From: Prochlorococcus sp. AG-463-F15
GTDB lineage: Bacteria; Cyanobacteriota; Cyanobacteriia; PCC-6307; Cyanobiaceae
DNA: 53,394 nucleotides
Assembly (NCBI GenBank): GCA_003211755.1
Contig: QCRS01000003.1
Span: 1-53,394 of the forward strand
Direction: 5' to 3'
Below are positions 1-53,394 of this stretch, piece after piece. Position numbers and translations under genes: made by a program. Each line of letters opens with the position of its first letter. Position 1 is the first letter of the stretch. Under the pieces are notes generated by a model that saw only the letters and a program-made list of their open reading frames with translations, was not told the DNA's origin and did not search any database.

Positions 1-136
1 CTAGAAACACACTTGTTGAGTATTAATCCTTAGTAAAGGCAATAATTTCACGTGTTTCGACGCAAAACAGATAAAAAAGTAGGCACATGTTTCGAATTTC
101 ACAAACAAACAGCACCAATACTTTTTTCGCTCTTAA

Positions 137-1057
<921 letters not shown>

Positions 1058-1089
1058 TTAATTGAATATTGGATTCAAAGGGGTTCTTT

Positions 1090-2103
1090 TTAATTCAATC
1101 CAACTATCTGCATCGTCAACTCCCAAACCCGCCGGGAGGTTTTTGGGTCAGTTACTCTATCTGAAAGCTCCTGGGAGAATTGCTGCTTATTCTTCCTTTG
1201 ACGATTACCCCAACTCCAATGGACCCCCGACAACCCATACTCGGGATCATCAACAACCATAGCCACTCTTTCCCCAGCAAGTTTCTGACTTACGAAGCCT
1301 CCTGTGATTAATTTCTGAAACCAAGGAAAAAGTATTTGAAATATCTTTGGAGTATTTCGAAAAAGTCTTGTATTTGCTACACACCCTGGATATAGAGAAC
1401 TAAAAATAATTGAAGAATCTTTATAGCGCCGGCTTAACTCCTGTGTAGTAATCATATTGCAAAGTTTGCTGTCTTTATAAGCTTTCCCAGGCTTGAATCT
1501 TTTTCCATTAGCCATACAAATTGGATCTCTAAAGCCTTGCTCTAGCCCAGAAAGATCTCCCAAATCAGCAGGAGCCGGAATCGGTATCTTGCCTCCAAGT
1601 TCCTTGTAATTCGCAGTCACAGTGCCGAGCATTACCATTCTTGAAGGTTCTACCCCCCATGAGCGACCAAGCCAAACTGGCCTCGTGGAAATACTTAATT
1701 TTTCTAAAAGAAGCTGAATCAATAAAAAGTGTCCAAAATGATTTGTGGCCATAGAAATCTCATAGCCCTGAGCAGAACGTTGAGGTTTCGAAAGCCTAGG
1801 CAAATAAACAGCTGCATTGCAAACCAATGCATCCAAAGGTCCATCAAGAACCTCAGAAAGATTTCTTACTCCATCTTTAACACTCTCCAAATCACCTAGA
1901 TCCATAAGCAGATGGCTTAGTTGGCGTGACCTTCCAGAAGGCAATCCAAGCTTTACTGCAGCAGCTTCAGCTCGAAGTGGATTCCTATTGGCAGTTATCA
2001 CTCGCCAGCCTCTATCAACAAGCGCCTTGGTTGCATACAAACCTACTCCAGAAGTTGTTCCTGTAATCAGTACCGTGCCTGGAGCAGCCTTGGAAGAAGC
2101 CAT
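1090..2103 (-). CDS. por: Light-dependent NADPH:protochlorophyllide oxidoreductase (LPOR)
   Basis: SDR motif [28 protein letters not shown] catalytic YxxxK; located beside chlL. Confidence 0.95.
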
Positions 2104-2176
2104 TTTAGAGTGTTAACCAGTGATTTTTAAATCACCAAAAGAGACATTCAGATTAACGTCTTATTTAAAAAGGAAT

Positions 2177-2590
2177 TCAACGCCAAATGACTCTGATGCG
2201 ATTAGGTGCAATCCACTGGTCATTTTCATCCATTAACCGCCTTTCTCCACCGATAGTAAAAAAACGATCAAAACGCTCCTGAAGTCTATTTAGTTTAATT
2301 GACTCCACATGTAGAACTGAAGATAGCTCTGTATAGCTTCCTACTCTCTGATGAGATGAAATTCCCAACTTAACTAGGCTCGTTGTTCCTATCAATAAAA
2401 GCCCAAATTTCATAGCAAGAGCTATGAGACTATAAACAAGCTCACGCCTCTGCTCTTGCAACTGCAAAGCCGATGCAAGTGATGCCGCATCAACTCTCTG
2501 ATTTTTTGGAGAGACAGGTTTAATGTTCCGTTTTTCGGGTCGTCTTCGACTCCGATTTTTTGGCCTGGTCTCAACCAGGAGAGGTATCAA
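2177..2590 (-). CDS. Conserved hypothetical protein, one predicted TM segment with coiled C-terminal part
   Basis: Open frame with protein-like composition; basic N-terminus followed by hydrophobic helix LVYSLIALAMKFGLLLIGTTSLV. Confidence 0.65.
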   Translation of the reverse strand: MIPLLVETRPKNRSRRRPEKRNIKPVSPKNQRVDAASLASALQLQEQRRELVYSLIALAMKFGLLLIGTTSLVKLGISSHQRVGSYTELSSVLHVESIKLNRLQERFDRFFTIGGERRLMDENDQWIAPNRIRVIWR

Positions 2591-2655
2591 GGATATTTAA
2601 CGGTTACCCGCTTGTATCGCAAAGATACCTTCCTGCCAAGTCCTGCATGCTTTTA

Positions 2656-2760
2656 TCAAGCCTTTGCAAGAGTTATCCCAAGACGAAGAGCTAGCAATCC
2701 AGAATGAATAACAACTACTAAACAAAGACCTGCGAGATCAAGAATTGGAGTGAGCTCCAT
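2656..2760 (-). CDS. psaM: Photosystem I reaction center subunit XII (PsaM), 34 aa
   Basis: Reverse-strand translation MELTPILDLAGLCLVVVIHSGLLALRLGITLAKA*; matches the PsaM family; below the size cutoff of the supplied ORF track. Confidence 0.93.
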   Translation of the reverse strand: MELTPILDLAGLCLVVVIHSGLLALRLGITLAKA

Positions 2761-3185
2761 AAGGCAAGTTTCAATTACTCATATATTTTTAACTAAAAGG
2801 GGGCTAATGACCAGCATTTGACAAAGGCTGTCACACCCGATCAAAGAAACCACAAGTATAGAAGTGAAATTATTATAAATTGAACATAATATCTTCAGCA
2901 ATTAAGTGAGTTTATAAGTTAAGAATAACAAATTAAAACCGGAGTTTATATTGACAAAAACCTGATCACAAAGCTTCATAAGGTTCCAACAATGAACATT
3001 GACAAAAGGATCAGCAAAGGTTCCACTGAATGTTAGATTAAATAACTTAATGAAAAGTACATTTTTATTAACTGACACTCAAGATTACTAATCAAGGATT
3101 AAAAATAAATTATGATCACGAAGAAATAATTTAATTTTCAAAGCTTAGGAAACAATCTATTTGCTAAAAAAACATCACTAGAGAA

Positions 3186-3953
3186 ATGTTTAAGCTCAAA
3201 GTTTCTTCAGAGTCTAATAACCAGCGAGGGAAATTATTCCCAATGATGAATATTTCCGGAGAGCAACAAATGGCAGCAGATGTAATGCTCTTAGAAAAGG
3301 CTATTTCAGATACAGATGTTTCGATAGCACTACGTTTTTATAATTGGCAAGGTTTTTGGATATCTATTGGAAAAAATCAAAATTATCTTCCTATTGAATG
3401 GAGAGAACTTGTAAGAAAAAAGAAAGTTCAAATAGTTAGGAGGCCTACTGGAGGCAGTTCTGTACTTCATGGAGGAGGTCTTACTTATGCACTGATTTGG
3501 CTATCCCCCCCACGTAAAAGGCATGAAGCGTATTACCTTGCCAGCCAATGGTTAATTAAAGCATTCAATGACTTAGGCCTTCCACTAAATTTTGGGAAGC
3601 AACTAATCAATCCTTCCGAAAGAAATTGTTTTGCTACATCAACTGCTGCTGATCTAATTGACCCTCAAGGGAATAAACGTATAGGTAGTGCACAGTTATG
3701 GAAGCGAGGTCATGTCCTCCAACATGGTGAAATACTTTTAGACCCGCCACCAGAACTCTGGATGGAGGTATTCAAAACAAAAGCACCAAAACCTGCCCCA
3801 AGCTATATCCCTCGAAAAGGCCTAGACAAAATACTTCATGCCGCTTGTTGCTCTCATTGGTCGAATATCGATTGGGAACTTGCAGAGCTCACAAAAGAAG
3901 AGTTAACTCAAATCTCAAAAAATGCAGAGACATATTCGCTAATAAATAATTAA
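3186..3953 (+). CDS. Lipoate-protein ligase A family (biotin/lipoate ligase domain)
   Basis: RRPTGGSSVLHGGGLTYALIW motif typical of LplA/BPL catalytic domain. Confidence 0.8.
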   Translation: MFKLKVSSESNNQRGKLFPMMNISGEQQMAADVMLLEKAISDTDVSIALRFYNWQGFWISIGKNQNYLPIEWRELVRKKKVQIVRRPTGGSSVLHGGGLTYALIWLSPPRKRHEAYYLASQWLIKAFNDLGLPLNFGKQLINPSERNCFATSTAADLIDPQGNKRIGSAQLWKRGHVLQHGEILLDPPPELWMEVFKTKAPKPAPSYIPRKGLDKILHAACCSHWSNIDWELAELTKEELTQISKNAETYSLINN

Positions 3954-5236
3954 TCTCTTTTATTAATTAATCCGGCCGAAAGCATTGCTTCGACAGCTTC
4001 AGGAAGAGCCAATCCAAGCGGGTAATTATTTTGATTACGCGCCATATCTAAGAAATTTTTAGGAATCTTCAATCCAATATGTTTTAAGACAGCTTCCCCC
4101 ACATCTACTCGGTCCAAAGTACCGGAAGGCAGACCAGCCAGATTAAAAACAAGAAGTCTGCCTTCGTGTGATTTCTCCAATGCTATTACCGCCTGCCAAA
4201 GAAAAGCTCTTTCTCCGATAGAAGGAAGCTCATTTAAAGGTTTGGTGTAATCAGCCAAAGAATGTTGATTCCAATATTGCACAGGCAAATCCTTTAGTGC
4301 CTGATCATTCACATATCCCACCCAACGACCTGAGCGACAAACTAAAACCCATTCAGGAAGGGAATTAGCATCACTCGAAGCAAGGCTTAAATTGCTAAGT
4401 CTGCTTAAAGGCTGACCTTCTTCTAAAACACGGAATCTACGCTTACTTGCAAAGCTGACATCTAGCTCACATAAAGCTTTCTGCAAAGTCAAAAGCTGAT
4501 TCTGTGAACGCGAGGCAGCGAATCCAAACCAACCAAGAATCACTAACCAGAGACCGCCAAAACCACCACCCTTAAAACAAAGCCAACTTCCAAGGATTAT
4601 TGCGAAAAGAGATAATGCATTTCCAGTTGCGGTAGCCACTTGTAAACCTTTGCGCTGGCTTCCTGTTAAATGCCAAACAAGAGCCTTTAAAATCACTCCT
4701 CCGTCCAGAGGTAATCCTGGTAATAAATTAAATAATCCCAAAACAAGGTTTAGAGAACCTAATTGTCCAAAAAGGTTCGCAAGTAATGGGTTCAACTCAT
4801 TAGCGGATTGAACAGATCTGAGAAAAACTATTGCCAGTAAAAAACTCACCAAAGGTCCAGCTATCGCAACACGCAAAGACCCCATTGCCGTAGAGCATTC
4901 TCTATCGACTCTGGCGACTCCACCCAAAATGAATAGAGTGATACTTCTTACCTTCACTCCTTCATGTAAGGCCATAAATGAATGACCAAGTTCATGCAAT
5001 AAAACAGAAACAAATAAAAGCAAGGAAGTTATCAGGCCTAGACCCCAACTAAACCAAAATGGCAACGGGGTTTCTGCAACATTTGAGATCTGTCCTTGTG
5101 CTGTCCAAGCAAAAAGAATCAGAATGACAAACCAACTTGGATGAATCCTCAAAGGGATTCCTTTAATCCGCAGTAATTCCCAGTCTTCCAAACTTTTACC
5201 TCCAATTAACCTGGAAAATGTCCAATAGTTAGCCAA
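3950..5236 (-). CDS. Site-2 protease-like membrane zinc metalloprotease (M50)
   Basis: HELGHSFMAL (HExxH) in a TM segment, NLLPGLPLDGG motif, multiple TM helices. Confidence 0.9.
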   Translation of the reverse strand: MANYWTFSRLIGGKSLEDWELLRIKGIPLRIHPSWFVILILFAWTAQGQISNVAETPLPFWFSWGLGLITSLLLFVSVLLHELGHSFMALHEGVKVRSITLFILGGVARVDRECSTAMGSLRVAIAGPLVSFLLAIVFLRSVQSANELNPLLANLFGQLGSLNLVLGLFNLLPGLPLDGGVILKALVWHLTGSQRKGLQVATATGNALSLFAIILGSWLCFKGGGFGGLWLVILGWFGFAASRSQNQLLTLQKALCELDVSFASKRRFRVLEEGQPLSRLSNLSLASSDANSLPEWVLVCRSGRWVGYVNDQALKDLPVQYWNQHSLADYTKPLNELPSIGERAFLWQAVIALEKSHEGRLLVFNLAGLPSGTLDRVDVGEAVLKHIGLKIPKNFLDMARNQNNYPLGLALPEAVEAMLSAGLINKRD

Positions 5237-5257
5237 TCCTAGAAAGGACCCAATCTA

Positions 5258-5935
5258 ATGACCTTCAAAATAGGGTCTCCAACATCAACCGCAGTTAAAA
5301 TCTGCGGAATCACAGAAGTTATTCAGGCAAAAGCAATCGCATCATTTGGTGTAGATGCAATTGGAGTCATTGGCGTAGAAGGATCACCACGTTTTGTAGA
5401 AGAGAATCAAAGAAGGAAGCTATTTACTCAGCTTCAAAATTGTTCTCCAAAACTCGAACGTGTCTGGGTCATCGCAGATATGAATGATTCTCAAATTGAG
5501 AGTGCTCTCAAAGGAGATGGCACGCCTTCTATTATCCAATTGCATGGAAGTGAATCCCAAAAACGCTGCCAAGAACTTCGCAACATTTATCCAAGCATTC
5601 AATGGTGGAAAGCAATTCGCATCAGCAGTCCTGAGGATCTATTAGAGGCTCATACCTTTGAAGACTATGCCGACGCACTACTTCTAGATGCATGGAGTCC
5701 GAATGAACTTGGAGGAACAGGGAATAGGCTTCCTCTTAAATGGCTTCACAAGGCAAAATTTGCATTGCCCTGGTGGCTTGCAGGTGGCATAAGCTCGGAA
5801 TGGATACCAGAAATCTTCAGCCAAGTTTCACCTTTTGGGATAGATGCATCAAGTAGACTAGAAACCCATCCAGGCAAAAAGGATCTTGTAAAAGTACATA
5901 ATCTAGTAACGGCAGTCCAACAGATAATTAGATAA
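5258..5935 (+). CDS. trpF: Phosphoribosylanthranilate isomerase
   Basis: VKICGITE start, IQLHGSE, LLDAWSPNELGGTG, LAGGIS motifs. Confidence 0.92.
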   Translation: MTFKIGSPTSTAVKICGITEVIQAKAIASFGVDAIGVIGVEGSPRFVEENQRRKLFTQLQNCSPKLERVWVIADMNDSQIESALKGDGTPSIIQLHGSESQKRCQELRNIYPSIQWWKAIRISSPEDLLEAHTFEDYADALLLDAWSPNELGGTGNRLPLKWLHKAKFALPWWLAGGISSEWIPEIFSQVSPFGIDASSRLETHPGKKDLVKVHNLVTAVQQIIR

Positions 5936-6010
5936 AAATTTTAAAGCATATGTTTTTATAGCTATCAACTAATTGTCTAAGAGGTAATTATGCAATATTT
6001 ATCTGAATGA

Positions 6011-6778
6011 TTATCTTGACAAGGCAGTTTCTTGCTGACGAACTAGCTCAAAAAACTCCTGCTTCAAGCTAGAGTCATGTCTAAAATCGCCTCTTACTAC
6101 TGAATTAACCATACTACAATGAGATTCTTTTACTCCACGCAATTTCATACAATAATGGTCAGCCTTAATAATGATTCCTAAACCTTGAGGTTCACAAAGG
6201 CGCTCTATTTCATCAGCAAGAATCATTACCGCTTCTTCTTGTATATGTGGTCGCGAGAAAACCCAATCAGCAACTCTGGCAAATTTTGATAATCCAATAA
6301 CACGTGAACCAGGCTTTATACCTATCCAACAATATCCCATAATTGGTACAAAGTGATGAGAGCAAGCTGAACGAACAGTTATAGGGCCAACTGTATAGAT
6401 TTCATCTAGTTTCTTAACATTAGGGAAGCTGGTAACTTTTGGCTGGTGATGATATCTTCCTTTAAAGACTTCATGAACATACATGCGAGCAACTCTAGTT
6501 GCTGTTTCTTCAGTGTTGTGGTCATTATCAATATCAATTACAAGACTTTTAAGTAAATCACTAAAACGACTCGCCACTTCTACTTCTAGCTCCTGAAGCT
6601 CCCCTGGCTCTATGTAATCAGCGACATTATCATTGGCAAAGTATGAGATTTTATTGTCAATCAATCGAGAACGAATCCTCTCAGAAACTAACTGTTTAGA
6701 AGCTTTTTCATCACTAGCTTTCATAACACCAGTTCCTTGGGTTAAGTTATCAGCTGATGAAGGGATAATAGAAGTCAT
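6011..6778 (-). CDS. folE: GTP cyclohydrolase I
   Basis: CSHHFVPIMGYCWIGIKPGSRVIGLSK and ADHYCMKLRGV metal/active-site motifs. Confidence 0.95.
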   Translation of the reverse strand: MTSIIPSSADNLTQGTGVMKASDEKASKQLVSERIRSRLIDNKISYFANDNVADYIEPGELQELEVEVASRFSDLLKSLVIDIDNDHNTEETATRVARMYVHEVFKGRYHHQPKVTSFPNVKKLDEIYTVGPITVRSACSHHFVPIMGYCWIGIKPGSRVIGLSKFARVADWVFSRPHIQEEAVMILADEIERLCEPQGLGIIIKADHYCMKLRGVKESHCSMVNSVVRGDFRHDSSLKQEFFELVRQQETALSR

Positions 6779-6787
6779 AGAAGCTGG

Positions 6788-7495
6788 TTAGAAAGCACCA
6801 GTAGCTGGCATAAGTGTTAGGTCTTCGATTACCTGTGTAGACGGTTGCTCCGCAAGATGAAGAAGTGCAGACGCAGCGTGTTCAACAGGGAGCATTGAAT
6901 TCCTATCAAAATCGCTTTGGACGGTTTCTGCATCCCAAAGACTGGTATTAACAGAACCAAGGGTTAGCGTACACGCGCGTATTCCATTCATTCGCTCCTC
7001 CTCTGCAAGGCATTTGGTAAAACTAGCTAAAGCAGCCTTAGTAGTGCAATACGCGCCCCATTGAGGGAAAGCATTTCTAGCTGCATGACTACTTACATTC
7101 ACAATCAAGCCACCATTCACTCTCATTTTTGGAACTGTCGCTGCACAGACCTGAAAAACACTAGTGAGATTCATCTGCACAACCCATTGCCAGCTTTTTA
7201 AAGGCATTGACAATAGCTCTCCAGTCCATGCCACTCCAGCATTATTAATTAGGACTGATGGAGTATCACCCTGACTCAATAATTCATCAATACCAGATGT
7301 TATTGAAGAAGGGTCCGAGAGATCCATTGACTTGTAGCAAATGGTTCTCCCTTCCTTGCAGAGATCTTCAGATAAGGACTTAAGAGCCTTTTCGTTGCGA
7401 GCAACTAAAAGTAGGTCCCAGCCAGCATCAGAGAACAACTTAGCGGATGCTTTGCCAATACCTCTTGAAGCTCCTGTGATAAGAACTGTCGACAA
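6788..7495 (-). CDS. Short-chain dehydrogenase/reductase
   Basis: TGASRGIG, NNAGVAWTG, S...YCTTKAAL (YxxxK). Confidence 0.9.
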   Translation of the reverse strand: MSTVLITGASRGIGKASAKLFSDAGWDLLLVARNEKALKSLSEDLCKEGRTICYKSMDLSDPSSITSGIDELLSQGDTPSVLINNAGVAWTGELLSMPLKSWQWVVQMNLTSVFQVCAATVPKMRVNGGLIVNVSSHAARNAFPQWGAYCTTKAALASFTKCLAEEERMNGIRACTLTLGSVNTSLWDAETVQSDFDRNSMLPVEHAASALLHLAEQPSTQVIEDLTLMPATGAF

Positions 7496-7522
7496 TGAAT
7501 GACTTTATCAATACAAAAGACT

Positions 7523-8512
7523 TTAGGTACTCAAACCTTTCTCTGTAGTGCTCTGCTCTAAAACTCTTCCCATTGATCTAAATTTTCGATAACGCGCTTC
7601 ACGGAGTTGTTCGATTGACAACTTCATGAGCTCATTAAGATGTTTTTCTAGAGCTTGCTTGAGAACTTCTCCTGCCTGAAGAGGGGCCCAATTATTTCCT
7701 CCAGCGGGCTCTTTCAATACTTCATCGACCACTCCAAGACTTAATAGGTCAGGACCAGTGATTTTCAAGGCAGAAGCCGCCTCAGGAGCCTTGGCTGCAT
7801 CTCTCCAAAGGATAGAAGCACAAGCTTCGGGGCTCGCAACGGTATAAACACTATGTTCAAACATCAACAACCTATCCGCCACACCTATCCCCAAAGCACC
7901 ACCAGAGCCACCTTCTCCAATAACAGTGGCAACTATAGGGACACGCAAACGAAACATTTCCCTGAGGTTTACAGCTATTGCCTCTCCTTGACCTTGCTCT
8001 TCAGCAAGCACTCCTGCATAAGCTCCAGGTGTGTCAATAAATGAAATTATCGGCAATTTAAATCGATCTGCATGCTCCATTAATCGAAGAGCTTTGCGAT
8101 ACCCACCTGGAGTGGCCATGCCAAAGTTCCTTGCCACATTCTCCTTGGTATCTCTTCCCTTCTGTTGACCTAATAAAAGAACAGATCTTTCACCAATCCT
8201 CCCAATACCTCCAACTAAAGCTTGATCATCACTCCCATTACGATCGCCATGCAGCTCAACCCAATCATCACAAAACATCTGAATAAAATCTAATGTGCTC
8301 GGTCGTTGAGGATGTCGCGCTACTTGAATTTTTTGAGCAGGAGTAAGAGCTTTAAAGATTTCTTCCCTTCTCCTTGCTGCAAGAGTTTCTAACTGAAGAA
8401 GTTGTTGACTTACATCAACTTCTGAATCTCTAGCGAGTTCTCGAATTTGTTCTATTTGCTTTTCGAGCTCTACAAGTGGCTTTTCGAACTCAAGGAGATA
8501 ACGACGAGCCAT
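7523..8512 (-). CDS. accA: Acetyl-CoA carboxylase carboxyltransferase subunit alpha
   Basis: FEKPLVELE start, [36 protein letters not shown]. Confidence 0.96.
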
Positions 8513-8543
8513 AACTAAAAGAGCAAAAAACTAAATGCAAGTT

Positions 8544-9584
8544 TCAGGCCGCAGCAGCCTGGAAGAAGTTTTTGAGATTAAGCGTAGAAAAGCCATTCTT
8601 CACAGAAGCATCTCCAATAAAATCCATCTTTTCAAGAGTGATGTTGTTTCGACCCCAACTGAAATTAGTGTGACAATTTTCAAATTCCAAAAGCATGGCT
8701 TCTGCAAAGCAAGCAAACATCTGCCTTTGAGGTTTTTCCATTTCGGCAAGCTCCATCATGCTCCAGCCGATGTCATTAAAGAACTCAACAATTCCGCCTT
8801 TCAATACATGCACTCCTTCTCCTGAAACTTTTCCATCGAGATTCTTTGGATATCCACCATCAATCATGAGACAAGGGTTGCGAAGTTTCGTTGAATCAAT
8901 TTCAAGAGTTCTTGGCATACTTGCCACCCAAACAACTGCGTCAGCTTCTGGGAGAGCCTCTTCAAGGCTGGTTATTCTCCCTCCTCCTAGTTCTGCCTGC
9001 AATTCAAGAAGAGGTTTCTCTTGGCGAGCAACCAACAAAAGTTCAGAAACGCCTGTTCGTATAGAGAGCCAGCGGCAAATAGCACTCCCAATATCACCAG
9101 TAGCTCCTACAACCGCCACCCTGGCTTTTTTAAGATCTATACCTACTGAAGGGGCATTAATCTCAAGCTGACGACAGATCACCCAAGCAGTATGGGTATT
9201 ACCAGTAGTAAAACGCTCCCATTGAAGAGTTGTGTTTCGAATATGTTGATGTTGAAGGAGATTAAAATTCTCAAAAATAATAGAAGTAAAGCCACCTAAA
9301 GCAGTGATATTGATTCCCTTCTTCTGAGCCAATTCCATTGCATTCAACACTTTCCTCCTCGCTGTCTTAAAACGGCCAAGCATTTCGGGAACAAAGCATG
9401 AATCGATATAAGCCCCCTCAATACTTTTTCCAGAAGGATTAGTTACCTTGACATGTTCCACCAATTGAGGCGGAGCACTGCACCAAACATCTAAATCTCC
9501 TTCAGCAATATGGTCATAGCCCAATTCCATAGCCTTTAACCTGGCATCTTTAAAGCTTGTCGAGTGCCCGATCAATCCAAACAT
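8544..9584 (-). CDS. aar: Long-chain acyl-[acyl-carrier-protein] reductase (alkane pathway)
   Basis: [14 protein letters not shown] start, [14 protein letters not shown] nucleotide-binding motif; partner ado immediately upstream. Confidence 0.93.
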
Positions 9585-9738
9585 TTACTAACTAAGAACA
9601 AATAATCGGAATTAAAAAGCTTATCCCTATAAGGGTTTAATCGGAGACTAGCTCATCATGATCCCAAGGAAAAAACTATCGAAAGCTAATGGAATATAGA
9701 TCTATGACTTGATGAATCAATTCTGAAAAATTTCCCCC

Positions 9739-10470
9739 TCAAACGACTGCAGCAAGAGCCATTCGAGCAATCTCACGATTATCAAGACCCATCTCAGTGA
9801 GTGAATCCTGGTAAGCAATCATGAATTCCTCCATTAACTCCTCTCTATCCATGTGGAGAACAGAAGCATCTTCTGCAACTTGATCAAGCATTGAGCGGAT
9901 AAGGGGAAGATTGATTTTGTTTGCTTGCATCAACTCCTCCTTGCAATTTCCCAAATTGGCTTTCAGCCATTCTTGACCATAATTGAGATGTAAGTATTCG
10001 TCCTTAACTACACCTTCAGTAATCTTTTTAGCGAATGGATCGGCCACCCGGATATATACGTGGTAAGCGGAAATAGCAAAAGCTTCAATCAGGATTGCTT
10101 GTATAAGAAGGCAGGTAGTCAAATTCCCTTCTTGTAAGGCTTTCTGAAAGTTATCGTGCAAAGGAGCAAAAAACTTCTTTGCAAAAGGCATGTCAGCCTT
10201 AACACCTAGGTTTTTGCCACAAGCTGTAAAACCTTTCATGTGCTTTAGCTCCATTCTGCCTAACTTCTTAAGCTCCTCTGCTTCTTCTGGAATCAAAGTC
10301 CCAATCGACATGTAATTGTCATGAGCCTCCTTCTCTCCTTCTATAACAATTGCATTAATTCGACTGTAAGCATCTTTATAAGACTCAGTAGTGAAGTCAG
10401 GCAGTTCTCCCAAAGATCCATTAGGACGATCGAGCAATGCAACCTCAGCTGATTCGAGGGTCGTCACCAT
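9739..10470 (-). CDS. ado: Aldehyde deformylating oxygenase
   Basis: Ferritin-like di-iron protein; EGEKEAHDNYM, ELKHMKGF, ILIEAFAISAYHVYIRVADPFA. Confidence 0.95.
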   Translation of the reverse strand: MVTTLESAEVALLDRPNGSLGELPDFTTESYKDAYSRINAIVIEGEKEAHDNYMSIGTLIPEEAEELKKLGRMELKHMKGFTACGKNLGVKADMPFAKKFFAPLHDNFQKALQEGNLTTCLLIQAILIEAFAISAYHVYIRVADPFAKKITEGVVKDEYLHLNYGQEWLKANLGNCKEELMQANKINLPLIRSMLDQVAEDASVLHMDREELMEEFMIAYQDSLTEMGLDNREIARMALAAVV

Positions 10471-10557
10471 AGATCTATAAATGATTTGAGCAATGCCGGC
10501 GAGTGTACCCCGCTATTGGCAAAATGAGTATTTTTTTTCTTAGAGCTTAGTGTGATC

Positions 10558-11403
10558 TCATAATTGAGATCCTTCAACTGGAGGCCATTCACTCTCTAGA
10601 AGACTTGTCAAAAGGTTTACCCAATGATCAACAAGAACCTCTTCAAGCTCTTTCCCTAAAGATTTTGTTGATGCCCTGCTATCACCGATAACACCGGAAT
10701 CGCTTAGATCCTTTGTCAACCACGCCCAAGGTGCTGCTCCCTCCAAGCTCCAGCCTTTAGGAGGGGTTGCTAAAGCCTCTTTAGAGAAATGTTCACCATC
10801 ACAAGGGCGCTCTTGGCCAACTAAATCAGGCGCCAATGAAAGCATCAAACTTGTTTCGGCAAGTCCTGCATGAAGGCCAACCTGTCTCTCCTCCAGAGGA
10901 AGTAGTTCTTGCAGTGATGAAATTCCGCTCCACAAGAAGCATGGCAATACCGCCATAGTGGGGCTTTGGACTCTTAGCTGCCTTGCAGCAGCTTGCAAAA
11001 GCCCAATCTGCCCACCATGAGCGTTAAAAAGTAATAATCGATGAAATCCAATTGATGAAGCTTGCTTACCAACCTCCATAACTAAGTCCAACAAAAGTTT
11101 TGCTGAAAGTGAAATTGTGCCAGGAAAAGATTCATGTTCTGGAGAGAATCCCAATAGCTGCGAAGGCAGCATCCATATGGGTTTGTTCTCCGGCAATCGT
11201 TCTAGAACTTTTTTTGTAATTCTCTCTGCGAATAAATTATCAGTAGCCAAAGGGAGATGAGGCCCATGTTGCTCACAAGCGCCAAGAGGCCAAACCAAAG
11301 TTGATCCTTCCCTATTTGCAGCCTCTTTAGCCTTTGGCCAAGTGAGGTAATCAAAGCGCCTAAGTTGAGAAGTCATAGACATCGCCCCATCGACTGTAAA
11401 CAA
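10558..11403 (-). CDS. Creatininase family protein (predicted amidohydrolase)
   Basis: WPLGACEQHGPHLPLATDN, NAHGGQIG, HAGLAETS motifs. Confidence 0.88.
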   Translation of the reverse strand: MFTVDGAMSMTSQLRRFDYLTWPKAKEAANREGSTLVWPLGACEQHGPHLPLATDNLFAERITKKVLERLPENKPIWMLPSQLLGFSPEHESFPGTISLSAKLLLDLVMEVGKQASSIGFHRLLLFNAHGGQIGLLQAAARQLRVQSPTMAVLPCFLWSGISSLQELLPLEERQVGLHAGLAETSLMLSLAPDLVGQERPCDGEHFSKEALATPPKGWSLEGAAPWAWLTKDLSDSGVIGDSRASTKSLGKELEEVLVDHWVNLLTSLLESEWPPVEGSQL

Positions 11404-11449
11404 ATTAACTTCGCCTGTCAGAATGACCTATCGATGAAGACAGGGCTCC

Positions 11450-12778
11450 ATGGCCGGATCAGGCAGTCAGCAGCCTAATAAACCCAAGAAACCTTTCAGG
11501 CAAATGGCGGAAGCTCCCCGCAAACCTCTGCAGGTAATGCACATCAGTCGTAAAGATGAGCAAAAGGGTCTTAAAGGGAACACCGAAGGAGAAGAGCTTG
11601 CACCTTCACAAAACAATTCGAACCCATCAAACAATGCCTTGTCACCAGAGCAACTTGGAGCTCCAACTAGAACAATTACGACAAATACTCCAAAGCGTGA
11701 GACGAATTTAGATCTTGATGATCTTGAAGGGATAAGCATGGGAGACCTCTTAGGTCCTCCAGACGAATCAAGTAAATTCCAAAGCAAAACAACAGCAAAG
11801 AGCTCTCAATTCGGAGATCATCCAACCAACACTTTCCCAAGAAGTGTTGATGATTTCGACTTTGATGAAGATGCCTTTTTAGCGGCATTGGATGAGAATG
11901 AGCCTATAGGGAATACAGGGGAGATTGCAAAGGGAGCTGTTATAGGCGTTGAAAGCGATGGAGTATATGTTGATATTGGTGGGAAAGCACCTGGCTTCAT
12001 GCCAAAGAATGAATGTGGGCTAGGTGTTATAACCAATCTCAAAGAACAGTTTCCTAAAGGGCTTCAATTAGAGGTATTAGTTACTCGCGAACAAAATGCT
12101 GATGGGATGGTAACTATTAGCTGTAGAGCACTAGCCCTTAGAAAAAGCTGGGAGAAAGTTCGTCAACTTGAATCAGAAGGAAAAGCTGTACAAGTTTTAG
12201 TAAATGGCTTTAATCGTGGAGGAGTTACTTGCGATTTAGAAGGTTTGCGAGGGTTTATTCCTCGTTCTCAACTTGAAAATGGCGAGAATCACGAAATACT
12301 CGTAGGAAAAACACTTGGAGTTGCATTTCTAGAAGTAAACCCTGACACAAGAAAACTAGTTCTTTCAGAGAAAAGAGCAGCGATTGCGGCTCGTTTCTCT
12401 GAACTAGAAATAGGTCAACTTGTCGAAGGGAAAGTGGTAGCAATTAAGCCTTATGGCTTTTTTGTTGATCTAGGCGGAGTGAGCGGTCTTCTTCACCATT
12501 CAATGATCACAAACGCGAGCTTCAGATCATTAAGAGAGGTTTTTAATCAGGGAGATCTAGTTAAAGCACTGATAATTGAAATGGATCCAGGTCGAGGCAG
12601 GATAAGCCTCAATACTGCACTCTTAGAAGGTCCTCCAGGAGAACTCCTAACAGAAAAAGAGAAAGTAATGTCAGAAGCTGCAGAAAGAGCAATCAAAGCT
12701 CTTAAGGTAATTAAAGGACAAGGAAATAATGACGATCAAGAACAAAAAACAGAACAGATTAAGGAGCAAAGAGTTTAA
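11450..12778 (+). CDS. S1-domain RNA-binding protein (ribosomal protein S1-like)
   Basis: Three S1-like modules (GEIAKGAVIGVESDGVYVDIGG; AVQVLVNGFNRGGVTCDLEGLRGFIP; GQLVEGKVVAIKPYGFFVDLGGVSGLLH). Confidence 0.9.
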   Translation: MAGSGSQQPNKPKKPFRQMAEAPRKPLQVMHISRKDEQKGLKGNTEGEELAPSQNNSNPSNNALSPEQLGAPTRTITTNTPKRETNLDLDDLEGISMGDLLGPPDESSKFQSKTTAKSSQFGDHPTNTFPRSVDDFDFDEDAFLAALDENEPIGNTGEIAKGAVIGVESDGVYVDIGGKAPGFMPKNECGLGVITNLKEQFPKGLQLEVLVTREQNADGMVTISCRALALRKSWEKVRQLESEGKAVQVLVNGFNRGGVTCDLEGLRGFIPRSQLENGENHEILVGKTLGVAFLEVNPDTRKLVLSEKRAAIAARFSELEIGQLVEGKVVAIKPYGFFVDLGGVSGLLHHSMITNASFRSLREVFNQGDLVKALIIEMDPGRGRISLNTALLEGPPGELLTEKEKVMSEAAERAIKALKVIKGQGNNDDQEQKTEQIKEQRV

Positions 12779-12780
12779 GA

Positions 12781-13677
12781 ATGTCTCTACCTTCACAAGA
12801 AAACTTTCCGATCCTCCAACAATCAGATTGGGAGCTGGACTTTTATTCACGACCAATAATTGAATCTGACGGAAAAAAACGTTGGGAACTACTAATCACC
12901 AGCTCAGAAAATCTGAAAGGAGAAAAACCCTTTCGATGGGAGAAAAAATGTCCTGCTGGTCAAGTGAACTCAATATGGCTTGCTGAAGCACTTCAAGAAG
13001 CTCTTAATGATGCACAAGAGAAAGGATGGGGGACCCCACTTCGATTGAGATGCTGGCGAACATCTATGAAAACCATGATTTCAAAAGCGGCCTTAAAAGT
13101 GGGAATAGAAGTTATTGCAAGCAGGCGGACCTTCTCACTACTCGATTGGCTGGCTCAACGAGAAAAAGATCTTTATCCAAACGAAGATGGCTATATCACA
13201 GGTCCAATAGCTCCCCCCCCTGCGCGAATAGTCAATCAACCTGAACCACTTCCAGAAGCAGTTCGAGGAGATGCATGGAGTTTCGCTTTGCTTCCTCTAG
13301 GCATGCTTTTAGAAGCTAATGAATGGCCCATTGAGTTTAGTGGACTAATACCAATAAAAGAGACTTATGATCTGTCAATCCAAATTCCAGGTTTACGTCT
13401 TTTCAGTAAGAGTCGGGCTCTTGCTTTATCTGGTTGGCTAGGAGGGCTTGAACCAGTCAAACTTTTAGTAGAAGGCAATCAACTTCTTCTCGAAGCAGGG
13501 CAAGATGATCGTTGGCTTGTGACAGACATGACAAAAGAAGCCTCTAAGGAAGCTGAACAAGCTCTTATTAATTCAAGGGAAAAGGCAGGTGGAATTCAAT
13601 TCATATCAGTCCAAACGACTCCAGAAGAAGAAAAGTTTGCCGGATTTTGGATGCTTAGAGAAATGAATGATTATTAA
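12781..13677 (+). CDS. Tab2/Atab2-family RNA-binding protein
   Basis: WELDFYSRPI start, RTFSLLDWLAQRE, PLPEAVRGDAWSFA; family known in cyanobacteria and plastids. Confidence 0.85.
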   Translation: MSLPSQENFPILQQSDWELDFYSRPIIESDGKKRWELLITSSENLKGEKPFRWEKKCPAGQVNSIWLAEALQEALNDAQEKGWGTPLRLRCWRTSMKTMISKAALKVGIEVIASRRTFSLLDWLAQREKDLYPNEDGYITGPIAPPPARIVNQPEPLPEAVRGDAWSFALLPLGMLLEANEWPIEFSGLIPIKETYDLSIQIPGLRLFSKSRALALSGWLGGLEPVKLLVEGNQLLLEAGQDDRWLVTDMTKEASKEAEQALINSREKAGGIQFISVQTTPEEEKFAGFWMLREMNDY

Positions 13678-13713
13678 AGTAAGGAGTTTCTAGAAAAAAC
13701 TATCTATAAAAGC

Positions 13714-14532
13714 TTGTCCAACAAACAGCAATTTAATCAGGAGAATAAATGGAGGTGGGTTAAATCTCCTGAGGGATCTTATCTGCAAGCTAGTTCTCTT
13801 ATAAAACATGGTTTTCAACATGGTTTCTTCACAAAAGAGTGGAATAATTTGGGACCTAAAGAATTAGTCGATGTAATAAGTCCTGGTTCAAGCATTCATC
13901 TAACGAAACAAATACATGGGTCTAACATTATTCATACATCCAAAGCCTGCGATTATCCTTGGCCAGAAGCCGATGGGTTGGTAAGCAACAAAAAAGATCA
14001 AAGTCTTTGGATATATACTGCAGACTGTATTCCTTTATTATTTGCTGATCCTAAAAGAAGACTTATTCTTGCTTGCCATGCAGGATGGCGCGGGATTTCA
14101 AATGGAATCCTTTTAAAGGCGCTCCAAAAATTGGAGCGCCTAGGTTCTAATAAAAGCAAGCTAGTTATTGCTCTTGGTCCAGCGATAAGCGGACCAAAGT
14201 ATCAAGTTGAGTTACATGTAGCAGAGTCAATTTCCAAAAGCTTGTTTCCTCATTCAGGAGAAAGAGAATTAAGCCTTAAAGATCGAATAGATAAGTTGAT
14301 CGCAATGAGAATTGCCGAACATGATGATTCACACAAAAAAATTCTTCTAGATATTCGCATGGCAGCGGCGAATCAGCTTAATAAAGCAGGAGTAATGTAT
14401 GAGCAGATCTCTATAAACAAAATATGTACATTTTCCAATAGAAAACTTTTCAACTCTTGGCGCAGAGATCAAGCAAAAGTTTATCAATGGTCAATGATAT
14501 CAAGCCAAAGGAAATCCAAGCAATTATTATAA
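13714..14532 (+). CDS. YfiH/PgeF family polyphenol oxidase-like protein (TTG start)
   Basis: TADCIPLLFADPKRRLILACHAGWRGISNGI, ALGPAISGPKYQV. Confidence 0.9.
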   Translation: MSNKQQFNQENKWRWVKSPEGSYLQASSLIKHGFQHGFFTKEWNNLGPKELVDVISPGSSIHLTKQIHGSNIIHTSKACDYPWPEADGLVSNKKDQSLWIYTADCIPLLFADPKRRLILACHAGWRGISNGILLKALQKLERLGSNKSKLVIALGPAISGPKYQVELHVAESISKSLFPHSGERELSLKDRIDKLIAMRIAEHDDSHKKILLDIRMAAANQLNKAGVMYEQISINKICTFSNRKLFNSWRRDQAKVYQWSMISSQRKSKQLL

Positions 14533-14554
14533 ATTAGTCTTAAACAAGACACAT

Positions 14555-14920
14555 TCAACACTTCATAGATCCCAATCCTTTCTTCTCAAGAGATTGTCCA
14601 ATATCTATTTTACTTTCGATAAGATCAACTCTTGCCAAGAGGACTCCATCGATTGCTCCTTGAGGTTTTAGGTTCACTCTCTTTTTCCTTCTAAGTAAAG
14701 ACTTTAACGAATTCATTGCATCTACTTCATTAGAAGGGTCTACTTCTAGGCAGGCAATTTTTACTGTATAGCTTCTATTGCGATCTCCTATTTGAAGAAT
14801 AGTTGAACTACGTACTTGTAGAACTTCTGCAGCGAAAGTATTTGTTAACGGGAAGTTCAATAAAACTATCAAACAAAAAAGGAGGCCGTATTTTCTGAAC
14901 CTCAAAGTGAAATACCACAA
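14555..14920 (-). CDS. Secreted degenerate SNase-like (thermonuclease fold) protein
   Basis: Signal-peptide-like N-terminus (LLFCLIVLLNFPLTNTFAA) and weak SNase-like pattern without obvious catalytic residues. Confidence 0.55.
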   Translation of the reverse strand: MWYFTLRFRKYGLLFCLIVLLNFPLTNTFAAEVLQVRSSTILQIGDRNRSYTVKIACLEVDPSNEVDAMNSLKSLLRRKKRVNLKPQGAIDGVLLARVDLIESKIDIGQSLEKKGLGSMKC

Positions 14921-16869
14921 GCAGGACAGTACCTGTGCTCATGGGCAGTACTCGCTCCACAATCAGGGCAATTACGAGTGGTCTCCATGGCAAGTTCCGG
15001 GTGGGCAGGGAGACCAACCATCTCAGCATTACTTTTACCAGGAGGAACCATCGGATAACAGTTCTCCCCTCTTCGAACATGAATATCAATAAGCATTGGT
15101 TCAGGGCTAGCAAAAGCCTTCTCTAATCCTCTCTGGAGATCTTCTCGTTCAGTAATCAAAACTCCTCCAACACCGAAGGCTTTTGCCAATGCCATGAAAT
15201 CAGGCATCCCAGGGAGCATATCTGTAGCTGAATAACGTTCTTCGTAAAAACTTTCTTGCCACTGGCGAACCATGCCTTGCCAGCGATTATTCACAATGAC
15301 AACCTTAATTGGGAGCTTGTATTGGGCAATAGTTCCTAACTCCTGGATATTCATCAAAATGCTGGCATCTCCAGCAATGCAAACGACCAATTCTTCAGGC
15401 AATGCAACCTGAACACCCAAAGCTGCAGGCATCCCATACCCCATTGTTCCAAGGCCAGCACTACTAGCCCACTGACGAGGAGCATTCCGCAAGTACTGAG
15501 CGGCCCACATTTGATGTTGACCCACATCAGTAGTTAAAAATGCACTTGGGGCAAGATCTCTAATCGCGAGTAGAACTTCTTGAGGGTAAATCTGCCCTTC
15601 TTTTGGAGGGCTCATTAATGGATAACGTTCTTTCCAGAGGTCAATTCGCGCCAACCAGGATAAAGTCTTTGGCTTAACATCTCGCTGTTTACTTAATTCA
15701 AGTATTTGCGCAAGCGCTACACCTACATCTCCAAGTACTACTACTTCGGGCCGTCGATTCTTACCTACTTCAGCCGGATCAATTTCAAAATGAATAACTT
15801 TTGCTCTAGGAGCAAAAGTATCTAATTTTCCAGTAACCCTGTCATCAAAACGCGCTCCTACAGCTATCAATAGATCGCATTCTGTAACAGCAAAGTTGGC
15901 ATACGCCGTACCATGCATACCTAACATTCCCACGGAGAGAGGGTCACGCTCATCAAAAGCACCTTTCCCCATCAAGGTAGTAGTAACAGGCAGTTTGTGG
16001 CGTTTAACAAAAGCAGCAAGGTTTTCGTGCCCCCCCGCAGAGATAACACCACCCCCTACATACATAAGAGGCCTTTGAGCTTTCTCAATCAAATCTAAAG
16101 CCGCGGAAATAGCCGAAGAGTCTGGCGCATCAGTTAGTCGAAAACCAGGAGGAATAACACTGCCTGGTTCTACGGGGAAATAATCAAAAAATTCCTGACC
16201 TACATCTTTAGGAATATCTATAAGAACAGGGCCAGGCCGACCCGAAGAAGCAATAAGGAAAGCTTGGGCAACAACCGAAGCCAAATCGGAGGCATCTCTT
16301 ACTACCCATGAATGCTTAACAATGGGCAAGGTAACTCCAAAGATATCAATCTCCTGAAACGCATCAGTGCCGATTGCAGGACGAGGAACTTGACCTGTAA
16401 CCACAACCATAGGTACTGAATCCATCTGGGCAGTTGCAATACCTGTAACCAGATTTGTCGCCCCAGGGCCTGATGTGCCAAAACAGACGCCAACTCTTCC
16501 AGTCGCCCTTGCAAAGCCATCAGCCGCATGCGAACCACCTTGCTCATGCCTGACAAGAATATGTTTAAGCCAACCTTGCTCTTCAGCTTTATGGATCGCA
16601 TCGTATATAGGGAGAATGGCCCCTCCTGGATATCCAAATATCGTGTCCACACCATGTCTTCGCAAAGCATCCATAAGGGCATCCGCCCCTGATATTCGTC
16701 GAGGTACCTGCTTTTCTATATCACCTACAGACTTAGGTGACGAAGTCAGGGTCACGGCAGTGGCAAACGCATGTGTGATCTTTAAGATTAAGCGTCCAAG
16801 GCTCAATTTGTGTAATAGCTCTCTAAAGATGACATGCGAAATTACTGTCTTATTAAATAAAAGCACCAT
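14902..16869 (-). CDS. ilvB: Acetolactate synthase large subunit with C-terminal zinc ribbon; true start probably downstream of the ORF start
   Basis: GYPGGAILPIYD, RHEQGGSHAADGFARATG, ThDP motif GDASILMNIQELGT; C-terminal CPDCG-x8-YCPACG. Confidence 0.95.
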   Translation of the reverse strand: MVLLFNKTVISHVIFRELLHKLSLGRLILKITHAFATAVTLTSSPKSVGDIEKQVPRRISGADALMDALRRHGVDTIFGYPGGAILPIYDAIHKAEEQGWLKHILVRHEQGGSHAADGFARATGRVGVCFGTSGPGATNLVTGIATAQMDSVPMVVVTGQVPRPAIGTDAFQEIDIFGVTLPIVKHSWVVRDASDLASVVAQAFLIASSGRPGPVLIDIPKDVGQEFFDYFPVEPGSVIPPGFRLTDAPDSSAISAALDLIEKAQRPLMYVGGGVISAGGHENLAAFVKRHKLPVTTTLMGKGAFDERDPLSVGMLGMHGTAYANFAVTECDLLIAVGARFDDRVTGKLDTFAPRAKVIHFEIDPAEVGKNRRPEVVVLGDVGVALAQILELSKQRDVKPKTLSWLARIDLWKERYPLMSPPKEGQIYPQEVLLAIRDLAPSAFLTTDVGQHQMWAAQYLRNAPRQWASSAGLGTMGYGMPAALGVQVALPEELVVCIAGDASILMNIQELGTIAQYKLPIKVVIVNNRWQGMVRQWQESFYEERYSATDMLPGMPDFMALAKAFGVGGVLITEREDLQRGLEKAFASPEPMLIDIHVRRGENCYPMVPPGKSNAEMVGLPAHPELAMETTRNCPDCGASTAHEHRYCPACGISL

Positions 16870-17167
16870 GATATATATCTAATTTTTAGAAATGGGCAGA
16901 ATCATTATCAAACGAAAAGCTATCAGAAGTTAAAATTGATTAATGAAATAATGAATTCAAATAAATACTAAATCAGAGGATTTCCAGAAACCAATAGTTG
17001 TCAGCTTCAGAAAGAACAACTAAATAGCTTAGAACTCATCATTAATTCATCTTAAAAGGACATGGATTAAAATCACTATCCAATCAAAACCAGTGTACTA
17101 AAAATCCAAAATCAAAAGGAAATGCTAATGCGAAGAAGTTATCTATTAACTAGTAACATCTATTAAA

Positions 17168-18343
17168 TCAAAGGAGTCCAATCATATGAAGAGGTCCATT
17201 ACCTCCAACTATTTCCAATAAAAATTCAATAAACAATATCATTGCCACTCTACCGTTCCATACTTCAGAACTATTATTCCAACCCCATTGCCATTTTTCT
17301 TGCGGGTACAATTTAACACCTATAGGTAATTTTGCTGCTTCATCCAAACTTACTTCTGGGCCCTGAAGAGTATTTGCAACCAAGTCAGCAAGTCCCTCTA
17401 TAAATAGGGGGTAAGTATCTAATGCTCTTACCCTTCTGAAATTAACAATCCCATAATTCATTGCTAATTGACGATATTCAATGTCTATTTCCTGAAGTGT
17501 TTCTATATGCTCACTTACAAAGCTAATTGGAACAACAACCAACTCTCGAGTGCCATCCTTCCCAAGCTTTTCTAATATATCTTCCGTATATGGTTTTAAC
17601 CATTCTTCAGGGCCTACTCGACTTTGATAAGAAAGACTGCATGGATTCCGATAGCCCAAAACTTTCTCAAGTTCATCCATAATTAGAGAAGAACAAGCTT
17701 CTATCTCTTTCTGGTAAGGATCACCAGCTTCTTCTACATAGATTTTAGGAACGCCGTGTGCACTAAAAAACACATGAGCTTCTGTCGAAATCTCACATAG
17801 AGTGAGCTGGTCTGCAATTAATTTAGACATCGATCTGATATAGCCAGGATGGTCATACCAGCTGCGAATACAGCGTAAGGGTAACTGCTGAAACTCTTCA
17901 TCACTCTCACGCAAACGGCTCAACTCGCGAAAACTTGAACCACTAGTACTGATAGAAAAATGTGGGTATAAAGGAAGTACAACCACTTGATTTATTCCAT
18001 CAGCTTTTATATCAGCTACAGCCGATTCAGTAAAAGGGTGCCAATAACGCATGGCCACATAACTCGTAGCATCAATACCACGCTGACGCAAAGCACTCTG
18101 CAATTCCCTGGCCTGCTGCTCAGTAATCCTTCGCAAAGGAGAACCTCCACCAATTGACCTGTATGCCTTCTCTGATTTATTACTGCGTATGGTACTAATC
18201 CACCAGGCCAAAGGTTTTTGAAGGGAAGATATTGGCAGCCTTATGATCTCTGGGTCCGAAAAAAGGTTGTACAAAAATGGGCCCACATCCTGAATTCTCT
18301 CAGGGCCTCCAAGATTCATTAAGAGGATGCCTACCCGAGCCAT
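17168..18343 (-). CDS. hemH: Ferrochelatase with C-terminal chlorophyll a/b-binding-like TM segment
   Basis: [45 protein letters not shown]-terminal [22 protein letters not shown] resembles HLIP/CAB motif. Confidence 0.96.
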
Positions 18344-18418
18344 TTAGAATAGAAATCTTTAAAAGGGGTTGAGGTTATCCCTCACAAACGTAAAGGTAGC
18401 TAAAAAGATTGATTTGGA

Positions 18419-19579
18419 ATGAATCTCATTAATGAGCTTGCCAAAATCAACCTAGACCTCTGGTCCAAAGGCATCAAGCTGAGAATTGAGAGAAGAAGAG
18501 AACTCCTTAATCTTCGTGGACCACTCCCTTGCTCTACATCTAAAGGGATGTTGAAGGACCAAAGAATAAGTTTACATCTCAATGCTGACTCTGAAGGACT
18601 TCAAGAGGCCCAAAAGATGCTTGAACTTGTACTCTTCCAACTAAAACACGAACAATTTAATTGGGACAATTGGTCAAGCAAACGAATTCAAACAAAACCA
18701 AGAATCAGAATATCTTCCTCTGATGCAGCAATAGAAAATTTCAAATCAGCTTTTTTTGCTGATCCAATTAGGAAAAAATCTCACTCTGGAGCTATTACCA
18801 CATGGTCTTCTGCTTATCTGCCATATCTGAGGCGATTGAAAAGTCTTGAGCTCAAAATGAATTGCAATTTAGGAATTGATCTTCTGAACCAAACAATTGA
18901 AAGTTATTCAGAGAATAGCCGAAGTCGTCAACAATGTGTAATAGCACTTGCGGCCTTCGCTAACTACATAAAGATTGAACTACCAGAGAACTGGAGAGCC
19001 AAAGGAAATGGTTACGGCCTACATAGAGCACATTATCGAAAATTACCAAGTGACGATTTAATAAAAGAATCATGGCTTCAAATTCCCAATCCGCAATGGA
19101 GATTGGTTTATGGATTAATGGCTACATATGGACTTAGAAATCATGAAGTTTTCTTTTGTGATCTTTCTGGTCTTTCCAAAAGTGGCGATAAAGTTCTACG
19201 AGTATTGCCAGGCACCAAGACAGGCGAACACCAAGTTTGGCCATTTCATCCATCCTGGAATGAAATCTTTGAACTAAGACAACTTGGAGAGAATCCAAAG
19301 TATCTCCCTCCTATCAATACCGACCTAAATACAACTACCTTACAAAAAGTAGGAAGGCGTGTCGCAGAACAATTCCGTCGCTATAACTTACCTCTCACGC
19401 CATATGACCTAAGGCATGCATGGGCAATAAGAACAATTCATATAGGTCTACCTGATACTGTTGCAGCCAGAATGATGGGGCATTCAGTCAATATTCATAA
19501 TCGTACTTATCACCACTGGATAACAAGAAGAGATCAACAACAAGCTGTTGATACAGCACTAGCAAGACAAGTTGTCTAA
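18419..19579 (+). CDS. Tyrosine recombinase / phage-integrase family protein, isolated among core genes
   Basis: ATYGLRNHEV (box I Arg), TPYDLRHAWAIR, MMGHSVNIHNRTYHHW (His and catalytic Tyr). Confidence 0.85.
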   Translation: MNLINELAKINLDLWSKGIKLRIERRRELLNLRGPLPCSTSKGMLKDQRISLHLNADSEGLQEAQKMLELVLFQLKHEQFNWDNWSSKRIQTKPRIRISSSDAAIENFKSAFFADPIRKKSHSGAITTWSSAYLPYLRRLKSLELKMNCNLGIDLLNQTIESYSENSRSRQQCVIALAAFANYIKIELPENWRAKGNGYGLHRAHYRKLPSDDLIKESWLQIPNPQWRLVYGLMATYGLRNHEVFFCDLSGLSKSGDKVLRVLPGTKTGEHQVWPFHPSWNEIFELRQLGENPKYLPPINTDLNTTTLQKVGRRVAEQFRRYNLPLTPYDLRHAWAIRTIHIGLPDTVAARMMGHSVNIHNRTYHHWITRRDQQQAVDTALARQVV

Positions 19580-19733
19580 ATATTTTCGAATCAATTTCCA
19601 AAGCAACAAGAAATTCTATTTGGGCTTTCAAAGAAATTGCTAACGTCAATTTATATAAATTTATTAGCCAATTTCTATATGTGGTAACTACAAAAGGAGA
19701 AAGCACTCAAAGCTGCACACCGCATCTATTTAT

Positions 19734-20426
19734 ATGCATGAAGAAATCTCCAACAAAGCAATCAATATGAACAACCTTGACCGCAATGCTAGTGAGATTG
19801 GGATGGGTGGTCATTTAGCACCAGAGACAAATGAAGATAGCTACCGCCAAAGGATGCAAAGAAGAAAGGAAGTACAGCGTCAAAGAGTAGAAAAAAGGAA
19901 GCAAGAAAAAGGTCTTATTATTGTTTTTTCGGGAAATGGAAAAGGAAAAACAACTGCCGCGTTAGGCATGGCTTTACGTACTCTCGGCCATGGAGAAGCT
20001 GTTGCAATAGTGCAATTCATCAAAGGTGGCTGGGAGTCTGGTGAAGCGAAAGCCCTAAAGAGTTTTGGGAAGAACTTGTGCTGGCATTCTCTTGGTGAAG
20101 GTTTTACGTGGGAGACTCAAGACAGAGTCCGAGATCAAGAACTTGTATTAAATGCATGGAACTGTTCTTTAAATTATTTACAGAGTGCATCTCACAAGTT
20201 AGTAATTCTTGACGAGATAAATGTTGCAATGAAACTTGGATACCTTTCATTAGATAATGTAATCAAAGGCCTTTTGAAAAGGCCCCCCATGACTCATGTT
20301 GTTCTAACTGGTAGAGGTGCTCCAAAAGGATTAACTGATCAAGCGGATCTTGTCACTGAGATGCAATTAATACATCATCCTTTCAAAGAGCAAGGAATCA
20401 AGGCTCAACCAGGGATAGAGTTTTAA
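19734..20426 (+). CDS. cobO: Cob(I)alamin adenosyltransferase (CobO/CobA/BtuR type)
   Basis: IIVFSGNGKGKTTAALGMALRTLGHG P-loop, VQFIKGGWESGE, VILDEIN, VVLTGRGAP. Confidence 0.93.
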   Translation: MHEEISNKAINMNNLDRNASEIGMGGHLAPETNEDSYRQRMQRRKEVQRQRVEKRKQEKGLIIVFSGNGKGKTTAALGMALRTLGHGEAVAIVQFIKGGWESGEAKALKSFGKNLCWHSLGEGFTWETQDRVRDQELVLNAWNCSLNYLQSASHKLVILDEINVAMKLGYLSLDNVIKGLLKRPPMTHVVLTGRGAPKGLTDQADLVTEMQLIHHPFKEQGIKAQPGIEF

Positions 20427-20626
20427 ACTTGTTTTCCACTTTTTTCTAGGTCTGCATTTATTAGTTGAGTAGCAGCAGTTAAAACTGATAAACCAGAAAC
20501 CAGCAAAGCCTTATGAACAATATGCTCCCTCCAGCAAGAAGAATCTTTAGTTGCTTTCTCTAAGGCCGACATTGTAAGGAGAGACATCACCATGGTTTGG
20601 CTACCAATTCCATTGTTCTCTGTCAT
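20423..20626 (-). CDS. Small hypothetical protein (67 aa)
   Basis: Fills the cobO-pyrH gap, no recognised family; protein-like composition only. Confidence 0.4.
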   Translation of the reverse strand: MTENNGIGSQTMVMSLLTMSALEKATKDSSCWREHIVHKALLVSGLSVLTAATQLINADLEKSGKQV

Positions 20627-20742
20627 CTCTTCAGAAAAGTTAATTCATCAAAGCAAGATTTATAGATAATTACCAGTAAAACAAAACCTATACATAACTG
20701 TTCGTAGAAGACTTGCTACTGTCAACAAGATATTGACTATAA

Positions 20743-21456
20743 ATGCCCTACGAGAGAGCCTTGCTTAAACTCAGCGGAGAAGCGCTGATGGGTAAAAAGC
20801 CTTACGGTATCGATCCAGCTATTGTTCAATCGATTGCTGCAGACGTTTCAAAGGTTGTAGCGAATGGAACTCAACTCGCAATTGTTGTAGGAGGGGGAAA
20901 CATTTTTCGAGGCCTCAAAGGTTCAGCGGCAGGAATGGATCGTGCAACTGCAGATTATGTAGGCATGTTGGCCACAATAATGAATGCTATTACCCTGCAG
21001 GACGGACTAGAGCGCGCAGGAATTGCTACTCGAGTGCAAACAGCTATAGAGATGAAAGAAGTTGCCGAGCCTTATATACGTAGAAGAGCAATACGCCACC
21101 TAGAGAAAGGACGAGTAGTCGTGTTTGGTGGTGGATGCGGCACACCCTTTTTTACTACTGATACAACAGCAGCTCTCAGAGCAGCTGAAATCAATGCCAA
21201 TGTGGTTTTCAAAGCCACCAAAGTTGATGGAGTCTATGACCGAGATCCAGAACATTATTCAGATGCAGTGCGCTACGAGAATCTCACTTATCAAGAGGTC
21301 CTGAGTCGTGAAATTGCCGTTATGGACAGCACAGCAATTGCTCTCTGCAAAGATAACAACATACCGATAATAGTTTTTAACTTATTTGAACCAGGCAACA
21401 TCAGCAAAGCCGTAGCGGGAAAATCTGTTGGCTCCCGTATAGGTAATGCAAGCTAA
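20743..21456 (+). CDS. pyrH: UMP kinase
   Basis: [45 protein letters not shown]. Confidence 0.96.
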
Positions 21457-21506
21457 AGAAACATTTAGCTGAACAAAATCCCTTGCCTTTCTTTCTTTTA
21501 TAGCTC

Positions 21507-22055
21507 ATGTCGAACCAAGAAATCGAATCAAGCATGCGCAAGTCTGTCGAGGCAGCACAGCGTAATTTCAATACGATCCGCACAGGTAGAGCTAACCCAT
21601 CACTATTAGATCGAATCACAGTCGAGTACTACGGTGCCGACTCTCCGCTTAAATCACTAGCGACAATATCTACCCCTGACTCTCAAACAATTGCAATACA
21701 ACCCTTTGATTTGGGATCGCTAGCCCTTATAGAAAAAGCCATTGTTTCAAGTGATTTAGGTTTCACACCCAACAACGACGGTAAAATTATTAGAATAAAT
21801 GTGCCGCCCTTAACCGAAGAACGTCGTAAAGAGTTCTGCAAAATCGCATCAAAATATGCAGAAGAAGGGAAGGTATCACTACGGAATATTAGACGTGATG
21901 CAATCGAGAAAATAAAAAAACGAGAAAAGGCCGCTGAGATCTCAGAAGATCAGAGCCGTGATCAACAAGAGAATGTGCAAGAACTAACTAACAAGTTCAT
22001 TACAGAAATAGATAAGTATCTTCAGTCTAAAGAAACTGACATTCTCAAAGTGTGA
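21507..22055 (+). CDS. frr: Ribosome recycling factor
   Basis: [46 protein letters not shown]. Confidence 0.96.
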
Positions 22056-23182
22056 GAACTAGAGACGTCCTTATTATTGGAGCTGGTGTTGCTGGTTCCA
22101 CTGCAGCATTTCATCTTGCTAGAGCAGGTAAAAAGGTAACCCTACTAGAGATGAATACAAAACATTCCATAAAGCCTTGTGGTGGAGGGATGGCTGCAGC
22201 GGTACAGCAATGGTTCCCATTTGATCTAAAACCTGTAGTTGATGAAATAATTACAAGAGTTGATTTTAGCTGGTATCTTGCCGATGAAGTAGTTGCAGAA
22301 CTACCTGGGACTTCACCATTCTGGATAGTCCGAAGAGAAAAATTTGATAATTTTCTTGCGAGTCAAGCAATTAGCGAAGGAGCCGAAATGTTAAAGCCCT
22401 TCAGAGCGACAAGTATGCAAAAAAGTGGTAACTATTGGCAGGTGACTAACGACAATGGCGAACAGCTAGAGGCAAAAGCAGTTGTAATAGCCGACGGGTC
22501 CAACTCCCCATGGCCCAAGAAATTTGGATTAGGGCCGATCAACCAACATCATGCTTGCACGACCTCAGTACGTCTGGAGAATCGTGGCAATCTTGAAGAA
22601 GGCACTACGAAATTCGAATTTGGGTTAGTAAAGCATGGTTTCGCATGGGCATTTCCTCTCTCAGGAGGGGTGAATATTGGAATTGGTAGTTTCATCGGTC
22701 ACAATGGTCTGGATAGCGATGCTGTACTTAAACAACTTCTTCCAAAATTAGGGTTCGACCCTAGTGAAGGGAAAAAGCAAGAAGCCCTTTTACGAGTTTG
22801 GAATGGCCATTATCCCCTCAATGGTGATGGCATCGTCGTAATCGGAGATGCTGCCTCACTATGTGATCCATTCCTTGCCGAAGGGTTAAGGCCAGCAATC
22901 ATGAGTGGATATGAAGCTGCTTGCAGTATCAATAATTGGTTGCAAGGAGACAATAAAGATTTAAATGACTACACAGATACAATGAAGAGGAAATGGGGGA
23001 ATTCCATGGCATGGGGAAGACGGATTTCTCAAGTCTTCTATCGATTTCCAAAAGTGGGCTATCAACTTGGAATCAAAAGGCCAACTGCTCCGCAGCGAAT
23101 TGCCCAGATACTCTCTGGGGAGATGGGATATGGTGACATCGCAAATCGTGTAATAAAAAGACTTCTTTTCAGCTCTAAATAA
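22052..23182 (+). CDS. Geranylgeranyl reductase-family FAD oxidoreductase (GTG start, GTGA overlap with frr)
   Basis: [22 protein letters not shown] motif, [26 protein letters not shown]. Confidence 0.88.
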
Positions 23183-23224
23183 ATAGCAAAATCAAGCTAT
23201 CTTAAAATCAAACAAAAACAGCCC

Positions 23225-23446
23225 ATGGAGAAAAAGAAAGTTTGGGTTTGGTTTAAAGGAGGCCAAACTGGAGGAGTATGGGTATCAGGCTTTATCGCTA
23301 CGAATGATGAGAAAGAAGGGTTATTGATAGAACGTACAGATTTTGTAAGTTGCAGAGTTCCAGAATGGCGCGTTCGTTTTGAGGAACCTGAAGATGAAAA
23401 AGTAGCGCCTCAGATACCAAAAAATCCGACTTGGAAATATCTCTAA
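23225..23446 (+). CDS. Small conserved hypothetical protein (73 aa)
   Basis: Protein-like sequence MEKKKVWVWFKGGQTGGVWVSGFIATND on an intergenic stretch. Confidence 0.7.
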   Translation: MEKKKVWVWFKGGQTGGVWVSGFIATNDEKEGLLIERTDFVSCRVPEWRVRFEEPEDEKVAPQIPKNPTWKYL

Positions 23447-23569
23447 TCAACAAGATTAAACAATGACAAAACTCTATAAATAAAACTAGAGAGGCAATAA
23501 AAGTAAAGAATAAAAAAATAAAGTAAAACCTATATTAGGTAATGAGAAGTTTCAAATAATTATCCATCC

Positions 23570-24742
23570 TTATCCTTTACTTAGCAACAATGCAGCTCCA
23601 AGTCCAGAGAATAAATCATCTTGGAGAAGGCGTCCGTCATGATCATGATCAAGCGCATCAAAAACAGCGTCGCTCCCTAGCCATTCTTCTCTAGTAATGC
23701 AACCATCACCATCAAGATCATTTAACATAAAAATCTCATGAACCACATGTGTAAAAGCTGATCCACCCTCATTAACTGCAAGTCGATGCGCCAATTGTGC
23801 TTCTAATGTTTCTATCGCTTTACTAAAACCACGAATCCCTTCATCTAATTTCTCTTGAGCCATACGATCCTCAGACATCATAGAATCAAAATTGACCTTG
23901 TTAATATTAACCTTTTCTTCATTTGAGAAAGGATTCAATGAATCTAATTTCTTAGTTAAAGGCAATTCTGTACCCTTAAGTTGATCCAATAGTTTTGGAG
24001 ATATAGTAAGTAAGTCACATCCAGAAAGCTCAATAATTTCATCAATATTACGGAAACTTGCTCCCATTACTTCTGTTTTATATCCATGACTTTTAAAATA
24101 ATTGAAAATCCTTGTAACAGAAATTACGCCAGGATCATCAGACCCACTATATGACACTTTGCCTGTATTGGCCTTATACCAATCGAGTATTCTGCCAACA
24201 AATGGGGAGATCAAAGTAACACCAGCCTCAGCACATGCAGCCGCCTGAGCAAACCCAAACAAAAGCGTGAGGTTACAGTGAATACCTTCCTTCTCGAGGA
24301 TTTCTGCGGCCTTAATCCCCTCCCAAGTAGAAGCAATTTTAATTAGCACCCGATCATTAGAAATGCCAGCTTCGTTATAAAGACTAATGATTTTTCTGGC
24401 TTTTTGAATTGTTGCTTCCATGTCATAACTCAAGCGAGCATCAACCTCCGTTGAAACACGACCTGGAATAATCTTGAGTATCTCCTTGCCAAAAATCACA
24501 CAAATCTCATCCAAAGCTTCCTCCACTATTTCCTCGACTGCAGCACCAAGCCCAATCCTTTTTCGAGAATATGTGAGTGCTTCATCAATCAAGCTTTGAT
24601 AGGCAGGAATCTGAGCAGCAGCCAAAATCAAGGAGGGATTTGTAGTTGCGTCCCTAGGTTTAAACCTACGTATAGCTTCAAGTTCGCCAGTGTCCGCAAC
24701 GACCACCGTCATCGAAGAGAGTTGTTCAAGAAGTGTGGCCAT
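23570..24742 (-). CDS. tal: Transaldolase with C-terminal EF-hand pair
   Basis: [18 protein letters not shown]-like [27 protein letters not shown]-terminus [13 protein letters not shown] and [13 protein letters not shown]. Confidence 0.95.
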
Positions 24743-24866
24743 GAAAAGAAATATCTGGCATGCGCTAGTAAATTAGCCACCTTTTGAAGGATTACATCCC
24801 TTACTAGCAACTCAAAACCAAACCTCCTCAAGTCCGAGCCATTTGCAGACTGCCTATATGACTTAA

Positions 24867-26660
24867 TTAATAGTTTGGTGGGATTTTTTCTAACACCAAC
24901 AGCCCTTCAATGATTTCCTTCGCCACAGGAGCCGCTACAGTCGAGCCATAAGCACCTCCTCCTTTTGGTTCATCTATAACGACTAGTACGACATAGCGAG
25001 GATTATCTGCGGGTAAATTGGCGACAAAACTACAAACCTTGAGGCCCCCACCAAATTCACCATTCACCAACTTGTCAGCAGTACCTGTTTTGCCCCCTAT
25101 TCGATAGCCATCTATTCTCTTAAAGCCAAACACTGAATCAGTTTCCACAACTGACTCCATCCAGCGACGCACAACTCTAGTAACCTCAGGACGTAGCAAA
25201 GGAGAATTATTATCAGCTTCAGAGATCTGTGGTGCTTCTCCACCTTTTATGCCTCTTGTGATGTGAGGACTTACCAGGTACCCACCATTAGCAATAAGTG
25301 CATGTAGTTGTGCCAATTTCAAAGGAGTCAAAGAAAGACCATGTCCATATGAAGTAACAGCAGGTTCAATGGGTTTATCAACAAACTCTTTCTTTGGCTT
25401 CAAATAACCTGCTACCGCACCAGGCAGATCAGTTTTAGGTCTTTCATTAATACCTAGTCGATGTAACCAATCCCAATAGCGAGATGGATTCATCTTGAGC
25501 ATTGCCTTGACCATCCCAATATTGCTTGAAGCCTGAAGGACTTCAGCAAAGTTCATTACACCATTGGACCCCAAATCGTAATTACGGAGAGACCATCCAC
25601 CAATCTTTATGATTCCTGTGTCATTGACAGTTCCATCGACATCAATAGCACCTTCTTGGAGAGCTAACGCAAGATTAATAGGCTTAAAAGTCGAACCAGG
25701 TTCGAACAAGTCTTGAACCGACCATTCCTTATAAAGATCTGAAGGATATTTCCAAAATTGGTTTGGATCATAAGTAGGAGTTGATGCTAATGCTAAAAGC
25801 TCTCCATTTGTGACATTCATGACTATCGCTACTCCCTTTTTCGCTTCCCAATAGCGAACTGCTCTCTGTAAGGCCTTAATCGACAATTCCTGAAGACGTG
25901 AGTCCAAAGTAAGCTGCAACTGTGCATCATCCCTGTAAAACACGCCTGGAGCCAAGTCATCTGGAAGAGGAGTGTCATCTCCTGCCAGTCTCAATCGTCG
26001 AACTGGTTCTTTTTTTCTCGAAAGTATTTTATTTAAGCTTTGTTCTAAACCAGCTTGAGGAACTCGATCATCATTTAAGAACCCCACCACGTTTGCAAAA
26101 AGTTCATTTTGTGGGTAAACACGTTGTAGATAAGATTCAAGTTCCAAACCACTAACACCAAGTTTCTTTATTTCAGAAGCGATTTCAGGTTCCAATTCTC
26201 TAGCAAGTCTGACCCCTGATGAGCGGTTTCCTATCAGCTCAACCAGTTCATCGGTCGTTTTAGGAATTAATCCTGACAGTTTACGAGCGACATCAAGGGG
26301 TTTACGAAGGACCTCAGAATCATCTCCAGGAAAGCGAAAATTATTTGGGTGCGCCCAAAGGTGAAAACGCTCTTCATCAAGTGCGACTAATCTTCCTTGT
26401 CTATCAACAATCGAACGCCTTGCACCAAGAGGCTGAACCCGCTGAACTTGAAACGCACGTGCCTTTGACTGAAGTTCAGAAGTCTGAAGAACTTGTAGCC
26501 ATGCCATCCTAGACATAAGTCCAAGAAGTCCCATAGCAAGAATGGCAAATACCAATCTCAATCGGTATCCAGCAATAAGTTCAATAGAAGGGGCGCCTTG
26601 ACGTTGACGTTTGCTTTTACGTCTTTTTGAATAAATAGGATGTTTTCTAAGCTCCGGCAT
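24867..26660 (-). CDS. ftsI: Penicillin-binding protein 2 / FtsI-type transpeptidase
   Basis: FEPGSTFKPI (SxxK), SSN motif (QASSNIGM), GKTGTAD (KTG). Confidence 0.94.
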   Translation of the reverse strand: MPELRKHPIYSKRRKSKRQRQGAPSIELIAGYRLRLVFAILAMGLLGLMSRMAWLQVLQTSELQSKARAFQVQRVQPLGARRSIVDRQGRLVALDEERFHLWAHPNNFRFPGDDSEVLRKPLDVARKLSGLIPKTTDELVELIGNRSSGVRLARELEPEIASEIKKLGVSGLELESYLQRVYPQNELFANVVGFLNDDRVPQAGLEQSLNKILSRKKEPVRRLRLAGDDTPLPDDLAPGVFYRDDAQLQLTLDSRLQELSIKALQRAVRYWEAKKGVAIVMNVTNGELLALASTPTYDPNQFWKYPSDLYKEWSVQDLFEPGSTFKPINLALALQEGAIDVDGTVNDTGIIKIGGWSLRNYDLGSNGVMNFAEVLQASSNIGMVKAMLKMNPSRYWDWLHRLGINERPKTDLPGAVAGYLKPKKEFVDKPIEPAVTSYGHGLSLTPLKLAQLHALIANGGYLVSPHITRGIKGGEAPQISEADNNSPLLRPEVTRVVRRWMESVVETDSVFGFKRIDGYRIGGKTGTADKLVNGEFGGGLKVCSFVANLPADNPRYVVLVVIDEPKGGGAYGSTVAAPVAKEIIEGLLVLEKIPPNY

Positions 26661-27139
26661 TAGTAGCCGTAATTAATAGGATGAGCAGAAAGTCTATGTA
26701 TAAGGCTCTCTTGATGTGAGTCATCATCATTGATACCACTCGAGTTTTCTGAATTATCTAGATAATGTAATTTTTCCGCATTAGTTCTAACCATAGATAA
26801 AGGCAAAGTAGACCGTTTAAGAAGATGCTGTTCAAGTATTGCAGTGGAATATTTAAGTTTCTGTGTCAAGTCACGTGTCGTCTCAAGTTGTGTGTAAGCA
26901 ACAGTCCATAGATGTCGCCAATGTAATGAAAGCGCAGACATCATCAGAACTGCTATTAATACACCCAAAAGGGCTCCATCTGTAGCCCGATGGAGCCCAG
27001 CAATAACAGGATATTGTCGAGCAACTTTCTTTGGCGAAAAAGAGCCATGAATCAAACGAAGCGGTCCTGAAGAACGATCTATTGACACAGTGGATTCAAA
27101 TAAAGCAGGGTGCAATGTCCAATAACTAACACCAAACAA
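26660..27139 (-). CDS. Hypothetical membrane protein upstream of ftsI (possible FtsL-like position)
   Basis: One TM helix (LLGVLIAVLMMSALSLHW) followed by coil-like region, abutting the ftsI start. Confidence 0.65.
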   Translation of the reverse strand: MFGVSYWTLHPALFESTVSIDRSSGPLRLIHGSFSPKKVARQYPVIAGLHRATDGALLGVLIAVLMMSALSLHWRHLWTVAYTQLETTRDLTQKLKYSTAILEQHLLKRSTLPLSMVRTNAEKLHYLDNSENSSGINDDDSHQESLIHRLSAHPINYGY

Positions 27140-27220
27140 ACCCTTAATTATTTAAGTCAAACACCCTAAACATTCCATTGCAAGGTTCTAGACCAAATAA
27201 GAATCAAGAAGATTCAACTA

Positions 27221-28627
27221 TCATCCAAGCAATAGAAGGTTGGTGAAAGTAATTCCATTCCATAGAGAATGCATAAGAACACATGGAAACAAGCGACCTG
27301 AGCTAAGTCTTAAAAGGGCCAATCCTAGTCCTAAAACAACTAGAGGGGGAAACTCTCCAACACTTAAATGCGCCAAAGCAAAAATCAAGGCACTAACTAT
27401 GACTCCCAAACTACGGCCATATGATTGAGCCAAGACGGGCAAAAGAGCCCCACGAAATACTAATTCTTCAAAAAGAGGCGCAAAGACAACCGTGGTCACC
27501 AAAAGAAGCAGCAAGGACAAAGGCTCTTGACTACTTAAAACCAGTTCAAGCAAAGGGTTACTGCCACCTTGATCACCAACCAAAGAATTCATGATCCAAC
27601 TGCTTAGAAATACGAGCGGCATTACCATTAACCAGCCAGCTGTAGCCTTTGTAAAAGCCTCCCCAAGGGGGCGTAAACGCCACTGCAACCATCCACCATC
27701 AGGAAGTTCAAAGCTTTTCAGCCCATGAAGTTGCTGGCGAAGGATAAGCAAAGGAGGAAGCGTCATCGCGATATAGCCAATAAATACTCTCAAGGACTCT
27801 TTAAGGGGACTGCTTATTTTTTCAGTCAAAATCTCACTAAATGGAGCAACAAAGGCAGGGAAGAAAACCTCTCCTAGAACAACAAAGCCACCTGCTACAA
27901 GTAGCACCATGTCAAAGATAGAAAGAGGTAATGAAACAAGTTGAGGCCATGGTGCATTTGCATTCCTCAGCAAGAACCAAACTTGACGAATCAATAACCC
28001 GCTGCCCAAAAGAATTGCTGAGATAGGGACTCCCTGGCTAATGATTAATCTCAAGGCCATTGATTGAGAGATAACGGAGTTAACACAAACATTTTCAGTT
28101 CCGCCCAAAGCCAAGCAAGCAACCTGATAAAGCAAGGGGTCGTCATTAAGAATCTCAAGGTCATTCAAATTTGATAATCCCCTCAGACTTTCACCAGGAC
28201 TTCCTCGTAAAGCATTTTGAATAGAAGCTAAAGCCTCATCCTCAACAGGCATTTCCAAAGCCAACCGACGATTTTCTCCAGTTGTTTCAAGAGAAGCAAG
28301 AACTATCCTTTCGCGATCTTGCATTTGCTCTAAAGGAATCTCACGTAATGCGTCTCTAAGTCTGTTCTCCGGTGACTCCCCGACAAACAATGGCTTTAAT
28401 GACTTGGGAAGTGCAGGAGTTGCTAATAAAGAAATCTCTTGCTGTCTGAGAGAAAGCTTTGGGACAACAGAAGGTCGGCTAAAACTTTCTTGAAGTCCTC
28501 TTCCCCAAATCAACAAAGCCAACAATAGAGAGAAAGCAGCCAGCGCCATTTTCCCGGCCGAAGTGGCTTGTCGCATAGGAGGTCTCAGGCAATGGAAAGG
28601 ATGGGAGAAATGAATTCTCATAAGCAA
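27221..28627 (-). CDS. CPBP (CAAX/Abi) family intramembrane metalloprotease
   Basis: PLFEELVFRGALLPVL (EExxxR), FALAHL, VLMHSLWN motifs. Confidence 0.9.
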   Translation of the reverse strand: MLMRIHFSHPFHCLRPPMRQATSAGKMALAAFSLLLALLIWGRGLQESFSRPSVVPKLSLRQQEISLLATPALPKSLKPLFVGESPENRLRDALREIPLEQMQDRERIVLASLETTGENRRLALEMPVEDEALASIQNALRGSPGESLRGLSNLNDLEILNDDPLLYQVACLALGGTENVCVNSVISQSMALRLIISQGVPISAILLGSGLLIRQVWFLLRNANAPWPQLVSLPLSIFDMVLLVAGGFVVLGEVFFPAFVAPFSEILTEKISSPLKESLRVFIGYIAMTLPPLLILRQQLHGLKSFELPDGGWLQWRLRPLGEAFTKATAGWLMVMPLVFLSSWIMNSLVGDQGGSNPLLELVLSSQEPLSLLLLLVTTVVFAPLFEELVFRGALLPVLAQSYGRSLGVIVSALIFALAHLSVGEFPPLVVLGLGLALLRLSSGRLFPCVLMHSLWNGITFTNLLLLG

Positions 28628-28678
28628 ATAAAGCCTAGGCCGACTGATTCCGAAATACGATGATTAATATCAAAACTT

Positions 28679-30016
28679 TTGCCGGTGACTTTGCGTCTTT
28701 TACTTGTTCGTCATGGTCTTAGTAGCTTCAACCGCGAACGCCGAATTCAAGGTCGCAACGATCTTTCGACTCTTACAACAGAGGGGCAACGACAAGCGAG
28801 CAAGATTGGGAAAGTGTTATCTAATTTGCCGATAAATACTATCTATAGCTCACCTCTAAAGCGTGCAGCATCCACAACAGTCAACATCCTTGCGGAATAT
28901 AGTAAAGAACTAAAGCCTATCTTTGATGACGGTCTACTTGAAATAGAACTTGGTCCTTGGAGTGGAATGACTGCTGATGAAGTAAAAGATAAATTTCCTG
29001 AGATTTACAAAACCTGGAGAACACAGCCTGAAGAACTAGTTCTTTCTAGAGAAGATGGGAGCGAATTTAAACCAATTCAAGAACTATTTAAACAAGCAGA
29101 AAAGTTTATAGAAAGACTTCTCAAATACCATTCTCTAGAAAAGGATGAAACAGTATTAATCGTTGCCCACAACGCAATTCTACGATGCATTTTACTACAA
29201 CTCTTAGGACGACCAAAATTAGGGTTTAGAAGAATTCAATTAGACAACGCATCCCTATCTGTTATTAATTTGAAGCCAAGCCAATCAAAGCCCTTTGAGG
29301 TTCAACTTGAATGCCTGAACAGTACTACTCATCTTAATTCAAATCTACCTAAAAAGAGTCATGGCGCTCGAATGATCCTCGTTCGTCATGGAGAAACCAA
29401 CTGGAATCTTCAAAGTCGTTTCCAAGGGCAAATAGACATTCCACTGAATAGTAAAGGGATGGAACAAGCTGCAGCAGCCGGTTCATTTCTAAGAATATTG
29501 AACCTCGACAAAGCTTTTAGCAGTTCAATGACTAGGCCTAGACAAACAGCAGAAGCCATACTTAAATCTCAACCTGACCTTGAGGTAGAGCTGCAACAAG
29601 GACTTATTGAGATAGCTCACGGACTCTGGGAAGGAAAGCTCGAGTCAGAAATCAAGGAAGAATGGCCTGAGCTTCTGGAAACCTGGCAAAATCACCCGGA
29701 GAGAGCTCAGATGCCAGAAGGGGAAACAATCCAACAAGTCTGGTCACGTTCAGTACACTGCTGGGAACAAATCTCATCAACCCTCTCTCCAGAGGAGACA
29801 GTGCTTGTTGTCGCTCATGATGCAGTCAATAAAACCATCCTTTGTCACTTGCTCGGACTTACTCCAGCAAACATCTGGATGATCAAACAAGGTAATGGCA
29901 GCATCACCGTAGTCGACATAGCCAACGAACCAAGCCAACCAGATGTTGTTACCTGTCTCAATCTCACATCTCACCTGGGTGGAGTAATCGATTGCACTGC
30001 AGCAGGAGCTCTTTAA
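28679..30016 (+). CDS. Tandem-domain histidine phosphatase (phosphoglycerate mutase-like), TTG start
   Basis: Two RHG modules LLLVRHGLSSFN and MILVRHGETNWN, each with later VAHNA / VAHDA. Confidence 0.92.
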   Translation: MPVTLRLLLVRHGLSSFNRERRIQGRNDLSTLTTEGQRQASKIGKVLSNLPINTIYSSPLKRAASTTVNILAEYSKELKPIFDDGLLEIELGPWSGMTADEVKDKFPEIYKTWRTQPEELVLSREDGSEFKPIQELFKQAEKFIERLLKYHSLEKDETVLIVAHNAILRCILLQLLGRPKLGFRRIQLDNASLSVINLKPSQSKPFEVQLECLNSTTHLNSNLPKKSHGARMILVRHGETNWNLQSRFQGQIDIPLNSKGMEQAAAAGSFLRILNLDKAFSSSMTRPRQTAEAILKSQPDLEVELQQGLIEIAHGLWEGKLESEIKEEWPELLETWQNHPERAQMPEGETIQQVWSRSVHCWEQISSTLSPEETVLVVAHDAVNKTILCHLLGLTPANIWMIKQGNGSITVVDIANEPSQPDVVTCLNLTSHLGGVIDCTAAGAL

Positions 30017-30020
30017 CCTC

Positions 30021-31295
30021 ATGTCTAAATCACAGCTATTAGACCCAGTTCAGATCCTTTACGGATCCCATAAGCCAATAGTTCAGGATGCTGTCTTAAT
30101 CAGTAATGGAAAAATTAAAGCTTTTGGAGAGCAAGCTCGTAAACAAGGAGAAGCAATGGGTATCAAGGCAAAGTCATCATCTAACCAACTACTAGCACCT
30201 TGTCTTGTTGACCCTCATTCAATTTTAGAAGAGCCATTTAACGGTCGTAGTGAGACCCTTATAAGTCTCCGAAAAAAGGCAGCTCATGCCGGTTATGGAC
30301 AGTTAGCCCTACTGCCTCGCAGTCCATCATGGAGAGATCAGGCAGATCGCCTAAGGGGCTTTGATGATCCCAATAGCGATGTTTTGATTCATCTCTGGGG
30401 TGGTTTTAGTAAGAATGGAAATGGGCTAGAGCTCTCCCCTCATGCTGAATTACTACAACATGGTGCCATTGGACTAGCTGAAGACGATAAAATAATTACA
30501 ATTAATCTCCTTAAACGTGGGCTAACCCTAGGAGAAATAAAAAATTCCCCAATCTTGCTAGCACCAAGAGATAAAGATATACAAGAAGGTGGATTAGTTA
30601 GAGAAGGCGTGGAGGCATTAAGAGCAGGTTGGCTACCAGACCCCATTGCAAGCGAAACACTCCCTTTAGGGCATTTGCTTGAGCTACATAATCAACACCC
30701 AGAGACTTCAATAAGGCTCATGAATATATCAACAGCTAAAGGTGTATCGATGCTTGCCAATAGCAAAACGAAACCGATGGCTAGTGTTTGTTGGTGGCAC
30801 TTAATCAAAGACAATGCCTCGCTTTCGAAGAATGAACTCGGATGGAGAGTCCTCCCATCACTAGGGTGTCCCAAAGATCGAATGGCACTAATTCAAGGGC
30901 TGCAAGAGAGAACAATTCATGCCATAGCAGTTCATGCGATTCCATTAGATGAGGAAGAGACCAAACTACCTCCAGACATACGATTACCTGGATTGAGTGG
31001 TTACCAACTAGTGCTTCCTTCTCTATGGCAAGAACTAGTTATCAAAGCCAATTGGAAAATAGAGCAACTTTGGGAAGCTCTAAGTTTCGGTCCATCAAGA
31101 ATACTTAATTTAAAAGAAGAGTCTCTAAATATTGAAAGCAGGCGCTGGTTAGTCTTTGATCCTGAAAAAGAGTGGATTCAATCAATAGATAAAAAGAGGG
31201 AGATATATTCTGCGAACCAACCCTTGCAAGGGGAAAAAATAACAGGTGCGATAGTGGATTGTGGTCTTAGAAGTCAAGGGAGCCAAATCTATTAA
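30021..31295 (+). CDS. Dihydroorotase-like amidohydrolase homologue with degenerate metal site
   Basis: Overall DHOase layout (LLAPCLVDPHSILEEPFNGRSETLISLRKKAAHAGYGQLALLPRS) but HxH motif altered. Confidence 0.75.
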   Translation: MSKSQLLDPVQILYGSHKPIVQDAVLISNGKIKAFGEQARKQGEAMGIKAKSSSNQLLAPCLVDPHSILEEPFNGRSETLISLRKKAAHAGYGQLALLPRSPSWRDQADRLRGFDDPNSDVLIHLWGGFSKNGNGLELSPHAELLQHGAIGLAEDDKIITINLLKRGLTLGEIKNSPILLAPRDKDIQEGGLVREGVEALRAGWLPDPIASETLPLGHLLELHNQHPETSIRLMNISTAKGVSMLANSKTKPMASVCWWHLIKDNASLSKNELGWRVLPSLGCPKDRMALIQGLQERTIHAIAVHAIPLDEEETKLPPDIRLPGLSGYQLVLPSLWQELVIKANWKIEQLWEALSFGPSRILNLKEESLNIESRRWLVFDPEKEWIQSIDKKREIYSANQPLQGEKITGAIVDCGLRSQGSQIY

Positions 31296-31929
31296 TCGGC
31301 CAAAATCTCCAAATTGCTCTCCCCAAAATTTCCTTTTCGGGCAAGAAAGGTCCTCCAGGCCAATAACGACTATCCCAACTATTACTCCTATTATCTCCTA
31401 ACACCAAAACATGAGAAATAGGAACCTGAACTTTTAGATCTCTGCACGAGCTAAAGGCACTTTGATCTAAATCACAAAAATTAGTGACATATGGCTCTGA
31501 ACTCCTAATACCATTAAGAGACACCTCTCCTTTTGAATTAATTAAAACTTGATCACCACCTATAGCAATAACTCGCTTTATATAGGCATCACAAGCAGAA
31601 TCCCCAACTCCAGCAAAGAATGCAAATAGGGGGAAATTAACAACTGCACATTGAATAATTGAAGGTCTTTGCTTGCCTCTCAAAAGTGGATCAAAAGAAT
31701 ATGGAGAATTAAAAATAACTATTTCACCCCGTTTAGGTGATCGTCCCCTAAACGTAAGCTTCTCAATCAATAGACGGTCATTAATTTGCAACCCCGGAAG
31801 CATGGATCCTGAGGGTATATATCTAGCTTCAGCTATATAATGACGAATGCCTGTGTACAAAGCAATAGTCATAAAAATTGGTCCCCAAAAGTCCCAAAAG
31901 GGATGGGATGATGATTTTGAGTCTTTCAT
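31267..31929 (-). CDS. lepB: Signal peptidase I
   Basis: YIPSGSMLPGLQINDRLLIEK, YIKRVIAIGGD, VLGDNRSNSWDSRYWPGG. Confidence 0.95.
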   Translation of the reverse strand: MKDSKSSSHPFWDFWGPIFMTIALYTGIRHYIAEARYIPSGSMLPGLQINDRLLIEKLTFRGRSPKRGEIVIFNSPYSFDPLLRGKQRPSIIQCAVVNFPLFAFFAGVGDSACDAYIKRVIAIGGDQVLINSKGEVSLNGIRSSEPYVTNFCDLDQSAFSSCRDLKVQVPISHVLVLGDNRSNSWDSRYWPGGPFLPEKEILGRAIWRFWPINRFGSLDF

Positions 31930-32126
31930 TGCATCAAATGTTTTGCCATCCTTTTACATCCCTCCTAATAACAATCTGAGTTAAAACGATCAAATTAAAG
32001 AATTTAGAAAGGAATCTCCGCATAGTGTATTTAACTTTAGCTTAAAGTAAGAATACCGCCTTAATTCTAAGTTCTAGCTACCAATAAGAAATCCAATTAT
32101 TTTTCGAGTAATAAATAAAATCTAAT

Positions 32127-32489
32127 TCATTTCAACAAAATAGTCGACCAAATCTCAGGTTTAAACCCTACTAAAATTTTTCCTTCTTCTGTAACTAAAA
32201 AAGGTCGCTTAATTAACTTTCCATCAGAAACTAGCGCTTTAAGGGCTTCAGAATCACTCATAGCTTTAACAGTCATAGAGCCTAGGTTTCGATAACTTAA
32301 GCCACTGGTATTAAAGATCTTCTTGCGATCACCTAATTGATTAATAGCATCAACAAGTATATCTTTATTGGGTGGATCCTGCACAATATCCATTAGTTGA
32401 TAGTCAATCTGATTCTCATCCAACCATCTCAAGGCTTTCTTACATGTTGTGCAACCCGAATAACTATAAATTTGAACATTGGAGGGCAT
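32127..32489 (-). CDS. ArsC/Spx/MgsR-family thioredoxin-fold protein
   Basis: YSYSGCTTCKKALRWLDENQI, LIKRPFLVTEEGKILVGF. Confidence 0.9.
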   Translation of the reverse strand: MPSNVQIYSYSGCTTCKKALRWLDENQIDYQLMDIVQDPPNKDILVDAINQLGDRKKIFNTSGLSYRNLGSMTVKAMSDSEALKALVSDGKLIKRPFLVTEEGKILVGFKPEIWSTILLK

Positions 32490-32495
32490 AATTAA

Positions 32496-33020
32496 TTAAC
32501 CTGATAAATTGGTCTTCTCGGCCACAATACAACTTTCAAGCAAAGCATCGACTGCATCAAAATCACGCCATCCGTCTATAACAATTACTCTCCCCTCAAG
32601 ACTTTTGTAGGTTCTAAAAAATTCAGCAACATCTTCAAGCTGATTTGGGGCAATCTGTTTGATGCTGCTAATAGCTTCTTGACGAGGATCTGCAACAGGG
32701 ACACACAAGAGCTTCCCGTCATATGCGCCTGAATCATGCATATCTAAAACACCTATTGGTCGAGCCTTGATAAGACATCCAGCAAAAGTCGGTTCAGCCA
32801 TAATTACCATTGCATCCAGAGGTGCCCCATCTTCAGCAAGAGTATTTGGTATAAATCCATAGTCAAATGGATATCTGACTGAGGAATGGAGCACTCGATC
32901 TAGAGCCATTACTCCAGCCTCGGCAAAATATTCATACTTATTCCTACTACCTGCAGGTATCTCAACGACGAGATTTACCAAACCTGGGCAAGGAGAAGGT
33001 GAAAGAGGACTTAGATCCAT
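32496..33020 (-). CDS. ppa: Inorganic pyrophosphatase (class A), paralogue 1; start taken as [10 protein letters not shown]
   Basis: [57 protein letters not shown]. Confidence 0.92.
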
Positions 33021-33261
33021 CACTTTTAAAGGTATTAGGAGCAAGACTTTCCTTTCCCATAGGCCTATCAGTCAAAACCGCCAATAGTGGGAGGCCAACT
33101 ACAGCAATCGCCATAGCCAAACCAAACAATGCAATAGAAGTACCACTCAAACTAAAAGGGTCTTCATCATCAATACCTTCTTTGATAACAGGATTAGACG
33201 CTCTTGATGACATCTCAACCTGGTCAGAAGTTCTTGAGCCTGCAGCTGGTTCGGGGTCCAT
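32962..33261 (-). CDS. Small membrane protein (99 aa), overlaps ppa start
   Basis: One TM helix [23 protein letters not shown]; follows a strong hairpin; co-directional with ppa. Confidence 0.65.
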
Positions 33262-33280
33262 GCAAAGGTAATTTAGGAAA

Positions 33281-33319
33281 GCCCAGAGCCAAATAGCCTA
33301 AAGGGGTTTAGCTCTGGGC
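33281..33319 (-). promoter_or_regulatory. Strong hairpin before the membrane protein/ppa operon (terminator, attenuator or leader element)
   Basis: GCCCAGAGC (33281-33289) and GCTCTGGGC (33311-33319), 9-bp perfect inverted repeat with 21-nt loop. Confidence 0.6.
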
Positions 33320-33381
33320 AATAGAAGAAAGGATGATTCCGTTTCTTATTAAAGCCGAGCTTATTCTGTCATCCAATGCAG

Positions 33382-33846
33382 CTATGCAGCAGGTCGATCT
33401 TGACGCACCCTATGAGCTGAAAGGTCCGCAGGGTTTTCTTTCAAACCCTCAAGGTGAGTTCTAATAGAGCGTAATTCCTCAAGTATTGAGAGAAGGACTT
33501 GCTGTGTAGCAGTCGAAGGGGAATTTAAGACCTCTAAAGTGACTTCTTTGATCCTGAGAATATCTTTTGCATAACGAGCGACCTCATTTGGATGAAATAA
33601 AAGAGGTTCTTTTTGATCACTTCTATATTCAGGATTAAGCTTTCTAGGGTTAAATGGAGGGTTAAGATTACGTGGGTCTGTATTTGTGTAGCGATAAACA
33701 GATGCCCTTGAACGATTTAATGTTTTTTGGACATCATCAACAGAAACAAGTGAGTCTGAACTTGCAATTACAGATTTTATATCTGAATTTAAATCTGGTA
33801 TTGAAGAAGAACTAGTAGTAGAAGAATTTACCGACTCACTAAACAT
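33382..33846 (-). CDS. HTH-containing resolvase/regulator-like protein
   Basis: VSVDDVQKTLNRSRASVYRYTN helix-turn-helix-like segment. Confidence 0.65.
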   Translation of the reverse strand: MFSESVNSSTTSSSSIPDLNSDIKSVIASSDSLVSVDDVQKTLNRSRASVYRYTNTDPRNLNPPFNPRKLNPEYRSDQKEPLLFHPNEVARYAKDILRIKEVTLEVLNSPSTATQQVLLSILEELRSIRTHLEGLKENPADLSAHRVRQDRPAA

Positions 33847-33951
33847 AATCTATACCCATGTCGGTTATAGGATCCAGAGAAATTAGCAGAACAGACTCAG
33901 TTCTTACTGTTCAATTCATACGAATGTGACATTTCTAGTACCAATAATTAG

Positions 33952-35784
33952 TTGTCGGATGTTAGCTTTCCAATCTCCTATGCAGTGAAATCCATGCGCG
34001 TCTCCCGCCTAATGCTGGTGACGCTAAGAGACGTCCCTGCTGAAGCTGAAATAACTTCCCATCAGCTCCTTGTAAGAGGTGGATACATTAGACGCGTTTC
34101 AGCAGGCATTTATGCCTACATGCCTCTCATGTGGAGAGTGTTGAACAAGATCACAAAGATTGTTCAACAGGAAATGGATACTGCTGGTGGGCTTCAGACC
34201 CTTTTACCTCAATTACAACCTGCAGATCTATGGGAAAGAAGTGGGAGATGGAAAGCTTATACAGAAGGCGAAGGAATCATGTTTCACCTAAAAGACCGGC
34301 AGGGAAGAGAACTCGGCCTAGGCCCTACCCATGAAGAAATCATCACAAAGCTTGTAGGCGAAACAATTAGTTCATATAGGCAGCTGCCAATCAATCTCTA
34401 TCAAATTCAAACAAAGTTTCGAGATGAGATTCGTCCCAGATTTGGGCTCATGCGCAGTAGAGAATTCATCATGAAAGATGCATATTCATTTCATGCAAAT
34501 GAAGCAGATTTAAAGGCGACATACAACAAAATGAAAGTGGCATATCAGCAAATCTTTTCAAAGTGTGGATTGATCGCAGTCGCGGTAGATGCTGATAGTG
34601 GGGCAATAGGTGGAGCTGCTTCCCAAGAATTTATGGTCACAGCCGATTCTGGTGAAGACTTGATCTTGACAAGTGCAGATGGTAAATACTCAGCCAACCA
34701 AGAGAAGGCGGTTTCTAAAGCTGCTGAACCATTACTTTTAAAAGGTGATGAACCAAGTGTTATTAATACGCCAGGCCAGAAATCAGTAGAAGAGCTATGT
34801 TCAAAACAATTGCTAAATCCATCACAAATAGTAAAAGTTCTTGCCATGTTGGCTTTAATCGAAGACGGTAAAGAACAACCTTTATTAATTAGCATAAGGG
34901 GAGATCAAGAGCTTAACGAAGTTAAACTAATAAATGCACTAACAAATCAAATAGGCAAGCTAGTAATTGGCATTAATTCCATAACTCAAGATCAATTACA
35001 TTCTCAAGGGCTTAGAAATTGGCCATTGGGATCACTTGGACCTGATCTAGAAGATTCTTATCTCAATGGAGCAAGTAGTTGGAACAATGAATTTCTTCGT
35101 TTATCTGACCATACAGCTGCTGAACTGAATTGTTTCGTTTGTGGCGCTAACGAAATAGACAAACATCGAAATCATATGAATTGGTCACTCCTTGGAGGAG
35201 TCCCAAGAAAGTTTGATTTACGCAAAGCTAAAGATGGAGATTTCAGCCTTCATAATCCAAATCAAAAGCTTCAAGAGACAAGAGGAATTGAAGTTGGGCA
35301 TATCTTTCAACTTGGTCGCAAATACTCCAAAGCCCTGGAATCAAGCTTTACAAATGAAGCGGGTAAACCAGAACCTTTTTGGATGGGTTGTTATGGCATA
35401 GGTATTTCACGTATGGCCCAGGCTGCAGTTGAGCAACATCACGATGAAGCTGGTATTTGCTGGCCAATTGCAATCGCACCCTTCCAAGTAATAGTTGTAA
35501 TAGCGAACATCAAAGACGCTTCACAAAAAGTATTAGGAGAAAAGCTTTATCAAGCTCTACAAACCAATAGCATTGAAGTTCTTTTAGACGACAGGCCTGA
35601 ACGAGCTGGAGTTAAGTTCAAAGACGCAGATCTCATTGGAATTCCTTGGAGAGTAGTAGTTGGCAGAGATGCAGAGTCAGGGAAAGTAGAGCTAATCAAA
35701 AGATCAAACAAAGAGGTCCAATTGCTAAGCAGCGAGGAAGCAATAGAAGCACTAATAAGGAAAATTTCTGCCTCCATAAAATGA
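33952..35784 (+). CDS. proS: Prolyl-tRNA synthetase; true start possibly the Met at MRVSRLML
   Basis: GGYIRRVSAGIYAYMPL, GLGPTHEEI, RPRFGLMRSREFIMKDAYSFH, GCYGIGISR. Confidence 0.96.
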   Translation: MSDVSFPISYAVKSMRVSRLMLVTLRDVPAEAEITSHQLLVRGGYIRRVSAGIYAYMPLMWRVLNKITKIVQQEMDTAGGLQTLLPQLQPADLWERSGRWKAYTEGEGIMFHLKDRQGRELGLGPTHEEIITKLVGETISSYRQLPINLYQIQTKFRDEIRPRFGLMRSREFIMKDAYSFHANEADLKATYNKMKVAYQQIFSKCGLIAVAVDADSGAIGGAASQEFMVTADSGEDLILTSADGKYSANQEKAVSKAAEPLLLKGDEPSVINTPGQKSVEELCSKQLLNPSQIVKVLAMLALIEDGKEQPLLISIRGDQELNEVKLINALTNQIGKLVIGINSITQDQLHSQGLRNWPLGSLGPDLEDSYLNGASSWNNEFLRLSDHTAAELNCFVCGANEIDKHRNHMNWSLLGGVPRKFDLRKAKDGDFSLHNPNQKLQETRGIEVGHIFQLGRKYSKALESSFTNEAGKPEPFWMGCYGIGISRMAQAAVEQHHDEAGICWPIAIAPFQVIVVIANIKDASQKVLGEKLYQALQTNSIEVLLDDRPERAGVKFKDADLIGIPWRVVVGRDAESGKVELIKRSNKEVQLLSSEEAIEALIRKISASIK

Positions 35785-35830
35785 TTTCACCTATTCAGCC
35801 CTCTAAAATCAAAGTAATTGCGATTAAGAA

Positions 35831-36265
35831 ATGACTTCTGCCTTCCATAGCCTGATCAAGAGGCTGTTGGAGGCAGCTTTTTCTATCTGCATTGGACTTT
35901 CTATTTTGCTCTTTCCTCTCGGAGGAACTGTTGGAGCTAGCGAACCTTTGATGAGTGGTGACTATATAAGTGACACTGTTTCAGTAGCACAAAGCCTCCA
36001 AGAGACGATAGCTATTCCAGAAGAGGCAGAAGGCAAGTCTCAAGCAGAGAGTGAATCTGTCCAATTAATTACTGCATATATATCTAGATATCGCAATCGT
36101 TCACAAGTCAACCAAAGCATGTCCTACACAACAATGCAGACAGCTCTTAATGCAATGGCTGGTCATTACAAAACATTTTCTAACCGCCCATTACCAGAAC
36201 AGCTAAAAGCTCGTCTTAATACAGAGCTAAAAAAAGCAGAGCAGCTTGCGATTAAAGAGAGCTAA
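35831..36265 (+). CDS. psb27: Photosystem II assembly protein Psb27
   Basis: Signal sequence and DYISDTVSVAQSLQETIAIP...ITAYISRYRNRSQV...SYTTMQTALNAMAGHY match Psb27. Confidence 0.9.
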   Translation: MTSAFHSLIKRLLEAAFSICIGLSILLFPLGGTVGASEPLMSGDYISDTVSVAQSLQETIAIPEEAEGKSQAESESVQLITAYISRYRNRSQVNQSMSYTTMQTALNAMAGHYKTFSNRPLPEQLKARLNTELKKAEQLAIKES

Positions 36266-36292
36266 AAATACTCTTTAATTTCAGTCCTTTGA

Positions 36293-37672
<1,380 letters not shown>

Positions 37673-37730
37673 AAGAACACATCAAAAGATTATTTACTAG
37701 TTTAATTAATCACAATTACTGAACAACTTA

Positions 37731-38741
37731 ATGGCAATTGATCCAACACTTCAAACTCATATAATCGACGTTGTTGGTATTGGCAACGCCATTGTAGACA
37801 TTCTAATTCAAACTGAAGATTCTTTCTTGGAAAGGCATTCTCTTCAAAAGGGAAGTATGGTCTTATTGAATAATGATGATGCAGAAAAACTTTATAGTTT
37901 TATTGGAGCTGGCATTGAAACCTCAGGAGGTTCTGCAGCAAATACACTTGCAGGAATTGCACAATTAGGAAGTAAAGCTGGGTTTATAGGACGTGTGAAA
38001 GATGACAATCTAGGGAAGATATTCACTCACGATATTCGATCTGCTGGGGCCCTATTCGAAACAAAACCCGCCGAATCTGGACCTTCTACTGCTAGATGTC
38101 TCATCTTTATTACCCCTGACGCACAACGAACAATGTGCACTTATTTGGGTGCCTCAGTATTACTTAAACCAGAGGATTTAGATCTTTCAATAGTAACAAA
38201 AGCTAAAATAGTTTATCTAGAAGGTTATTTATGGGACCATCCAGATGCCAAGAGAGCCTTCCTTGCAGCAGCTGAAGTATGCAAGAGTTCCGGCGGAAAA
38301 GTAGCTCTCTCCCTCTCTGACTCATTCTGTGTAGATCGACATAGGCAAAGTTTTCTTGATCTAGTAAACAACCATATAGATATTCTTTTTGCTAATGAAG
38401 AGGAAATCATTTCCCTATATCAAGTTAAGGAGTTCGAAAAAGCCGCAATTCAAGTTAGGAATCAATGCGAATTAATAGCTCTAACGCGTGGGAGTAAGGG
38501 TTCTTTAGTGCTTTCAGGAGAAGAGAGGTTTGAGATAAAACCTTATAAGTTTGGATCAATCATAGATACCACTGGAGCAGGAGATCTCTATGCAGCTGGA
38601 TTCCTTCATGGTTATACAACAGGACAAGATCTGTTGAGATGCGGGCAAATTGGTTCAATTTGTGCAGGGCAAATTGTCACTCAACTTGGTCCTAGATCTA
38701 GAGTATCCCTTAAGGAGTTAGTAAAGAAACATCTACAATAA
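37731..38741 (+). CDS. PfkB-family sugar/nucleoside kinase (adenosine kinase-like)
   Basis: GIGNAIVDILIQTEDSFLE, GGSAANTLAGIAQLG, DTTGAGDLYAAGFLHG. Confidence 0.92.
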   Translation: MAIDPTLQTHIIDVVGIGNAIVDILIQTEDSFLERHSLQKGSMVLLNNDDAEKLYSFIGAGIETSGGSAANTLAGIAQLGSKAGFIGRVKDDNLGKIFTHDIRSAGALFETKPAESGPSTARCLIFITPDAQRTMCTYLGASVLLKPEDLDLSIVTKAKIVYLEGYLWDHPDAKRAFLAAAEVCKSSGGKVALSLSDSFCVDRHRQSFLDLVNNHIDILFANEEEIISLYQVKEFEKAAIQVRNQCELIALTRGSKGSLVLSGEERFEIKPYKFGSIIDTTGAGDLYAAGFLHGYTTGQDLLRCGQIGSICAGQIVTQLGPRSRVSLKELVKKHLQ

Positions 38742-38749
38742 AAGGGTGA

Positions 38750-39085
38750 TTAGGGAGGAGAAACAACATCATTAACCCATTTTTTATAACCATCACTTCC
38801 TGACACCTCCCAAAAAAGGAGCTCAGGGTTCTGATAAGTATGTAACTCTTCAATATTATTCATCAGTGACTGCAACTGGGCTTTAGTTGTCTTAATTAAT
38901 AGCTGGATCTCATTAGTTTGCTCAATTTCCTCATTCCACCAATAGTAGCTCTGCACTTCTCGAATACTTATGCACGCAGCGACCCTTCTCTTCAGAAGTT
39001 CTTTAACCAATTCGTCAGCAATGATTCTATCGGCTTCAGTTGTCAAAACAAGGACCAAATCATTGGCTAAACTTTCGTTATTCAT
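38750..39085 (-). CDS. cutA: CutA1-family divalent cation tolerance protein
   Basis: RRVAACISIREVQSYYWWNEEIEQTNEIQLLIKT. Confidence 0.92.
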   Translation of the reverse strand: MNNESLANDLVLVLTTEADRIIADELVKELLKRRVAACISIREVQSYYWWNEEIEQTNEIQLLIKTTKAQLQSLMNNIEELHTYQNPELLFWEVSGSDGYKKWVNDVVSPP

Positions 39086-39118
39086 TTAGAGAACTAAAAG
39101 CAACATAAATTCTTGAAG

Positions 39119-39928
39119 CTATTTAGACATTGATATCCGTCTCAATACAGAACTAAAAGTATGAAAGACTTCTACGCCCCTACCAAGAGGAGGGCGTGTA
39201 ATAAGCCAAAGATTAATATTCTCTTCATGACAGATTTCTTGCCATAGCTGTTGTGTTAATCCTCCAGATTCCCTGCAAATGACATCACTAATAGACCAGC
39301 GTCTACAAAGTGCTCTCTCAAAATCACCTTTTTTCTCCCCTTGCAGAGGCCGAAGTACAGCCAAACCAGATTCAGGAATTGGACACATTAAAGCCTGTTT
39401 AAGGCTTTCAGGATTTGGAAGTATTCTTGCAAATACCTTTGCACCAGCATCCTGAGCGGAACAAACAGCCTCGCAAAGGTGTCTAGCTCCAAGTGCAATC
39501 AATACGTTCCTCCCTTCCAGAAAATATTTAGAAAGCTCTTGTAAATCTTTGATCAAGTAAGCACCTGAGACTTCTTCCATAGGCCTTTCAAAACGAAGCA
39601 ATGACTGTCCAAATTCATTACAAGCCTTATACAAATTGGCACTAATTTCTACCGCAAAAGGATGGGTAGCATCTATGACCCAATCAAATCCGTCATGAAG
39701 TTCTAAAGCCTCTTTAAGGACTCCTTTAATCCCTTCAGGCCCTTGGAGTGATCCAATACGAATAGACGTAAAAGGCATCCCTGAATAGGGAACTACAGCG
39801 GAAGGCGTAACGACACTAACAGTCACCCTCCATCCTTTTTCAACAAAAGCAGTTGCAAGAAGAGGGCCCTCTCCAGTTCCTGAAAGCAACCATATGTGCT
39901 TATGGCCATTACTTCCAGATTGCATCAA
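39119..39928 (-). CDS. cobK: Precorrin-6A reductase
   Basis: LLSGTGEGPLLATAF, VIDATHPFAVEISANLYKACN, RESGG. Confidence 0.87.
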   Translation of the reverse strand: MMQSGSNGHKHIWLLSGTGEGPLLATAFVEKGWRVTVSVVTPSAVVPYSGMPFTSIRIGSLQGPEGIKGVLKEALELHDGFDWVIDATHPFAVEISANLYKACNEFGQSLLRFERPMEEVSGAYLIKDLQELSKYFLEGRNVLIALGARHLCEAVCSAQDAGAKVFARILPNPESLKQALMCPIPESGLAVLRPLQGEKKGDFERALCRRWSISDVICRESGGLTQQLWQEICHEENINLWLITRPPLGRGVEVFHTFSSVLRRISMSK

Positions 39929-39939
39929 GATATCCCTCT

Positions 39940-40431
39940 ATGCAAGATCAGGAAATGAACCACTGTGTGCTCCAAGTACAAGTCAAGAAAGCTCCAACCG
40001 TTCGTTACACCCAAGACAACAAGACCCCTATCGCAGAAATGGAAGTTCTTTTCGACGGACTTCGCTCAGATGACCCACCTGGGGAGCTAAAGGTAGTGGG
40101 CTGGGGAAACATGGCACAAGAACTACAAGACCAAGTTCAATCGGGACAAAAACTTGTATTGGAGGGTCGTTTAAGGATGAATACAATTCCTAGACAAGAT
40201 GGGACCAAGGAAAAACGAGCTGAATTAACCCTATCTAAATTCCACAGTCTTTCTACAACGCCTAACGAGACCAACAACAGTAATAGTTTTGCAGCCCCGG
40301 TAGAAGCTGCAAATAATTCCACTTCATCAGAAAACAATCCCACATCATCAAATCCCAAGCAATCAATTGATGAATCAGTCAACTGGAATAGTGCGCCTCT
40401 TGTGCCAGATACCGATGAGATACCCTTCTGA
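39940..40431 (+). CDS. ssb: Single-stranded DNA-binding protein; ORF extends to 39853 but start taken at MQDQEMNH or MNHCVL
   Basis: OB-fold pattern (VVGWGNMAQELQDQVQSGQKLVLEGRLRMN) and acidic tip DTDEIPF. Confidence 0.85.
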   Translation: MQDQEMNHCVLQVQVKKAPTVRYTQDNKTPIAEMEVLFDGLRSDDPPGELKVVGWGNMAQELQDQVQSGQKLVLEGRLRMNTIPRQDGTKEKRAELTLSKFHSLSTTPNETNNSNSFAAPVEAANNSTSSENNPTSSNPKQSIDESVNWNSAPLVPDTDEIPF

Positions 40432-40443
40432 GTTAACTAAATA

Positions 40444-40668
40444 TCAATCTTTCTCTTCAATTTGATCTGCAACTTTCGTTAAAAGTTGACCTAACTCCCT
40501 TTCTAAGGCAGCCAGGTCCAAGCGAAGCTCTGACCAGTTACCTCGATCAATCTGCTCTAATAACCAGGTCCTATCTTTGTCTAACCGGGCTATCAATTCA
40601 GACAAATCATTCGATTTATTTTTAGCACTGATCATTGCACTGTCCCCTGAGAAAGCATTCTGAGGCAT
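40444..40668 (-). CDS. Small conserved hypothetical protein (74 aa)
   Basis: LIARLDKDRTWLLEQIDRGNWSELRLDLAALERELGQLL; amphipathic helical pattern. Confidence 0.7.
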   Translation of the reverse strand: MPQNAFSGDSAMISAKNKSNDLSELIARLDKDRTWLLEQIDRGNWSELRLDLAALERELGQLLTKVADQIEEKD

Positions 40669-40679
40669 AGACAGCGAGA

Positions 40680-41261
40680 ATGAAACCCATGAAAGAACTA
40701 CTCTCTCCAGCCAACTTAATTACTGTTACAGGGGCTGTTTTAACAGTTGTAGGGATAGCGGCTTACTTAACAGGTGCCGCAAATCTCAGCGTACCAACCC
40801 TTTTTTATGGGTTCCCGATCTTCTTAGGCGGGCTAGCTTTAAAGACTACGGAATTGAAGCCAGCGAAGCGAGTTATTTCCAAGTCAGACCTAATTAAAGT
40901 GAAAGAAGAAGGAGCTCCAGAACTTGCCAAGGTTGTTAATGATGTGACCAGATGGCGATATGGACAAAATGCACATCTTGAGTCTTCTCTAATAGCTCTA
41001 AAGCTCTGGGACCAAGAGAATCCTCCACAACTAATTGAAATTGAAGAGTTAAAAACAGATGAAGGTTATGGAATTCGTTTAAGATTCAAAACAGAAGGTG
41101 TCGCTCTTAGTCGCTGGGAAGACAAGCAAGAACGATTAGGAAGGTTCTTTGCAAAGGGCATGCAAGCAGAATTACGTTCTTCTCAAGAAGGTGAACTTGA
41201 CCTAATGATTGTCCCAAAACAAAACGAAGTTCAAACAACTGGTCAGGATGGAATTAGCTGA
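40680..41261 (+). CDS. DUF2854-like cyanobacterial membrane protein
   Basis: Two TM helices near N-terminus ([45 protein letters not shown]). Confidence 0.75.
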
Positions 41262-42171
41262 AAATGAAATAAAGATGAATGAACCTTCCTTGAATTCATC
41301 CCAAACAAACCACAAAGGAGATGAGTCACTGAGAGTTTCAGTTCTCAGTGAGGCACTTCCTTACATACAAAGATTCGCAGGGCGACGAATTGTCATCAAA
41401 TATGGCGGGGCTGCAATGGGTCATAGAACCTTGCAAGAGGCTGTTTTCAGGGACATTGCTCTCCTCTCAAGTGTGGGAGTTCAACTTGTAGTAGTTCATG
41501 GCGGGGGGCCAGAGATTAACCAATGGCTTCAGAAGCTAGGTATCCAATCTGAATTCCGTGACGGGTTAAGAGTTACTGATGCCAAAACAATGGATGTAGT
41601 TGAGATGGTTCTTATGGGGCGAGTTAATAAACAAATTGTTAATGGCATCAACAAACTTGGAGCACAAGCCGTTGGATTAAGTGGAATTGACGGAGGTTTA
41701 ATCAAAGCTCGTCCATTAGAGAATGGAAGCCATGGATTAGTAGGAGATGTTGCAAGTGTGACTCCAGATCTTCTTGAGCCACTTCTTGCTAAAGGTTATG
41801 TCCCTGTTATATCTAGCGTCGCTCCCACAGTGAATGGTCGATCTCATAACATCAATGCCGATACCGTAGCGGGAGAACTTGCAGCATCTCTAGAAGCAGA
41901 AAAACTAATACTTTTAACTGATACGCCAGGTATTCTTAGGAATAAAGAAGATTCTTCTTCTCTAATTAGACAACTTCATTTATCAGAAGCACGTCAACTG
42001 ATCGACGAAGGAATAGTGAGTGATGGAATGACGCCTAAGGCAAAGTGCTGTATAAGAGCACTCGCACAAGGTGTTGCGGCAGCTCATATCATCGATGGAC
42101 GAATACCCCATGCCCTTCTTCTGGAAGTTTTCACTAACACAGGGATAGGAACGATGGTTGTAGGGAGTTGA
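41209..42171 (+). CDS. argB: N-acetylglutamate kinase; internal start such as 41248 or 41275 possible
   Basis: [43 protein letters not shown]. Confidence 0.95.
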
Positions 42172-43217
42172 GCATGGAGTCTGCCCTAGCATTCGCTGAG
42201 GCGGCCTTAGCAAGAGGTGACTACAGTCAAAGTTTAAACGTACTTGAAGAGTTATCAGAAGATCATCCTCTAAATACTCCTGAAGGTTCAAAGATCAGAA
42301 TGCTAATGATCACCGCCTTAATGGGGAGAGGTGATGAGGAGAAAGCAATATCGATTTGTCGAAAACTAACCCACTGTAGAGACAATGAACTTCGCCAGTC
42401 ATCCAAACAATTATTATCTGTATTGGAATCACCAGCTTTGGCGCGACCTGCTAATTGGTCTATTCAACTTCCCAGCCTAGACATAACACCTCTTGAGGGA
42501 AATAAGATCTATTCAAGAAGCAAAAAATCTATACAAGAAAAAACTGAACAGCTACCACCGACAGGCCCGACAAGTGGAATGGGATTTGGTTTCTTAACTG
42601 TAGTCCTAACCATACTTACTGGGTTAACTATTCTTTTAAGTGGGTGTGTTCAAGTAACAACTGAAATAGACTTAGCTGGACCTGATAGAGTGCAACTCAA
42701 ATGGGAAATAGAAAGCAATAATGGGCAACTACTTCCATGGCAGAAGGAGTTTGAGAATTCTCTAACAAATCTAACTTCAGGAATAGATATCTTTACTACC
42801 CCTGAGGGGGTTCAAAAGATTAAAACTTCAACATTGCGATCTAGAGAAGCAAATCTAATGCTTCAAAAGACATTTTCAACAGCCGCCGAATCTGCAGGAT
42901 TTGAAATAACTCCACCGATTCTTTCGCTAAAAGAAAAGAACTGGCTAATCGGAGTTTATCAAGACTTTAAGTTAATAGTTGATTTAAAAGATCTAAAGCA
43001 AGTGCCAGGTGTCAAACTTTTTGTTCGCATCAATGATACAGATAATATGTATTGGCAAATACAATTAGGAGAAGTAAACATACTTAAATTTGAGCAATGG
43101 CAATGGAATAAGCTTGGCCTAGGAATAATTTTAATATTTTCATTACTTAGCTTAAATCTGATCCTTCAAAGAATTCGATTAGGTCTGGGATTTGGATTCC
43201 CTGAACTCCCCCCATAA
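42168..43217 (+). CDS. DUF3153-like cyanobacterial protein with N-terminal TPR-like region
   Basis: TPR-like N-terminus, TM and [16 protein letters not shown]-terminal TM helix. Confidence 0.65.
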
Positions 43218-43246
43218 AGCATCCACTAATTTCTTATTCAACAAAA

Positions 43247-45532
43247 TCACAACTGAAGTGGATCTGGATCTACTGCAAGACTTACCCCGCGGGGGAGACA
43301 AGACCATAATTCTCTTCCTTGCGGAAGTGGCAAAGAGCTTCCCTCAGGGCCATGCAACAAAAGTTGCCATCGACTTTTTCCAGACACCTTGGCAATGAGA
43401 GCAGGGGCTGGTCCCACTAACCACCATCCCTTTGAATCACATATAGGTCTTATTTGTTCAGCCAATCCAGCAGCGGCTGTAGCAGTAACTGAAGCTGACT
43501 CGCCCGACAATCGAAGTAGGCATGCCCTACTAAAAGGGACCAGACCTGACTCCCTTCTTAGTTCTAATTCCTTTTTCAGAAACTCTTCATACCGACCATC
43601 TATTAAGTGCAAAATCACAGGATGATCTGGGCAGTAAGTCTGAATCAAAACTTGACCAGGGCGCTCACCTCTTCCCGCGCGTCCAGCAAGTTGCATAAAA
43701 AGTTGAAGGCTCTGTTCGGTCGCCAACAAATCAGGCCGATGCAATAGTCCATCTGCCGCTAATACAACTGCAAGAGTTACTCGAGGCAAATCAATACCCT
43801 TAGCAAGCATTTGAGTTCCTATAAGCACATCCGCTTCACCAGCAGCAAATTTTGAAAGTATTAGCCGATGACCATCGCGACCTCCTGTCGTGTCTTTATC
43901 AAAACGCAAAAACTTTAATTCCTCTAATTCTTTCTCAAGATGATCCATCACCCTTTGAGTACCTGCCCCAAAAGGTTTAAAAGCAGTAGAGCCACATTTA
44001 TTACAAAAGGAGTGAATCGTTGAGCGATGGTCGCACCAGTGACAACGCAACCAATGCTGTCCTTGAGCACCTTTATGGACAGTTAGCGCTACATCACAAT
44101 TTGGGCATTGCACTACTTCACCACAACTTCTGCAGCTCAAAAAGCTGCTATAACCACGCCTTGGTACTAAAACTATCGCCTGATCCCCAACCTCTTTCAA
44201 TGCTAAAAGCTGCTTCATCAAAGATCGGCTAATAAGTTGCCGATGGCCTGCAGCTAATTCCTGACGCATATCAACAACATGAACACTAGGTAGAGGCTTA
44301 TTAGAAATTCTTCGACTTAATCGAGCAAGGGAGATAGTCCCATTAGGAGCAAGGTTTTTCCATGTAGATAAAGAAGGAGTTGCGCTGCCTAAAACAACTC
44401 TTGCTCCAGTGCTAACTGCGCGGGTCAAAGCAATATCTCTAGCGTGATAGCAAGGCATAGGAGATTCCTGTTTATACGAACTGTCATGCTCTTCATCGAG
44501 AACAATCAAACCCAAAGGTGCAAGGGGAAGGAAAACAGCTGAACGAGTTCCTACTAATACAAGTGGTTTTGAAGATTCAAGGGCTATACGCCAATTAGCA
44601 ACACGCTCTTTGTCACTGCATCCACTGTGATATTCCAATACCTGGGAACCAAAACGCCTTCGAAACCGATCAACCAATTGTGGAATCAATCCAATTTCTG
44701 GCGCAAGAACTAAACAATTTCTGCCCGCAGCCAATTCATTAGCGGCTATTTGAAGATAAACCTCTGTCTTTCCTGATCCTGTAACACCCCATAGCAACAA
44801 AGCCTCACCAGGTAATTGTGAATCAAAAGTCTTAATCGCAGCTATTTGTTCATCAGTCAAAGATTGAGATGGTTCTAATTCAGTTGAATCAACATCCAAA
44901 GATTTAGAAAATACTTGAGGTTTTTGAATTAATTGGCGCTTCTCACGGCTAACTCTTCCTCTAGAAATAAGACTTTTAATAATTCCAGGTGAAAATCCCT
45001 CCTCATAAAGATCCTTCTGCCAGATTCCTCCACCTAGCTTCTGAAGATGATTTTCTAATTCCTCTTGCCGCTTTGTAAGAACACCATCCTTCAAACAGAC
45101 CTTTTCAAGAGATATCCACCAAAGACTTTTAGTATCTATATTTAATTTCTTTTTACCTAGCCAACCTGGTGGCAAGGCAGCTTTAAGCATGCGGAAAGTA
45201 CTTATATGGCAGTGACTTGCTATATCTTCTAACCATTCACGCCATTCAGAATCAACGGCAGCCTGTTGAACAATAGCTTCCACATCTGCTAGAGAATTTC
45301 TCCCAGATAGTGATTGATTTGTTTCTTCGTTTTTATTTGATAACTTAATACGCCTTGCTACTACAAGCCCATTCATTGGTCTACCCCTTAGTTTCACCCT
45401 AACCAAATCCCCTAGATCAACCCCCAACTGATCATTGTCTTTATAAGTAAAACAACGCCCTTCCCTTCCCACATCTAGCCACACATCTACTTCTGCGTAG
45501 TGGCATTGAGAGTCAATACTTGCGGACGTCAC
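43247..45532 (-). CDS. priA: Primosomal protein N' helicase
   Basis: LLWGVTGSGKTEVYLQ, VLDEEHDSSYKQ, CRSCGEVVQCPNCDVALTVHK zinc region, LAGRAGRGERPGQV. Confidence 0.96.
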   Translation of the reverse strand: MTSASIDSQCHYAEVDVWLDVGREGRCFTYKDNDQLGVDLGDLVRVKLRGRPMNGLVVARRIKLSNKNEETNQSLSGRNSLADVEAIVQQAAVDSEWREWLEDIASHCHISTFRMLKAALPPGWLGKKKLNIDTKSLWWISLEKVCLKDGVLTKRQEELENHLQKLGGGIWQKDLYEEGFSPGIIKSLISRGRVSREKRQLIQKPQVFSKSLDVDSTELEPSQSLTDEQIAAIKTFDSQLPGEALLLWGVTGSGKTEVYLQIAANELAAGRNCLVLAPEIGLIPQLVDRFRRRFGSQVLEYHSGCSDKERVANWRIALESSKPLVLVGTRSAVFLPLAPLGLIVLDEEHDSSYKQESPMPCYHARDIALTRAVSTGARVVLGSATPSLSTWKNLAPNGTISLARLSRRISNKPLPSVHVVDMRQELAAGHRQLISRSLMKQLLALKEVGDQAIVLVPRRGYSSFLSCRSCGEVVQCPNCDVALTVHKGAQGQHWLRCHWCDHRSTIHSFCNKCGSTAFKPFGAGTQRVMDHLEKELEELKFLRFDKDTTGGRDGHRLILSKFAAGEADVLIGTQMLAKGIDLPRVTLAVVLAADGLLHRPDLLATEQSLQLFMQLAGRAGRGERPGQVLIQTYCPDHPVILHLIDGRYEEFLKKELELRRESGLVPFSRACLLRLSGESASVTATAAAGLAEQIRPICDSKGWWLVGPAPALIAKVSGKSRWQLLLHGPEGSSLPLPQGRELWSCLPRGVSLAVDPDPLQL

Positions 45533-45548
45533 AAGTTTTTTTTAGACT
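45520..45548 (+). promoter_or_regulatory. Candidate sigma70-type promoter for the priA-rpoD intergenic RNA
   Basis: TTGCGG (45520-45525), exactly 17 bp spacer, TAGACT (45543-45548). Confidence 0.5.
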
Positions 45549-45554
45549 TAAGTT

Positions 45555-45705
45555 GTTGGACAGCCCAAAGGCTGTTGTCGGGACAGTGCAGAGTTCCGTC
45601 CAGTGGGAAGACAAGAAGCATGAACCGCTTTGGGTACCCCCCATATCAAGGTATGCCGGTCTGAGAAAGCCCCTGACAGCCCTGCCACGATCCACATTTT
45701 TATCT
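45555..45705 (+). ncRNA. Candidate structured non-coding RNA between priA and rpoD (boundaries approximate)
   Basis: GC-rich block in an AT-rich genome, non-protein-like ORFs on both strands, long-range stem 45570-45582/45670-45681, hairpin GGGTACC/GGTATGCC at 45632-45657, upstream promoter, T-rich tail. Confidence 0.6.
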
Positions 45706-45849
45706 TTTTCAGTTTCCACATCTAAACCCATCACAATTCTTATCTAATCTGATTAATACGATCATCGAACTCTTCGGAGAATTGTTGATCATCTTCCATT
45801 ATCACGATTTAACCAAAGATCTTGTGTTGTGTTTCAGGTGTTATAGCCA

Positions 45850-45896
45850 AATCGGCATCGTTTTTTTACAAAATTGTGTATTTCGATTAGCCGATT
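45850..45896. repeat. Inverted repeat in the rpoD 5' region
   Basis: AATCGGC-ATCG ... CGAT-TA-GCCGATT: 7+4 bp stem with 2-nt bulge. Confidence 0.6.
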
Positions 45897-45922
45897 CACC
45901 TTGTTAGTTCGCGTGTCCTGAA

Positions 45923-47215
45923 ATGAGCCCAGCCGCTACCAAATCAACAGCTTCAAAATCTAAAGTTAATGGGGATTCCCAAAAACTTTCAGCTGTCGAA
46001 GGGAAAGTAAAAACCAATGCCACAAAAGTTAAGCCCAAAAAATCAAAAGTAGTTTCTAGTTCATCTTCAAAGAACTCAAATTCAAAAACCAAAAAGGTTA
46101 ATTTGCAAAGTCAATCATTAGATACAGCGGCAGACCAACTCCTCGCTGAAGCTTCATTAGACAAAGACAAGGTTCAAGAAAGCCTACCCACAACTTCTGC
46201 TCTCTCAATCAGTGAACAAGAAGCAAGAGCGAGAGCCTTAGCGAGCATCAAAATTGGTCCTAAAGGGGTTTATACCGAAGATTCAATCAGGGTTTATCTC
46301 CAAGAGATTGGTCGCATAAGACTACTAAGACCTGATGAAGAGATTGAGCTGGCAAGAAAAATTGCAGACCTCCTGCAATTAGAAGAACTCGCAGCCCAAT
46401 TTGAGAGTGAGAATGACCACTATCCATCAACAAAAGAGTGGGCAGCACTTGTAGAAATGCCACTAATAAAATTCCGTCGAAGGTTAATGCTTGGAAGAAG
46501 AGCAAAAGAAAAGATGGTTCAGTCAAACCTTCGCTTAGTTGTCTCTATCGCGAAGAAATATATGAATAGAGGTCTTTCCTTCCAAGATCTAATTCAGGAA
46601 GGGAGTCTGGGTCTGATAAGAGCTGCTGAGAAATTTGATCATGAAAAAGGCTACAAATTCTCTACTTATGCGACCTGGTGGATTCGCCAAGCAATTACAA
46701 GAGCAATTGCCGACCAAAGTCGAACTATTCGACTTCCAGTACATTTATATGAAACAATCTCACGAATCAAAAAGACCACAAAAGTTCTAAGTCAAGAGTT
46801 CGGAAGGAAACCAACAGAAGAAGAAATTGCCGAAAGTATGGAAATGACAATTGAGAAGCTTCGGTTTATAGCAAAAAGTGCTCAACTTCCTATCTCATTA
46901 GAAACTCCTATTGGCAAAGAGGAAGACTCACGCTTAGGAGATTTCATAGAAGCAGATATCGAAAATCCAGAACAAGATGTTGCAAAGAATCTACTTCGAG
47001 AGGATTTAGAAGGTGTCCTCGCCACCCTAAGTCCTAGGGAAAGAGATGTTCTTCGTCTCCGTTATGGACTTGATGATGGCCGGATGAAAACACTAGAGGA
47101 AATTGGACAAATTTTTGATGTCACCCGTGAACGAATTCGACAAATTGAAGCCAAAGCACTGAGGAAACTTCGCCATCCCAATCGTAATGGAGTGCTCAAA
47201 GAATACATAAAGTAA
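45923..47215 (+). CDS. rpoD: Principal RNA polymerase sigma factor (group 1, SigA/RpoD)
   Basis: [89 protein letters not shown]. Confidence 0.97.
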
Positions 47216-47499
47216 CCAGGCAGAAATCGGCAAAACCCAATAAAAATATAATTATTACTCAAGTTGAGGGATCATCTAAGTATAATTTAAATTAAAGAAT
47301 TATTATTAATTAGCTAATATATAAAGTGTAGTCAGCCATATATGAGTAAGGACAAAAATTGAAATTAAAGATTTTGGGATTGCTATATCATTGGGAATCT
47401 TCAGACTAAACATCGATCTAATAACGGATTGTCAGACTTGATGATTTTTGAAGGTTGCTTGTTTAATCTAAATAGGTTCCAATAATCTTCACTTCATCA

Positions 47500-48453
47500 A
47501 TGCCTCTCGACCAACTGCGCATCGCCTCTCGCCGAAGCCAGCTGGCCATGGTCCAGACAACCTGGGTTAAGCAAGAACTAGAACGAAAACATCCAGATCT
47601 AACAATCTCCGTTGAAGCCATGGCTACGCAAGGAGACAAGATACTTGATGTAGCACTTGCCAAAATTGGAGACAAAGGTCTTTTCACTAAAGAACTAGAA
47701 GCTCAAATGCTTATTGGTCGAGCGGAGATAGCAGTTCATTCCCTCAAAGATCTTCCTACCAACCTCCCCGAAGGGCTAATACTTGGATGCGTTACTGAAC
47801 GCGAAGATCCTGCAGACGCATTAGTAGTAAATAAAAAAAATGCCGAACACCAATTAGAGACTCTTCCAACCGGCTCTGTAGTAGGGACAAGTTCTCTTAG
47901 AAGGCTCGCGCAATTACGTCATAAATATCCAGATCTGGTTTTTAAAGATGTTCGAGGAAATGTCATAACCCGTCTAGAAAAACTTGATTCAGGCCAATAT
48001 GACTGTTTAATTCTTGCAGCAGCAGGCCTAACCAGACTTGGTTTTGAGAATCGAATTCATCAACTTATTCCTAGTGAAATTTCTTTACATGCTGTTGGAC
48101 AAGGAGCATTAGGAATTGAATGTGTAGGAGATAGACCTGAAGTACTAGAGATAATTCAAAGCCTTGAACACAAACCTACAACCCTTCGATGTCTTGCTGA
48201 AAGGTCCTTGTTAAGGGAATTAGAAGGTGGTTGCCAGGTGCCAATAGGAGTAAATAGTAAAATCGAATCTCAAGAGTTAATCCTTACAGGGATGGTTGCA
48301 AGTTTGGATGGTCAAAGATTGATACGAGATGAAAAACGTGGCTCTATTGATAATCCTGAGCGAATTGGAATAGATCTTGCTAATGCACTTAAAGATCAAG
48401 GTGCTGAAGAAATCTTAAGAGAGATCTTTGAGACAGTTAGACCTGAATCTTAA
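47500..48453 (+). CDS. hemC: Porphobilinogen deaminase (hydroxymethylbilane synthase)
   Basis: [44 protein letters not shown]. Confidence 0.97.
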
Positions 48454-48577
48454 ATTAATAGACTATTAATTTAAAGTTGAATATCTATAAATTTAATCGA
48501 AATTTGCTCCTATCTATTCAGATTCTAAGAGCAATAGGTCAAAGGAATTGAGCCTAAAGTTAAAAGAATAAAGCCCT

Positions 48578-49174
48578 TTAATCTACTAATCTTGGAGCAA
48601 TCTCTGATAGATAACGAGCCTCACATCCTTTAATTATTTGAACAGCCTTTTCAGTACCAAAAAAGCCGTTAACTTTGCAAGTTCCAGGCTTCTTCAGGTC
48701 CTTATAGTGTTCCCAATAATATTTTGTTTCTTTTAGCCAATGCTCACCTAACTGTTCAAAACTAATTATGTGATCCATTCGTTTGTCATCTGCTAAAACA
48801 GCAATCACTTTGTCATCTACTTCCCCTCCATCATCAAAGGTCATAACACCTATTATTCTTGCCTCCACAATTGAGCCTGGAATCAAGGCCTCAGTTACGC
48901 CAACAATTTCTATATCTAAAGGGTCTCCATCTTCGTCCCAAGTCCTCGGTATACAACCATACGCGAATGGATAAGCCAGAGACGAGTAACCAACTCGATC
49001 CAGTTTTAGGTGACCTGTCTCAGTAATTAGCTCATATTTGTTAATGGTATTTGAATTGAGCTCAACAATAGTATTGAGTCGCAATTCACTTTCATCTGCG
49101 AATGCTGGCAAAACATGCAATAAGTTAGGCATGCTTCGACTTGGAGCCTGTTCAATGTTGGCCATACTGTGCAC
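48578..49174 (-). CDS. Inorganic pyrophosphatase-like protein, paralogue 2
   Basis: NKYELITETGHLKLDRV, YPFAYGCIPRTWDEDGDPLDIEIVG, FDDGGEVDDKVIAV, YKDLKKPG. Confidence 0.9.
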   Translation of the reverse strand: MHSMANIEQAPSRSMPNLLHVLPAFADESELRLNTIVELNSNTINKYELITETGHLKLDRVGYSSLAYPFAYGCIPRTWDEDGDPLDIEIVGVTEALIPGSIVEARIIGVMTFDDGGEVDDKVIAVLADDKRMDHIISFEQLGEHWLKETKYYWEHYKDLKKPGTCKVNGFFGTEKAVQIIKGCEARYLSEIAPRLVD

Positions 49175-49193
49175 AAAATCCCAGCTGACTATC

Positions 49194-50771
49194 TTACGAG
49201 GTGCTATTAAGTCTTTCTAATTTTTTCTTCAAATAGTTGAGGAAAGCGGAACTTGAAAGAGGAGAACCTGTTACCCGCTTAACTAAATCTTCTGCATTCA
49301 TTTTTCGTCCGTGAACATGAACTTCCTTCCTCAACCAAGCAAGGAGCTTCTCATCAGTAGCGTCACGAATACAGGCTTCTATTGGTTCTTCATCTTCCAA
49401 AGCCATCTCTTTTAAAGACCTGTTCATTGCTTCGGCTAATTGCGCACTAATTAAATGCCCCAGCAAATAAGACGGGAAATAACCAAATTGCCCCTCGCTC
49501 CAGTGAACATCTTGCAAGCAGCCCTCACTATCATTCTTTGGGCTCACTCCAAGAAGAGATTTATATCTACTATTCCATTCTCCAGGCAAGGCTTCAACCT
49601 CTAAGCCTCCCTCTAATAAAGCTATTTCCAATTCGGTGCGAATAAGAATATGCAGACCATAACTAAGTTCATCAGCCTCAACACGATTAGCACCAGGAAT
49701 TAAGGGGTTCATGGCATGCCAAAGATCTAGTCCACATTTCAATGGAGCGCCCTCCTTTGCAAAAAACGGCCAAAATCTTTCTGAGAAGGATTCACTCCGA
49801 GCAATTCTGTTCTCCCAAAATAAGGACTGGCTTTCATGTACTCCCATAGACGTTGCCTGGCCAAGAGGCCAAGCAAACCACTGATGGCTTTGAATAGGTA
49901 AACCCTGCTCGTACAAGGAATGTCCCCATTCATGAGCAGTTGCCAAAAAACATGACAGCGGCTGTCCAAGAACTACACGTGTTGTTAGGCGAAAGTCCTT
50001 TGGTCCAAGAGTTATTGAAAATGGATGTGGAGATGTTGCTACACAGGTGACATTGGTGTCTCTCCCCCATTCCTTAAGAAGTTGATTGCAAAGATTCTTC
50101 TGAGACCTCGCATCAAGGTCCCATAGCGGTCTAACAATCCTTTTCCAACTTCTAACATCCTCAATAAGTTCGGGAAGAGACTCTCGAAGGGGACTAAACA
50201 ACTCCTTCAAACGAACAATGCTTAAATCAGGCTCGAATGGTTGAGCAAGCGTTTCCCAACAACTCCTCGGTTCTGACAATTGTTTTGCTTGCTCCTGTCT
50301 AAGCACAATGAGCTGTCGCAATGCAGGCGCAAAACAGCCAAAGTCAGAACGTGCTCTAGCTTGTTGCCAAAGGTTGTAGCCTTTTGCCTTTGAAGTCGCA
50401 ATCTGACTTACCAAATCAGGGTCGAGACGCTTTTGCCGCCTTAGATCCTCTTCTAAGAGCTCTAGATTTCTACTTCGCTCTTCAACAATTCTTTCATCTA
50501 AATCTCCAGATTGACTAATCTGCTGAAACTCAACCTTGGCCTCAGCAATCAGTTCTTCAAAGTGATCACTACTCTGTCTTGAATGAAGATGCCTTGCTAA
50601 AAGGCTCAATTGCTCGGCTCTCCAAGAGGCCGATTCAGATGGCATAGTGGTGTTCTGATCCCAGTACAAAGTGCTCTGTATAGAGCCCAAAAGCTGTGTC
50701 TCATGCAAATACTCGCCCAACCGATGCCAAGCAAGCCCAGGCAAGACTGAATTTCTCACTGAAATAACCAT
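49194..50771 (-). CDS. M32 family metallocarboxypeptidase (Taq type)
   Basis: TAHEWGHSLYEQGLP (HExxH), GVHESQSLFWEN, GYFPSYLLG. Confidence 0.94.
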   Translation of the reverse strand: MVISVRNSVLPGLAWHRLGEYLHETQLLGSIQSTLYWDQNTTMPSESASWRAEQLSLLARHLHSRQSSDHFEELIAEAKVEFQQISQSGDLDERIVEERSRNLELLEEDLRRQKRLDPDLVSQIATSKAKGYNLWQQARARSDFGCFAPALRQLIVLRQEQAKQLSEPRSCWETLAQPFEPDLSIVRLKELFSPLRESLPELIEDVRSWKRIVRPLWDLDARSQKNLCNQLLKEWGRDTNVTCVATSPHPFSITLGPKDFRLTTRVVLGQPLSCFLATAHEWGHSLYEQGLPIQSHQWFAWPLGQATSMGVHESQSLFWENRIARSESFSERFWPFFAKEGAPLKCGLDLWHAMNPLIPGANRVEADELSYGLHILIRTELEIALLEGGLEVEALPGEWNSRYKSLLGVSPKNDSEGCLQDVHWSEGQFGYFPSYLLGHLISAQLAEAMNRSLKEMALEDEEPIEACIRDATDEKLLAWLRKEVHVHGRKMNAEDLVKRVTGSPLSSSAFLNYLKKKLERLNSTS

Positions 50772-50880
50772 ATATAGAAGCTAGCTGTAAGTCCTCAGCC
50801 TTTTGAAGAGATATCTACCTTTGGAAATCAAATAGAAAAGTTGTAATGGCTCTCAAATCCATAGCGCTCTACAAAAAAGT

Positions 50881-51340
50881 CTTTTTCCATTACCAATTGC
50901 AAATCACAACAAACAAATGAGCTCCAACAGAGTCAAAGTGATTAAAAGCACTATCTATACCAAATCTAATATCTTGCAAGTTTCACGAAAAGCGCAAAAT
51001 CTCCAAACATCTCACCATAAAGATGCAAGGTATGAATCCTATCCATCCCTTCACGATAAGAATTACCACCATCCTCTATTTAGATAATAAGTAGACATGT
51101 CGATACCCACAAAGTCAAAGCAAATCGATATCTATTGAAGTTTCAAAGTTCGAACTCCACTAAACAACTTTGGCTACATATTCAAATAGATAATCTATAA
51201 ACTATTTCTTCCTAAAATAGCTTATAAAGCAGAAGAATGATCCCTTCGAACTACAAAGTTCCTCAAAATCAACGAGAGCCCTTCCAGAATCAATCAGTTG
51301 CTAATAAGCTTTTAAGAATATCTTCTAAAGTATATATATA
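50881..51340 (-). pseudogene. Possible decayed coding sequence (unidentified)
   Basis: Successive minus-strand frames read QLIDSGRALVDFEELCSSKGSFFCFISYFRKK*FIDYLFEYVAKVV*WSSNFETSIDIDLL / FDFVGIDMSTYYLN / EDGGNSYREGMDRIHTLHLYGEMFGDFALFVKLARY / DIRFGIDSAFNHFDSVGAHLFVVICNW*, broken by stops and frame changes. Confidence 0.35.
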
Positions 51341-51361
51341 AACTAATCATGTTTAAACTAT

Positions 51362-51829
51362 CTAAGTAGATTTAATCCATCTCACAAATTCTTTTTTAGG
51401 GTCTCTAATTTCATCAATGTGAGTATAAAAATAATTTTTCCATCCAACGGAAGGAAGGCCAGCAAATACCATCAAATTAAGGGGATAATCCTCAGAGTCA
51501 GTGCAGCGTCGAAAATCATCTCGGAAGAGAAAAATTGGTTTGTCCAATGCAATTGCAATACCTAACTCCACCATCACTCCTTCGTCAGGTGGAGTTCCAT
51601 TGACAATTGCGAAGATTGCATCAGCCTCCTTCACATCTTTTAAATCAGCTAGCGCGACCTTGTTAGCCCATCCTGGCCTAGAGAAGTCAACCTGAGAATT
51701 CCTAGAGAAAGGCTCCCAAACCTCTACGCCCATATTTTCAAGTAATTCAACAAAATCAGGTAGCAGCCTTTCTCTCCATTGGGATGAAAATCCATAAGGA
51801 GAGGCTAAATAAACAGTTTTAAGAATCAT
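51362..51829 (-). CDS. Nucleoside 2-deoxyribosyltransferase-family protein
   Basis: VYLASPYGFS, EADAIFAIVNGTPPDEGVMVELGIAIALDKPIFLFRDDFR. Confidence 0.88.
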   Translation of the reverse strand: MILKTVYLASPYGFSSQWRERLLPDFVELLENMGVEVWEPFSRNSQVDFSRPGWANKVALADLKDVKEADAIFAIVNGTPPDEGVMVELGIAIALDKPIFLFRDDFRRCTDSEDYPLNLMVFAGLPSVGWKNYFYTHIDEIRDPKKEFVRWIKST

Positions 51830-52218
51830 AGATTTCTAGAAGTAAGTTTGTAGTTACGCTCATCAACTTCTGCAAAGTTTCGATCCTCCCAAGGGAAAAT
51901 AATCCATTCAGTGGAACCAGTTACTTCCACAGAGAACCACCATTCAGGTTCAACCTTACTTAACCAAACAAATGCAGTAATGTTAGGAATTTCTCTAACT
52001 TGATTAAGTGTGGATCCTGTTTCATAAACATCATCAACAATTAATGAGCTAGGCAAGGGTTCACTCAAAAATGGAATTCGCAAAGAATGGCTTAACGCGA
52101 CAGCCAAGCAAAGCCCCCCTCGTGGAAAACCGTAGACACCACTTAACTTCTTATCATTACATTCTTCAGTAATGCTGTTGATACAATTATTGAAATCGGC
52201 CCAATTCAAAACCCTCAT
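51826..52218 (-). CDS. Phosphoribosyltransferase-family protein
   Basis: GFPRGGLCLAVALSH and PRPP loop SLIVDDVYETGSTLNQ. Confidence 0.82.
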   Translation of the reverse strand: MRVLNWADFNNCINSITEECNDKKLSGVYGFPRGGLCLAVALSHSLRIPFLSEPLPSSLIVDDVYETGSTLNQVREIPNITAFVWLSKVEPEWWFSVEVTGSTEWIIFPWEDRNFAEVDERNYKLTSRNL

Positions 52219-52420
52219 AACAGAACAGATTAATTCGACTGTTTCCTATAACCAGTTTGCTTGTTCTCTTCGTGAATGCAAAACGACTTCGAGTAATCAA
52301 CAGTACTTTTTTATAAAGTAATCAAAAAGGAAACATAGCGTATGAGTTTCGTAGCATTGACTTGCAGTTAAGAGCGAATTCATTCATAACTAAAAAGTAG
52401 TTGAAGTTTCTGGTCTGTAA

Positions 52421-52867
52421 ATGAAACAGATCCTTTCTGAGCTTTCAGTAGAAACCCCTGGCGAGGGCTTCACAGATATCACTTCTACAATCAATGAATG
52501 GATAGTCAGGAACAAAATATCTCAAGGCATATTGGTGATCTCAATTCAACATACAAGCTGCAGCCTAACGATTAATGAGAATGCCGATCCAAGAGTGTTA
52601 GAAGATCTTTCTTCCTACATGAGAGCACTAGTACCAGAAGAAGGCGTCCGGCCTATCGGTGGGGAAGGCCAATATTTTGCATATCAACACTCTGAGGAAG
52701 GTGCTGATGACATGCCAGCACACATCAAAACAGCACTCACTTGTAGTTCCTTAAGTCTAAGTATTGATAAAGGAAAACTTGTTTTAGGTACATGGCAAGC
52801 TGTTTATCTTTGGGAACATCGTTACTTAAGGCATTCCAGACAAATCTGTTTACATGCAATCGGATAA
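52421..52867 (+). CDS. YjbQ family (UPF0047) protein
   Basis: GILVISIQHTSCSLTINENADPRVLEDL, GEGQYFAYQHSEEGADDMPAHIKTALTCSSLSLSIDKGKLVLGTWQAVYLWEHR. Confidence 0.92.
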   Translation: MKQILSELSVETPGEGFTDITSTINEWIVRNKISQGILVISIQHTSCSLTINENADPRVLEDLSSYMRALVPEEGVRPIGGEGQYFAYQHSEEGADDMPAHIKTALTCSSLSLSIDKGKLVLGTWQAVYLWEHRYLRHSRQICLHAIG

Positions 52868-52925
52868 ATCCTAGAACTTAATAAAATATCTAAGGAAGCA
52901 ACTAACGCAACACTAATCACTACAA

Positions 52926-52956
52926 GAAATGCCTCCAACCTGAAAGAGGTGGTTTC
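52926..52956 (+). promoter_or_regulatory. Hairpin enclosing the Shine-Dalgarno of a small ORF
   Basis: GAAATGCCTC-CAACCTGAAA-GAGGTGGTTTC folds as about 10 bp with two G-U pairs and one bulge; GAGGTG is SD-like, ATG follows immediately. Confidence 0.55.
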
Positions 52957-53082
52957 ATGAAGCCACAGTCCCCCCGCCGTGATATCAGAAGAAGGATCCA
53001 AAAAAATATGGACTTACTTATTGATCGAATTCATGGTGTAACAAATGACGCTAATTCCATTAACTACACAAGGATGAAATGA
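52957..53082 (+). CDS. Small basic protein (41 aa) translationally linked to the downstream PCD gene
   Basis: [49 protein letters not shown] upstream; 4-nt ATGA overlap with ORF 53079. Confidence 0.65.
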
Positions 53083-53363
53083 AAGCAAAGCTTCTTGAAA
53101 CAGAAGAGCTCAGCTCTTTACATAAAGAGATTCCAACATGGGAGGTTCATCAGTCACGATTACGCAAAAGATGGCAATTCTCAAATTTTGTGGAGGCCTT
53201 TGGCTTTATGACGAGAGTAGCTTTAATAGCAGAAGCCATGAACCATCATCCTGAATGGAGTAACGTCTACTCAACAGTGACAATTGAATTAACCACCCAT
53301 GACGTAAACGGGTTGAGTCATAAAGACGTTCAACTTGCTAAAGCGATCAATTTGCTTGATTAA
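53079..53363 (+). CDS. phhB: Pterin-4a-carbinolamine dehydratase
   Basis: [41 protein letters not shown] canonical active-site region. Confidence 0.92.
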
Positions 53364-53394
53364 AGGCGGCTCAAGGAAAAACATCACTATCGCT

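Follow-up and report, generated by a model that had tools for sequence, protein, structure and literature searches.

A structured, pseudoknotted RNA between priA and rpoD of Cyanobiaceae: a candidate 5' leader domain of the primary sigma factor mRNA

Pseudoknotted riboswitches and protein-binding leaders (SAM-II, preQ1-III, ribosomal-protein leaders) place a promoter-proximal H-type pseudoknot upstream of their presumed target. Among the RNAs described in picocyanobacteria, 6S RNA (Yfr7) lies downstream of purK (PMC1242208), and Yfr103, which is 290-328 nt long, occurs seven times in Synechococcus CC9605 (PMC5069720). Axmann et al. 2005 listed a 161-nt candidate from MIT9313 and WH8102, cluster 229, among their 'putative ncRNAs' and did not test it (PMC1242208). 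The MED4 ncRNA tables of PMC1242208 and PMC2518516 contain no RNA at priA-rpoD, with cluster 229 unplaced in the former; the screen described in PMC2518516 did not consider RNAs that lay within 100 nt of a same-direction gene. Comparison of the MED4 5' UTRs with Rfam yielded no conserved element (PMC3898218).

In the window, i.e. the whole 53,394-nt stretch of Prochlorococcus sp. AG-463-F15 DNA that was analysed, the open reading frame calls place priA and rpoD in divergent orientation, with a structured block in the gap between both. The block extends from 45555 to about 45687 on the plus strand and has a GC content of 57%. The remaining gap sequence has 35% and the window as a whole 41%, and no more than 0.04% of all 134-nt windows reach this GC richness. 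These values bear out a preliminary description of the locus, which had pointed to a GC-richer block in the divergent gap. Two called open frames run across the block. The features of the locus are:

43247-45532, minus strand: priA, the divergent neighbour
45520-45525, plus strand: -35 box TTGCGG, inside the first priA codons (opposite strand); TTGC 89-96% conserved at a fixed distance in 71 loci
45543-45548, plus strand: -10 box TAGACT (family consensus TANNNT), N17 after the -35 box; conservation of about 90% at T, at A and at the last T across 71 loci
45555, plus strand: predicted transcription start (GUUGG...), 7 nt past the -10 box, placed from promoter spacing; GTTG about 90% conserved
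45559-45576, plus strand: hairpin 1, GACAGCC/GGCUGUU; 94.6% of cells paired, three pairs with double changes
45579-45598, plus strand: hairpin 2, CGGGAC/GUUCCG, with the loop AGUGCAGA; 96.8% of cells paired
45588-45591, plus strand: pseudoknot strand 1, GCAG in the hairpin 2 loop, pairing with 45682-45685; 95.9% paired
45601-45675, plus strand: stem 3, CAG-GGG/CCC-CUG plus AGAC/GUCU (45601-45612 with 45659-45675), enclosing a variable inner arm
45682-45685, plus strand: pseudoknot strand 2, CUGC, the 3' border of the conserved domain; conservation drops just past it
45686-45922, plus strand: remainder of the gap, putative rest of the 5' leader, poorly conserved up to the rpoD start codon
45923-47215, plus strand: rpoD (primary sigma factor), always the downstream gene, on the same contig and strand in 138/138 genomes

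The promoter pattern TTGCNN-N17-TANNNT stands in front of the element in 71 distinct loci, with boxes and spacing kept, and the plus-strand promoter TTGCGG-N17-TAGACT proposed in the preliminary description is thereby conserved across relatives. Within 45520-45532 the -35 box falls in the first priA codons of the opposite strand, so the RNA promoter and the priA start place constraints on one another.

The block had initially been thought to be possibly 6S RNA or another housekeeping RNA. A search of the whole window against Rfam gave no match above threshold, and a permissive search of 45300-46000, with E up to 10, matched neither 6S (RF00013) nor any other relevant family; no tRNA, tmRNA or Rfam RNA turned up elsewhere in the window, and ARAGORN finds no tmRNA in it. 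Bacterial SRP RNA (RF00169) and RNase P RNA (RF00010) likewise gave no match at the locus. Strong matches to these two families, to 6S and to the cyanobacterial two-piece tmRNA (RF01851) were found elsewhere in 5/5 complete relatives, which argues that the element is none of these. In length and GC content it falls within the range of a housekeeping RNA and a sigma factor neighbour would suit a 6S-like RNA, but the element's covariance model gives no match at the 6S loci, and the three-helix pseudoknot described below differs from 6S, which forms one long bulged hairpin. We consider a known housekeeping RNA, or a diverged second copy of one, extremely unlikely.

A DNA search matched the block in 17/40 relatives. 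The covariance model, which was built from 37 sequences, detected the element in 235/250 Cyanobiaceae genomes of a family sample, with one copy in each, and all rpoD-fetched loci with a full priA-rpoD gap contain it. In a class-wide model search the sampled Cyanobiaceae genomes were matched, again always in single copy. The element is a structured RNA family of Cyanobiaceae (Prochlorococcus, Synechococcus, Cyanobium) that is absent from Rfam, and standard annotation misses it because no Rfam model covers it. In the 138 genomes for which the positions of the element and of rpoD are both listed, the two share contig and strand without exception, and the rpoD start lies 163-784 nt downstream of the model end. 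This linkage alone proves little because priA-rpoD synteny is itself conserved. The stretch between the element and the start codon measures 104-634 nt and is variable and poorly conserved.

The sole model match outside the family (G268, E 1.4e-4) is antisense inside a protein gene (L128) and was taken as chance. No element was found in phage records, and one exact pattern match on a viral contig was rejected, as no element surrounds it.

The statistical support for the fold consists of an event-based tree test, run after an all-pairs G-test, and of pairing counts on 37 sequences. In the latter, 94.3% of the cells of the whole structure are paired and 10/29 pairs have changed on both sides. 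On a 76-sequence tree, 15 branches carry double compensatory changes, whereas 300 simulations under the null gave 1.4 on average and never more than 6. For hairpin 1, 80% of pair-changing events remain canonical, versus 42% in the null; hairpin 2 has two double compensatory events (p about 0.02). The pseudoknot, whose pairs were left out of the covariance model used for alignment, shows GC to AU double changes at 2/4 pairs and four double compensatory events versus 0.3 expected, a number reached in 0/300 simulations. Stem 3 is paired in 99.3-99.5% of cells, with double changes from G-C to C-G, A-U to G-C and C-G to U-A, and it has six double events against a null maximum of one per half; in its inner arm in Prochlorococcus sp. 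AG-463-F15, GCAU..ACC pairs with GGUAUGC. Judging from the coordinates, the geometry would be that of an H-type pseudoknot in which 3 nt cross the 4-bp helix and stem 3 is inserted in the third loop. Conserved DNA that is not an RNA, such as protein-binding sites or a relic coding region, might produce the high identity among close relatives, and the two open frames cross the element; this interpretation is nevertheless contradicted by the covariation, whose compensatory changes include G-C to C-G and G-C to A-U, and the length changes do not come in threes. We give it hardly any weight.

In the same 76-sequence analysis, G.U cells outnumber A.C cells by 77 to 24, which fixes the strand as plus, in line with the earlier remark that G-U pairs favour this strand. 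The block could otherwise have been a minus-strand 5' leader of priA, since it lies directly upstream of that gene and complementary strands share their Watson-Crick pairs. The excess of G.U over A.C cells speaks against this, as does the conserved promoter, which faces rpoD and lies on the priA side of the element, leaving a priA leader very improbable. The conserved promoter, the covariation and the family-wide model matches strongly support a promoter-linked, plus-strand structured RNA, as the preliminary description had it.

In genus g9, the model misses 7 genomes, 4 of which keep priA adjoining rpoD on the fetched stretch. Five g9 genomes have the promoter TTGCAG-N17-TAGCAT upstream of rpoD. 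The hairpin UUGGCccuuGCCAA comes next, then a second one with the loop GGUCAG, which pairs with CUGACC further downstream, and also a third stem. In L136, hairpin 2 reads GACGAGC/GUUCGUC and the pseudoknot GCAG/CUGC, as judged by eye. The architecture predicted for g9 and L136 is the same, with little shared sequence.

Some further observations were made in these lineages. The N-terminal extension of rpoD is much longer in genus g9 (L138-L141, L143) than in Prochlorococcus. A GC-rich hairpin is found directly past CUGC in L136, L138-L143 and several Cyanobium loci and is absent in Prochlorococcus; this extra 3' hairpin shows compensatory changes in g9 and is mostly without a U-tract. At L135 (G520), in a genus that normally carries the element, the -10 box upstream of rpoD is degenerate. 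The element seems to have been lost or to have decayed there, which would make this genome a natural loss mutant.

In the all-pairs G-test, which used a tree-based null, no individual pair was significant, although the structural pairs ranked near the top; we therefore make our claim for the overall structure and for its helices, not for single pairs. Single-sequence folding showed no signal on either strand (z about 0), so the support for the structure is purely comparative. The preliminary description was right in proposing a structured RNA, but its pairing was largely replaced by the fold presented here. Its long-range stem (45570-45582 with 45670-45681) shows no covariation excess and uses bases that belong to hairpin 1 and stem 3, and its hairpin GGGUACC/GGUAUGCC differs from the conserved inner arm, GCAU..ACC with GGUAUGC. 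RNAalifold prefers a nested long rod (alignment columns 38-58 with 136-151), which uses the pseudoknot pairs and opens or replaces hairpin 2. We prefer hairpin 2 because the divergent genomes rebuild it with other bases. The nested rod is possibly a second conformation of the modelled RNA, and the shared pseudoknot pairs hint at two alternative states.

A conserved sense-strand structure thus lies directly upstream of rpoD, and the question is whether it belongs to the mRNA of that gene. A scan of the gap between the element and rpoD, which -10-only promoters would escape, revealed no second consensus promoter: the best score was below the shuffled mean, and 1/72 loci reached p<0.05. The T-rich tract noted earlier after the block is not a conserved terminator, and the relatives' loci contain no conserved intrinsic terminator after the element. 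In MED4, a recognisable intrinsic terminator was reported in just 11/337 3' UTRs (PMC3898218), and because such terminators are so rarely recognisable in these genomes, a missing one is weak evidence. The lack of a second promoter and of a conserved terminator favours a long rpoD 5' leader over a free RNA, both signals being weak here.

We propose that the element is a 5' leader domain of the rpoD mRNA that acts in cis on the expression of the primary sigma factor, with a probability of roughly 0.6. Besides these two signals, its single copy in 235/250 genomes, the linkage to rpoD in 138/138, the covariation and the conserved promoter speak for this assignment, as does the genus missed by the model, which keeps promoter, hairpins and pseudoknot in place with different bases. 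Against it stand the long, variable and poorly conserved stretch up to the start codon and the sharp end of conservation past CUGC, such as is seen where an RNA gene stops. A conserved expression platform was not found among the relatives: neither a terminator/antiterminator pair nor a masked ribosome-binding site was seen, and some lineages have the extra 3' hairpin.

The main rival is a free-standing small RNA gene of the Yfr type, whose targets in trans would be other mRNAs or a protein, with rpoD transcribed from its own weaker promoter. Its own strong promoter and a compact domain whose conservation stops at the 3' pseudoknot strand would suit such a gene, as would the GC-rich hairpin just past the element in L136, the genus of L138-L141 and several Cyanobium; the absence of a terminator counts for little, given the MED4 figures. 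On the other hand, the element never occurs away from rpoD in 138 genomes, rpoD has no second promoter signal of its own, and the RNA is missing from the MED4 ncRNA tables (PMC1242208, PMC2518516), although the screen behind the latter had the 100-nt limit given above. A free RNA is possible, and we hold it to be the less probable reading.

If the element is an rpoD leader, transcription of the rpoD mRNA would start at the conserved sigma-70-type promoter with its -35 box in the priA start, and the element would make up roughly its first 130 nt. The RNA would fold into hairpin 1 and then into the pseudoknot between the hairpin 2 loop and CUGC, enclosing the long stem 3, and the transcript would run on for about 235 nt to the rpoD start codon in Prochlorococcus sp. 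AG-463-F15. Most likely the pseudoknotted domain would adopt or switch its fold on a protein or a small signal and in this way, in cis, would set how much rpoD mRNA is completed, stays stable or is translated. Structure, strand, promoter, distribution and synteny have direct support in the present data; that the element stays joined to the rpoD mRNA and regulates rpoD is inferred, as is any signal. More tentatively still, the leader may hold a sensor, either riboswitch-like or a pseudoknot for RNA-polymerase or sigma feedback, that tunes the primary sigma factor.

Picocyanobacteria have few regulators, and a family-wide pseudoknotted RNA joined to rpoD would be a central control point. A leader sensor, if real, would belong to a new RNA class and be one of the rare examples of a housekeeping sigma factor that is controlled at the RNA level, here in the most abundant marine phototrophs. 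The structure, the start site and the covariance model provide a testable target for how ocean phototrophs set global transcription.

Several described RNAs invite comparison. Cluster 229 resembles the element in length and taxa and might be identical with it; the main text of PMC1242208 gives no position for it. Yfr103 is also an abundant structured ncRNA of marine picocyanobacteria, whereas the element is about 130 nt long and single-copy. 6S RNA (SsaA/Yfr7, RF00013) is an ncRNA that the same genomes carry and that is comparable in size, at about 175-185 nt in low-light strains, with a functional tie to the sigma factor in other bacteria, but it lies at another locus and has no sequence or model match to the element; it folds as one long hairpin opened by a large central bubble, in contrast to the two hairpins, stem 3 and pseudoknot of the element. 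Pseudoknotted leaders such as SAM-II and preQ1-III differ from the element in that it matches no Rfam family and is linked to rpoD, and they resemble it in having a promoter-proximal H-type pseudoknot domain upstream of the gene that is presumably controlled.
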